49,763 bases of DNA, from NCBI GenBank assembly GCA_902812505.1, contig CADDZQ010000004.1, positions 1 to 49,763 on the forward strand. Direction: 5' to 3'. Positions 1 through 49,763 of this stretch are shown here, piece by piece; position 1 is the stretch's first letter, and every line of letters starts with the position of its first letter. The position numbers and the translations under genes are program-made. This DNA is from an archaeon (lineage in GTDB: Archaea; Thermoproteota; Thermoprotei_A; Marsarchaeales; Marsarchaeaceae). The notes beneath the pieces are model-generated. The model did not search any database. It was not told where the DNA came from and was given only the letters and a program-made list of their open reading frames with translations.

Positions 1-116
1 TGGTGGATATCACCTCATTGTTCACAGTATTAGACACAGAGCAAGCCAAGGTGTATATACCAAACAACACAGTGCTCACAAACGTCATCAAGCAGTATAA
101 ACAGCAAAAACCATGA
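1..116 (+). CDS. C-terminal end of an MscS-family mechanosensitive channel (partial, cut by window edge)
   Basis: The frame beginning at base 3 is open for 37 codons and stops with TGA at 114-116. It contains the string VDITSLFTVL followed by VYIPNNTVL, the pattern of the beta-domain of MscS-type channels, where a DI-x-L-x-T-x-L strand precedes VYIPN. The family is a membrane channel that opens under tension. Here the protein ends about 15 residues after the VYIPN motif, so it would lack most of the C-terminal alpha/beta cage of E. coli MscS. Short C-termini occur in the family. Only the end is visible, so the call rests on this one motif. Confidence 0.62.
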   Translation, partial: VDITSLFTVLDTEQAKVYIPNNTVLTNVIKQYKQQKP

Positions 117-318
117 GAAAGCAAAACAAGGAACCAAAGTAGCTCTCTCAGTTCTCATACTGCTGTATTTGTTTGCGTAATTAATTTTTCCATGTGATTA
201 ATACCCTGCTACAAATGCTGGATCAATACACCGTTTTAGACTGTGTTTAGAGGTCAATCATTATAGTGGTAACCATGTTTTGGCGTATGACGTAAAAATG
301 ATGGATGAAGATGTTAGC

Positions 319-780
319 TCATTTTCGTGAGTACTTTGCCATGAACTCTGTCTGCGAGATAACCAGCCCCTTAATGCTTTCCTTCAGTCTTTCAGCAGTT
401 AATCTAGGTGGGTAATTGGTTTCCTCCTTTAGCGCGTATAGCCTGAAGTAGTATCGATGGTCACCGTGGCCCCTAGGTGGACATGGACCGTCGTACCCTA
501 GGTTGTCGAAGTCGTTCACCCCCTGAACACCGAAACCGTGTAGTTCGGCGGTTTTTGGTAAATTGGGGGGTAGTCTATCGACCTTAGCCGGGATGTTGTA
601 GAGAACCCAGTGAATGAATGTTCCACCCGGAGCGTCGGGGTCCTCGACTATTAGGGCGTATGACCTACACTCTGCAGCGCCCGACCACTGTAGTGGGGGT
701 GACTGATTTTCACCATCACACGTATACTTTGCTGGGAAGCGTCCTTCAAAGTCTGACCATATTTTAAACTCCGCGCACAT
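319..780 (-). CDS. YbhB/YbcL-family PEBP (Raf-kinase-inhibitor-like) protein
   Basis: A 153-residue protein of the usual length for the bacterial/archaeal phosphatidylethanolamine-binding protein family. Family hallmarks seen in order: FPAKYTCDGENQSPPLQW near the N-terminus, ALIVEDPDAPGGTFIHWVLYNIP (the DPDAP and HW ligand-pocket motifs, residues about 43-65), and GYDGPCPPRGHGDHRYYF (GPxPPxGxHRY type, residues about 96-113). The cellular role of the prokaryotic members is unclear; they are small cytosolic ligand-binding proteins. There is no signal peptide. On the minus strand the TATA-like stretch at about 803-812 lies about 26 nt before the ATG, fitting a leaderless transcript. It is a single-gene unit. 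Confidence 0.93.
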   Translation of the reverse strand: MCAEFKIWSDFEGRFPAKYTCDGENQSPPLQWSGAAECRSYALIVEDPDAPGGTFIHWVLYNIPAKVDRLPPNLPKTAELHGFGVQGVNDFDNLGYDGPCPPRGHGDHRYYFRLYALKEETNYPPRLTAERLKESIKGLVISQTEFMAKYSRK

Positions 781-899
781 GGTTTCTCAAGTCACCCCAG
801 CTTTTTAAAGCTTATTAAGCCAAGCATTACGCACCCAGTGTTCGAGTAATATTCGAAAAGTATATATCGCTTTGTTGAGTGTATGTATAGCTGATTGAA

Positions 900-1196
900 G
901 TGAACCCCCTAATACCCTATGTGCCGTCAAGCATAATATCCTTCATACTCTTCCTAGTGGTGGGAATACTTGTTGGTGCCGCCATAAAAAAGGCGGTGGT
1001 TTCAGCCGTACTTATGATACTCGCGGGAATCATCGCTGCGGTCGCTGGGTTAAACATACTCTCATTCTATACTTCAGCCATAATCCAACACGTGCCCGGA
1101 ATACTCGCATCAGCGTCCACCCATTTTGGAAGCATTATAGACACCTTCCCAATAGCCTTCCTAATAGGTCTGGCGCTGGGTTTCTGGAAGGGCTGA
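900..1196 (+). CDS. Small hydrophobic membrane protein, function unknown
   Basis: A 98-residue protein starting with GTG, almost entirely hydrophobic. There are roughly three to four membrane segments: residues about 10-28, 32-52, and 80-96, with a moderately hydrophobic stretch between. A short charged turn (AAIKKAVV) follows the first helix and the protein ends with GFWKG. There is no catalytic motif. A strong TATA-like box (tatatatc at 861-868) precedes the start. It is not obviously linked in function to its neighbours. I do not recognise the family. Confidence 0.7.
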   Translation: MNPLIPYVPSSIISFILFLVVGILVGAAIKKAVVSAVLMILAGIIAAVAGLNILSFYTSAIIQHVPGILASASTHFGSIIDTFPIAFLIGLALGFWKG

Positions 1197-1405
1197 ACGC
1201 GTAGCGTCAAAGTAAAAACATAGCCAAACCCGACTGTGCTAGGAGCACGTCTCTCTACTCTGAAAAGCTATTAACCCGTATTTTTTAATGCTTTTTTGCA
1301 GCCACAAGTTCAATTGCTTCATTTTACGCCTCATTAAACAGGTCAGAGACAAAACACGTCGAAGTCTCCAAGAAAGTTTATATCATAATACCATTTTTTC
1401 CGATT

Positions 1406-2380
1406 ATGGAGGATAGGAAAGCGTACCTCAGGGTTCTGCGTAGCCCCGCGCGGAAGGCGATACTTGTTTACCTTGCTGAAAACGGGCCCAGCCGGTTTAT
1501 GGATATTAAGAGGGGGACTGGGCTGTCAACCGGGGTGATCTACCATCATCTTAGGAGCCTTGAGGGGTTTGTGGCTCAAGATGATAACAAAATGTATAGG
1601 CTGACTGAGGGGGGAATGAGGCTTGTTTCACTATTATCTTCAAACACACGTCAGAGCCAAAACCAAGAAGAGACGCCTGATGCAGGGGAGACAGTTAACG
1701 ACTTGCTTTTAGAGTTTTACCCTACACTTGTCAGAGCTGTGTCCTACCTGAGCTTAACCCAGCTCTTCAGAAAACTGAATACAACGTCGACTCAGATAGC
1801 TACCACAATAGCATCCCTGGAATTCGTGTTACTCATCGCGCCACACGTATCACCCATCTATTCACCCATAATCGGGGTATACGGCTACAGCGTCCCTAGC
1901 GCTCTAATCACATTCATAGTCACCTATATCATAATCAGGGTTCTGAGGTGGTTGTTGACTAGTAGTGGAGTGAGCGCACAGGATAGCTCTGGGAGCGAGC
2001 CACCTATAACTCAAAAACTCATACATCTAGTGGAACCCGAGCTCTTATCATTTTTCTCAATCGGCTTGGCGATAACCTATCTGTCTTTCATCGCAAACGG
2101 ACTACCGCTCGTCGGAGAGGTTGTATCAATCATATTGTTTATGTGGGGCTATATTTCGATAGCTTCGGCCGTAAGCTACACATCTGGTTTAGAGTTCATA
2201 CCAAGCCTACTATTACCCTTCACGATGAACATGTTCAGCTCAGCGCTAGACCAAGCCCTCCTCGAAGGATATATTCAGCCGATGGGTATAGGCTTCGACA
2301 TAGGTATGGGCGCACTCGGGCTACTAGTAGCGGCTTGGGCTGACAGGTCAATGAAAATGGTGTTTGGCCGCAGACCCTAA
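1406..2380 (+). CDS. Winged-helix DNA-binding protein fused to multi-pass membrane domain
   Basis: Residues about 5-70 form an ArsR/MarR-like winged helix: AYLRVLRSPARKAILVYLAENGPSRFMDIKRGTGLSTGVIYHHLRSLE, with the wing ending in MYRLTEGG. After a polar linker (about 75-95) the rest carries about five hydrophobic segments: around residues 125-150, 155-180, 215-240, 240-262 and 295-315. This is a one-component design in which a DNA-binding head is tethered to the membrane. Such HTH-membrane proteins are common in archaea, and their signals are mostly unknown. A TATA-like gtttatat at 1377-1384 sits about 26 nt before the ATG, so the transcript is probably leaderless. Target genes cannot be told from sequence. 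Confidence 0.85.
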   Translation: MEDRKAYLRVLRSPARKAILVYLAENGPSRFMDIKRGTGLSTGVIYHHLRSLEGFVAQDDNKMYRLTEGGMRLVSLLSSNTRQSQNQEETPDAGETVNDLLLEFYPTLVRAVSYLSLTQLFRKLNTTSTQIATTIASLEFVLLIAPHVSPIYSPIIGVYGYSVPSALITFIVTYIIIRVLRWLLTSSGVSAQDSSGSEPPITQKLIHLVEPELLSFFSIGLAITYLSFIANGLPLVGEVVSIILFMWGYISIASAVSYTSGLEFIPSLLLPFTMNMFSSALDQALLEGYIQPMGIGFDIGMGALGLLVAAWADRSMKMVFGRRP

Positions 2381-2529
2381 CCTAACTTCCGCATTAAACA
2401 AGTAGTGTTCCGGATTAGTATTAATTATACTTGCTTGCAAATATAACGCAAGCCGTTAAGCCGTTCACATGAGTATCCGTGTGTGACCGTTAAACACGCG
2501 ATAGATTTTGGGGGAAACACTACTTGGCT

Positions 2530-4113
2530 CTAGTAGCCTATGGCCGCGCCGTCGCCACGCGGATCCGCTCCACCCATTAGGGCGCCGCTTGGAAGCCTAA
2601 CTATACCTTGAGCGTGACCCATGAGTGATGAGAACCGTGCGGTGGTCTTTGGCCTGTAGCCCTCTGATGCAAGCGCTGGTAGAAGGTGTAAGTATTCCTC
2701 CTCCAAATAGAATTCCTGGCTTTGGTCGTATATTGTTCCAGTCGCCGCCCAGCGGGGTGCGTCTATTGCTTCCTGTATATCCATGCCGTAGTCCAGAAGC
2801 CTAGTGATCAGCTGCACGTGCACCTGTGGCTGCACATCCCCACCCATGGAGCCCAAGCAGAAGCGTGTGTCGCCGTCGACCAACCCGATGGATGCGCACA
2901 GGGTGTGGAAGGTGCGTTTATTGGGTTTAAGAGCGTTGTGGTGGTCCCTTCGGAGGGTAAAGTAGCAACCCCTATCGTGCAGTACGAATCCTGTGCCCTT
3001 AGGCACTACACCTGAGCCGAAGCCCATGTAATTGCTCTGGATAACCGAGGCGCATTCGCCATCACTATTCATCACTGCGAAGTAGGTGGTATCCCCCTCC
3101 CTCGCACCATTTGTTGCGTCCGCGTCACCAATATTAGAGCGTGCTTCGCTTAAGAGTTTCCCCGCGTAGTCTTTTGATAAAAAGTAGGTGGGCAACTTAA
3201 GGTAGTCTGGATCCGCTATCCACCTCGCCCTCTCCTTATACGCCAAGGTGCAGGTTCTAAACAGTAGCGACAACAACTCGGCTGACTCGGGCCTATACGT
3301 TGAGAGGTCGAAGTATTCAAGCATGTTGAGCCAGAGTAGAACTGTGGCCGCCTGGCTGTTGGGAGCGGTCTCATACACCCTGACCCCCCTATAATCCGTG
3401 GATACGGGCTCATCCCAAGTAGACCTGTGCCTCCTGAAGTCATCCTCGGTTAGTATGCCTCCTTCAGCCTCTATCCCGCGGATAATCCTGTCAAGCAGGT
3501 TTCCCTCATAATATGTCTGGCAACCTTCCTCGGCAATCATCTTCAGCGTGTTCGCCAAGTCCTTCTGCACTAGTATGCTACCAGGCTTCGGGGGTTCGCC
3601 TCCGGGTAAAAATATCTCAGCCCAGTTATGATACCTCCCAAGGGTTGTGCGCGCCGACGCCACGGAGTGAGCGTACCCATATGGGACGGGGAAACCCCTC
3701 TCGGCGTGATGTATAGCATCGTTAAGGAGAGATTTGAACTCCAGCTTCCCATAACGTTTATGCATTTCCCCCCACGCGTGAACCATGCCGGGCACAGTTA
3801 TAGCCGACAGTGGGCCGTGGGTTGGAATCGAGGTATAACCCAGCTTCTCGTAGAGGTCTATGGTTGCGCGTTCACCAGCCCTCCCACTACCATTCAAGCC
3901 AACAACTGCGCCACCAACCCTCAAGAGGGCGAATAGGTCGCCCCCCAAGCCACACATGTTGTTCTGAACAACCGTGAGTGTGGCGCTGGTCGCGATGGCC
4001 GCATCCACCACACTCCCACCAGCCTCAAGAATCTTCAAACCCGCAAGTGAGGCCAGTGGATGAGAGCTCGAAACCATACCCCTGCTACCCATAACAGTAG
4101 ATCGGTATCTCAA
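2530..4113 (-). CDS. ggt: Gamma-glutamyltransferase / gamma-glutamyl hydrolase (Ntn-hydrolase)
   Basis: A 527-residue protein with the whole GGT layout. The N-terminus has VSSSHPLASLAGLKILEAGGSVVDAA and NNMCGLGGDLFAL. The self-cleavage/catalytic threonine is expected in the GDTTYFAVMN motif at about residue 343. The small-subunit motifs PNKRTFHTL and GSMGGDVQPQVHVQ follow. The family is made as one chain and cut into two subunits at that threonine; it removes or transfers the gamma-glutamyl group of glutathione-like peptides. No signal peptide is seen, so the enzyme is probably cytosolic, as in several archaea. A TATA-like run (aaaatataag, 4135-4144) lies about 26 nt before the ATG. It begins a cluster of peptide-handling genes with the P1 peptidase and proline iminopeptidase. 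Confidence 0.95.
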   Translation of the reverse strand: MRYRSTVMGSRGMVSSSHPLASLAGLKILEAGGSVVDAAIATSATLTVVQNNMCGLGGDLFALLRVGGAVVGLNGSGRAGERATIDLYEKLGYTSIPTHGPLSAITVPGMVHAWGEMHKRYGKLEFKSLLNDAIHHAERGFPVPYGYAHSVASARTTLGRYHNWAEIFLPGGEPPKPGSILVQKDLANTLKMIAEEGCQTYYEGNLLDRIIRGIEAEGGILTEDDFRRHRSTWDEPVSTDYRGVRVYETAPNSQAATVLLWLNMLEYFDLSTYRPESAELLSLLFRTCTLAYKERARWIADPDYLKLPTYFLSKDYAGKLLSEARSNIGDADATNGAREGDTTYFAVMNSDGECASVIQSNYMGFGSGVVPKGTGFVLHDRGCYFTLRRDHHNALKPNKRTFHTLCASIGLVDGDTRFCLGSMGGDVQPQVHVQLITRLLDYGMDIQEAIDAPRWAATGTIYDQSQEFYLEEEYLHLLPALASEGYRPKTTARFSSLMGHAQGIVRLPSGALMGGADPRGDGAAIGY

Positions 4114-4271
4114 CCCAAACCCATACCGACACTAAAAATATAAGCCTTTGTTACAAAGGCGCATCAACCCAGAAACATGATCCAGCAATAGCCGTTAACC
4201 TAGGAGAATTAGAGTGTGGGGGTCATGGTTCACTGAATCCGCTAGCGTGTGTGATCGGGAGATTGAGCGGC

Positions 4272-5213
4272 TTAGCGTAGTGTTAGCTGACGGTTTGCTT
4301 TAACGCTTCTTAGTACTGCTTCAGCCACGCATACGGCTGCGGCGTAACCCACGGCATCCACTATGAATCTAGCCTCCACTGGGGGGGCTACCTTCTCAGT
4401 TGATACCGCAAATATTGTGTCGCCGTCTGTTGTGAGGTGGGCTGGCCTAACACTCATCGCTAACCCATCGTGCGCGAGCTGCGCCACCTTGATAAGCTCC
4501 TCATGTGTTAGGCGGGCGTTGGTGGCCACTACGCCGATTGTAGTTGAGCGTAAGCCACGTCCTAAGTATTCTTCCACGTGTTCCTCGAAGAGGGCGTATC
4601 CCCCCGCATCGAGCCTGGAGCCAGCTACGAAATCTCCGGTCTTATAGTCAAAGATGTTTCCCACGGAGTTTGTGACCATTAGCGCCCCCACCCGTATACC
4701 GTATGGGAGCTCGAGGCTTGATGATCCTAGGCCACCCTTTGATGCGTGACTCATCCCCCTGAACTTACCCACAGTGGCACCCCTACCAGCCCCCACGCTT
4801 CCCTCCTCAAAGCTTCCGTCACCAGCATTGAGGCAGGCCTCATATCCAAGCTTCACATAGTCAGCCTTCGAGGTGTCGGCGTACTCTAAATCGTAGATGT
4901 TAGCACCAACTATGCCTGGAAGCTTCCCCGCTCCCTGCTTTGCAGCCATACCCTTCTCAACCAGAAAGCTTCTTATACCGACGGCGCAGTCGAAGCCGAA
5001 CACGTCGCCACCCGTGAGGAAGACGGCGTGTTTTCGTATGAATGTCTTGGCGACGCCTATGGAGTCCGTATCATAGGTTCCCGGCCACCCACCTCTAGCC
5101 TCATAGGCCACTGGGAAATCCGCGTCGAAGAGTATAACACTCACACCCGTCTGGGCGTCCTCACTGTGGGCGTTACCCACCCTTATGTTCCCTACGGAGG
5201 TTATCTGACCCAT
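4272..5213 (-). CDS. P1-family peptidase (DmpA/BapA-like aminopeptidase)
   Basis: About 313 residues, the length expected for the S58 (DmpA) family, self-processing Ntn-like hydrolases that act on D-amino-acid amides and beta-peptides. Visible motifs: HSEDAQTGVSVILFD near the N-terminus, FLTGGDVFGFDCAVGIRSFL, EGSVGAGRGATVGKFRGMSH, and KGGLGSSSLELPYGIRVGALMVTN, where the family's processing/catalytic serine is expected (GSSS, about residue 170). Two starts are in frame: GTG at 5219 and ATG at 5213. ATG is preferred because a minus-strand TATA box (attaataaac, 5232-5241) lies about 25 nt upstream. It is divergent from the proline iminopeptidase gene, with a shared promoter region. Confidence 0.92.
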   Translation of the reverse strand: MGQITSVGNIRVGNAHSEDAQTGVSVILFDADFPVAYEARGGWPGTYDTDSIGVAKTFIRKHAVFLTGGDVFGFDCAVGIRSFLVEKGMAAKQGAGKLPGIVGANIYDLEYADTSKADYVKLGYEACLNAGDGSFEEGSVGAGRGATVGKFRGMSHASKGGLGSSSLELPYGIRVGALMVTNSVGNIFDYKTGDFVAGSRLDAGGYALFEEHVEEYLGRGLRSTTIGVVATNARLTHEELIKVAQLAHDGLAMSVRPAHLTTDGDTIFAVSTEKVAPPVEARFIVDAVGYAAAVCVAEAVLRSVKANRQLTLR

Positions 5214-5231
5214 AAACACAATACTTTCAAC

Positions 5232-5250
5232 ATTAATAAACTTTTTATGG
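5232..5250. promoter_or_regulatory. Back-to-back divergent TATA boxes for P1 peptidase and proline iminopeptidase genes
   Basis: On the plus strand ctttttatgg (5241-5250) is centred about 26 nt before the ATG at 5271. On the minus strand gtttattaat (forward attaataaac, 5232-5241) is centred about 25 nt before the ATG at 5213. Both spacings fit leaderless archaeal transcription, and the two boxes touch each other. This suggests joint control of the two peptidase genes. Confidence 0.55.
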
Positions 5251-5270
5251 TTGCTTACACTACTTGAATC

Positions 5271-6152
5271 ATGACTCGCTTCAGAGAGGGGTTCGTCGAC
5301 GTGAATAGAGTGAGACTCTACTATAGGGTCGCGGGGGAGGGGGCCCCCACGAAGCTAATATGTCTTCATGGTGGGCCTGGTGGCTCATGCGATTATCTTT
5401 CACCCCTACTAAAGCTTTCTGAGCGAAGCGGGGTGGAGGTTTTACTCTATGACCAGTTCGGATGCGGCAGGTCTTCGGACCCCCCCAACGACTCATGCTA
5501 CACTGTGGAGTATGGGGTTGAAGAAGTTGAAGGCATCAGGCGGTCTCTATACGGCGACGAGAAGATTTTCCTACTCGGCCACTCCTACGGAGGCCTGCTC
5601 GCAATTGCATACGCTCTAAAGTATCAGCGGAACCTGAGGGGACTAATAGTGTCGAGCGGACTCTCAAGCGTCCCCCTCACGGTCAAGGAGATGAGGCGGC
5701 TTATTAATGAGTTGCCAGAGCAGACGAGGCGTGTAATCGAGAAGTACGAGGCAACTGGGGAATTCACACACCCAGAGTACCTTAGGGCTGTCGATGATTT
5801 CTACAGGAAGCATCTGCTTCGATTACCAGAAATGCCCCCTGACGTCGCCAAGACTATGGAATACTTACAGAAGAGGAGGGTATACAGCATAATGAACGGT
5901 CCGAACGAGTTCACGATTACGGGGACAATCCATGATTGGGATCAAACGAGTAGGCTTGGAGAGATCAAAGTGCCCACGCTCATAACCGTTGGTAAATATG
6001 ATGAGGTTACCCCCACAGTTGCGGAGGTCATACATAGGGGTATACCCAACTCGACCCTTAAAGTGTTCGAGAACTCTTCGCACATGGCGATGTGGGAGGA
6101 AACAGAGAAATATCTCGCCACGATAATAGATTTCATCACACATGTGGGATGA
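5271..6152 (+). CDS. pip: Proline iminopeptidase (tricorn-interacting-factor-F1-like alpha/beta hydrolase)
   Basis: A 293-residue S33-family peptidase. Seen in order: oxyanion-hole motif HGGPGGSCDYL (about 34-44), LLYDQFGCGRSSDP (about 58-71), nucleophile elbow GHSYGG (serine about 103), acid residue in VGKYDEVTP (about 238-246) and catalytic histidine in NSSHMAMWEE (about 266). In Thermoplasma and Sulfolobus, F1 releases N-terminal proline and other residues from short peptides, completing proteasome/tricorn breakdown. It is cytosolic. The neighbours on both sides (GGT, P1 peptidase, MFS transporter) fit a peptide-scavenging role. The ATG is 26 nt after a TATA box. Confidence 0.94.
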   Translation: MTRFREGFVDVNRVRLYYRVAGEGAPTKLICLHGGPGGSCDYLSPLLKLSERSGVEVLLYDQFGCGRSSDPPNDSCYTVEYGVEEVEGIRRSLYGDEKIFLLGHSYGGLLAIAYALKYQRNLRGLIVSSGLSSVPLTVKEMRRLINELPEQTRRVIEKYEATGEFTHPEYLRAVDDFYRKHLLRLPEMPPDVAKTMEYLQKRRVYSIMNGPNEFTITGTIHDWDQTSRLGEIKVPTLITVGKYDEVTPTVAEVIHRGIPNSTLKVFENSSHMAMWEETEKYLATIIDFITHVG

Positions 6153-6179
6153 AGCTTTTTCAGAGGATTCGAATCTCGA

Positions 6180-7325
6180 TTAAGACGTTGCTTTCTTGGT
6201 TACCTCAACGTATTTTCTATAAAAATAGTAGTGTAGCAGGCTTCCACCTACCATTGAGGCCGCGCCTATTATGAATGGGAAGTCATATTCTCCCACGTTG
6301 AATAGGTAGCCTTGTAGGAAGGTTCCCGCGGAGTCGCCCAGTGTAGATGTGATAGATGACGTGCCATAACCCTTTTCAACCTGGTTCATAGACTTCAATA
6401 TCTCACCCCTCATCACTGAGCCAAACACATTACGTGTGAACCGAACAAAGCTATAGGCCGTGACGGCGATAACACTGTAGATAAGTGGCAAGCCTATCAA
6501 TGGGGCTGTGAGCGCGTACACGAGTGTAGAGGCCAAGTAGCCAAAGACAACCCTACCACTCATCCTCCCAGCTAGGTAGGTTCCAGCATATCCCACAGCG
6601 GATGTCCCAACATATATCAGGCTTATACCCAGTAGATTCACGCCTAGATTGTTATAGTAGAGTTGTAGGAGGGTCACTATGATGTTCTCACCGAATCCGG
6701 TGAACAATGCGACCACACTGTACACCAACACGTTCCGTTGGGGTGATAGGGTTAGCTTCTGAGCCTTCTTAGTGTCATTCAAACCACGTATTATTGGGAT
6801 GGGGGTGAGCCAGAGCGCACCGAGTAGTAGGAAGCTCAACCTAAAATAGGTAATGGCTGGATCAAAATACAGTAGGGCTACGCCCAGCGAGCCTAAAAGC
6901 CTACCCAGAAGTGATGACCCATTCACCGAGGAGTAGAGCGTGTTCAACTCTTCCTTACCTTTTGCGTTCGCAACTATTATCGTGTTACGCTGAACCAAGA
7001 AGGCCTGCGCTACGCCAAGCATACCGTAAGCCAAGAATAACCCGAAGAGACTTGTAGTATAGAAAATTATCCCCAGCGAGATGAAGTAGCTTATCTGGGA
7101 TACATACAGTGAAAGCTTGGCGCCGAACTTCTCCGTTATAAGAGACGCTGGATAGTATGCTACCAGTGTCACGATGGTGAAGAGTGTTAGTATGATGCCG
7201 ATTTGTAGGTCGGTGAAACCTATCCTGCTCGCGTATATCGGAAAGAGTATACCCCTAAAAATGTCTGAGCCAGATAGCGAGTATATGTAGGCTATGCTGG
7301 TTTTAAATGAAGGCATCCAATTCAC
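6180..7325 (-). CDS. MFS transporter
   Basis: A 381-residue polytopic membrane protein with about 11-12 hydrophobic segments. The N-terminal half has the MFS loop pattern between helices 2 and 3 in a weak form (YPASLITEKFGAKLSLY). The second half begins after a basic loop (LNDTKKAQKLTLSPQRN, about residue 188). Substrate cannot be inferred from sequence; the place beside peptidase genes makes a peptide or amino-acid product possible, but this is inference. GTG at 7325 or ATG at 7316 could be the start. It ends 27 bp from the convergent proline iminopeptidase gene. Confidence 0.88.
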   Translation of the reverse strand: MNWMPSFKTSIAYIYSLSGSDIFRGILFPIYASRIGFTDLQIGIILTLFTIVTLVAYYPASLITEKFGAKLSLYVSQISYFISLGIIFYTTSLFGLFLAYGMLGVAQAFLVQRNTIIVANAKGKEELNTLYSSVNGSSLLGRLLGSLGVALLYFDPAITYFRLSFLLLGALWLTPIPIIRGLNDTKKAQKLTLSPQRNVLVYSVVALFTGFGENIIVTLLQLYYNNLGVNLLGISLIYVGTSAVGYAGTYLAGRMSGRVVFGYLASTLVYALTAPLIGLPLIYSVIAVTAYSFVRFTRNVFGSVMRGEILKSMNQVEKGYGTSSITSTLGDSAGTFLQGYLFNVGEYDFPFIIGAASMVGGSLLHYYFYRKYVEVTKKATS

Positions 7326-7770
7326 CCTATTGAACTTCTTTCAAAAGTGACATCAACATACTAGGAAAGAAATATATAAATTTAAGTACATCAATAATAA
7401 ATATTTAATAAATTTTATGGACTTTCAACATGCTGTTCGAGCGAGCTATCATGCCGAGAAGCACCTCTAAGTCTAAACCAAACTGGCATAGTCATTTCCT
7501 AGATCCTATGCTATCTTCATTAATCAATTGCTTGTTCTTGTCGGTACTATAGGAGCGTGTTGTAGGGTTCACAGGTTTCCCTAAGTGCATCTGGGTGAAA
7601 GACTATCACGCTTAGATATTACGCTCACACCCAAACCTAAACCATAACGCGTCACTCCATGGATTGTGTCGAGGTTAAGGAGGCTGAGGGTGTGTTCTCT
7701 AAGCGTGTAAAACCGTTATCCGGGACGCCATCACTTCATGAGCAAAAAGAATAAATAACCCTTCATGTAG
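7326..7770. other. 445-bp stretch without a supported gene; AT-rich promoter-like part at 7370-7416
   Basis: The part at 7370-7416 is strongly AT-rich and leads into a tiny frame, ATG at 7417 with 17 codons to a stop. A second short open frame (ATG at about 7658, 31 codons) ends in front of the small gene at 7771. Neither matches a family I know. They could be remnants of a lost gene. No tRNA-like or strong hairpin structure was seen. Confidence 0.5.
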
Positions 7771-7983
7771 ATGAAGTATGAGGTGATAAAGGTGTCATCC
7801 GAGAAGTACACTGTTGGGCAGACATGGAACGCACTGAAGGCAGCTTGGAAGGGATACAAGATAGCCAAGGCTAAAGGCGAAAAGGACAAGATGATTGAGT
7901 ATGCTAGGAGAATCAGGAAGCTTCAAAGCGAGCTAAAACTACCCCTTACCAAGTTCCCTCAGCTGGGTAAGGAATTCGAGTAA
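7771..7983 (+). CDS. Small basic helical protein, function unknown
   Basis: A 70-residue protein rich in Lys and Ala. It has a probable amphipathic helical hairpin: TVGQTWNALKAAWKGYKIAKA (about 15-35), then a turn, then KDKMIEYARRIRKLQSELK (about 38-56), then a Pro/Phe tail. Net charge is strongly positive, as in proteins that bind nucleic acid or acidic partners, but no known motif is present. A TATA-like aataaataac (7750-7759) is close upstream. Its spacing would place transcription start at or just after the annotated ATG, so a start at GTG 7783 is also possible. A T-rich run follows the stop, suggesting a single-gene transcript. It looks real from its codon pattern and charge periodicity. 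Confidence 0.65.
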   Translation: MKYEVIKVSSEKYTVGQTWNALKAAWKGYKIAKAKGEKDKMIEYARRIRKLQSELKLPLTKFPQLGKEFE

Positions 7984-7990
7984 AGAGCAA

Positions 7991-8005
7991 ACCTTCCTTT
8001 TTTTT
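7991..8005 (+). terminator. T-rich archaeal terminator after the small gene
   Basis: Eight consecutive T residues (7998-8005) preceded by a C/T-rich run lie 15 nt after the stop codon at 7983. Archaeal RNA polymerase terminates at U-rich tracts without needing a hairpin. Confidence 0.5.
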
Positions 8006-8127
8006 AGTTTCGGCCACCCTCCCCCATGAAGGGGCTAAATTATCCTCGAACACGCATTCTGTGTTAATGAAGCAAAACAGTTTCGTTGCACTCCTTAACC
8101 TCCACTACGATATATTAAAACCAGGAT

Positions 8128-8763
8128 ATGTCAACAGTAGGCGAACAAGCACAGGGACAAACAAGCCTGATGGGCCGATTATTCAGAAGAATATCGGCGT
8201 GGTTCGCCAAAATCTCTAGAAAAATAAGGGGGCTGTTCTCTCCTCCAAAGGGTAACCCGCAAAGCGTCGCTGACGCTGCGAGTGATGGGGTAACCCTTGG
8301 CTCAATCATGGAGCACGCTCAAGTGGAGGCTGAAAAGAGTACGACCACACCATCCGACCACTCCACCGACGGTGAGGTAACAAGTAGTGAAGCGTCGAAA
8401 AACGGATATGAGCCACAGGTGCTACTCGGCTCCCTGCAGACCATGATAGCCACGCCACCAGTACCAGTAGAGGCTCCTAGACAGCCTGAAAGTGTGGAGG
8501 TACAAAGCTATAGCGAAGCAGATAGAGATGAAGAGGAATATGTGCCAAAGATAAAACCAAAGCCCTCACCTCCACTCCCCAAGGAGCACAAGGACCTCGT
8601 CAGGAGACTTGTCAGGGCAGGTAAGAGAAAGGAGGCAGCACAGCAACTCGAAGAGTTAGGCTACTTCTTCTCCGAGGTGTCCACAAGAGGCAAATACATA
8701 GTGGTCAAGTATAGGGGTAGAGACGGCTACCTCTACGCTGCGAGGATCAAGTATAAGGCTTAG
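8128..8763 (+). CDS. Protein with disordered middle and small conserved-looking C-terminal domain, function unknown
   Basis: 211 residues in three parts. Residues about 15-45 are a basic amphipathic segment (MGRLFRRISAWFAKISRKIR), perhaps membrane- or RNA-contacting. Residues about 50-155 are rich in Ser, Thr, Pro and Glu and look disordered (for example KIKPKPSPPLPKEH). Residues about 155-211 look folded: a helical hairpin KDLVRRLVRAGKRKEAAQQL and then a beta-rich end (GKYIVVKYRGRDGYLYAARI). I do not recognise the family. A TATA-like tatattaaaa (8111-8120) lies only about 13 nt before the ATG, so an internal start at ATG 8170 cannot be excluded. It converges with copT (5-bp gap). Confidence 0.65.
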   Translation: MSTVGEQAQGQTSLMGRLFRRISAWFAKISRKIRGLFSPPKGNPQSVADAASDGVTLGSIMEHAQVEAEKSTTTPSDHSTDGEVTSSEASKNGYEPQVLLGSLQTMIATPPVPVEAPRQPESVEVQSYSEADRDEEEYVPKIKPKPSPPLPKEHKDLVRRLVRAGKRKEAAQQLEELGYFFSEVSTRGKYIVVKYRGRDGYLYAARIKYKA

Positions 8764-8768
8764 GCCCA

Positions 8769-9299
8769 TCAAACCCCCCTCTTTTTATCCAGCATTTGCT
8801 TTAAGGCTTCAAGACACGTTGTGCAACAGGCGTAGTAGGTCCTTCTACCCCTCTTGTAAATATAAGGCTGCTCTAGTATCTGTTTCCCACACTTATCACA
8901 TATGAAAGGGATGGGTGAGCCAACCTTAGGTCTGTAGGCTTGCACGGCAACCATGTATTCGATGGGTCTACCCACACTCTCGAAAACTCTTTTCAGGTCC
9001 ATTAGACTTGAGGCTCTGAACACGGACAAATAGGTGCCATCCAGCAACTCGTAGGATTCAAGCGTCTCAGGCCTATTTTGAAACCTCGCGAAAACCCTGA
9101 ACCCACCAGTATAGTTTACCTCCACCGTGAACCTAGATATCACGCCCCGCCTAACCAGGGAGTCTATAACCCTCGACACAGTGGAGCGGCTTAAACCCAA
9201 CTCTTCGGCTAGTTTCGCCACCGGTGTGCGCGAGTCCTCATAAAGCCTATTGAGCACTCTGACTTCTATGTCCGAAAGATTCCTAGCAAAATCAATCAT
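8769..9299 (-). CDS. copT: CopT-like metal-responsive regulator (Lrp-type HTH plus TRASH domain)
   Basis: 176 residues. Residues 1-60 form an Lrp/AsnC-type winged helix (LSDIEVRVLNRLYEDS, then VAKLAEELGLSRSTVSRVID). The middle is a short sensor-like region. Residues about 132-170 form a TRASH metal-binding knuckle: FICDKCGKQ, about 20 residues, then YACCTTCLEAL (the C-x19-22-C-x3-C spacing). In Sulfolobus solfataricus CopT binds the copMA promoter and is released by copper. The same gene order (copT divergent from copM-copA) is present here, so copper control is a well-supported inference. The shared palindromic promoter at 9324-9352 is the likely operator. Confidence 0.9.
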   Translation of the reverse strand: MIDFARNLSDIEVRVLNRLYEDSRTPVAKLAEELGLSRSTVSRVIDSLVRRGVISRFTVEVNYTGGFRVFARFQNRPETLESYELLDGTYLSVFRASSLMDLKRVFESVGRPIEYMVAVQAYRPKVGSPIPFICDKCGKQILEQPYIYKRGRRTYYACCTTCLEALKQMLDKKRGV

Positions 9300-9323
9300 T
9301 TTAAAGCACTAATATATACAGTT

Positions 9324-9352
9324 TGACGCAAATAAGTCTTATTTCGATGTCA
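9324..9352. promoter_or_regulatory. Palindrome containing both TATA boxes of the divergent copT and copM-copA promoters
   Basis: The sequence holds AAATAAG (9330-9336), a single T, then CTTATTT (9338-9344), a perfect 7-bp inverted repeat. It is flanked by TGAC (9324-9327) and GTCA (9349-9352). The plus-strand box CTTATTT is centred 26 nt before the copM ATG (9367). The minus-strand box is centred about 26 nt before position 9307, giving copT an 8-nt leader. A regulator bound here would cover both promoters. The visible part is the palindrome and spacing; binding by CopT is inference. Confidence 0.7.
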
Positions 9353-9366
9353 GTTGTATATTATTT

Positions 9367-9528
9367 ATGATTGACCCAGTCTGCGGCATGCGTGTAGAGA
9401 AGGGTGACGTCAAGTCACTCTATAAGGGTAAGACCTACTACTTCTGTAGTAAGGGTTGCAAGACAAGGTTTGACCGTGACCCCGAGAAATACCTTAAAGG
9501 TGGACCTGAGGGGATGAATGATCCCTAG
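9367..9528 (+). CDS. copM: CopM-like small TRASH/YHS-domain copper protein
   Basis: A 53-residue protein. It has the YHS/TRASH signature DPVCGM at residues 3-8, then KTYYFCSKGCKTRF (about 22-35), giving C6-x20-C27-x3-C31, and ends with DPEKYL. Proteins of this size and motif sit between the regulator and CopA in Sulfolobus and are thought to be metallochaperones or copper sensors. The ATG is 26 nt after its TATA box (leaderless). The last 11 bases overlap the start of copA, so the two are translated from one transcript. Confidence 0.9.
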   Translation: MIDPVCGMRVEKGDVKSLYKGKTYYFCSKGCKTRFDRDPEKYLKGGPEGMNDP

Positions 9529-11827
9529 ATTAGAATCAAACACGAGTGGGGAGGATTCTGAGGAACTCAAAATAGTGGGTATGCACTGCGCCACGTGCAC
9601 CACGAGCGTGGAGCGAGCGCTACGCAAAGCTGGAGGCGTGATCAACGTCTCAGTCAGCTTGGCTTCGGAGGAGGCAATTGTGGAGCACAGGGGTACCCCC
9701 ACCTCCAAACTTGTAAGCGCGGTGAGGACAGCTGGATACGATGTTGTAACCTATATTGCGGCGTTCAAAGTCAAAACCATCAGCGCGGAGGAGCTCGGTA
9801 GGCTTGCCGCTAAGCTGGAGGCTCAGAAGGGTGTTGTTAGGGTTGAGGCGGACTATACTTCTGACACGTTAAGGGTGGAATACAACCCCCTCACAACTGG
9901 TCCAGACAAGCTCGAAGAGACACTCCGCGGCTGGGGTTTAGGCCCGACTCGGATAAGCGAGCAGCTTTCCGCGCCAGACGTGGTAGCAGCTTCTAGAACG
10001 CTTAGAGCATACTCTCTCAGGCTACTTGTGGGCGCTGTTTTCACATCGATTACACTGCTGGCCGCATACACAAACCAGCCACTACTCGCACTCATAGCGG
10101 CATCACCCGTACAGTTCTATAGTGGGTGGGTTTTCCATTTAGGTGCGCTTCGGGCTCTCCGTAACCGTGTCGGTAACATGGACACCCTAGTCTCACTCGC
10201 CTCTAACATCTCCTACTTCTATAGCTTGTATATGGCTGTTTTTAGGGATTCGGCTGGGTTCGTGGATGTGGCAGCACTCCTTGTAACATTCGTGCTCATC
10301 GGCAAAACGGTTGAGGTGTACACGAAGACGAGGATGCTTTCAGAGTTCGCATCCCCACTGCCCCAAGTGGCGGTGGTAATAAGGAACGGTAAGGAGCTCA
10401 AAGTGGACACCCGCACAATCGGTGTTGGAGACCTCGTGGTACTCAGCGCGGGTGACAAGGTCGTGGTTGACGGTGTCGTTGAGGATGGGCACGCCGAAGT
10501 GGACGAGTCGGTGATAACAGGTGAGTCGAAACCCGTGGTCAAAAGGAAGGGTGACCCAGTATTCTCTGGTTCCACCGTGATATCTGGGAGCCTAAGGGTG
10601 TATTCGACTAGGGTTGGCTCGAAGACGTATTTCGAACAGGTCACTGAGGCTGTGAGGAGGGCTCAGGCTACTAAGCTACCAGTTCAGAGGTTGGTGGACA
10701 GGGTTTCAGCTATCTTCACACCACTAATCCTAGCGGCCTCGGCTGCGACATTCTCAATCTGGCTGCTGGTGTTCCACTCATCGTTGGGCGCAGCGCTCAC
10801 CTACAGTGTAGCAGTGCTTGCGGCCGCCTGCCCCTGCGCCCTCGGTCTAGCTGCACCCATGGCCGTGAGCGTTGGCATTAGAAGGGCGTCCAAGATGGGT
10901 TTAGTGGTTAAGCGAGGTGAGGCATTCGAAGCGGCCCATGAAACAAGTGTAGTTGTTTTCGACAAGACGGGCACACTAACCGAGGACACATTTGAAGTTG
11001 AATCATACACTGAGCATATCAAAGGAGCGCTCGAGCTAGCCGCCTCCGTCGAGTCGAGGAGCCAGCACCCATACGCTCGAGCGCTCGTGAGCGCATTCGG
11101 CAAACGCTTCGAGCCAAGCGAATTCGACTCCTTCACAGGTGAAGGGGTAATGGGTGTGGTTGACGGCAAAACAATACTGGTTGGCTCGAAGAGATTCATT
11201 AAAAACAACATAGCCAAGCACGAGAACATGGATTTCCAAGGCGACGGAGCCTCCGTATATGTAGCGGTCAACGGGGAACTAGCTGCGATGGTTAAATTCA
11301 AACAGAAAATAAGACGCGAAGCAGCCAGTGTAGTCGAAGAACTCAAGGGGATGGGTATCCGCGTCGTAATGGTGACAGGCGACTCGGAGGCTGAGGCTAA
11401 AGCGGTCGCCGGCGAGCTTGGGATAAGCGAAGTGTACGCCGAGGTTAAACCCGAAGAGAAGGCCGAAATCGTCTCGAAACTCAGAGAAAAGGGTGTTGTG
11501 ATGTTCGTGGGGGACGGTGTGAACGACGCACAAGCGCTCACAAGCGCGGACGTAGGTGTAGCCATGGGTACCGAGGTTGCTAAGGCCGCGGCGGATATCG
11601 TGTTAAGCTCCAGCGACCTGAGAGGCATCATCCGACTAATCGAAGAATCTAGGAGGGTGTACGCGAAAATCAGGCAGAATTTGGCTTGGGCTTTTGGTTA
11701 CAACACCACCATACTGCCAGTGGCCGCAGGAATACTCGCACCCTACGGTCTAAGCCTCCAGCCGGAGTGGGCGGCGCTCGCAATGTCCTTAAGCAGCGTG
11801 CTTGTAACACTGTGGTCGAGGGTCTGA
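9518..11827 (+). CDS. copA: Cu+-exporting P1B-type ATPase
   Basis: 769 residues. The N-terminal HMA domain has GMHCATC (Cys about 28 and 31). A second ferredoxin-like domain (about 85-150) lacks the CxxC. The P1B signs follow: TGES, membrane metal site AACPCALGLAAP (CPC), DKTGTLT (phosphorylated Asp), SRSQHPYARAL (HP motif) and GDGVNDAQAL. Helix 7 keeps the Cu+-type N-x6-YN-x4-P. Helix 8 matches P-x6-M-x2-SS-x5-N except that the final Asn is Trp, and the chain ends four residues later. It exports Cu+ from the cytoplasm using ATP. It overlaps copM by 11 nt. Confidence 0.96.
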   Translation: MIPRLESNTSGEDSEELKIVGMHCATCTTSVERALRKAGGVINVSVSLASEEAIVEHRGTPTSKLVSAVRTAGYDVVTYIAAFKVKTISAEELGRLAAKLEAQKGVVRVEADYTSDTLRVEYNPLTTGPDKLEETLRGWGLGPTRISEQLSAPDVVAASRTLRAYSLRLLVGAVFTSITLLAAYTNQPLLALIAASPVQFYSGWVFHLGALRALRNRVGNMDTLVSLASNISYFYSLYMAVFRDSAGFVDVAALLVTFVLIGKTVEVYTKTRMLSEFASPLPQVAVVIRNGKELKVDTRTIGVGDLVVLSAGDKVVVDGVVEDGHAEVDESVITGESKPVVKRKGDPVFSGSTVISGSLRVYSTRVGSKTYFEQVTEAVRRAQATKLPVQRLVDRVSAIFTPLILAASAATFSIWLLVFHSSLGAALTYSVAVLAAACPCALGLAAPMAVSVGIRRASKMGLVVKRGEAFEAAHETSVVVFDKTGTLTEDTFEVESYTEHIKGALELAASVESRSQHPYARALVSAFGKRFEPSEFDSFTGEGVMGVVDGKTILVGSKRFIKNNIAKHENMDFQGDGASVYVAVNGELAAMVKFKQKIRREAASVVEELKGMGIRVVMVTGDSEAEAKAVAGELGISEVYAEVKPEEKAEIVSKLREKGVVMFVGDGVNDAQALTSADVGVAMGTEVAKAAADIVLSSSDLRGIIRLIEESRRVYAKIRQNLAWAFGYNTTILPVAAGILAPYGLSLQPEWAALAMSLSSVLVTLWSRV

Positions 11828-11874
11828 ACGCTGCAAAACGTTTTTCGTGTTCTGCACATATATGGTTAAAATTG

Positions 11875-12561
11875 GTGGAACACGTCTTAGTGGCTGACTT
11901 CAGGGAGAAAGACTCTTTACTAGTTAAACTACTTGTAGAGTTGGGTGTTGAACCAGTATTCGCTAATCTAAGCGTGGGCGACTACCTTGTATCCAACACA
12001 GTCGCCATCGAAAGAAAGACTCCAGCTGACCTAGTTTCAAGCATTCTCGACGGGCGGTTCTCCGACCAACTTGAGCGGTTAAAACAGGCGTACCTCCATA
12101 ACGTACTCCTCGTTACGGGTGGCCTAAGCGAGGCTTTAAGCAGGGCTCCAAACCCGGGCATAGTCTACTCGAGGCTGGCGCTCGCCTGTTTAAGCGGTAC
12201 TAGCATCGTTGTTTTAGACTCAGATTTGGAGGCGGCCCAATTTGTGAGGTGGCTTGTAAAGGAAGCGAAGAAGAGCTGGGAGGGGTTTGAGCCTATGATT
12301 AAAAGGAAACCGAAGAACCAGTCACTCTCAGAGCAGGTCTTCAATGTGCTCACAGCCATACCCTCAGTGGGTTCTAAGCGGGCTGAGAAACTAATGAAAG
12401 CATTTCCAAACCTACTCGCCGTGCTCCAAGCGCCAGAGGAGAAGCTGGCCTCACTCGTTGGCTCCACAGCTGCAAAACACATAAAGCGCGTCGCATACAC
12501 CCAAATATCCCCCGCGGAAAAGCACACCAAGCTCACAGACTATATCCATGAAAACGACTAA
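11875..12561 (+). CDS. xpf: XPF/Mus81-family structure-specific endonuclease, short archaeal type
   Basis: About 228 residues. The ERCC4 nuclease domain shows VADFREKDS, VGDYLVSNTVAIERKTPADLV (GD...ERK-x3-D metal site, residues about 38-58) and DGRFSDQLERL. The C-terminus carries a helix-hairpin-helix pair: AIPSVGSKRAEKLMKAF (about 155-172) and EKLASLVGSTAAKHI (about 180-195). There is no helicase part, as in the short crenarchaeal XPF that works with PCNA on 3'-flap and fork DNA. GTG at 11875 (or TTG at 11872) is chosen because the family starts just before VADFRE. A longer open frame from 11686 overlaps copA and reads as unstructured sequence. It lies 47 nt after copA. Confidence 0.93.
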   Translation: MEHVLVADFREKDSLLVKLLVELGVEPVFANLSVGDYLVSNTVAIERKTPADLVSSILDGRFSDQLERLKQAYLHNVLLVTGGLSEALSRAPNPGIVYSRLALACLSGTSIVVLDSDLEAAQFVRWLVKEAKKSWEGFEPMIKRKPKNQSLSEQVFNVLTAIPSVGSKRAEKLMKAFPNLLAVLQAPEEKLASLVGSTAAKHIKRVAYTQISPAEKHTKLTDYIHEND

Positions 12562-12656
12562 GAAAAGCTGGGTGTTGGTGCTCTCACTGAACGCTGACTG
12601 CAACACCCAATACACAACCTGGATAGGCTTATAGTTTCGTGCAGTATTTGTTAATT

Positions 12657-13841
12657 ATGTCAAGGTGGCTTAGTGAACTTGCGGCGAACGTGCCAGAGTA
12701 CAGTATAATGGAGATAGCTAAGTACGCGAGCGCCTACAGAGCCGAGGATATGGTTTACCTTAACATTGGTGAGCCAGACTTTGATACGCCTGGCTACATC
12801 CGTGAGAAGGCTATAGAAGCTATACAGTCAGGCAAAACCCATTATACCCCAGACTCCGGAATAATCGAGCTACGTGAGGCGATAGCTAAGAAACTCAGGT
12901 TGGAGAATAACCTCAACTATTCAGTGGATGATATAACTGTGGTGAGCGGGAGCCAAGAGGGTATCTCTGTTGTAACCCAAGCTCTTCTAAACCATGGAGA
13001 CGAGGTGATACTGAGCGACCCATACTACCCATCATACACACAGAACATATGGCTTCGAGGAGCCAAGCCCGTGTTCGTGCCACTAAGAGCGGAGAACGGC
13101 TTCCAGATGATGGCGGAAGACGTTGAAAAAGCGGTCACAGATAAGACCAAGGCAATAGTGATCGTTTCACCGAACAACCCCACGGGGGGTGTCCAGAGCT
13201 TAGAGCAACTCAAGGCAATTGCGGAGATAGCGATTAAACACGACCTCGTGGTTATATCTGATGAAATATATGAATACATCGTGTACGATGGGCAAACCCA
13301 TCACTCCATAGGCTGCCTCCCAGGCATGCTTGATAAAACAATCACCCAGAACGGTTTCAGCAAGTCATACGCCATGACCGGCTGGAGGATTGGCTACTTG
13401 GCTACACCTAGGGAGCTCACACCCAAAATCCAGGAAATCCACCGCGCTACCGTTATATGTCCACCCAGTGTGAGCCAGTACGCAGCCCTCGCCGCGATCA
13501 CAGGTCCACAGGATAGTGTTAGGCGGATGGTTGAAGAATTCTCTAGGAGGAGGGAGTTCATAGTGAAGAGGCTACGCGAAATACCACATGTGAACGTGGC
13601 CGCACCAAGCGGAGCTTTCTACGCCTTTCCAGACTTCAGCGCTTATACAAACGACGATAAAGCCCTAGCCAAGAACCTTATTAAACACGCCCACGTCGTG
13701 ACGGTGCATGGCTCTGGATTCGGGGAGCGCGGCAGGGGACACCTTAGAATAAGCTTTGCCGCCTCACTAAGCAAACTCGAAGAAGGACTTAACAGAATAG
13801 AGGACTACTTAAGAAAGAATTGGCCAGAAAAATTCACATAA
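12657..13841 (+). CDS. Class I/II pyridoxal-phosphate aminotransferase (aspartate aminotransferase-like)
   Basis: 394 residues, a fold-type I aminotransferase. Motifs: LNIGEPDFDTP (about 35-45), HYTPDSGIIELREAIA, SPNNPTGG (about 173-180), SDEIYEYIVYDG (Asp and Tyr contacting PLP), NGFSKSYAMTGWRIGYL (Schiff-base Lys about 234) and HLRISFA near the end (substrate Arg). The substrate pair is probably aspartate or another amino acid with 2-oxoglutarate, but the subgroup cannot be fixed by eye. The ATG at 12657 is preferred over GTG at 12639 because TATA box cttatag (12628-12634) is centred 26 nt before it. Confidence 0.94.
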   Translation: MSRWLSELAANVPEYSIMEIAKYASAYRAEDMVYLNIGEPDFDTPGYIREKAIEAIQSGKTHYTPDSGIIELREAIAKKLRLENNLNYSVDDITVVSGSQEGISVVTQALLNHGDEVILSDPYYPSYTQNIWLRGAKPVFVPLRAENGFQMMAEDVEKAVTDKTKAIVIVSPNNPTGGVQSLEQLKAIAEIAIKHDLVVISDEIYEYIVYDGQTHHSIGCLPGMLDKTITQNGFSKSYAMTGWRIGYLATPRELTPKIQEIHRATVICPPSVSQYAALAAITGPQDSVRRMVEEFSRRREFIVKRLREIPHVNVAAPSGAFYAFPDFSAYTNDDKALAKNLIKHAHVVTVHGSGFGERGRGHLRISFAASLSKLEEGLNRIEDYLRKNWPEKFT

Positions 13842-14293
13842 ACACTCACTTATTTAACTTTCACAATGAAACCATCCTGACACGCTTTATCAGAGTTATG
13901 AATAAGAGAATTTATGCTGACCCATCTAATGGTGGTAGCTACCCCAGCATGAATAGTATAACGACATGCTTCCATTATCGGTCTCGTTCCTTTTCGATGT
14001 AGAAAACGACGGCTTCCCTCCCACACACGTGGACTCCTCACTTCCCGCATTAAGGACCAGTGACACTGCTTCTAAGGCATCATCTAAACTTTATTATTTA
14101 CCCATCACAACCCTAGAAAGATAGACACTTTGACCTTATGAATCTGGGGAACTACGATTGTAAATACGGCTCAGATAGTTATTCCAGCTAGGATAGCGTT
14201 TAGGGTGTAACTCCTAACTCTGGTTTGTGCAATTCTGTGCACCCTTTGCAGTAGCCTATATGTCTTCGAGGTGATGGTCTCCGAGGTGTCGTT
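13842..14293. other. 452-bp stretch between convergent genes; nothing supported
   Basis: It lies between the 3' ends of the aminotransferase and the SDH protease. Open frames here are short and overlap on both strands without family motifs. No tRNA, clear hairpin or repeat was found. The size is large for a convergent gap, so a decayed gene or small RNA is possible but not visible. Confidence 0.5.
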
Positions 14294-15157
14294 CTATGTC
14301 TTCCCTCTCTCAGTTTTCGATGCAGGAATAACGGGTACGTACTCTACCCCAGGTCTTCTCCCACGTGTCTCCATCTTATATAGAGCCATAAGTTGGTAGA
14401 CCTCATTTGGAACGCTCGTGGACACCTTGAGCCCCATCTTCACGGCTTCATCAGCTGTTATAGGGTAGTCGTGTGTATACTTACCCCTCACAAGCTCTTC
14501 AACAACCGTTTGAATCACCCTCTCGTCATATTTTCCGCTCATGATTTTCCGCACAATGTTCTCAGTCTGCTCAACCGCCTTACTTGCCTGGTCATATAGG
14601 ATAAGCGTTCTATCATCAAGTTTTTCGGGTTTCTTATAGTCCACAACCTTCAAGATTGACACGGCAGGATAACTCTCGTTACCTTCAACAAACTGCGGGT
14701 CCACAGGACCTAGCACGGCATGAGGGTCCATCACTATTTCATCAGCTGCTAAGGCTATTAGCGTCCCCCCGCTCATAGCAAAGTGAGGCACAATAACCGT
14801 CTTCTTACCCTTATGGGCGGAAAGCGCGAACGCGATTTGAGAGGCCGCTAACGCTATCCCCCCAGGAGTATGCATGATTATGGTGATGGCGGCTTCATTC
14901 GGAGCTGTTCTTATCGCACGCAAAACATCCTCACTATCATCGATATCAATATAACGTGCAATGGGTATACCCAGAAAACTTACAACCTCCTGCCTATGAA
15001 TCAATGTTATAATTTGGGAGTCGAGCTTCTGCGCAAGCTGTGTTAACAGGCTCCTTCTAGACGCAGTGAGAAGCGCCCTCTGCAAAGCTGGAATCAAAAA
15101 CAAAAATACAAAAAAGATTATCCAGAAATTTGTTATAAGAAAGTCTAAGGAACTCAA
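14294..15157 (-). CDS. SDH-family ClpP-fold membrane serine protease
   Basis: 287 residues. An N-terminal membrane segment (about 8-26, NFWIIFFVFLFLIPALQRA) is followed by a ClpP/SppA-like fold: IITLIHRQE, IDIDDSEDVLRAIR, IIMHTPGGIALAASQIA (oxyanion loop), HFAMSGGTLIALAADEIVMD (catalytic Ser about 131 in SGGT) and AVLGPVDPQ. This is the Ser-Asp-His ClpP-fold family common in archaea (Pfam SDH_sah type). The substrate is unknown; by analogy with signal-peptide peptidases, membrane or signal peptides are plausible. The usual family length is about 280-290, so the gene looks complete. Confidence 0.9.
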   Translation of the reverse strand: MSSLDFLITNFWIIFFVFLFLIPALQRALLTASRRSLLTQLAQKLDSQIITLIHRQEVVSFLGIPIARYIDIDDSEDVLRAIRTAPNEAAITIIMHTPGGIALAASQIAFALSAHKGKKTVIVPHFAMSGGTLIALAADEIVMDPHAVLGPVDPQFVEGNESYPAVSILKVVDYKKPEKLDDRTLILYDQASKAVEQTENIVRKIMSGKYDERVIQTVVEELVRGKYTHDYPITADEAVKMGLKVSTSVPNEVYQLMALYKMETRGRRPGVEYVPVIPASKTERGKT

Positions 15158-15484
15158 GCTAAAGCTTACACAGTTATGTAAACTTAAACTTTTCTATACA
15201 AGATAGGCGGAGTCTGGATAAATGATCGGCGAGGGTGAAACCCTATCGTGTTTAGTGGAATTCTAAAATTCACCTTAGAGTAGATACATATGTTCTCCAA
15301 ACAATATTAAGCGCAAGGAACTTTGAGGTACAAGAGCCCATACATGGTGAGTGTATGACTCGCTTAATGATAGTCTTGGTATGGTGCAAGTGCTTAGTAT
15401 TTAATTTTATCGTAAATTCTATGAGGATTAATTCTACGAAATATTAAAATATTACATATTAATAGTTACTAAAATGATATTGAC
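15158..15484. other. 327-bp divergent intergenic region with a short hairpin
   Basis: It lies between the divergent protease and KaiC-like genes. Positions about 15230-15248 can fold as GGGT/ACCC with a GAA loop, extended by CGA/TCG over a two-base bulge. The 3' part (15420-15484) is very AT-rich and holds the promoter of the next gene: a TATA-like tacatattaa (15453-15462) is centred about 26 nt before the TTG start at 15485. Confidence 0.5.
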
Positions 15485-16861
15485 TTGGAAAATAGCGCTC
15501 TTCAACCAAACATGGTGGATGAGTTGGCTGACTATTTGCGTCAAGGGGGCAGAACGCTCCTAATAAAGGGTCTGCCGGGCTCTGGGAAGACGACACTCGC
15601 TTTACACTTATTGAATACGGTTGGAGAAGGTCGGGGGATATATTTTTCGTCGAGGGTTTCAGATGAATCGATGAGGAAACAGTTCGTGGATATTCATCGG
15701 GTTCTGAGTGAGAAGAATTTCATCGATACCAGACTCGATTTAGCGGAGAATTTTCTGGGCCAAGTTTTTGAATCAATCAGGAAGAAGCCACCCATAGTTG
15801 TTCTGGACAGCTGGGATGCGTACGCTAAGAAGATGAGTGAAATTGAAAGGCTTAAAACCGAGGAGGTTTTAATAACACTCGCCACATCCTCGGAGTCAAG
15901 CCTAGTGTTTGTCGGTGAGAGCATTGAGCACACAAACCTCGACTTTCTCGTCGACGCAATCGTCGAGATGAAGACGATGGAGCTTGACGGTAGACTCGTA
16001 CGGGAAATGATCACCCACAAGCTAAGAGGAAAACCAATATGGAGAAACCATGAAGTGATAAGCCTCCACAACGCAAAGATGCACACAATGGATGTGTATA
16101 GACGCCCAGACTTCACAAAATCACGCATCACACTAGCAGAGGAGGATGAGGATGTTTTCTCTCTGGGCACCAGCCAGCTCAATCAACTCTTCGGGGGTGT
16201 GAGGAGGGGTTCGATGTTCTTAATCGAGTTATCCGCCGACGCACCCTTTGAACTAGCGGAATCCATAGGTATGGGGTGTGTTTTAAACCAGCTAGCACGC
16301 GAAAGGCGCGCCATAATAGTGCCCCCAAGCGGAGTTGACCCCATCCTCTTCCTACGTAAATATGAGTCCGTTATGCCGTGGTCAAACCTCACAGAGAGGG
16401 TTAGGATGATAGTGTTCGAACAGCTACACGGCCTAGTAGTACCAGAAAAGGACTCTGAAGATTCAGTGGTAAGGCAGCTCACCACGGACGACCCACAGCA
16501 ACTCATGGCCAGCATATTTAGGGTGTGGGGAGGAGCCAAAAAGAGGTCTAAAGACGGTGGTGTCATAGGTTTCATCGATATGAGCCAGTTTGAGACAACG
16601 TTCGCAACGAAAATGGATTATCTAACAGAGCTCACCGCGATAAGCATATCCAGACTATCACTTCTAAGAGATTCAATAATCTTTGTCACCAGTGAGGGGT
16701 CAGCCCTCAAACAAAAGATACAACCTGTCAGCGACGTGCACGTAAAGATAACAATGAAACACGGTGTCGGCCTACTGTATGGTGTAAAGCCACACACAGT
16801 TGTCTACGGGTTAAACCAATCCGAAAACCCGGTTCAACCCGTCATAACACCCATAATATAG
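15485..16861 (+). CDS. KaiC/GvpD-like RecA-superfamily ATPase with one intact and one degenerate domain
   Basis: 458 residues, two RecA-like halves. The N-terminal half has Walker A LPGSGKTT (about 30-37) and Walker B PPIVVLDSWDAY (about 99-110). The second half begins near residue 228 with SLGTSQLNQLFGGVRRGSMFLIE, the usual KaiC lead-in, but the P-loop position reads LSADAPFEL and cannot be a Walker A. Two-domain proteins of this kind include KaiC and the gas-vesicle protein GvpD; in non-gas-vesicle archaea their targets are unknown. No gas vesicle genes are present in the window. The start is TTG, supported by a TATA box at the leaderless distance. The chain ends with a Pro-rich tail. Confidence 0.82.
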   Translation: MENSALQPNMVDELADYLRQGGRTLLIKGLPGSGKTTLALHLLNTVGEGRGIYFSSRVSDESMRKQFVDIHRVLSEKNFIDTRLDLAENFLGQVFESIRKKPPIVVLDSWDAYAKKMSEIERLKTEEVLITLATSSESSLVFVGESIEHTNLDFLVDAIVEMKTMELDGRLVREMITHKLRGKPIWRNHEVISLHNAKMHTMDVYRRPDFTKSRITLAEEDEDVFSLGTSQLNQLFGGVRRGSMFLIELSADAPFELAESIGMGCVLNQLARERRAIIVPPSGVDPILFLRKYESVMPWSNLTERVRMIVFEQLHGLVVPEKDSEDSVVRQLTTDDPQQLMASIFRVWGGAKKRSKDGGVIGFIDMSQFETTFATKMDYLTELTAISISRLSLLRDSIIFVTSEGSALKQKIQPVSDVHVKITMKHGVGLLYGVKPHTVVYGLNQSENPVQPVITPII

Positions 16862-16981
16862 GCAGCAGCAGAAATTCAAGGCTCATATAGAACACTTGTG
16901 GGCAACGTGTGCGGTTTAGCGCTGGTTTGCTCTGAGGACGCACGGCAAAGTGCCTGTTATCAGGGTAATCTCTGCGAGGAT

Positions 16982-17043
16982 GTTGTCCGGATAACCATTT
17001 CCAACGCTTGTAAACCATGTCTACCACCCTAATCCGGACATGG
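16982..17043 (+). repeat. Palindromic repeat element, copy C (diverged)
   Basis: A 62-bp element with terminal inverted repeats TGTCCGGAT (from 16985) and ATCCGGACA (to 17040), 9 bp perfect. It shares with copies A and B the outer block GTCCGGATAA-C-TTTCC and the inner block CACCC-CTAATC-GGACA, while the centre differs. It ends 20 nt before the TATA box (cttataga, 17063-17070) of the FAU-1 gene. Confidence 0.85.
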
Positions 17044-17089
17044 TCTCTGTGAGACCGAAACACTTATAGAACAACTTTTTTTGTTCTAT

Positions 17090-18403
17090 GTGAGCATTGT
17101 GAAGTTCACAGTAAGTGGAATATATTCGTCAGCACTGTCAAAACTGCTTCTCGATAGGGGTTATCAGCCGACTAAGCTTTCGAATACGCTTGTCGAGAGG
17201 TTGGGGGGTGAAGGTGCGGGTAAGGATGAGCCAGATGTAGTTATAAAGGACATGTCTAGGTGGCAGGGGGTTATCGTGATTGGTGACCAGGCTAAAACAG
17301 TGGCTGATACGATTGTTCAGGAGCTGGGCACGGTTGCCCAGTTCTATCTGCCGAAAATGTATGGGGCGGTGTTCAAGCCGAGTGTGGTTGAGCGTATTAG
17401 GAATGGGGTAATTCTTGAGCTTGAGGACCGTAGGGGGCTGCTTAAAACTAGGGGTGATAATGTTGGGTTGGTTCAGGTCACTGGTTATGCGAGGAGTGTT
17501 TCGAAGCTACTGGTAACCCCTGCTGTGAGGATTAGGTTTGGGGGTGCCGAGGCTGAGAGGACTGGTAGATTGATAGAGGACCCGCCTTTGCCTAGCGGTT
17601 GGAGGTGGCGTAGGCGTGCGAGCGATGAGGAGAACACTCAGGTTGCCTCTAAAGCTAATGACCTCGAGGAGATGCTTACATCACCGGAGATACCCGACGG
17701 TAGATGCGTGTTGCCGGGTAAAGACTATGTGGAGCTAGTGTTTGGTTTAGAGGCTAAAGAGTTACTCGACGTTTGGCGCTCTAAGATCACGCCCACAATA
17801 CACGGGCACCACTATTTGAAGTCGCTTGGCCCAGAGTATTCGGCCTTGGTCTACTTTGCGGAGGCTGTTAGAGAGCGCATCGAAGACAAGTTGGATGAGT
17901 ATCTCAAGGACACTGTGGTGAAGGGTGTGTATCCGAGGAGTGGGGAGGAAGTGAAGATTTTCCATATGAAACCGGATGGTAACGATGTTGAGCTCTCATC
18001 TGGATACGTGCTTCACAGCGACGAGAACACGATTATAGTTAAACGCCCAATAAAGTCGAGAGGTGAGTATGACGGAATAGAAGTTGATAGGCGAATAGGC
18101 GACTATGCTATAACTGAGTTCAAGTTGAAAGAGTGGTATTATGTGACAACCTATTTCAGGCGTGACGGAGCCGAAATCGGTAAATACGCGAACATATGCA
18201 CACCACCTGAGGCCTCTAAGGTGTTCATAAGGTACATAGACCTCTTCGTCGACGTGGTCAAGTCCCGTGGAGAAGTGAAGATAGTGGACAGGGAGCAGCT
18301 TGAAGAGGCAATACACAAAGGCTACATTACTCAGACGATGTACAAGAAGGCTGTGGACACCGCTGATAAACTGAGCAGAGAGCTCAAATCCGAAAAAGAG
18401 TGA
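17090..18403 (+). CDS. FAU-1-type ribonuclease (AU-rich RNA-binding protein, DUF402)
   Basis: About 437 residues. The N-terminus MSIVKFTVSGIYSSALSKLL matches the start of archaeal FAU-1 proteins (RIRGIYATAL type). A middle RNase E/G-like region with GVILELEDRRGLLKTRGDNVG follows. The C-terminal part (about 275-405) is the DUF402 beta-rich domain, including REYDGIEVDRRIGDY-like and EWYYVTTYFR motifs. FAU-1 binds AU-rich RNA and is described as a probable endoribonuclease acting in rRNA processing. The start is uncertain among TTG 17081, GTG 17090 and GTG 17099; TATA at 17063-17070 points to about 17090. A repeat element lies just upstream. Confidence 0.9.
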   Translation: MSIVKFTVSGIYSSALSKLLLDRGYQPTKLSNTLVERLGGEGAGKDEPDVVIKDMSRWQGVIVIGDQAKTVADTIVQELGTVAQFYLPKMYGAVFKPSVVERIRNGVILELEDRRGLLKTRGDNVGLVQVTGYARSVSKLLVTPAVRIRFGGAEAERTGRLIEDPPLPSGWRWRRRASDEENTQVASKANDLEEMLTSPEIPDGRCVLPGKDYVELVFGLEAKELLDVWRSKITPTIHGHHYLKSLGPEYSALVYFAEAVRERIEDKLDEYLKDTVVKGVYPRSGEEVKIFHMKPDGNDVELSSGYVLHSDENTIIVKRPIKSRGEYDGIEVDRRIGDYAITEFKLKEWYYVTTYFRRDGAEIGKYANICTPPEASKVFIRYIDLFVDVVKSRGEVKIVDREQLEEAIHKGYITQTMYKKAVDTADKLSRELKSEKE

Positions 18404-18473
18404 GCTAGCCCCAGGGTGAAAAAGCGCCCCCGAAGGGTTTATAACCTAAAACACGAATATTTTGTGAGCCCAG

Positions 18474-18959
18474 TTGTTTGTGCGTTCAAGCGCAATTCTC
18501 GGATTAGAACCCATGGAAGCCTTTGAGTTCTACTTATGGGTTTTCGAAAAGAACAGGGGTCAGCCCAACTGGTCTAATTTTCAGGTTGTAAGCAAACAGG
18601 GTAACAGGATGCAGTTTAAGGCTGAATACAGGCTTCTCGGAAGACCCGTAAGCCTTGAAGGCGTGGCCGTGTTAAACCCAGAGCGCGTTATAGAGTTCTC
18701 GATCAACTCCATAAGTGAACCAATGTTCAAAGCAGACCCAGCACTCGTAAGGTACGTCTTCCGACCCGTGCGGCAGGGAACCTTAGTCACCAAGATGTGG
18801 CATTTTATGTTCCAATCTAAACTACATCCACTCTACGAGTGGCTAGTCGCCCTCCAGATCAAACGCAACCTTTCACAGAGCTTTAAAGCCGACATCAGAA
18901 ACCTAGAGCTATGGGGTATAGAGGTAACTGAAAAGAGGGCTCTACCCATCTCTGCTTAA
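18474..18959 (+). CDS. SRPBCC/START-like domain protein
   Basis: 161 residues. The pattern AMEAFEFYLWVFEKNRGQPNW, then alternating strands QVVSKQGNRMQFKAEYRL and RPVSLEGVAVLNPERVIEFS, then VRYVFRPVRQGTLVTKMWHF and a long C-terminal helix, fits a small SRPBCC (Bet v 1-like) ligand-binding fold. The ligand is unknown. Start codons are TTG 18474 or GTG 18480; tttataac (18438-18445) is a TATA candidate. It may follow the FAU-1 gene as a separate unit. It overlaps the 3' end of the convergent gene at 18942 by 18 bp. Confidence 0.6.
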   Translation: MFVRSSAILGLEPMEAFEFYLWVFEKNRGQPNWSNFQVVSKQGNRMQFKAEYRLLGRPVSLEGVAVLNPERVIEFSINSISEPMFKADPALVRYVFRPVRQGTLVTKMWHFMFQSKLHPLYEWLVALQIKRNLSQSFKADIRNLELWGIEVTEKRALPISA

Positions 18960-19307
18960 AGCTTGCCGGCCAGCCTTAAACCTGAATAATCCTAGAACGA
19001 CGTTTTCGGCTACGTTATACACCGCTTTGGCCTGTGTGGTGAGCTCCTTCTTCGCGTCGCGTGCAACACTGAGCGTGGCGGTAACTCCGATTAGCGCCCT
19101 AAACGCTATCCCCTCCATGTCCCTAGAAGATGGAAACTTGATCTTGACATCGAACACTCGTTTAAGGGATTCTTTATCATACGAGATAAATGATTCAAGC
19201 TTTACGTATTTTCGCTGATCGAGCCTATCATTCAGAGACCTAGCGAGCTGCTGGGCTAGGTTAACTATATCCAACTCATCCGCTGAATCGTTGGTACGAG
19301 TGTTCAC
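18942..19307 (-). CDS. Hypothetical protein, function unknown
   Basis: About 121 residues if translation begins at GTG 19307; the frame is open up to 19421, but the added N-terminus looks non-coding. The protein is mixed alpha/beta: DELDIVNLAQQLARSLNDR, then KYVKLESFISYDKESLKRVFDVKIKF, then a small-residue helix GIAFRALIGVTATLSVARDAKK and a last helix to LFRFKAGRQ. I do not recognise the family. Its end overlaps the end of the convergent SRPBCC gene by 18 bp. It is the second gene on the minus strand after the small membrane protein at 19428. Confidence 0.55.
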   Translation of the reverse strand: MNTRTNDSADELDIVNLAQQLARSLNDRLDQRKYVKLESFISYDKESLKRVFDVKIKFPSSRDMEGIAFRALIGVTATLSVARDAKKELTTQAKAVYNVAENVVLGLFRFKAGRQALSRDG

Positions 19308-19427
19308 ACAGTGTATATGCGCTCGATGGGATAAGCACCCCATCGAAAGTGTTGCACTATATGCGGCCACATTTAACAAAGATGTAGGTTGGTATCTACT
19401 GCGAGCCGAATGTATTACCAATGATTG

Positions 19428-19751
19428 TTAACTCTGGGCTTCGTTCTCTTGTCGGGGGTTGTCCGCTTGGTTTATGTACTCTGTGAGCTTTCTCTGCTTC
19501 TCTATGCGGATTGTGGCTTCCTCTTCGATTTGACGCATAAATGAGAGCATCCATCTGAACATCAACACTTGTCCAACGTAACCCACTAAACCGAACACCG
19601 CTGCGTGTAGCCAGCTGAAACCGTATACGTCTATTAGGACATTGTAGACAACCCACCCCACTAGGGCGTTCACAGCGGTTATGAATACTTCCTGCCTGAA
19701 TGCTAGTGTAAGGAGTCTGCCCACGATGCCCCGCTGCTTTTTTGAAGACAT
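19428..19751 (-). CDS. Small membrane protein with C-terminal coiled tail, function unknown
   Basis: 107 residues. A basic N-terminus (SSKKQRG) is followed by two to three hydrophobic segments: about 14-38 (VFITAVNALVGWVVYNVL) and about 45-68 (LHAAVFGLVGYVGQVLMF). A charged helical tail (FMRQIEEEATIRIEKQRKLTEY) follows, ending in a polar stretch. The layout suggests a two-helix membrane protein with a cytoplasmic tail. There is no enzyme motif. It is divergent from the site-2 protease gene at 19851, with about 100 bp between, so shared control is possible but not shown. Confidence 0.7.
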   Translation of the reverse strand: MSSKKQRGIVGRLLTLAFRQEVFITAVNALVGWVVYNVLIDVYGFSWLHAAVFGLVGYVGQVLMFRWMLSFMRQIEEEATIRIEKQRKLTEYINQADNPRQENEAQS

Positions 19752-19850
19752 GGCTATAGAGTGCCCCGCTTATACTATCAACGGAAAATAGATAAGCATT
19801 ACCGGCGAGTCGCTCGGCAACCTTAAGTTTCACCGGGAATCAAAGTACGT

Positions 19851-21053
19851 GTGAACGTGGAGAACAAGGATTCAAACAAACCCGGAGGCAGCATCAAATT
19901 CCAGTACGGTCTCCTCATAATTGAGAGCAAACGTGCGGCTAAAATCATAAGGCGCCTCTCCAAGAACCGGTCAACCAAGCTCCTCGGTTACCTAGGTGTA
20001 CCAGTGTTCGTGGCCCTCCTACTCTTCGCATTCTACCTCCTGCTTAGCACGCTTGCCGCGAACCTTTTCAGTCAGGCTGTCAGGCAAGCTGAGGGTAGCC
20101 TCCCCATCCAAAGCTACCTTTTGATACCGGGGGTAAACCCCTTTGTACCTCTAGTTTACGGTTTAATCGGGCTCGTTGTGGCTGTGAGTGTGCACGAGGT
20201 AAGCCACGGCGTCATGGCGTGGAGGGAGAACATAAGCGTTGAGGGTGCGGGTGTGATACTCTTCCTGTTTATACCGCTTGGCGCATTCGTGAGGCCCTCT
20301 GAGAGCGAGATCGCGGCGAGCGGTTTCTCTCAGAAGATGGAGGTCTTCACTGCTGGCGTGGCCTCAAACGTCATACTCGCAGTAATAACCCTAGCGCTAC
20401 TAGTATTGGTGATTATGCCCACAGTTCACACCACACAGTTGGCGACCAGCGGTGTGGCGGTTTTCTCAGTTGAAGCCAATTCCCCAGCCCAACACGCGGG
20501 TATAAGACCCGGGGATGTTATAAGGGAGATTCAGGGATACCTGACACCCAACACCACTGTTCTATCAAAACTCGAAGCAACCGTTCTAAGACCAGGTGAG
20601 AACGTCTCCGTGGTGCTCGCGGATGGGAGAACAGTGTACGCTGTACTCGCGGCCAACCCCATCAACACATCCATTGCCCTACTCGGATTCATACCCTTCC
20701 AGCCCCAAACCGCACTCAACGAGTGGAGGCACCCATCAAACCCACTCGTATACTTCGTACCGGCGACAATCGAACCCACACCGTTGAACCCAAGCACCCA
20801 GACACTCTACACCTCAAGTATTCCGGGATGGGTCGGCCTCTCCAACACCCTATTCTGGCTTTGGTGGATAAACATAAACCTCGCAGTGTTCAACGCACTG
20901 CCAGCTACACCACTCGACGGCGGCCAAGTGATAAGGGAGGTGTTCCTAAAGATTTATAAGTCCAAGCAGAAGGCTGAGAGCGCTACACAACTCCTATCAG
21001 CCATAGTATTTGGGTTAATAATCGTACTCATAATACTGCCACGTGCGCTCTAA
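19851..21053 (+). CDS. Site-2-type intramembrane metalloprotease (M50) with PDZ domain
   Basis: 400 residues. Membrane segments at about 42-68 and 98-125 are followed by the zinc motif SVHEVSHGVMAW (HExxH, about 116-120), FIPLGAFVRPSE and further helices. A PDZ domain follows (about 205-270, with SPAQHAGIRPGDVIREIQ), and then the second zinc site NALPATPLDGGQ (Asp about 363). Members cut membrane-bound proteins such as anti-sigma factors or regulators within the bilayer; in archaea the substrates are mostly unknown. GTG 19851 is supported by a TATA candidate (ccttaagttt, 19821-19830) at the leaderless distance. The stop abuts the stop of the convergent HIT gene. Confidence 0.95.
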   Translation: MNVENKDSNKPGGSIKFQYGLLIIESKRAAKIIRRLSKNRSTKLLGYLGVPVFVALLLFAFYLLLSTLAANLFSQAVRQAEGSLPIQSYLLIPGVNPFVPLVYGLIGLVVAVSVHEVSHGVMAWRENISVEGAGVILFLFIPLGAFVRPSESEIAASGFSQKMEVFTAGVASNVILAVITLALLVLVIMPTVHTTQLATSGVAVFSVEANSPAQHAGIRPGDVIREIQGYLTPNTTVLSKLEATVLRPGENVSVVLADGRTVYAVLAANPINTSIALLGFIPFQPQTALNEWRHPSNPLVYFVPATIEPTPLNPSTQTLYTSSIPGWVGLSNTLFWLWWININLAVFNALPATPLDGGQVIREVFLKIYKSKQKAESATQLLSAIVFGLIIVLIILPRAL

Positions 21054-21392
21054 TCAGCCCGGCGGCCAAGTGAAGCTCCTACCACCCAAGATGTGGGCGT
21101 GCATATGAGGCACACTCTGCTGAGCCTCTATACCAGTGTTGACAACAAGCCTGAAACCCCTCCTCAAACCCTCTTGCTCAGCCACACGCTTAACCACATC
21201 GAAAAACTCCCCAGCAGGGAAGTCCTCACCAACATTCAAAACCGATTCCACGTGCCTTTTAGGTATAACCAAGAGGTGCACTGGTGCCACAGGGTTAATA
21301 TCCTTTATAACCACGAAGTTATCCGACTCATGAACACGTGCACTAGGAAGGCTACCAGATATTATAGAACAGAAAACACACTCAGCGTCCAC
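21054..21392 (-). CDS. HIT-family (HINT-like) nucleotide hydrolase
   Basis: 112 residues. N-terminal CVFCSIISGSLPSARV, middle VHLLVIPKRHVESV, and the catalytic triad SVPHMHAHILGG (H-x-H-x-H, about residues 97-101). HINT enzymes hydrolyse AMP-lysine or related phosphoramidates; the physiological substrate in archaea is not known. The start is GTG. The first Cys pair (C-x2-C) may bind zinc, as in many HINT proteins, though the family's His partners are only partly visible. It is directly tail-to-tail with the site-2 protease gene. Confidence 0.94.
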   Translation of the reverse strand: MDAECVFCSIISGSLPSARVHESDNFVVIKDINPVAPVHLLVIPKRHVESVLNVGEDFPAGEFFDVVKRVAEQEGLRRGFRLVVNTGIEAQQSVPHMHAHILGGRSFTWPPG

Positions 21393-21489
21393 TATGCTCC
21401 CCAGCCACTATTACTAGTAGGGGAACAAAAACCTATTCCACTAACCTCATCGTCCCCAAACCGAGTGGTGGGAGCCATCTGAGAGCTGT

Positions 21490-22824
21490 TCACGTTTGGT
21501 GTTGCTTTGTTGAGCTGACCTCGTCAAGGGGGAGCTGCCTTGTCTCTGGGGCCAACACGTAGGATAACGCGAACGCTAATGCTATGAATACTACGAAGAA
21601 GAGTGTCCCATACGTTAAGCCTCGCTGGGATATTATTGGGAAAAGGAGCACACCGAGCACGGCTCCGATCCTGCTCACAGTGGTTGCCAATCCCTGAGCG
21701 AACCCTCTTATCTCTGTTGGGAAGAGCTCCGAGGAGTACGCGAAGCTGAGCAGTCCTCCCGGCCACTGCTCGAATGAAGCGTAAACTATAAAGAGTGGTA
21801 GAAGGGTTAGCGGGTTACGCTCAATCAGACCCGGGAGTAGAAGGAGCACGGCCGCCATCACAGCGAACCCTATGAGTGTCGGCTTTCTACGCCCAACCCT
21901 GTCAACCATAGCTATCAGGGCGAGATAGGCTAGGATGGGGAAGGGTGCTGATATTATTCCGAACATGGCGATGCGGCTCAAGCTGTTTATACCATACTCC
22001 CTGTAAAGGGTTGAAGTATAGAAGCCTAGACCGTATGACCCTATGTCAAATGCGAACCAGGCCACGAGCACAAAGAGTGTCGCCTTCCAGTAGCGGCCGA
22101 AGAGGTCCCTCGCGGAGCGTTTAACCGTCCCCGCGCCCTGAGTTATACGCACGTTTAGGCTCTCAGCTATCCTAGTCGCCCTATCCATCTTGTTGTTTTT
22201 AACCAACCATCTCAGCGACTCTGGCATCAATCCACGTGCAGCAACAACGGGAACTGCTATCACCGCACCCACTATGAATGATACACGCCAGGCTAAGTCC
22301 TCCCCGAGGCCAAGCGTCGCGAAGTTGACCACGCCGGCGAGTAGGGTTCCAAGCCAATAGAACATTATCCCATACATGAGCAGGGCCCCCCGCCGCCTTG
22401 CGGGCGCAAACTCTGATATTATGGTTGAGCTTATCGGGTAGTCAGCGCCGATTCCCACACCCATGAGTGTGCGGAAGACTATGACTTGGTATACGTTTTG
22501 CGCTAAGCCTGAGAGTGTTGTGAATACGATGAAGAAGAGTAGGTCGACTAGGAACATTGTCTTCCTACCCAATCTGTCGGCCAACCACCCGAAACTCACA
22601 CCGCCGATAGCCATACCTATGAGGGCGCTTGTGAGTAGTAGGCCGTATAGTAAGGGGTTGGATTTAAGTGAGAAATGGAATACGCTGGAGATTACGAGCG
22701 CTTGGAAGGATATCACTGAGAGGTCGTAGCCGTCGATGAATGTACCCATGGCTGCGAGGCTTGATAAAACAAAGTGAAACCTGCGTAGTGGAGCCTCGTC
22801 AAGTGTAGGGTTAAGGGTCATCAA
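21490..22824 (-). CDS. MFS transporter, sugar-porter/metabolite:H+ symporter type
   Basis: 444 residues with about 12 membrane helices. Signature parts: SFGWLADRLGRKTMFL (loop 2-3), PESLRWLVKNNK at the end of helix 6, DRVGRRKP (loop 8-9), and PTEIRGFAQGLATTVSR after helix 10. These are typical of the sugar porter/MHS branch, which imports sugars, organic acids or aromatic acids with protons. The substrate cannot be fixed. The related transporter at 47876 shares the PESARWL motif. It is transcribed away from the ACT-homoserine dehydrogenase pair; repeat copy A lies between the two promoters. Confidence 0.93.
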   Translation of the reverse strand: MMTLNPTLDEAPLRRFHFVLSSLAAMGTFIDGYDLSVISFQALVISSVFHFSLKSNPLLYGLLLTSALIGMAIGGVSFGWLADRLGRKTMFLVDLLFFIVFTTLSGLAQNVYQVIVFRTLMGVGIGADYPISSTIISEFAPARRRGALLMYGIMFYWLGTLLAGVVNFATLGLGEDLAWRVSFIVGAVIAVPVVAARGLMPESLRWLVKNNKMDRATRIAESLNVRITQGAGTVKRSARDLFGRYWKATLFVLVAWFAFDIGSYGLGFYTSTLYREYGINSLSRIAMFGIISAPFPILAYLALIAMVDRVGRRKPTLIGFAVMAAVLLLLPGLIERNPLTLLPLFIVYASFEQWPGGLLSFAYSSELFPTEIRGFAQGLATTVSRIGAVLGVLLFPIISQRGLTYGTLFFVVFIALAFALSYVLAPETRQLPLDEVSSTKQHQT

Positions 22825-22872
22825 GGGTTTTTAGATTAAAGTCTAAGATAAGCCTGGCGATTAAAGAGCGTT

Positions 22873-22935
22873 GGTGTCCGGATAATCGTTTCCCGCGCCA
22901 GAATACTACACTCGTCACCCCCTAATCAGGACACC
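22873..22935 (+). repeat. Palindromic repeat element, copy A
   Basis: A 63-bp element bounded by GGTGTCC (22873-22879) and GGACACC (22929-22935). The stem extends inward after one mismatch (GGAT/ATCA). It is identical to copy B (25781-25843) over the whole 63 bp and the next three bases (ATC). It sits between the divergent MFS and ACT-domain genes, about 109 nt before the probable ACT start. Confidence 0.95.
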
Positions 22936-23043
22936 ATCTAAAGAGGGGTCTACCAAAGCTGGCGGTCGAAGAGCTTTGCTGACCAGCGGGTAGAGCTGGT
23001 GAAAAGAGTAAACCATAAGAAAACGTCAAGGGTTAGTTTGGAT

Positions 23044-23514
23044 ATGCGTTACAGCTTAACGTTCGCACTACCAGATACCCCCGGGCAGTTGCTGAGGGTG
23101 CTTGAGCCAATTGCGAAGATGGGTGGTAACATTGTGTCGATTATCCATGACAGGGATAGGGTGGGCGATGTTTATGTGCCCGTGAGCGTGGTTGCGGAGT
23201 TTCCTGATACTCTTCTAATTAGTGCGGTGCTGGACGAGTTGAGGAAGATGGGCGCCGAGGTGCTCGAGGTCAAAGAGGTTTTCAGGAAGTCTAGCCTAAC
23301 GGTTATGATCATAGGTGATGCGTCCATCAGCGAGTTTTTTGACTACTTGGATACGCTCAGCGTTAGCAGAATGGAGGTTTCGGGCTCCTCATCCAAGCAG
23401 AGGTGTGTCAAGGTCGACCTTGAAGCATCAGAAAGGGAAGTGGGAAACCTCTTGAAAAGGCTTGAGGAGATGTGTGACAGCCATGGGTTCACACTGCTGA
23501 AACCCATCTTATAG
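23044..23514 (+). CDS. ACT-domain amino-acid-sensing protein
   Basis: About 156 residues. An N-terminal ACT domain starts immediately: SLTFALPDTPGQLLRVLEPI, then GGNIVSIIHDRDRVGDVYVPV. A second ACT-like half follows (about 90-150). ACT domains bind amino acids to control enzymes. The gene is 14 nt upstream of homoserine dehydrogenase, and this pairing is common in archaea, where the ACT part is a separate chain; control of that enzyme by threonine or methionine is a reasonable inference. ATG 23044 is chosen over GTG 22999 because a TATA-like cataaga is centred about 26 nt before it and the domain begins there. Confidence 0.9.
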   Translation: MRYSLTFALPDTPGQLLRVLEPIAKMGGNIVSIIHDRDRVGDVYVPVSVVAEFPDTLLISAVLDELRKMGAEVLEVKEVFRKSSLTVMIIGDASISEFFDYLDTLSVSRMEVSGSSSKQRCVKVDLEASEREVGNLLKRLEEMCDSHGFTLLKPIL

Positions 23515-23528
23515 TGTGGTGAATAGGT

Positions 23529-24521
23529 ATGGATGTAGCCATAGTGGGGTACGGCTTCCTTGGGAGAAACCTTCTTACAAGTGTGGCTGAAAAATGGGGT
23601 ACCATCAAAGCCGTAGACCCGCACTTCCGCTTAGTGGGGGTCTCTAATAGCACGGGTTACGCGTTTTCGCCCGAAGGGCTCCCTTTACAGGGTGTCCTCG
23701 ACTCCGGTGGACTCGATCATTATTCGGGGTTCACACTCGGTGGGACCAGTCTAGAGCTATTAGACAAGTGCTCGCCCGACTTAGTCGTGGAATTGACTCC
23801 CACAAACATAGTGGACGGTGAACCAGGTTTGACGCACATACAACACTCGCTTAGAATGGGTTCACACGTGGTGACGGCCAACAAGGGGCCACTGGCCCAT
23901 GCTTACTGGGAGCTCAACGCGGAAGCCCAGAAGCATGGTGTAATGCTTCTCTATGAGGCGACAGTTGCGGGAGCGGTTCCACTGTTTTCCTTTGTCCGTG
24001 AATGCCTACAGGCTGACAGAATAACAAGAATGCTTGGAATACTCAACGGCACAACAAACTATATCCTCACGAGAATGCACTTCGAAGAGATAGGGTTTGA
24101 AGCAGCCCTCAAAGAGGCCAAGGAGCGGGGTCTAACCGAGCGTGACCCATCAATAGACATAGGGGGCCACGACGCAGCGTGTAAGGCAGTCATACTGGCA
24201 AACGCCATCATGGGGAAACGCGTAAAACTCAGGGATGTGAAAACACGGGGCATCGAAACCATAACCGCTGAGGCGATAAGGCTAGCGAAGAGGTCGGGGT
24301 ACACTATAAAGCTAGTTGCAACAGTGGCTGACACGGTTGAGGTAGCGCCTAGACTGGTGCCCGTCAACCACCCCCTATGCGTACACGGCACACTTAACTC
24401 GGTTTACCTCGAATCAGACCTAGCGGGAGAGTTAACACTTGTTGGCCACGGCGCAGGCAAACAAACCGTCTCAGCAATAATGAACGACATCATAACAGTC
24501 CTAAAGCACACATCACACTAG
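23529..24521 (+). CDS. hom: Homoserine dehydrogenase
   Basis: 330 residues. Rossmann start VAIVGYGFLGRNLL, then VELTPTNIVDGEPGLTHI, catalytic-domain ANKGPLAHAYWEL (Lys of the active site), LLYEATVAGAVPLF and the hallmark GILNGTTNYILTRM, then the DPSIDIGGHDAACKAVILA region. It reduces aspartate semialdehyde to homoserine with NAD(P)H, the branch point to threonine and methionine. There is no fused ACT domain; the ACT protein just upstream probably supplies regulation. An SD-like GGTG lies about 10 nt before the ATG, and the 14-nt gap makes it an operon. Confidence 0.96.
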   Translation: MDVAIVGYGFLGRNLLTSVAEKWGTIKAVDPHFRLVGVSNSTGYAFSPEGLPLQGVLDSGGLDHYSGFTLGGTSLELLDKCSPDLVVELTPTNIVDGEPGLTHIQHSLRMGSHVVTANKGPLAHAYWELNAEAQKHGVMLLYEATVAGAVPLFSFVRECLQADRITRMLGILNGTTNYILTRMHFEEIGFEAALKEAKERGLTERDPSIDIGGHDAACKAVILANAIMGKRVKLRDVKTRGIETITAEAIRLAKRSGYTIKLVATVADTVEVAPRLVPVNHPLCVHGTLNSVYLESDLAGELTLVGHGAGKQTVSAIMNDIITVLKHTSH

Positions 24522-24597
24522 AACACTCCACCCATCCATATGTAAACCATCTACTAACAACTTGTTTCCACCCCCCCCACAACCTATGATAACAATT

Positions 24598-24996
24598 CTA
24601 TGTGTCGCTTTGGACTGTAGCTAAACAGCTGAGGAGGGTTTTAGCTGTCTCAACGAATCTCCCAAGCGTCGCCTGATTCGCGGACACATGAATCCTACCT
24701 TGACCCAGAGCCTTGGTGGGGTCGATTCTACCTTGAATAAGGTCTAACCACGCCTGCCTAGGACCCCAAATCCTATACGGCGAATTTACAGAACCTGCAT
24801 CTACATAGTATTTGTGCCGACGGCACACCCCATCAGCTATTTCTATAAGGAAACCAGGAGAATGTTTTGACCCATCCTCTTCAACTATAAAGAGTATAAC
24901 CCATACCCAACCCTTTGTGCTCCTTGAGAACTCTGGGTCACTATTCAAAGCTTCAACATAGTTATCCAGCCACTCTGGGCTAGGGAAAACAGCCAT
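24598..24996 (-). CDS. SCP2 sterol-binding-domain-like protein
   Basis: 132 residues. The N-terminus FPSPEWLDNYVEALNSD is typical of short stand-alone SCP2-domain proteins of bacteria and archaea. Then come STKGWVWVILFIVEEDG, the strand HKYYVDAGSVNSPYRIWGP and a helix AWLDLIQGRIDPTKAL (the family's W-x-DLI-x-G-x2-DP motif). The fold binds lipids or hydrophobic molecules. Its role here is unknown. It stands alone, facing the end of hom. Confidence 0.85.
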   Translation of the reverse strand: MAVFPSPEWLDNYVEALNSDPEFSRSTKGWVWVILFIVEEDGSKHSPGFLIEIADGVCRRHKYYVDAGSVNSPYRIWGPRQAWLDLIQGRIDPTKALGQGRIHVSANQATLGRFVETAKTLLSCLATVQSDT

Positions 24997-25164
24997 TTAC
25001 CATCTATAGCCACTACGTTTAAAATAAGCCTTGCATGGTTTTTGAACACTATACCCTAGAATAGTCAACAGTCTAAAGAACCTAGTTTTAGAGTGGTATA
25101 TTCTATCTCGAACATGAAACTACGAGTTTAGGTTTTTATTGTGTTTTAGGATTTCACCGTATTT

Positions 25165-25690
25165 TTATGAACGAACTACTTCGCCCTCGGTCACGGAAGC
25201 GGCTACCCGGTTCATCTGTACGCTTGCCTCTATATGTGGGATGACTGGAATGTATTCCAGCATTCTACTCGTAGAGGTATGGTCATCTCTGAGTGCTTCA
25301 CATGAGCACCACACTCATAGTCCTTTTTCCCATGATTATCAAGGCTTAGGTTACATACCTGTAACACAGGAAACCACACGGGAAGCAGGCGAACTCCCTT
25401 TCCGATGGCTTCAACCAACCCTAGCTTTTCACTGAGGACGTGCACCCTTAGTCTTAATGAACTTGCCCACCTCGACTTGAAAAAGGATGTGACCGTAGTT
25501 AGCACTCACACAATGGACGATGCTATTAGGGATATTTCCTACACATTCCTTTCGTATTTGGAGTTTCCACCTAATCTTATCCACGGACATCTGCCTTCTC
25601 TTAGAGCCAAGCTTTGACAGTGAGAGCCAGCGGTGAAGCCTCCGCAGACGTTATAGATATGGGGACGAAATATGTTGCTTTAACACATCA
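25165..25690 (-). pseudogene. tnpB: Decayed TnpB (IS200/IS605-type) C-terminal half, several frameshifts
   Basis: Reading the minus strand in successive frames from about 25690 gives VKATYFVPISITSA, then (shifted) RLRRLHRWLSLSKLGSKRRQ and KIRWKLQIRKECVGNIPNS, ending KFIKTKGARPQ with a stop near 25435. A further shift gives LRVHVLSEKLGLVEAIGKG and VCNLSLDNHGKKDYECGAHV (the zinc-finger region, partly lost), and a last shift a tail ending VTEGEVVRS with TAA at 25165. The segment RLRRLHRWLS matches RLRRLYRWFS of the second TnpB remnant at 33.0 kb. TnpB is the RNA-guided nuclease of these transposons. No start, N-terminal half or complete active site remains, so it is non-functional. Confidence 0.78.
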
Positions 25691-25780
25691 AACCCGTTTT
25701 CAATATTTTAAGCTGTGCCTCGCGAGGGTTCAGCATACTATCAAAGGATTTTTAGGATTATCTTCGGTTAACCTTCCGAT

Positions 25781-25843
25781 GGTGTCCGGATAATCGTTTC
25801 CCGCGCCAGAATACTACACTCGTCACCCCCTAATCAGGACACC
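25781..25843 (+). repeat. Palindromic repeat element, copy B
   Basis: Identical to copy A over 63 bp plus the following ATC. Here the terminal inverted repeat is longer: GATGGTGTCC begins at 25778 and GGACACCATC ends at 25846 (10 bp perfect). It lies between the decayed tnpB and the first ABC transporter gene, about 19 nt before that gene's TATA-like box (cttaaaatag, 25863-25872). Confidence 0.95.
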
Positions 25844-25900
25844 ATCAACCCTCCCGCAAAACCTTAAAATAGGGTTGTAAGGAAGGTTTCACGGTGTTTT

Positions 25901-27625
25901 TTGAGGCCTGTAAAGGTTTTTTTGAACTACTTAGCGCGCTACTGGTATGTTTTAGTGGGCATTATAATCGGCGCCTATATATCCACAAAGCTCAGACTCT
26001 ACGTGGCCGTGCTCCTCGGCGACGCTGTGAATACGGCTGTAGGTGGTGGAAAGGAGAGTCTGCTACTCAACTTCGCACTAATGATAATAGGGGTCACGGC
26101 TGTGTCGGCTGTTTTCCAGTTCGTGGTGAGCTATGGTGGCCAATGGATAGCCCAAAGGGTTGCATACGACTTGAGAAGGGATCTCTTTTCTTCGGTTGAA
26201 TCGAAAAGCTTCAGGTTTCACGAATCTGTTTCGAGCGGCGACCTCACAAGTAGGTCCACCATGGATGTTGAGGCTGTCAGGAGGGTTCTTGGCATCGGTC
26301 TACCACAGCTGCTAACCACGAGCTTCCTACTGGTTTTAGCTGTCTATACGCTTTACACGATCAACACGAAATTCGTGCTAATATTTCTGGCAACTGTACC
26401 CGTGCTCTTAACACTAACTGTCATCCTAGCAGTGAAGCAGGAGCCATTATGGGATAAGATAAGGTTAAAGTATGGTGCGATGACCTCTTGGCTCCAGCAG
26501 AATATTCTGGGTTATAGGGTTGTGAGGGCTTATAACGCGGAGGAACGGCAGACCCAAGTATTCAGGTCGCTCACACAGGATTACCTCGAAAACTACGTTG
26601 AGGTTTCACGTATACGTTCAATAATAAGCCCGCTTCTGAGCCTCGTGGTGAGCCTAGCCACCGCTTCACTCCTCGTGTATGGGGGCTTCGGCTACACCGC
26701 TGGGGGGATAACCATAGGCTCGCTTGAATCCGCGATATACGTGTACACACTTATACTCTCACCCATAAGGTTCTACGGTCAACTCGTCGTGCTCTTCGAG
26801 AACGCTATGGCTGGGATGAGGAGGCTAATTGAAGTGATGTACGCCCAGGATGAATCAAACGAGAATACCCAGGGTTTAGATGCGGGTAACATAAAGGGCG
26901 AGGTTGTGTTCGAGGATGTTTGGCTAAGTCAGCGTGGAAAACAGATACTGAGGGGTGTTAGCCTCAGGGTGGCGCCAGAGGAGGTTGTGGGTATAGTTGG
27001 CGAATCGGGCTCGGGTAAGTCAAGCCTCGTGCAGCTCGTGCCACGCTTCTATGACCCAGACAGGGGGATGGTGCTCATCGACGGTGTGGACATCAAAAGC
27101 TATAACACCAAGTCTCTTCGGAGAAGGATTGGATACGTGTCTCAAGACATTGTTTTATTCAGCGGCACAATATATGACAACATAGCTCTTGGAGCATTCG
27201 ACCCCAAACCTGAGGAGGTCAGGGAGGCGGCTAGGATCGCTAGGCTTGATGAGTTCATAGAGAGTCTCCCTGAAGGCTACTCCACGATGGTGGGTGAGAG
27301 GGGGATAACACTATCAGGGGGCCAGAGGCAGCGTGTAGCCATAGCGAGAGCCATACTCTCCAAGCCGAAGATTCTTATACTGGATGACCCCACATCCAAC
27401 CTAGACGCGGAGACTGAGATGGCCATTAAGGATGCCCTCAGGCTACGCTTTAAGGGGTGCACAGTGCTACTCGTGACCCATAGGCTATCGATGCTCAACC
27501 TGACAAATAGAGTGGTTGTGCTTAAGGAGGGCAGGATAGTGGAGGATGGAGATGTACGCACACTTATGCAGTCAAACGGGGAATTCTCCCGGCTTTTCGG
27601 CGCTAAGCAACGGGTTGCGGGGTAG
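25901..27625 (+). CDS. ABC exporter half-transporter, subunit with degenerate Walker B glutamate
   Basis: 574 residues: an exporter-type six-helix membrane domain (about 10-300) and a nucleotide-binding domain (about 330-574). Motifs: Walker A GESGSGKSS, Q-loop YVSQDIVLFSG, canonical signature LSGGQRQRVAIARA, Walker B ILILDDPTS with Asp where the catalytic Glu is expected, and H-loop VTHRLS. It pairs with the next gene (10-bp gap) as a heterodimeric multidrug/lipid-type exporter. The start is TTG at 25901, about 9 nt after the predicted transcription start. Repeat copy B lies upstream. Confidence 0.94.
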   Translation: MRPVKVFLNYLARYWYVLVGIIIGAYISTKLRLYVAVLLGDAVNTAVGGGKESLLLNFALMIIGVTAVSAVFQFVVSYGGQWIAQRVAYDLRRDLFSSVESKSFRFHESVSSGDLTSRSTMDVEAVRRVLGIGLPQLLTTSFLLVLAVYTLYTINTKFVLIFLATVPVLLTLTVILAVKQEPLWDKIRLKYGAMTSWLQQNILGYRVVRAYNAEERQTQVFRSLTQDYLENYVEVSRIRSIISPLLSLVVSLATASLLVYGGFGYTAGGITIGSLESAIYVYTLILSPIRFYGQLVVLFENAMAGMRRLIEVMYAQDESNENTQGLDAGNIKGEVVFEDVWLSQRGKQILRGVSLRVAPEEVVGIVGESGSGKSSLVQLVPRFYDPDRGMVLIDGVDIKSYNTKSLRRRIGYVSQDIVLFSGTIYDNIALGAFDPKPEEVREAARIARLDEFIESLPEGYSTMVGERGITLSGGQRQRVAIARAILSKPKILILDDPTSNLDAETEMAIKDALRLRFKGCTVLLVTHRLSMLNLTNRVVVLKEGRIVEDGDVRTLMQSNGEFSRLFGAKQRVAG

Positions 27626-27634
27626 GTGGGCTAG

Positions 27635-29419
27635 ATGGGTTGGATGGGGCCATACGTTGAGCGGGAAGGAGAAAAACAGTATATGGGTGACTTCGCCAAG
27701 GCGAAAAGACTCTTACAACACCTCTTCAAGTATAAGAGGGATGTTGTCTTCGTCGCGATAACCATATTTGTGAGCACAGCCGTGGGGATGACTTCCCCCT
27801 ACGTTTTGGGGCTCGCTGTGAACAGCATACTGGCGAGGAACATGCACGGTGTTTACCTCTTCGCAGGGTTATACGCGGCGCTCTACCTCCTCAACTACGC
27901 ATTCGAGGGTAGGAGGACCTATCTTATGCCCGTCCTCGCGCAGAGGGTGATAAAGGATTTGAGGGACATGTGTTTTGAGAGCCTTCAAAGGGTTAATGCC
28001 TCCTACTACACTAGGAGGCCGAGTGGGAGAATAATCAGCAACGTTACAAACGACGCGGAGGCCTTAAGCGACTTCCTAACATTTCAGCTACCACAGGTGC
28101 TCGCGGGTCTCACCGCGATTGTAGGCTCTATTGGGCTCATGGTCTACCTCGACCCCAGTCTAACCCTAGTATCACTCAGCATCATACCGGTGCTAGCCGT
28201 GTTCTCAGCGTTGATGCAGAAGAGGGTACGTGAAAGGTTCTTTGATACACGTAGAAAGATTGCTGCTGTCACAGCAAACTTCCAGGAGGTGGTTGGTGGG
28301 ATAAAGGTTGTTAAGAGCTTCGCGCGGGAAGAGGAAGAGGCGAGGAGGTTTGACAGGGTTAACACCGAGAACCTAGTAGCCAACCTGCGGGCCTCCAAGC
28401 TTTCGGCCTTCTATAACAGCATGGTGCAGATAATCGAGGCCATCGGGATAGCCATAGTACTGTTCTTCGGTGCAAGACAGGTTCTCAGCTCAGCCATAAC
28501 TGTGGGTATACTCGTTTCATTCGTACTCTACGTTCAGAACTTCTTTAACCCCGTGCTTCAACTATCCCTATTCTATAATTCCTACCAGTCCGCGATGACG
28601 GGTCTAGACAGGGTTTACAGGCTTATAGATGAAGGGGGGAAGGTGGCTCCCAAGCCGAACCTATTAAGGGTTCGTCGACTGGAGGGGCAAGTTGAATTCG
28701 TGGATGTGAGATTCAGGTATGATGGGAGGGAGGTACTCCACGGTGTATCATTCATCATGCCGGCGCGTTCAAAGGTGGCGATGATAGGCCCCACCGGTGC
28801 GGGTAAAACAACCATAGTGAGCCTCCTACTAAAGTACTATGAGCCTTCGGGGGGACGAATACTTGTGGATGGCATCGACCTCACCCAAATTGACACGGAG
28901 AGCTTCAGGCAGCATGTGGCGGTGGTCTTCCAAGAGAACACCCTCTTTGAGGGTAGCGTGATGGAAAACATACGCTTCGGGAACCCTGCACTCGCGGAGA
29001 GTGAGGTAAAACGCTTAATGGTTGAGTACGGTTTGGATGCGATGCTATCAAGGCTATCGCAGGGATACTCCACCATACTCTCGGAGCGGGGCTCAAACAT
29101 ATCTGAGGGCCAAAAACAGCTCATCGGCCTAGCGAGGGCTATAGTGAAGCAGCCATCGATACTCATCCTAGATGAGGCCACATCACAGCTCGACCCACCA
29201 GCTGAGAGAGCAATACAGGACGCGGTAACAAAGCTCATGCAGAACAGAAGCGTGCTCATAGTGGCGCACAGGCTGACAACAATCATGATGTGTGATAGTG
29301 TAGTCTACCTTGAGGATGGTAGAGTTGTGACCCAAGGTCCACCCGCCAAGGTGCTCCAGGAGAATCCCAGACTTATGGGTATGTATAAGTATCAGACAAC
29401 ACTTGGAGACAGGGTTTAG
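27635..29419 (+). CDS. ABC exporter half-transporter, subunit with degenerate signature motif
   Basis: 594 residues: a six-helix exporter domain (about 35-330) and an ATPase domain. Motifs: Walker A GPTGAGKTT, Q-loop VVFQENTLFEG, signature NISEGQKQLIGLARA (LSGGQ changed to ISEGQ), intact Walker B ILILDEATSQLD with catalytic Glu, and H-loop VAHRLT. With its partner this gives one complete ATP site (this Walker B plus the partner's LSGGQ) and one degenerate site, the pattern of TM287/288 and BmrCD. A GGTGG Shine-Dalgarno-like run precedes the ATG. Its last four bases overlap the end of the convergent VWA gene. Confidence 0.94.
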   Translation: MGWMGPYVEREGEKQYMGDFAKAKRLLQHLFKYKRDVVFVAITIFVSTAVGMTSPYVLGLAVNSILARNMHGVYLFAGLYAALYLLNYAFEGRRTYLMPVLAQRVIKDLRDMCFESLQRVNASYYTRRPSGRIISNVTNDAEALSDFLTFQLPQVLAGLTAIVGSIGLMVYLDPSLTLVSLSIIPVLAVFSALMQKRVRERFFDTRRKIAAVTANFQEVVGGIKVVKSFAREEEEARRFDRVNTENLVANLRASKLSAFYNSMVQIIEAIGIAIVLFFGARQVLSSAITVGILVSFVLYVQNFFNPVLQLSLFYNSYQSAMTGLDRVYRLIDEGGKVAPKPNLLRVRRLEGQVEFVDVRFRYDGREVLHGVSFIMPARSKVAMIGPTGAGKTTIVSLLLKYYEPSGGRILVDGIDLTQIDTESFRQHVAVVFQENTLFEGSVMENIRFGNPALAESEVKRLMVEYGLDAMLSRLSQGYSTILSERGSNISEGQKQLIGLARAIVKQPSILILDEATSQLDPPAERAIQDAVTKLMQNRSVLIVAHRLTTIMMCDSVVYLEDGRVVTQGPPAKVLQENPRLMGMYKYQTTLGDRV

Positions 29420-30717
29420 ACGAAACCTCTCCGCGTGAGCTTCCTCACGTTTAGCCCCTTTGAAGTCATGTAGTTTCTCACGAAGAAATCCTTGAGGCGC
29501 TGGGGGTCTCCTACGTAGGTGACAGTCGACCTCCCATTAACCCTCGCCATATTATCAGCTATAGCACGTAACTCTGGTTTCTGGTCGAGTAGTATTATGT
29601 TAAGGTTCACATCCTCCATGGCCGCCCTACGCGCCGCCCTATACGCATTCTCCTCGGGGTTGAGCTCAGCGTTACACGAACTGGTCGGCTCCCCATCTGT
29701 TATGAGAAAGATGTTCCGGTTACCCTCACACCTCCTGAGAAGGTCCACTGCGAAATCAATCGCTGAGCCTATGTCCGTGTTACCCTGAGGTCTAAGCCTA
29801 AGTATCTCCCCCTCCCTGACTAGGACAGGCTCATCGTCGTAAGCCACAACGAAAAGCTCGTCATCCCTGAAATAGTCTTCTAGAAGCTTCTTAAAGGCAA
29901 GGGACGCCATGATGGCCCCCCTAAACTTTGGACCATACATGGAGTTCGAGGAGTCAATGAGGATCACGTTGGAGGCTGAGTAGCGGCTTGACGGCACCCT
30001 CACCTTTATATCGTTAGGGTCGAAAATATTGGCTGAACGCCGCAGACTCGCGTTGAGCAGTGTTTCGTACACATCCACTAGGTCGTAGTGGTGAAGGAAC
30101 TCATCGTACTCCATGATGGTGTCGGAGGGGTTGACCCCGAAACCCCTCTGCTCTTCCCCATAGTCGATGCAAGGTAACACCATGTTCTCGAGCACTTCAT
30201 CCAAAACCTTCTTCGCGATGACCCTCTCACCAGCAGCTGTGAAGTCAAACCACCCAAGCGTGTAGCCTCCCCTTTGACTATCCCAGAAGTTCCTAAGCTC
30301 CAAGTAACCCTCTTTCTCCAAGCCCTTCGCTATCTCTGATGGGAACATCTGTGTGAGCTTATTCAGTGATAGGCTCTTTGGGTCGAGTTTGCCCTGCTTT
30401 ATCGCCTCAAGCAACTCCTGCCACGCGTTCCTCCTTATGAAGTCACGCTTCATCTTCTCTTCAAGCCAGTCACGGTACATCCAGTTCTGCTTATTCACAG
30501 AAAGCTTCTGCTCAACATCATCCCTAATCTCCTCCCACTTAGCCATCTGCTCCTCAATCAACCTATCCAAGTCGTCGTCGCTCAGATTCTGCGCCGAATC
30601 CTCCATCCCCTCAGGGTTAAACATCGAGTAGAGCAGGTCCTCTAACACATCCTGACCAAAGTATGAGCTGAATTCATCCGTCTCCTGAGACTCAAACCTA
30701 CACGGCGGCTTCTCCAT
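29416..30717 (-). CDS. VWA-domain protein, partner of the MoxR/Mg-chelatase-like AAA+ ATPase
   Basis: About 433 residues. The N-terminal half is acidic and helical (residues about 15-100) with a mixed region behind it. The C-terminal half is a von Willebrand A domain with MIDAS motif NVILIDSSNSMYG (DxSxS, about 250-260), a Thr in RPQGNTDIGSAIDFA and FLITDGEPTSS. AAA+/VWA pairs act like the ChlI/ChlD subunits of Mg chelatase, using ATP to insert a metal or remodel a partner. It overlaps the AAA+ gene by about 20 bp (GTG 30723 or ATG 30717), so the two are translationally coupled. No tetrapyrrole genes are near, so the client is unknown. Confidence 0.9.
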   Translation of the reverse strand: MEKPPCRFESQETDEFSSYFGQDVLEDLLYSMFNPEGMEDSAQNLSDDDLDRLIEEQMAKWEEIRDDVEQKLSVNKQNWMYRDWLEEKMKRDFIRRNAWQELLEAIKQGKLDPKSLSLNKLTQMFPSEIAKGLEKEGYLELRNFWDSQRGGYTLGWFDFTAAGERVIAKKVLDEVLENMVLPCIDYGEEQRGFGVNPSDTIMEYDEFLHHYDLVDVYETLLNASLRRSANIFDPNDIKVRVPSSRYSASNVILIDSSNSMYGPKFRGAIMASLAFKKLLEDYFRDDELFVVAYDDEPVLVREGEILRLRPQGNTDIGSAIDFAVDLLRRCEGNRNIFLITDGEPTSSCNAELNPEENAYRAARRAAMEDVNLNIILLDQKPELRAIADNMARVNGRSTVTYVGDPQRLKDFFVRNYMTSKGLNVRKLTRRGFV

Positions 30718-32206
30718 GGTCACCAGCCTCCCTCACAACATACGAGTGATCCATCTTCGCCACTATATCAGAGCAAAGCGAGAGAGAGTTGAGCACAACC
30801 TCCAAGGCTGAGAGCTTCGTCTCAGAGTCATGCGCACCCATCTTCTTCAGCACAGTGGATACGATTGGAAGCTTAGATGTCCGAGTGACAAGCTCCTCTG
30901 AGAGGCTTATCCGCCATCCCCCCTGAACCCTGTCGCCCAGTGATTTGAGCTCCCTCACAAACACCTCAAAGTTATCCTGCGGAAGATACTCATCGTACAC
31001 GTGTTTACACTCAGCCTTCATCGCCTCGTTAACCAAGTAATTTATAAAGTCATTCTTGGTTGTGCGCGAGCCGAACTCGAACTCAACCCTCCCATTCAAC
31101 GCCAGCTTAATCATCTCGTAGTTCTCACCGTAATCCATCAGCCTCGGGACAGACGCCCCCCTACGCTCAACCCTCGAGTACACGTGGTCGAAGACCTTGA
31201 TGGTAGCCCTACAGGAAAGCTCAGCGGCTAACTGAACCTTCCCCTTAGAGTTCAACCTACCGCTCCTAACGATTTGGGCGAGTATACGCTGGTGCCAAAC
31301 CGGTATGGGCGGCCTCTTACCGAACCTGCGGGTATAGTACATGTTGCGCATAGCTATTTCGATCTCCTCCTCAACCGTCTCAGGCGGCCCCACCTCTATT
31401 ACCTCCATCCTGTCGAGTAGGGGCTCCTTTATAGCCGAAGTACCACGATAGTTCGACGGGTTGGTTGAGGCTATCTCTATAGAGTCAACATGCATGGGGA
31501 TAATATCACCCTCACTCGTGGTGACCTGACGCTCCTCGAAGAGCTCGTGGAGCATTGTCTGTAGAGATGAAGGTATCGCGCCAAGCTCATCGAAGTAGCC
31601 CACACCACGATTCGCCTTAAGAGCCCTCCCAGGGATAAAAACCTCTGGGTGGTCAATGTCGAACCCCTCCCTGAGCTTCTGTATGGAAACCCCCCCAATA
31701 AGCTGACGCGTGGTGAGCATGGGGTCACCCGGAATCCTCACCCAGATTCGTGGAACCCAGCTGAGCTCCACGCGCTCCAAGTAGGTCACCTTCCACTTAC
31801 ACGAGAAACAAGCGGGGTGAACCGGGTCATCGTGAATACGGCAATCCTTAACCGCTAAAAGCTTAGGTGGCAAAAGCTTGGCAACAGCTTTCGAAAAAGT
31901 CGTCTTACCGAAGCCGCGGTCACCCTTAAACAGTATGGGTGAACCACTGAACAACGCATTCTTGACAAGCTCCTTCTCAAGAGGCTTACCCACAATCTCG
32001 GGGAAAACGTCGAAACCATTCTTCTCAGCCTCGGTGATAGACCGCCTCGCATAGTCAACCGTGGTCAGCGTGTGATAGAAGCTCAACTCATCCGACCAAA
32101 TATCCACCTCTTCGCCTGCAATATAGAAGCGTGGCGCGGAGCCCTGGGTCAGCCTAACATCCCTGTACACTATATCCTCAATCTCAGAAATGGAGACATC
32201 AGTCAA
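30698..32206 (-). CDS. AAA+ ATPase of the MoxR/Mg-chelatase ChlI-like group with Cys insertion
   Basis: 502 residues. After about 85 residues comes Walker A FKGDRGFGKTTFSKA (about 95-108). An insertion follows with CRIHDDPVHPACFSCKWK (C-x10-C-x2-C, about 118-138), possibly metal-binding. Walker B is GVGYFDELGAI, with HELFEERQVTTSEGD and sensor-1 IASTNPSNYRGTSA behind it, as in ChlI/BchI. An arginine-finger region (LLDRMEVI) is present. The C-terminal part (about 310-502) is helical. It forms an operon with the VWA gene. ChlI-like AAA+ proteins form hexamers that act on a separate metal-handling or macromolecular partner, here unknown. Confidence 0.91.
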   Translation of the reverse strand: MTDVSISEIEDIVYRDVRLTQGSAPRFYIAGEEVDIWSDELSFYHTLTTVDYARRSITEAEKNGFDVFPEIVGKPLEKELVKNALFSGSPILFKGDRGFGKTTFSKAVAKLLPPKLLAVKDCRIHDDPVHPACFSCKWKVTYLERVELSWVPRIWVRIPGDPMLTTRQLIGGVSIQKLREGFDIDHPEVFIPGRALKANRGVGYFDELGAIPSSLQTMLHELFEERQVTTSEGDIIPMHVDSIEIASTNPSNYRGTSAIKEPLLDRMEVIEVGPPETVEEEIEIAMRNMYYTRRFGKRPPIPVWHQRILAQIVRSGRLNSKGKVQLAAELSCRATIKVFDHVYSRVERRGASVPRLMDYGENYEMIKLALNGRVEFEFGSRTTKNDFINYLVNEAMKAECKHVYDEYLPQDNFEVFVRELKSLGDRVQGGWRISLSEELVTRTSKLPIVSTVLKKMGAHDSETKLSALEVVLNSLSLCSDIVAKMDHSYVVREAGDHGEAAV

Positions 32207-32462
32207 CTACACGATCACCAGCCGCAGCCACTCCCAGCCAGCAGGCACCCAAGCTTAAAGTGGGTACCAAAAAACATCCCGAAACACATGTTAAAGATAA
32301 CGTCGTATGCAGATATTACTTTTTCGCATTAACACCAAAAACACCACAGCTAGACTCGGCTCTAGAACCCGAAGAACACTCTGTTAGGCATCATAGCCTA
32401 TAAACGTAACGTACGTCAAAGACCATGATCAGGTGTAGGGAGTACTAAGAGGGGCTACACCG

Positions 32463-32984
32463 TTAGGCTTGGACTCCTGAGAGGCCCTTAAGGGTTTTAA
32501 AGAGTGTGTCCAGTATTCGTTTACTCATCCCCCACACAACCCAGTCATCCACTAGGTAGGCTTCGAGAACCCTCCCATTCACTGTGAACGAGCTCTTCTC
32601 AAACTTGTCGAGTGGAAACCAGCGTGCGTCGGCAACCTCATCCCGGTTGGGCTCCGGCTGAAACTTCACCGTAGATGAGAAAACGAAGGGTTTAACCTTC
32701 AACTCCTTCTGGTTTGAAGGTGAGACCACATCCAAGTCGAAAAGGAACCTGAGAAGCGACGATGGGACACCCACCTCCTCTTCGAACTCCCTAAGAGCGC
32801 AGCCTAGGGGCGTCTCCCCCTGCTTAAGCCTACCGCCCGGGAAGGCTACCTGGCCAGACCAGGGGTCATCCGCACGCTCAGCGCGCCTGATGAGAAGCAC
32901 CTCTCTCTGGGCTGAAATCACCACGGCTACGGCGGCGTTTAACTGGTCAATCAACCAACCCAACCAAAACAGAAACAAACCCAT
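32463..32984 (-). CDS. Nudix hydrolase, CoA-pyrophosphatase (NudL)-like
   Basis: 173 residues. It shows EVLLIRRAERADDPWSGQVA followed by FPGGRLKQGETPLGCALREF and EEEVGV. This is a full Nudix box (G-x5-E-x7-RE-x2-EE-x-G) with the preceding RRA...PWSGQVAFPGG typical of the CoA pyrophosphatase group. It would hydrolyse CoA or related nucleotide diphosphates. The first about 15 residues (GLFLFWLGWLIDQ) are unusually hydrophobic for the family, and the ATG shares its A with the TGA of the tnpB remnant (TGATG). The true start might be a few codons downstream. Confidence 0.9.
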   Translation of the reverse strand: MGLFLFWLGWLIDQLNAAVAVVISAQREVLLIRRAERADDPWSGQVAFPGGRLKQGETPLGCALREFEEEVGVPSSLLRFLFDLDVVSPSNQKELKVKPFVFSSTVKFQPEPNRDEVADARWFPLDKFEKSSFTVNGRVLEAYLVDDWVVWGMSKRILDTLFKTLKGLSGVQA

Positions 32985-33840
32985 CAGTTTAAGGTTTGCG
33001 TAGCCACATCCCTCTTAGCGTTGTTCTCATACTCGAACTCACGCCTAATCTTGACGAGGAGCTTCCCTCTTCTCCCGGAGCCCTTTTTCGCCCTGGAGAA
33101 CCAGCGGTAAAGCCTCCTCAGGCGCGCGGATATGGAAACGGAGTATGCGAGCTTCACACCGTTCGAGAATGCCACCTGGTCCTTCACACCTAGGTCGACA
33201 CCTATGGCCTTCTTGTTCTCACTCTCGGGGTCTTGGTAACGTAGGCTGTGACGTGGAGGTAGTAGTCACCATTCCTCTCGATGAGGTTAGCCGTGGCGAG
33301 CTCCGCGCCCTCAGGTATCTGGTCAAGCCCACTCACCCTGAATTCCCCCAGATTCTGTATGCGAACCCTTTCGCGCTCCACGTCCACGTTGTAGGTATTC
33401 CTATACTGCATGAGTGGTATTGAGCGCACCCGCCTCACAAACCTTATTCTGCCAACCTTCATGCCTTTCCTCTTCTGCTGTGCGAGCGCGCTTAAGCTGT
33501 CCTGGAGCCTCTTTATCACCGCCTGCTTCATCTGGGATGAGAGGATGAGGAGCTCCCTCTCCTCGAACGCCTCACCAACCTTGACAGGCACCCTATCCAC
33601 CTTATAATCTTTATCTGATTCAAGCGTGGTTATACCCCTCGCTATCACGTGGTTGGTGAACCACTTGGCCTCAAGGAAGATCCTGCGTAGGAGTGTGAGC
33701 CTGCTCTTCGAGGCTTTGCTCCTGTCAAGCTTGAGCCCATAGGTTCTAGCCTCCTGCTGTGTCCTCCTTCTCTCAAGCGTCTCCCTCCTCTTCTCCCTGA
33801 TCCTCTCGTTTTTCTCAGGGTCAGGCGTACGCGGCACCAC
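32984..33840 (-). pseudogene. tnpB: TnpB (IS200/IS605-type) remnant: frameshifted and missing its 3' half
   Basis: The first open part (33840 to 33202) is a TnpB N-terminal half: EARTYGLKLDRSKASKSRL, LLRRIFLEAKWFTNHVI, SQMKQAVIKRLQDSL and YYLHVTAYVTKTP, stopping at RTRRP. One frame away the reading continues as ENKKAIGVDLGVKDQVAFSNG, which holds the RuvC-I aspartate, then RLRRLYRWFSRAKKGSGRR, ending VATQTLN. The switch lies near a CCCC run at about 33225. The RuvC-II Glu, zinc finger and RuvC-III parts are missing, so no nuclease can be made. The end abuts the Nudix gene. No transposon end or guide-RNA region is recognisable on the 3' side. Confidence 0.88.
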
Positions 33841-33894
33841 CCCACCACCACACCCTTATCTTATTTTCAAATAACTATAAGAACCCTTCTATCA

Positions 33895-33950
33895 GGGAGG
33901 GAGGGGGCTATCCATCCCCTCCCTTGCGGAAGGGGACTGCCCCTCGCCCC
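33895..33950. other. Two GC-rich hairpins between the tnpB remnant and the secreted-protein pseudogene
   Basis: Hairpin 1 pairs GGGAGGG (33895-33901) with CCCTCCC (33917-33923). Hairpin 2 pairs AGGGG (33931-33935) with CCCCT (33940-33944) over the loop ACTG. The first G-run cluster is also able to contribute to a G-quadruplex. The place, just 5' of the tnpB remnant, would fit a transposon left-end hairpin or a terminator; neither is proven. Confidence 0.5.
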
Positions 33951-33951
33951 A

Positions 33952-34873
33952 TTAACCCCCGTTAAACGAATATCCAGATATAGTGAACGTATGAAGTTGC
34001 GTCGTGTTAATATTGTAAAAAACGAAGTACCAGCTTCCTGAATATTCATAAATTTCGTATTCAACGGAATCGCCGCTAACAGCTGAAAAATCTGATTGGG
34101 ACGGAACAATGGGTGGTCCTCCGGATGTACCGCACCCATTAGTGTAATAAAGCTCGTATACAGGTAGTGGGTTTAACCCGTTTGCAGGAGTAATCCATCC
34201 AGCCTGAGGCAAATACGCTGTTTCAAAACACGGAATGGAGCGGTTAGCCCCCACATAATTGGTCAGACCAGTCCATGCGGCCACCTGATTATCACTCGCA
34301 TTCTCTATAATAGGGATAGTTCAAATCTGTTATTACCTCGGTTATCGTAGGCTTACCTTGAGTTGCGTAGTACTGGTTCCCCGTCCAACTGTCACCTCCC
34401 ACGGATAGCGGGGATAATCCTGACTGATTGCTTTTGCTACACCCATCTCCGGGGTAGGCCTCTAGGGGTGCGACGCCCACATGTGTGAGTTGAGGTGGTT
34501 GGGACAAGTTGAGGAGATTGAACTGCACCACATTACTACTACAGTTAGAGTAGTAGGCGAACTGCAAATAGACTCCGAGCGTGTCGTTGGTTATCCCTGC
34601 GGAAGCTGTGAGCGACTGGGAACCGTATAGTTCGAGGTCGCTTTGGAACACGGGTTGCTGGATGAGTAGCTGGAGGTTTGACTGTACCTCGTTTATCGTG
34701 GTGTTGGAGTAGGCACCCATCAGTTTGAGCTCAACTCCCACCTGTGCAACAAGGTTTGAGACCATGTTTTGATTCACACTTGAACCATTGGCCCCAACAT
34801 ATACTGTTGGTAAGCTGGCAACCACGGTGAGAGCCGTCAGCACGGCGACCCAAAGCCAACCCTTATTACTCAT
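33952..34873 (-). pseudogene. Secreted glycoprotein-like gene split by a frameshift
   Basis: The 5' part (34873 to 34292, 193 codons) starts with a signal peptide (KGWLWVAVLTALTVVASLP) and runs into Ser/Asn/Gln-rich sequence with many N-x-S/T sites, stopping at NYPYYRECE. In another frame the reading continues without a break as IIENASDNQVAAWTGLTNYV to a stop at 33952, about 115 codons. A single missing base near 34305-34315 explains this. The joined product would be about 305 residues. The C-terminal pattern (AAWTGL, VYELYY, VSGDSVEYEIY, SGSWYFVFYN) resembles the beta-sandwich of G1 (eqolisin-like) proteins, but this is weak. It could be a pseudogene, a sequencing error or programmed frameshifting. 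Confidence 0.75.
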
Positions 34874-35154
34874 GGACTATGTATTCTAAGCTTGAAAGAT
34901 AAACTTTTTAAAATGCGCGTTTTAATATATTTTAGGCTCGCCCTGCTGGGATTTCACCCGTCTCTTTTCACAGGTTATATTGATGAGCGTTGGCTGGGGC
35001 TTATTGCTTGGTCGCTGCTCTGTGGGTGTGGTTTCGGCTTGTTAGGGGGTCAGATCTGCTTTGCAAGGGCTAAAATCTCGGCTGTGGATATTTGTGTTGT
35101 TGGTGTGGGAAGCTGAGTTCTTGGGTTGGTGAGCCTGCTGGTGGGAGGGGTGGT

Positions 35155-36288
35155 ATGGGTAGTGGTAGGGGTGTGGAGGACCTAGCGGCTAGGTATCCCT
35201 ATAGTCATTGGGGTTCAAAGCTGATAGCTGAGCTCGGCGTGGAGGATTTGGATGGCTACACACTTGATGAGGGAATGTTGAAGAGGGTGTTGGAGAGGTT
35301 TTCAAGCGATAACCCAGACCCCGGGCGGGTTGAGTTCTCCGTTGACTATCTTAACCCTTCGAATGAGGTTGTCGCCTACCTTGTGGGTATGGGTTTGCTT
35401 GTGTACTCTAGGCTCCCGGAGTACGCGAAGATGAGGCTGGGGTCACGCCTCTTTAACTGGTTGAGCGTCAGGACGGGTGAGCTACTCAAAACAGAGGAGC
35501 CACGTATCGTATCCGAGCTACTATCAGTTGATTTCTCTCTTCCAAACGTTATTTGGGAGGATGGCAAAATCGTTGTGGGGCTAGCGGACTTCCTTAGGAT
35601 GTCCCACATGTGGGAGAGCCGCCTAAGGCTTGTCGAGTTACCCATTCATAGGGGAAAACTCATACTGGATGGGAAGTCGGCTCCGCTAGTGGCATCCCAA
35701 CTCTGCTTCAGTAGGCTTAACCAGATACTTGAAGAGAAGCTTAGGCTGATTGGCCCCAGTGGCCCACGTGTTAAGCCTAGCTGGGTTGACGGCTTGGAGG
35801 CGGAGGTCTCCAAGCTTGTGCCGAGGAGCTGGGAGGAGCTTGGTGGTGAGGGGGTTCTCCCCCGTGTAGCCGAAGAGTATCCTCCATGCATGAAGGAGAT
35901 CATGTCTCAGATGGCGAAGGGCCTAGAGCCACCCCACTTCGCTCGCTTCGCGTTTGCGGCATTCATGAGGATGATCGGCGCACCCAAAGAAGAGACACTC
36001 AAAGCGTTCTCAACAACATCCGACTACAAGGAGAACATAGCCAGCTACCACATAGCCCACATATACGGCGAAATAGGCTCACACACCACCTACACCGCGC
36101 CAAGCTGCGACACGCTTAAGACAGCGAGGCTGTGCCCGATTGAAGGCTACTGTAACCCCAAAGCAAAACACCCAGTAACAGTCTACAAAATCAACCTGAG
36201 AAAAGATATTAATGGTAATAGGAGGGGTGCGGCTCAGGGTAGAGAAGCCCTCAAAAAGGACACAGACCCTAAACCACCCACTTCCTAA
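35155..36288 (+). CDS. priL: DNA primase large subunit PriL
   Basis: 377 residues. The N-terminal helical half begins LAARYPYSHWGSKLIAELGV and continues to the hinge. The C-terminal half carries the iron-sulfur domain: PPCMKEIM (Cys about 244), HFARFAFAAFMRMIGA, IAHIYGEIG, APSCDTLKTARLCPIEGYC (three more Cys). Four Cys are expected to hold a 4Fe-4S cluster. With the small subunit PriS (not in this window) it makes primers for replication. An SD-like GGGAGGGGTGG run lies just before ATG 35155, so longer frames from 35092 are not used. The last about 30 residues are polar and probably disordered. Confidence 0.95.
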   Translation: MGSGRGVEDLAARYPYSHWGSKLIAELGVEDLDGYTLDEGMLKRVLERFSSDNPDPGRVEFSVDYLNPSNEVVAYLVGMGLLVYSRLPEYAKMRLGSRLFNWLSVRTGELLKTEEPRIVSELLSVDFSLPNVIWEDGKIVVGLADFLRMSHMWESRLRLVELPIHRGKLILDGKSAPLVASQLCFSRLNQILEEKLRLIGPSGPRVKPSWVDGLEAEVSKLVPRSWEELGGEGVLPRVAEEYPPCMKEIMSQMAKGLEPPHFARFAFAAFMRMIGAPKEETLKAFSTTSDYKENIASYHIAHIYGEIGSHTTYTAPSCDTLKTARLCPIEGYCNPKAKHPVTVYKINLRKDINGNRRGAAQGREALKKDTDPKPPTS

Positions 36289-36408
36289 AGTGAATAAAAA
36301 GCACCCCACACAGGGTGAGTGAGTTGAGGATTGGTGTTTGAGTCCACGTGTACATGTAGCTGAGATGCGTGGCGACTATGGCTTTAAAGCTTAAGGTTGG
36401 GTTGGAGG

Positions 36409-36483
36409 TGCCGGGGGCGGGATTTGAACCCGCGGGGACGAGATTATGAGCCTCGCTCCATGGCCAGGCTAGGAGACCCCGGC
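36409..36483 (-). tRNA. tRNA-Met (CAT), elongator-like
   Basis: On the minus strand the sequence begins GCCGGGG and ends CCCCGGC plus discriminator A, a 7-bp acceptor stem. The anticodon arm is CGAGG / TCTCG with loop CTCATAA, giving anticodon CAT. The T arm is GCGGG / CCCGC with loop TTCAAAT. It is 75 nt with no intron; CCA is not encoded (CCT follows). The anticodon stem lacks the three G:C pairs of initiator tRNA, so it is probably elongator Met, although a tRNA-Ile2 with modified C34 cannot be ruled out. Confidence 0.92.
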
Positions 36484-36504
36484 TACTCACAACATTTTCT
36501 GGAC

Positions 36505-36513
36505 GAATATATG
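36505..36513 (-). promoter_or_regulatory. TATA box of tRNA-Met
   Basis: The minus strand reads CATATATTC here, centred 26 nt before the first base of the tRNA (36483), the standard archaeal spacing. Confidence 0.65.
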
Positions 36514-36703
36514 TTTGTCGAAGCTCATCCCTCTCACCCGTATACGCACACCTCCCACTTATGCTCCCACCACGCCAATCCACACGTTGGGGGTAGGGGG
36601 CATTATCCACTGTGCCCTAACTATTGGGTGTGAGTGGGGTAGTGGTGTGCAGTGTGGGTATGCTTAATTATGTGTTTTAGTTGTTGGTTATGTGTGATTG
36701 TGT

Positions 36704-38152
36704 GTGAGTGAATCGCTTGATGAGGATCTATGCGTCGCTGCGCTCGAAGAAGCCTCAAGGCTTGGGTGTGGGTATGCCGAGGTGAGGCTACATGTTAACA
36801 ATTATACGGGCTACTCCCTGAGGAGCGGGGTCACGGAGCCCACGCTACTTGCCGACTCCCGCGGTGTGGGTATACGCGTGATATGCGGTGGGAGCCTAGG
36901 CTTCGGTGCAACCAATGTTTTGAGTAGGCAGTCGGTGGTGGAGGCTGTAAACATGGCGGTGAAGATGGCTAAGGCTAGCGGTGATGGTGGTGAGAAATAT
37001 GCTTTATCAGCGGAGGAGGCAGTGAGTGATAATTGGAGGGTGAATGAGGTGAAGAGCCTTTATGAGCTCCCCGGCGATACGGTTATTTCGCTACTTAGGG
37101 ATGTTGATTCGGCCTCTAACCGTGATGTCAAGGGCTTCAGTTTCCCAGTCCGCCTCCTACGCATTGACTGCTCCAAAGAGCTGAAGCTTTACATGAATTC
37201 GGAGGGATCCAAGATATCCTCGGTCGTCCCTAGGGTTTCCTTTCACAGTGTCTTCGTGGGGTTGAGGGATGGTGAGAGGGTTACGGTCTCCGTTCCACCG
37301 GGCTACTCTGGTCTTGGGGGTAGTGGGGGTTTCGAGCTAATCGAGAAACTAAGACTTGAGGAGTACGTTTCTTCACGGCTTGCCGAGATCGCTACTACAC
37401 TATCATCCACCACGGCTCCACCACGCGGGGAGAGGGTTGACGTTATTCTCGGACCCAACGTGGCATCCCTCACAAGCCACGAGTCGGTGGGCCACCCATT
37501 TGAGGCGGACCGCATCCTTGGTAGGGAGGCCGCTCAGGCGGGTGAATCCTACCTCAAACCCGGGGAGTACAAGGTTAGACTCGGGGGCGCCGAGGCCTAT
37601 GTGTCGGACGACCCAACCATCCCCAACTCCATGGGCTTCTATCTATACGACGATGAAGGGGTTAAGGCTAGGAGGCGTAGACTACTACAGGCTGGGTACG
37701 TCACGGAACTACTACACAACAGAGCCACAGCTACTAGGTTCGCAGCCAAAAGCAACGCTTCCGCTAGGGCTGTAAGGTATAGTGTTGAGCCACTCATAAG
37801 GATGGCCAACACCTATATTGAGCCGGGGGACTGGGGTTTCGAGGAGCTCTTAAAAGACACTAAGAGGGGGGTTTACATTAAGAGCTTCATGGAGTGGAAC
37901 ATCGACGATAAGAGGCTCAACCAGCGCTACGTGGGTTTGGAGGCGTTCCTGATAGAGGACGGCGAGCTTAAGGGCTCCGTGAACAAACCAATACTGGAGA
38001 TAAGTACCCCTAAGTATTGGTCAAGCATAGACGCCCGCGCAAACGACCTTGAATTCTACTCTGGGATGTGCGGTAAAGGCGACCCCATGCAGGGTGCACC
38101 CGTCTACTTTGGCTCACCGCACATAAGGCTCAGAGACGTGGTTTTGGGTTAG
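36704..38152 (+). CDS. tldD: TldD-type metalloprotease subunit
   Basis: About 482 residues. Family motifs: GCGYAEVRLHVNNYTGYSLR, SRGVGIRVICGGSLGFGATN, the metal site SHESVGHPFEADRILG (HExxxH, about 265-270), and EEGVKARRRRL-like and LHNRATATRFA segments. TldD carries the zinc site of the TldD/TldE complex, a peptidase that trims unfolded peptides and matures some peptide products. It pairs with the next gene (15-nt gap). GTG 36704 is preferred over TTG 36698; the two differ by two residues. Confidence 0.95.
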   Translation: MSESLDEDLCVAALEEASRLGCGYAEVRLHVNNYTGYSLRSGVTEPTLLADSRGVGIRVICGGSLGFGATNVLSRQSVVEAVNMAVKMAKASGDGGEKYALSAEEAVSDNWRVNEVKSLYELPGDTVISLLRDVDSASNRDVKGFSFPVRLLRIDCSKELKLYMNSEGSKISSVVPRVSFHSVFVGLRDGERVTVSVPPGYSGLGGSGGFELIEKLRLEEYVSSRLAEIATTLSSTTAPPRGERVDVILGPNVASLTSHESVGHPFEADRILGREAAQAGESYLKPGEYKVRLGGAEAYVSDDPTIPNSMGFYLYDDEGVKARRRRLLQAGYVTELLHNRATATRFAAKSNASARAVRYSVEPLIRMANTYIEPGDWGFEELLKDTKRGVYIKSFMEWNIDDKRLNQRYVGLEAFLIEDGELKGSVNKPILEISTPKYWSSIDARANDLEFYSGMCGKGDPMQGAPVYFGSPHIRLRDVVLG

Positions 38153-38167
38153 GGGTGGGTGGCTTCA

Positions 38168-39499
38168 ATGAGTTTTGATGTAAACCTCGAGGAGGTTTCG
38201 CAGGTGGTTATAGCTCAGGCCAAGAAGCTTGGGTGCAGCGATGTCTCAGTGGTTGTCACACGGGACCACACGAGGCTAATCAGGTTTGCGAACAACCTAG
38301 TGACACTCTCAAGCAGCGTTGTGGAAACGAGGATACAGGTGTACGTGGCACACCAGACGAGGAGGGCGGTGGGCGTCACCCATGACACATCACCCCAGTC
38401 GCTTGAGAGGTTCGTCGGGAGGCTGGTGGACTCTGCGAGTCGGCTGGCTCCAAGCGATGACTACGCACCGCTTCCAAGTGGCCCCTTCGAATACCCTCAG
38501 GAGCAAAACTACGATAAGAAGCTGGAGGGTGAGGAGCTCGTTGAGCACGCGCATCAGGCGGTTGACGCAGCCCTTAAGGCGGGCGCCAAGCGTGTGGCGG
38601 GCTCCCTTCAAAGCCTCGTGAGGAGGGTCCACGTGTCCACGAGTGCGGGTGTGGCTGGCGATGACTCTTCTACCAAGATCCTGCTAAACGTGAGGGCGTT
38701 CACCGAGGATAACGCCTCAGGTCACGGCCTATCATGCGCTTCATTCCTCTCAGAATTCAACTCAGAGAAGGCTGGGAGGGCCGCTGGCGAATACGCCAAA
38801 ATGGCCGAGTCCCCTAGGCAGCTCGAAGCGGGTGTGTACGACGTGATATTCACACCCACCGTGGTGGCAAACATACTACCACTAGCTGAGGCGGCCTCAG
38901 CCTACCTCATCCAGTCTGGTCTATCATACTTCAGCGACCAGCTAAACCAGCAGGTGGGCGTGGAGGCGCTAAACGTGTGGGACTACGGAGTCTACAAGGG
39001 CGGCCTAGGGGGGCGCAGACTAGACGATGAGGGCGTGCCAACCCAGAAAACCGAGATCATAGCTAAAGGCGTATTCAGAAACATGCTCCACAACTCATCC
39101 ACAGCCAAGAAGTTCGGCACGAAGACCACGGGCAACGCGGGTATAATTACACCTCAACCAAACACAGTGGTCTTCGGTGAAGGCGACTCCACACTCGAAG
39201 AGATGATCCAAGAAACCAAGAGGGGACTACTGGTAACAAACAACTGGTACACACGCTTCCAAAACCTGCGGACAGGCGAATACTCAACCCTACCCAGAGA
39301 CGCAGCCTTCAGCGTGGTGGAGGGCAAAATAGGTGAACCTGTAGCTGGCTTCAGACTCAGCGACTCGGTGCTGCGACAACTCAAAAGCATACACCTAATA
39401 TCTAAGACTAGGAACTGGGTTGAGTGGTGGGAGGTAGAAACACCAACACTTGCCCCCTACATGCTCATCAAAGACGTCACAGCCACCGTTGCATACTGA
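38168..39499 (+). CDS. tldE: TldE/PmbA-family protein, partner of TldD
   Basis: About 443 residues. It shows KKLGCSDVSVVVTRDHTRLIRFANN, EAASAYLIQSGLSYFSDQLNQQ (where TldD has its zinc motif; here no HExxxH), then FRNMLHNSSTAKKFGTKTTGN and GEGDSTLEEMIQETKRGLLV. TldE lacks the metal site and forms the heterodimer with TldD. An SD-like GGGTGGGTGG run ends about 6 nt before ATG 38168, so the upstream GTG 38159 is less likely. The gene order tldD-tldE is common in archaea. Confidence 0.95.
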   Translation: MSFDVNLEEVSQVVIAQAKKLGCSDVSVVVTRDHTRLIRFANNLVTLSSSVVETRIQVYVAHQTRRAVGVTHDTSPQSLERFVGRLVDSASRLAPSDDYAPLPSGPFEYPQEQNYDKKLEGEELVEHAHQAVDAALKAGAKRVAGSLQSLVRRVHVSTSAGVAGDDSSTKILLNVRAFTEDNASGHGLSCASFLSEFNSEKAGRAAGEYAKMAESPRQLEAGVYDVIFTPTVVANILPLAEAASAYLIQSGLSYFSDQLNQQVGVEALNVWDYGVYKGGLGGRRLDDEGVPTQKTEIIAKGVFRNMLHNSSTAKKFGTKTTGNAGIITPQPNTVVFGEGDSTLEEMIQETKRGLLVTNNWYTRFQNLRTGEYSTLPRDAAFSVVEGKIGEPVAGFRLSDSVLRQLKSIHLISKTRNWVEWWEVETPTLAPYMLIKDVTATVAY

Positions 39500-39636
39500 C
39501 CCAAGAACAAAGGACCCCCATATGGAGGAGAATGCTCCTAAGACTAGCCAAACCGGCGACTAATCCTAACCGGTTACGTTGTGTGAAGCCTTTATGTTAG
39601 TAAAGTTTATACGCCCAATCCTGCTTATTTTGGGAA

Positions 39637-40794
39637 ATGCTTAGTATCGAGGAACCGCTCGAAGTTGGACCCGAGACACTAAAACACAAGATTGATTCCG
39701 GAGAGGAATTCGTGCTCCTCGATGTGAGGACGCCCTGGGAATATGATGCGTGGAGCATAAATTACGCCGGTGTGAAACCACTCCTCCTACCCGTGCAGGA
39801 CCTCTTCAGCCAACCCGAAGCGGTGCTTGAAAAGATACCCCTAAACAAGGAGGTGTTGATAGTCTGCGCACACGGCAACAGGTCGCTTTTCGCAGCCCAA
39901 ATACTCAACTCTCTAGGCTACAGGGCTAAGAGTGTGCGGGGTGGGATGAACCTGCTCAACACGCTTTGCGATACAGCCGAAATACACATAGACCCAGAGC
40001 TCGTGATCCTTCAAATAAGGCGCATAGTTAAGGGGTGCGTAAGCTATATACTCGCCTCAAGGGAGACCGGTGAGGCTGTCATCGTTGACCCACAACACCT
40101 AGCACACGCCTCCTACACTGAAGAGGTTAAAAAACTAGGGTTAAGAGTGGTCGCAGTGGTCGAAACCCACAGGCCACTTGACCACATCTCGGGTGGATAC
40201 AAACTCTCCGAGACACTAAAGTCGCCACTCTACACCTTCAGCACACCCAATCCAAACCCAGATGCGAGAACCATCAGGTTGGGATCATACACACTCGAAT
40301 CTGTGATCCTAAACCAGCACCTAAACTCCACAATACTACTACTTTCAAAACCAGGTAGCAAAGCACCGGCCGCAGTTTTAACAGGAGACCTGCTATTCAC
40401 CGACGGCTACGCGAGGCCTGACACACTAGGCGCGGCAAACCTAGAGGAGATGGTGAAGGCACTCTACCAACTATACGACTGGTTATTCGAAAACACATCA
40501 GCGGAAGCAGTAGTGCTCCCATCCCACTGCGCCCCCCAGAGCATCAGGAAGAGCACACCCATACAGGCCACACTCGGCGAAGTCAAAGCCAGGCTCTGGT
40601 GCCCCAAACCCAAACCAGACGAACTACTAGACTTCCTCTTAAAACACCTGCCACAGAGGCCAGCCAACCACGAAATAATAGCACAGATAAACACTTATCC
40701 CCACAAATACCTCACAATCGCCGATGAAAGACAGCTTAGGGACATGGAGAGCGGCGAGAACAATATGGCCGTAAGGAAACATAGGTCGCCATGA
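39637..40794 (+). CDS. Rhodanese fused to ETHE1-like metallo-beta-lactamase fold with incomplete metal site
   Basis: 385 residues. Residues about 1-112 are a rhodanese domain with VLLDVRTPWEYDAW and active-site loop CAHGNRS (Cys about 77). Residues about 125-350 follow the glyoxalase II/ETHE1 pattern: SYILASRETGEAVIVDP, VVETHRPLDHISGGY, VLTGDLLFTDGYARPD and VVLPSHCAP. The usual H-x-H-x-D-H motif reads H-R-P-L-D-H, so the second His is lost; Asp of TGD and a late His remain. Fusions of this kind usually handle persulfide sulfur. The last about 60 residues have no obvious family. TATA box gtttatac (39605-39612) is 26 nt before the ATG. Confidence 0.88.
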   Translation: MLSIEEPLEVGPETLKHKIDSGEEFVLLDVRTPWEYDAWSINYAGVKPLLLPVQDLFSQPEAVLEKIPLNKEVLIVCAHGNRSLFAAQILNSLGYRAKSVRGGMNLLNTLCDTAEIHIDPELVILQIRRIVKGCVSYILASRETGEAVIVDPQHLAHASYTEEVKKLGLRVVAVVETHRPLDHISGGYKLSETLKSPLYTFSTPNPNPDARTIRLGSYTLESVILNQHLNSTILLLSKPGSKAPAAVLTGDLLFTDGYARPDTLGAANLEEMVKALYQLYDWLFENTSAEAVVLPSHCAPQSIRKSTPIQATLGEVKARLWCPKPKPDELLDFLLKHLPQRPANHEIIAQINTYPHKYLTIADERQLRDMESGENNMAVRKHRSP

Positions 40795-40831
40795 AAAAAC
40801 TTATCTTTCCATACGCACGTTAAAATCTGTT

Positions 40832-40920
40832 GCCGGGGTGGCCGAGCGGCCTAAGGCGGCGGCCTGCAGTGGTCAACGTAGTCAGCCGCTTAACCGTGGG
40901 TTCGAATCCCACCCCCGGCT
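40832..40920 (+). tRNA. tRNA-Cys (GCA) with a 14-nt intron
   Basis: Acceptor GCCGGGG / CCCCGGC with discriminator T73, the universal identity of tRNA-Cys. D arm GCCG...AGGC with G18G19 in loop AGCGGCCTA. Anticodon stem GCGGC (40859-40863) pairs with GCCGC (40885-40889). The loop begins CTGCAG, anticodon GCA at 40866-40868. T arm GTGGG / CCCAC with loop TTCGAAT. An intron fills 40870-40883. CCA is not encoded. A TATA-like cttatct lies near 40799-40805. Confidence 0.93.
40870..40883 (+). other. Intron of tRNA-Cys
   Basis: 14 nt between position 37 (G, 40869) and position 38 (A, 40884), the canonical archaeal intron site. Removal restores a 7-nt anticodon loop CTGCAGA. The exact borders can slide by one base because T is possible at position 38. 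Confidence 0.8.
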
Positions 40921-41344
40921 CCTACTCATAACATGACACTAGCGTTGTTCACGGATCCATGTTGAGAGATGCTGTTAAAAGCAAACGCCCTTATTTTTAA
41001 AGTGGTGTACGGGTGATAACCCTCCACGTTTGTATGCCACACCCGCCTGATTTACAACGTAGAAAGCTTTTTTAACCCATAAACATTAACTATAAATTAA
41101 AGTAACTCGGTTTATACGTGCACACGATAACCCGATGTGCGCTTAGTTTAGGATCTATGGGTATTAACTGATAACTAAAGCATTCTAGGGAATGAGCCAT
41201 TCAGGCGTAAGAAGCATTTACTCAGCACTATTAAGTTATCTAGCGGGTAGGATAGCACACACTTACTTAGCGAAACAAAGTTTGTAAACGTGTCGCTCAA
41301 AAACTTTTAGCTTTTCTCCCAAACAGAGTCTAACGCTAGGTTGT
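40921..41344. other. 424-bp stretch between tRNA-Cys and the metallophosphoesterase gene; nothing supported
   Basis: AT-rich sequence with several TATA-like words, no open frame of credible length on either strand, no tRNA and no repeat related to elements A-C. It is large for this compact region. A small RNA is possible, but no structure stands out. Confidence 0.5.
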
Positions 41345-42316
41345 TTATCCACGTGTGAAGATGTAATCTATTTTTGCGTTGTCTCTGATGTTAAGTAGTA
41401 TTCCGCGTAGTATACCCATGTGGTACTCGCTTCCGGGGTTGAATACGGGTATGCTTCTCTTTTTGGAGCCATCGGTGGGATGGAGTTTGTCTGCGCCTTG
41501 GGATTCGTGTATGTGGCCGTGTAAGCCGATGAGCGGCCCCTTTTCCTCTAGGAATCGCCTCACGGATGTGCTCCCCACGTGTTCTGTGAGCACTTCTCCC
41601 CCTACGATTACTGGTTTGAAGTCTTTTAGCTTGGGGGCTAGATCCAGCAGTGTGCCGTATGGGGGTGGATGTGTAACCATGATGAGCCTGTTGTGGTCCG
41701 CTGTACGCGTTGTGTTTGCGAGCCTCTCGTATATTTCTACCTCGGGTAGCTCGCGGGGGGTGTGCCATGGTGTTGGGTTGGCGTATCCGAAGCCCGCTAG
41801 CTGGTAACCGTCGAATTCTACCACCCTCTCATCGAACACTGTTAGGGTGTCGTCTTCGAGTGTGTTTAGGAGTTGGGCTACCTCGGGGTAGTCGTCGTTT
41901 CCGGGTATCATGTAGAGTTTTGCGCCTATGGGTTTGAATCTCTCCTCACACTTCTCCACGAACGCTTGAAGCGTTCTACTCATCTCCTCTAGGAATAATG
42001 CCTTTATCTTAGACCTGTCCTCCTGCACCTCTTCATACTCGTTTCTCCCAAGCACCTTGTAGTATTGGCCTGCATCCCTCAGCTTCCTCTTATAGACCTC
42101 AAGCTTAGCGGAGTCAACCACGAGGTTTTCACCCATAAACTCAAACGAGTACTCATCATTACCCCTCTGAATTATGGGTACGAGTAGCTTACCGGTCAGG
42201 TCTCCGCCCACAACCACGTTTGAGACACCGTAGAACTTGGGTGCATTGGCAAGCTTTCCGTACACGACCTCTGAGCCGTGTAGGTCGGCTACGAAGAACA
42301 CTCTGATGGCGCCCAT
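41345..42316 (-). CDS. Calcineurin-like metallophosphoesterase
   Basis: 323 residues. All metal motifs are present: VADLHGSE (about 10-17), VVGGDLTGKL (GD), YMIPGNDDYPE (GNDD instead of GNHE), VTHPPPYGT (TH) and GLHGHIHES (GHxH). Between the second and third motifs lies an insert of about 90 residues (SFEFMGENL through FKPIGAK), probably helical. The GNDD variant occurs in several archaeal members. The substrate is unknown. It is the last gene of a minus-strand run after the antiporter and rtcA (48-nt gap to rtcA). Confidence 0.93.
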   Translation of the reverse strand: MGAIRVFFVADLHGSEVVYGKLANAPKFYGVSNVVVGGDLTGKLLVPIIQRGNDEYSFEFMGENLVVDSAKLEVYKRKLRDAGQYYKVLGRNEYEEVQEDRSKIKALFLEEMSRTLQAFVEKCEERFKPIGAKLYMIPGNDDYPEVAQLLNTLEDDTLTVFDERVVEFDGYQLAGFGYANPTPWHTPRELPEVEIYERLANTTRTADHNRLIMVTHPPPYGTLLDLAPKLKDFKPVIVGGEVLTEHVGSTSVRRFLEEKGPLIGLHGHIHESQGADKLHPTDGSKKRSIPVFNPGSEYHMGILRGILLNIRDNAKIDYIFTRG

Positions 42317-42364
42317 TATTCAGCCACACCCATATTACGTCACACGCCAAATTGTGGGTTGCGG

Positions 42365-43348
42365 TCAATGCGCCTCTATGAGCAACTCGCCCCCACCCAA
42401 CTCACTCACAGCGATTCCGTGCACTGGGAAGAGTGAGCACACGTGTAGGTTGGTTTCCGAGTGGGTTGTGGCCTTAATGACGGCCCTGCCCCCGAATAGT
42501 GCTATGTAGGGTATTATCTGGTCGCTCATGAACTCGTCCAGGACGCCACGCTGGCGTGTTAGGCATTCCCAGGCGGATTTACCCACTTCTTCTGCTCTAA
42601 CACCACGTTTGCCCACCGCGTCACACCCGTGGCGGGTCTTGGAGTACACCTTGGCTACAAACACGTAGCTTCCAGTTGACGGTGAGTCAACGTATTCAAC
42701 CCTCTTCTCAGCCACATCGATGTGTAGAAGTTGGCGTTCCGCTACGCGTGCGGGTTGCAGGTTCCTAGACGCCCCCGATATGGCGAATGAGTGGATGAGT
42801 TCCCCTCTCTCTGTTAGGTTCGCCTCCCCGAGTTTTGAGGGTTGAACGCTTAGCTCCACCTCCCCACCACCCGAAGGGTAGAATCCTCTTCGGATAACCC
42901 TGAACGAACAGCGCGCACCGAGCTGGTTGAGGTGGTGGAGGAATACGTGCTCGAAGTAGTCCACGCTTGGGCTGTTCATAACGTTGGTGCCACCCCTCAC
43001 CCTCACCGTGTACTCTCTAGCCGAGGAGAGCATTATTGGTAGCAGTGTCTGCAACACTAGGGTTACGCTCCCCGCTGTGCCCACATCGAACTCGTAGCTA
43101 CCACCAACCGCCTCCTGTGGCTCGAACACTATTTTACTCGAGCCGATACTCGCACCCTCAAGCCTAGCTGAAGAAACCTCGGCGGCCGCCCTGATGGCGG
43201 CTAAATGCTGGGGTCGCAGTCCAGACGGATTCCTCTTTGCTCTTATAGAGTGAACGAGCACTGGTGTGTGGGTTACAGCTGAGAGTGAGACCGCTGTCCT
43301 GAGTATCTGGCCGCCACCCTCCATTGTTGAGCCGTCAACATGAATCAT
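42365..43348 (-). CDS. rtcA: RNA 3'-terminal phosphate cyclase
   Basis: 327 residues. The N-terminus DGSTMEGGGQILRTAVSLSA and KRNPSGLRPQHLAAIRAA are the family signature (the GGGQILR and RPG/SGLRPQH motifs). Further parts are GTAGSVTLVLQTLLPIML, RGGTNVMNSPSVDYFEHVFL and GFYPSGGGEV. The C-terminal end VIKATTHSETNLHVCSLFPV should hold the His that is adenylated. The enzyme turns an RNA 3'-phosphate into a 2',3'-cyclic phosphate with ATP. Usual family length is about 335, so it is complete. Confidence 0.96.
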   Translation of the reverse strand: MIHVDGSTMEGGGQILRTAVSLSAVTHTPVLVHSIRAKRNPSGLRPQHLAAIRAAAEVSSARLEGASIGSSKIVFEPQEAVGGSYEFDVGTAGSVTLVLQTLLPIMLSSAREYTVRVRGGTNVMNSPSVDYFEHVFLHHLNQLGARCSFRVIRRGFYPSGGGEVELSVQPSKLGEANLTERGELIHSFAISGASRNLQPARVAERQLLHIDVAEKRVEYVDSPSTGSYVFVAKVYSKTRHGCDAVGKRGVRAEEVGKSAWECLTRQRGVLDEFMSDQIIPYIALFGGRAVIKATTHSETNLHVCSLFPVHGIAVSELGGGELLIEAH

Positions 43349-43400
43349 CCTTTTCTACCATGGCTAATTGTTGATTCAAGAGGTTTATAACCATGCGTGT

Positions 43401-45068
43401 CTACTCCTTCTCGGCGTCCAAGGGTCTTTCTGCTTCGCCAACCATGAGCTTGGTTAGTTTGTCATCCACCTCGTTTAGCTGGTTCATGAGCTCATCCATG
43501 AGCTCCCTGTATGACCTATCCGAAAGCTCGTTTGTCCTCCTGAACTCGTTGAGAGCGTTGATCTGGGCGATTATGAGCTGTCTCTTCTTCCTCATAATTT
43601 GGAGTTGCTCGGTGTTGAGCTTAAGCTGATCCTCTACCTCCTGAATCTTCGCTTGTATCCCCTTGATTTTGGCCTCATACTCTTCCTTAAGGCTCTTATA
43701 TGTGTCCTCAGAGATCTCCCCACGTGACCACGCATCCTCCAAGCTTTTCAGCGCGGAGACCAGTGCGAGTTGCCTCGCCCTGATCGACCTGTACTCATCG
43801 AGTCGGTCGGCGACTTCGACACCCAAGTAGCTAGCCATCCGGGAGGCCGTAAGCGCCACCACACCTATACTGAAGATCACAGTGAAGAAGACCACAGAGA
43901 AGAGTGTCTGTGCGTATGGGTAGAGAGCGGGTATAGTTGATGCTATACCCACGGTGGCGGCTGCGAGCGCGGCTGGCACAGCGCCCCTTACACCCATCCA
44001 TGAGATAAACAGCTTCTCAGCCCTGTTGAGGCGGTTTAACACGGAGCCGAAAACCGCCGCTGGTCGGATAAACAGCATTAGGGGTATGGCCACAACCAAA
44101 CCCGCAGCGAGGGCTGAGGGGGCGAAGACGGCCCTAGTTGTGTAGAGACCCAACAACAGGAAAATAACCACCTCGGCTATGAATTTAATGTTGTCCCAAA
44201 AGTAGTTTAGGTTGCGGCGGCTCTGAGGTGTTAACCCCATCACGTTGAGCTCGTTTCCAATCACCAACCCGGCTACAACTGAGGCCACCACGCTGCTCGT
44301 GTTAAAGTATCCAGCTACAACGTACGCCGCTATAAAGGTGATAACAGTCACGTATGCTAGCTGATCTTGGAGCTCGAAGCGCTGGGTCAATGCTGCACTC
44401 GTGTAGCCGAAGAGCAACCCTACCACCAAGCCTCCAAGCAGGAGGCGCCCGAAGCTCACCACCACGGAGGCGGGCGTCACAGAGCCCGAGCCCTGTATAA
44501 GGCTAAGTGTAACTGTGAAGAGAACTATTGAGGTGGGGTCGTTGAGAGCCGATTCCGCCTTGATGATGGATGCAACTCTGCGGCTGATCCTACCGCCTTC
44601 AAGCAGTGGTATCACGGCTGAGGGATCCGTAGCGCTCACAATGGAGCCAAGAATCATTGCAACAATAAGCGGTAAACCCAGTAAGAAGTGGGAGATAAGG
44701 GCCACACCGATAGCGGTGATGAGCACACCCACCGTGATAAGGGAGACAACTATGAAGCCCACGCTACGTATCTCTGAGATATCCATAGAGAAACCTTCAG
44801 CGAAAAGGTAGAGCGGGATGATGACGAATGCCACACCCGTCAGGGATATACCGAAGTTTCCAGGCTGGATAAAGCCGAGCCCAGTGGGCCCAAGCACTAG
44901 CCCCGTGATTAGCAAGGGTATAAGCATGGGTATATGGAAGGTCTTGGCAAGCCTCGCGCTCACAACGCCTATGAGCACTATCGCCCCCACCTGCTCAATA
45001 GCCCCAAACTGAACAGTTTGGAGGCTGCTTGACGCACTTGAGAGAAGGGTGGCGAAGTCCAAGAGCAT
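43401..45068 (-). CDS. CPA1-type Na+/H+ (cation/proton) antiporter with C-terminal coiled coil
   Basis: 555 residues. The first about 400 carry 12-13 membrane segments. Ion-site motifs: VSATDPSAVIPLLEGG and AESALNDPTSIVLF (Asn-Asp pair of CPA1). The C-terminal about 140 residues are highly charged and predicted to form a long coiled coil (for example EEYEAKIKGIQAKIQEVEDQ) in the cytoplasm, with an acidic end. It exchanges Na+ or K+ for protons across the cell membrane. The coiled coil is a likely dimer or regulatory tail. It is the first gene of a minus-strand run, 52 nt before rtcA. Confidence 0.94.
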   Translation of the reverse strand: MLLDFATLLSSASSSLQTVQFGAIEQVGAIVLIGVVSARLAKTFHIPMLIPLLITGLVLGPTGLGFIQPGNFGISLTGVAFVIIPLYLFAEGFSMDISEIRSVGFIVVSLITVGVLITAIGVALISHFLLGLPLIVAMILGSIVSATDPSAVIPLLEGGRISRRVASIIKAESALNDPTSIVLFTVTLSLIQGSGSVTPASVVVSFGRLLLGGLVVGLLFGYTSAALTQRFELQDQLAYVTVITFIAAYVVAGYFNTSSVVASVVAGLVIGNELNVMGLTPQSRRNLNYFWDNIKFIAEVVIFLLLGLYTTRAVFAPSALAAGLVVAIPLMLFIRPAAVFGSVLNRLNRAEKLFISWMGVRGAVPAALAAATVGIASTIPALYPYAQTLFSVVFFTVIFSIGVVALTASRMASYLGVEVADRLDEYRSIRARQLALVSALKSLEDAWSRGEISEDTYKSLKEEYEAKIKGIQAKIQEVEDQLKLNTEQLQIMRKKRQLIIAQINALNEFRRTNELSDRSYRELMDELMNQLNEVDDKLTKLMVGEAERPLDAEKE

Positions 45069-45230
45069 CCATTGAAGTATGCCGTGGCGAACCTAATAGT
45101 TTTTTGGTGTTTCCCCTAACGAGCGAGATAGCGATGCCTGAATAGTTAGGGGTGGTCGGGTCCCATTTACCGACTCAACGCTTATTTGGTTGGGTTTATT
45201 TGCTTGTTTAACGTATCTCAACATGACCCC

Positions 45231-47330
45231 GTGTTGGATGCTAATAGTGGGCGTAGGCCCAATAGGCTGATTAATGAGAAGAGTCCATATCTTCTACAGC
45301 ACGCCTATAATCCTGTTGACTGGTATCCTTGGTGTGAGGAGGCATTTGAGAAGGCTAGAAGAGAGGATAAGCCGGTCTTCCTTTCTATAGGCTACAGCAC
45401 ATGTCACTGGTGCCACGTTATGGCTGAGGAGTCATTCGAGGATCCAGAGGTGGCTAAGCTGTTGAATGATACATTCGTGTGTGTTAAGGTTGACAGGGAG
45501 GAGAGACCGGATATTGACGCGGTTTATATGGGTGTGTGTCAGCTCATGACTGGGAGCGGTGGGTGGCCTCTCACTGTGATTATGACCCCCGATAGGAAGC
45601 CGTTTTTCGCAGCAACATATATACCTAAGTCTAGTAGGTTCGGGATGACTGGGCTTACAGAGTTGGTGCCTAGGATAAGGGATTTGTGGTTGAATAAGCG
45701 TAGCGAGTTAGTTGAAGCGTCTGAGAGTGTAGTCGCCGCGCTTAGATCAACCCCTGGCTCCAGCTCGAAGACCACTCCGGGTGAGCGGGTGTTGAAGGAT
45801 GCCTATACACGTCTCTATGAGGAGTTCGATGAGACCCATGGGGGATTCGGCTTACAGCCTAAGTTCCCCATGACCCACAGGTTATCATTCCTCCTACGCT
45901 ACTATAAGAGGTATGGTGATAGGGGCGCCCTATACATGGTTGAGAGGACGCTTCGACGCATAAGGTATGGTGGTGTGTACGATCAGGTTGGCTTCGGCTT
46001 ACACAGATACTCCACCGACCAGAGGTGGATGGTGCCCCACTTTGAGAAGATGCTGTACGATCAGGCTTCGGCGTGCCTTGCGTACGCTGAGGCCTTCCAA
46101 GTAACGGGGGAAGACTTCTACCTAGATGTGGTGCGTGAGTTATTCGAGTTCACCTGCAGGGAGCTTGGCTCGGATGCTGGGGGGTTCTACACGGCTCTAG
46201 ACGCCGACAGTGAGGGTGTTGAAGGCAAGTTCTATCTGTGGAGCTGGGGTGAGCTATCCAGCTTGCTCTCGGAGAGCCAGCTCAGACTACTAAAAGAGTA
46301 TTATGGTGTGGAGGAGGATGGTAACATTGAGGCCTCGGAGGCTCTGGGGGAGGTGAATATACTTCACGCTGAGAGAAGCGTTGAGGAGTACGCGGCGGAT
46401 AGGGGGGTCGATCCAACTAGGGTGAAAGCTGAGCTGGATACGATAAGGAGGATACTTTTCCAGGCTAGGAGTAGGCGTGTTAGACCCCATAGGGACGAGA
46501 AGATCTTAGCGGACATGAACGGCTACATGATTGCAGCCCTAGCCAAAGGCTCTTCAATAATGAACTCCCAGGAGTATTTGGATGTGGCTGAGCGTGCGGC
46601 TGGGTTCGTGCTCACCCAGATGAGATCAGCTAAAGGCGGCCTCTACCACACCTACTCAGGTAACACAGCCTACGTTGAGGGCCTGCTCAACGATTATGCC
46701 TTCATGGTGTGGGGGTTAATAGAACTATACCAGGCAACATTTAAACCCGAGCACCTCAGGCAGGCTGTAATCCTGAATGACTACATGTTGAAGCACTTCT
46801 GGGACGATTCGAGCGGAGGATTCTACATGACGGCTGACAACTCTGAGGAGACGCTGATTCGACCCAAGGAGTACTATGACGGAGCCATCCCCTCAGGTAA
46901 CTCGGTGGCGCTAGCCAATCTACTCAGGCTTTCGAGAATGACTGGTAAAACATCCTATGAGGAGAAGGCGTACGCCCTCCTAGAGGGTGTTGGCACACAG
47001 CTTGAAGCCAACCCCGAAGGATTCACACAGCTACTGTGTGCACTCGACTTCGCACTCGGCCCAACACATGAGGTGGTAATAGCGGGCGAGCGAAGCTCCC
47101 AAACCGCTAACAAGCTCCTAGGGGAGCTGAGGAGGAGATTCATACCCAACCAGGTAATTATACTTAGGGAGCCAGCCGACGAGGGAATAGTTGAGCTATG
47201 CCCGTACACCAGGGATATGGGTAGTAATGGGAGGGAGGCTCTCGTATATGTTTGCTCAAACTTCAGCTGCAACATGCCCACGGATAGCATTGTGGGGGTC
47301 CTCAAACAGCTAGATGAAAAAGTGACATAA
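45231..47330 (+). CDS. DUF255/YyaL-type thioredoxin-fold protein with N-acylglucosamine-epimerase-like barrel
   Basis: About 699 residues. The N-terminus [20 protein letters not shown] and [20 protein letters not shown] is the signature of the SSP411/YyaL family: a thioredoxin fold with CHWC. An (alpha/alpha)-barrel of about 500 residues follows ([40 protein letters not shown] and [10 protein letters not shown]-like segments). The biochemical role is not established. The GTG at 45231 is preferred: TATA-like gtttattt is about 30 nt before it, and homologues begin shortly before NRLINEKSP; the frame is open to TTG 45186. Confidence 0.92.
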
Positions 47331-47331
47331 A

Positions 47332-47793
47332 TTGGACTCCACACACACGGACTCTAAGGGTAAGATCACGCTTAAAGCGTTCTGCGTGTTCTCACACCAA
47401 GGAGCAATACTTGTGTACGAGAGGTTCGACTACGCTAAGAAGCAGGGCTTTTACAGGCCTCTTGGCGGTAAAGTAGAGTTCGGGGAATACTCTTTTCAGA
47501 CGATTAGAAGGGAGCTCATGGAGGAGACCTCAATGGTCGCTGAGGACATAAGGCTTCTCGGAGTGCTTGAAAACATCTTCGTATACAACGGTAAACACCA
47601 GCATGAGGTGGACTTTGTATACGACGGGGTGTTCACGGATAAATCGGTTTACTCACGCGGCTACATCGAATTCGTTGAAGGCAAAGCGAAGATGACCGCT
47701 AAGTGGATGCCCATAAAAGAATTCTTAGGAGGAGAACACATACTCTACCCAGGGGGTCTCCCCCAACTACTAATAGAAAAAGGATACAGTTGA
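47332..47793 (+). CDS. Nudix hydrolase
   Basis: 153 residues. It has KAFCVFSHQGAILVYERFDY followed by the Nudix box GGKVEFGEYSFQTIRRELME and EETSM (the last Gly is Ser). The remaining part LGVLENIFVYNGKHQHEVDF is typical of the MutT/DCP2-like branch that acts on nucleoside diphosphate compounds. The substrate is unknown. TTG is the only sensible start and follows the stop of the DUF255 gene by one base, so the two are co-transcribed. Confidence 0.9.
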   Translation: MDSTHTDSKGKITLKAFCVFSHQGAILVYERFDYAKKQGFYRPLGGKVEFGEYSFQTIRRELMEETSMVAEDIRLLGVLENIFVYNGKHQHEVDFVYDGVFTDKSVYSRGYIEFVEGKAKMTAKWMPIKEFLGGEHILYPGGLPQLLIEKGYS

Positions 47794-47875
47794 CCCAACC
47801 CCAGCTAAAGGGGAGGGGCGAGGTTACCCAAACCTCAATAGGGTTAACCCACGCATGTGTTTCTGATGCATCTAC

Positions 47876-49213
47876 CTATCTTTTTTCAGATGTGGCCACA
47901 CTTGTCTGCAGGCTTAGCTTTTCCCCAGCTGTGTCCTCTAGGCTTACACCCTGCACATCGTACCCTCTGAGCAACCAGTAGAGTGTTGCTAGGGCGCCAA
48001 CCGCCCACAACGCCAAATTGTACTCTACGAACTGGCTGACACTTAGCGTGGACGTAAGGTATAGTGATGCGGTGTAGCCTAGTATTGGCCCAAGCCTTAT
48101 GAGTCCTATCAGGAAGGCCCTAAGCCTAGTTGGCATGAGTAGTGGTTCGAGCACTGTGCGCACAGACCACGCCATCTCGCTGAACGCCATGTTGACGGCG
48201 AGGAATAAGTAGAAGAGCACCGGGTTTGATCCGAGGAGGTTGAGTGTGTAAAGTATTGGAAGCATGCTTAGAGCCCCGCCCAAGTAGACACCGAAGCCAT
48301 ACTTCCTCATGGAGACCCTTGTGATGAATATGGGTATGATGAAGCCGGTGACGGCAGCGGCGAGGTTGGCCATCAAGACCACGAAGTTCACGGTGTTACC
48401 CGAAAAGTAGTAGTCAGCCACAACGTAGGCCATAAGGCCGTAGGTCAGGTACTGGGACACGCCTATTAATAGCAGGAACAGGTAACGGCCTGTCAGACTG
48501 GAGGACTTGTTGAGTTGTTTCGACGCGCTCTGCTCAGACACTTCGAGTCCAGACACATTCTTCTTCGCTTCCTCAACCCTACCAGCGTGTGCAAGCCACC
48601 TAGCCGACTCGGGCACAAGGTACCTAATCACGAATGCTATAAGTGTCAGGGCGAACGCGAAGTAGCCAAGCACCTGCAATTCAACGTAGCGGCTACCCAC
48701 CGCACCATACACCGCGAAACCCACTAGGGCTGCGAGCGCCGCACCAACATTATCAAAGTTGGGTGTCAACACAAGTATCCTCTCACGTTCACGGAGGGGC
48801 ATGGTCTCCGCCTGGTAGGATAGCGAAACGGGAACCTCACCCTCAACGCCTATCTCAGCCAAAACTATGCCGAAAGCAACCAAGTAGGGATAGTAGGAGG
48901 CAGATGATATTAGCGCGGTTGTGATCACTATGATAAGTGAGCCGACACCGTAAAGCATCATCGTCAGGTAGAAGGCTGCCTTCCTCCCAAGCCTCCTATC
49001 AGAGAGGTAGGATAAACCCAGGTCGCCAGCGAGCTGACCAATAACGGGGGCCACCAGGAACCACACCGCGTTAACACTCGGGTAAAACAGGTACGCGAGG
49101 CTTCCTATGACACCCCACATAAGGTAGCCGATACTTGTGGATGCGAATATCGCCCAGTGCGGCCTACCCCACTTAGCCGCATCTATACGCCTACTCACAT
49201 CAAGCATAAACAT
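47876..49213 (-). CDS. MFS transporter, sugar-porter-like
   Basis: 445 residues with about 12 membrane helices. Motifs: LSYLSDRRLGRKAAFY (loop 2-3), VPESARWLAHAGRVEEAKKN (end of helix 6, start of central loop), FITRVSMRKYGFGVYLGG (loop 8-9) and MPTRLRAFLIGLIRLGP (after helix 10). It is related in motif to the transporter at 21490. The substrate is unknown. It faces the Nudix gene tail-to-tail and stands alone. Confidence 0.92.
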   Translation of the reverse strand: MFMLDVSRRIDAAKWGRPHWAIFASTSIGYLMWGVIGSLAYLFYPSVNAVWFLVAPVIGQLAGDLGLSYLSDRRLGRKAAFYLTMMLYGVGSLIIVITTALISSASYYPYLVAFGIVLAEIGVEGEVPVSLSYQAETMPLRERERILVLTPNFDNVGAALAALVGFAVYGAVGSRYVELQVLGYFAFALTLIAFVIRYLVPESARWLAHAGRVEEAKKNVSGLEVSEQSASKQLNKSSSLTGRYLFLLLIGVSQYLTYGLMAYVVADYYFSGNTVNFVVLMANLAAAVTGFIIPIFITRVSMRKYGFGVYLGGALSMLPILYTLNLLGSNPVLFYLFLAVNMAFSEMAWSVRTVLEPLLMPTRLRAFLIGLIRLGPILGYTASLYLTSTLSVSQFVEYNLALWAVGALATLYWLLRGYDVQGVSLEDTAGEKLSLQTSVATSEKR

Positions 49214-49518
49214 GTATTTGCATAAGCAACTTATTAACCTTTTTATAAACGATTAATAGTGGGAATAGGCAACAAGCCAACAAACATGTCCCCCGATATC
49301 AGACGAGGCTCCCTTCCTAGGGAATGTATCCAACCTTTTAAAGTGGTTTAAATTAGCAGCAGTCACAGAGGTGACAGCTTTCTCCCTGTTTATGCGAATA
49401 AATATCGAAAAATTAAGTATTGCATCAACCATTCTTGAACCCCCCAATATAGGGCATCACTTAGCTCCTAACCTGTTTTTGCAGAAAAAGTTTTATTCAA
49501 CACAATAGCTGACTAGTT
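49214..49518. other. 305-bp divergent region with a TATA box for the broken HpaB-family gene
   Basis: No credible coding frame. A TATA-like gttttattc (49488-49496) is centred about 26 nt before the ATG at 49519, so the promoter of the broken gene still looks intact. A frame on the minus strand (49253-49447) has no family features and is not accepted. Confidence 0.5.
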
Positions 49519-49763
49519 ATGAGAAGCTCAAAGCAGTTGCTCAACTCATTAAACGATGGTAGAAGGGTGTATTACAGAGGTGAACTGGTGGGGACATAGT
49601 GCACCATCCAGTTCTGTGTATTGCCGCTAGGCACGCCGCCAAGCACTATGATTATCATGAAAGGGGAATCGCAGTGGATGGGTTGGGTTAGATAAGCAGG
49701 TTTTATAGGATTTCAAAGACTTCAGATGACCTTCTTGATTAGGTATAGACTGGTTTACGAAAC
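49519..49763 (+). pseudogene. N-terminus of an HpaB / 4-hydroxybutyryl-CoA dehydratase family gene, broken (continues beyond window)
   Basis: The ATG frame reads MRSSKQLLNSLNDGRRVYYR then GELVGT and stops at 49597. In the next frame it continues IVHHPVLCIAARHAAKHYDY, then a TAG at 49689, after which the same frame gives ISRFYRISKTSDDLL; one more shift gives LIRYRLVYET at the edge. Joined, this follows the start of HpaB-family proteins (SL-x-DGRRVY-x2-GE, THP, AARH, then G-E-I-x-RFYRIP). The TAG stands where a Glu is expected. The family includes 4-hydroxyphenylacetate 3-monooxygenase and 4-hydroxybutyryl-CoA dehydratase; which one cannot be told. Confidence 0.75.

Follow-up and report, generated by a model that had tools for sequence, protein, structure and literature searches.

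One palindromic core in the gap between copT and copM-copA of a Marsarchaeota group 2 archaeon is predicted to hold the TATA boxes of both divergent transcripts

Divergent genes for a copper pump and its regulator are known from Pyrococcus furiosus, in which CopR, a TRASH-domain protein of the Lrp type, recognizes a semi-palindromic motif that adjoins the BRE on its upstream side and is flanked by two separate TBP/TFB sites; from this position, CopR stimulates copA while it occludes and represses the promoter of copR (PMC7830388). The CopR of T. onnurineus has been reported as a repressor, as compared to the activator of P. furiosus, and the sign of regulation by CopT/CopR proteins is therefore unsettled between species. 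CopT of S. solfataricus is said to bind both sides of the copMA TATA-BRE, reportedly in work by Ettema and co-workers from 2006. As far as a quotation in PMC3595675 goes, the CopT of S. solfataricus P2 is reported as a repressor. Divergent transcription from one symmetric core has been described at the BRE-TATA-BRE promoters of P. furiosus, where it often yields antisense RNA (PMC6640164).

The window considered here is a stretch of 49,763 nucleotides (contig CADDZQ010000004.1 of assembly GCA_902812505.1, forward strand) from a hot-spring archaeon of Marsarchaeota group 2 with a genome of 1.43 Mb (G000). In this window, a gap of 67 bp (9300-9366) separates copT (8769-9299, reverse strand, ATG at 9299) from the divergent genes copM and copA (ATG of copM at 9367). 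CopT has 176 residues, with an N-terminal winged HTH, an Lrp-like middle domain and a C-terminal archaeal TRASH domain. Both HTH_24 and Arc_trans_TRASH of Pfam matched above cutoff, and the cysteines of the motif CDxCG...CC..C (C134, C137, C158, C159, and C162) were invariant in 18 and 23 homologues. The top structural and PDB profile matches were predominantly Lrp/AsnC proteins, at the level of domains only, the pTM of the model being 0.37; by alignment and predicted fold, CopT is an Lrp/AsnC-like protein with a TRASH tail. This fold, together with the conserved cysteines and the linkage to cop genes, places it in the CopT/CopR family. No relatives of CopT were found in viral contigs. Downstream of copT, an open reading frame of 211 residues (8128-8763) gave no Pfam match at 0.01; a stretch with similar C-terminal coding is placed after copT also in G002 (stretch L003), which belongs to another genus of this family, and this suggests a conserved neighbour without assigned function.

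The gene copM (9367-9528, forward strand) encodes a YHS/TRASH metallochaperone of 53 residues (MIDPVCGM...; Pfam YHS, 2.9e-20), and copA (9518-11827, forward strand) a copper-translocating P-type ATPase (TIGR01511, 512.7 bits with respect to a cutoff of 397; HMA and E1-E2_ATPase in Pfam). The family searches thus bore out the names CopT, CopM, and CopA that a preliminary description of this DNA had proposed. The same set, that is CopT with HTH and TRASH domains, CopM, and CopA, makes up copTMA (copRTA) of S. solfataricus and cop1 and cop2 of S. metallicus, and the 11-nt overlap of copM and copA is also that of S. metallicus locus cop2; in S. metallicus, however, copT1 is described as tandem, whereas copT is divergent here (PMC3595675). 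Regulator and pump are likewise divergent in the copR/copA pair of P. furiosus (PMC7830388).

A cop locus of this form was present in three genomes only, and in all of them copT is divergent to copM-copA. Besides the window genome, these are a congener, Candidatus Marsarchaeota G2 archaeon ECH_B_1 (G001), which is the closest named genome and whose CopT is 99% identical to that of the window, and G002, whose CopT is 44% identical; two of the three loci are 97% identical across 8.4 kb. Two other genomes of the family, G004 (stretch L166, 4751-5389) and G005 (L168), carry a longer CopT-like gene of 212 residues with HTH, Lrp-like, and TRASH domains, divergent from a copM and beside a YHS-containing CopA, in a different cop cluster that has no strong shared promoter. 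In the copT of Metallosphaera yellowstonensis (L022, G039), an in-frame TAG lies in the HTH region and possibly reflects a pseudogene or a sequencing error.

Between the start codons of copT and copM, the sequence AAATAAG-T-CTTATTT forms an inverted repeat of two 7-nt arms and a 1-nt spacer (9330-9344, both strands, centre 9337), which is exact, as the preliminary description had it. In the genome of G000, no second copy was found, either exact or with one mismatch; G001 has the exact palindrome at its cop locus and one unrelated near-copy elsewhere (stretch L126), in surroundings without clear divergent genes. When the gap was shuffled under a Markov model, an arm of at least 7 appeared in 1.3% of cases for a spacer of 1, in 3.3% for spacers of 0-2, and in 9% for spacers of 0-10, and the bare palindrome, taken alone, is only mildly improbable. 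The gaps of G000 and G001 differ at 6 of 67 bp and none of these differences falls in the palindrome, but the chance of such an outcome is about 0.2, and the conservation of the 15 bp between these two genomes is not significant alone. The outer arms TGAC (9324-9327) and GTCA (9349-9352), to which the preliminary description had also pointed, are present. However, they stand at unequal distances from the inner palindrome (2 nt and 4 nt), and the one on the copM side, TGAC as read on the copT strand, is changed to TGGC in G001; we therefore rejected them as a conserved feature.

The literature on copper in Marsarchaeota contained, as far as we found, no description of the promoters of this lineage. 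A lineage-specific model was built. The data were the window and 0.8 Mb of sequence belonging to the congener, and 859 kb were scanned for sites. An unsupervised motif search in 242 upstream regions arrived at the same motif, cgaAA.GcTTATAt, from three starting points. A held-out BRE/TATA model, for which 458 upstream regions were taken from the congener and all cop and window sequence was left out, gave the consensus.AA.GcTTATAt and reached at least 10 bits at 0.023% of positions. Its motif starts peak 37-34 nt before the start codon, in a distribution that is blurred by the mechanical calling of the background gene starts; the position of this peak fits leaderless transcripts, as expected. 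For the position equivalent to the C of CTTATTT, the mode lies at -32 to -29, and a shoulder extends beyond it on the upstream side.

On each strand of the copT/copM gap, the best match to the held-out model is exactly the palindrome. The predicted BRE/TATA of copM-copA (TAAGTCTTATTT, 9333-9344, forward strand) scored 11.2 bits, with the motif start at -34 and the C of CTTATTT at -29 from the ATG of copM, that is at the lineage mode and the leaderless distance. The predicted BRE/TATA of copT (TAAGACTTATTT, 9330-9341, reverse strand) scored 12.2 bits, with the motif start at -42 and the corresponding C at -37 from the ATG of copT. This is about 8 nt beyond the leaderless spacing and implies a leader of about 8 nt for copT. 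No other copT-facing site in the gap exceeded 8.2 bits, and the next best ones are too near the start codon. In G001, the best matches of the two strands again coincide at the palindrome, with the same scores of 11.2 and 12.2 bits. In G002, they coincide on the core TAAGTCTTA (11.4 and 10.3 bits), which is placed exactly 30 nt from the start codon of copM (GTG), as in G000, and 41 nt from copT as compared to 38 nt in G000. The G002 core is less symmetric, its arm keeping 4 uninterrupted pairs, yet it is equally promoter-like. In three species, therefore, the best matches of both strands occupy one place at proper distances from both genes, as is expected of a bidirectional core promoter, and by sequence the shared core is conserved in two genera. 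The earlier proposal that each arm serves as the TATA box of one gene is thus borne out in silico, and two TATA boxes in one palindrome appear well supported as a reading of the sequence.

As in the BRE-TATA-BRE promoters of P. furiosus, one symmetric core here presents BRE and TATA elements to both sides (PMC6640164). The axis of symmetry of those promoters, however, runs through one TTTAAA TATA box; their starts are 49-50 bp apart, and firing in two directions often yields antisense RNA (PMC6640164). The axis of the cop core falls on the BRE/TATA junction, with a TATA box on either side of it, and the predicted starts, each leading into a gene, are about 60 bp from each other. The strand offset is +3 at the cop site, as compared to -4 to -6 for the P. 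furiosus type, which sets it outside that type. Archaeal TATA regions that are symmetric and fire both ways are known from P. furiosus; the variant predicted here, centred on the junction and serving two genes, is new, if modest. Among the cop gaps of Sulfolobaceae, Thermococcales, and Thermoplasmata that we examined, none has a comparable palindrome at a shared-TATA position. The divergent gaps of Sulfolobaceae among them, of about 100-140 bp as against 67 bp here, have no shared palindromic promoter.

The symmetry of the palindrome can be traced to the promoter motif itself. In this lineage, the core promoter is near self-complementary at the BRE/TATA junction (AA.GcTT), and for this reason two-way promoters arise easily. 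In fact, when all sites scoring 8 bits or more in the 859 kb were paired across strands, an accumulation appeared at offsets of +2 to +4 (222 pairs), which include the offset of the cop site. When sites were drawn from the model, 34% had a reverse partner of at least 7 bits; the observed rates were 25% inside genes, 20% at tandem promoters, and 33% at divergent promoters. Two-way promoter sites are common in stretches L102-L146 and in the window, also within genes. Of 38 divergent gaps with lengths of 20-160 bp, 7 have best matches of both strands that coincide at the cop-type offset, each with at least 7 bits. An example with the same geometry as the cop palindrome is found in the window itself, at 5234-5248 (both strands, in the ATAAACTTTTTAT region), where the two strands score 10.6 and 12.1 bits and the motifs begin at -34 and -32, at the leaderless distance on both sides; it lies between the genes of a probable P1/DmpA-type peptidase (reverse strand, ATG at 5213) and a proline iminopeptidase (forward strand, ATG at 5271), is conserved in G001, and has no copT gene next to it. 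We therefore rejected the idea that a shared promoter is specific to copper. By the score of the weaker strand, the cop site ranks 4-5 (tied fourth) of 708 two-way sites in the 859 kb. Among the 13 strongest two-way sites, which were examined for neighbouring genes, only the cop site and the peptidase pair have close gene starts on both sides, copM being below the length cutoff of that gene scan and placed by hand. The architecture is uncommon at the strength of the cop site, but it is specific neither to copper nor to CopT. The switch that had been called unusually economical is indeed among the most symmetric two-way promoters found, as one member of a class.

A candidate for the contact of CopT lies beside the palindrome. 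The element CAAACTG (9319-9325, reverse strand; CAGTTTG on the forward strand) immediately precedes the copM BRE and falls within the interval from the copT TATA box to the copT start, at +12 from the centre; G002 has CAAATTG at the same offset (p of about 0.02 by shuffling), and an element at this offset is present by sequence also in G001. On these grounds, it is a weak candidate for a CopT contact. The P. furiosus CopR motif TTNNCAWWWTGNNAA, which there lies between separate TBP/TFB sites, is not significantly matched in the fused arrangement found here: the best matches in the gaps of G000, G001, and G002 were 7/11, 8/11, and 9/11, and none of these beats shuffled sequences. In the Thermococcales controls, four of five divergent gaps gave 9-11/11 and the fifth 8/11.

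We consider it probable that this locus has a fused bidirectional core promoter with mutually exclusive use of its two directions, on which CopT probably acts from adjacent DNA. Two opposed BRE/TATA units would be fused at their upstream ends, each TATA box covering the BRE of the other. TBP and TFB would assemble either toward copM-copA or toward copT, and simultaneous assembly of both initiation complexes appears unlikely because of this overlap. Transcription would be expected to begin near 9307 for copT and, for copM-copA, on the copM ATG (about 9367) or beside it. CopT, with its copper-sensing TRASH domain, would most likely act from the DNA beside the palindrome, the flank on the copT side around 9319-9325 being the best candidate. 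By analogy with P. furiosus CopR, it would, when bound there, limit copT and permit or stimulate copMA at high copper.

In the preliminary description, one CopT dimer bound to the palindrome would instead block both promoters. Taken as an operator in this way, the palindrome would hold the dimer with outer contacts at TGAC and GTCA, and TBP would be kept from both promoters until copper releases the dimer. The exact symmetry, the single copy in the genome, the rank among the five most symmetric two-way sites in 859 kb, and the adjoining gene for an HTH regulator of dimeric type would suit such a dimer, as would the repressor role reported for the S. solfataricus P2 protein in the quotation mentioned above. 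Yet the partner rates in simulated sites and within genes show that such symmetry is expected from the motif, and the architecture recurs at a non-copper pair, that of the peptidases. In G002, the arm has lost pairing while the promoter scores stay high, which favours the promoter reading, and the outer arms are uneven, one of them broken in G001. Moreover, the cop gaps of Sulfolobaceae and Thermococcales that we examined lack a comparable palindrome at a promoter-proximal TATA position, and the motif of P. furiosus CopR adjoins the BRE (PMC7830388). Since two opposed BRE/TATA units of an intrinsically near-palindromic core promoter account for the symmetry, the claim of a single CopT dimer as the switch was not borne out, and we regard this mechanism as unlikely. 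Still less probable, in our opinion, is that the palindrome is the promoter of copM-copA only, the copT-facing match being a by-product and copT being transcribed from another site or by leakage of the antisense type. About a third of model-drawn sites carry a reverse partner that nothing requires, the spacing of -37 on the copT side is off the main mode, and two-way firing from one TATA in P. furiosus often gives non-functional antisense RNA (PMC6640164). Against this, the copT-facing match is the stronger of the two in G000 and G001 and still high in G002, the gap offers copT no credible second site, and regulation of the cluster requires that copT be expressed.

The fused bidirectional promoter thus remains the reading that we prefer. 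The perfect symmetry of the 7-1-7 repeat exceeds what two promoters need, and this excess, at rank 4-5 of 708, leaves room for an additional constraint. It is conceivable, though rather unlikely, that switching resides in the fused promoter as such, with pump and sensor alternating and an off-centre CopT setting the direction of the polymerase according to copper. If this is true, the locus would work as a directional see-saw and not as a repressor that turns genes on and off. A concrete promoter consensus is now available for Marsarchaeota group 2, an uncultured archaeal lineage. The cop locus may serve as a compact natural template for the control of two genes with overlapping TBP/TFB sites by a TRASH-domain regulator, an arrangement that is not directly covered by the P. 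furiosus model, in which CopR occludes one promoter and stimulates the other from a position between them.
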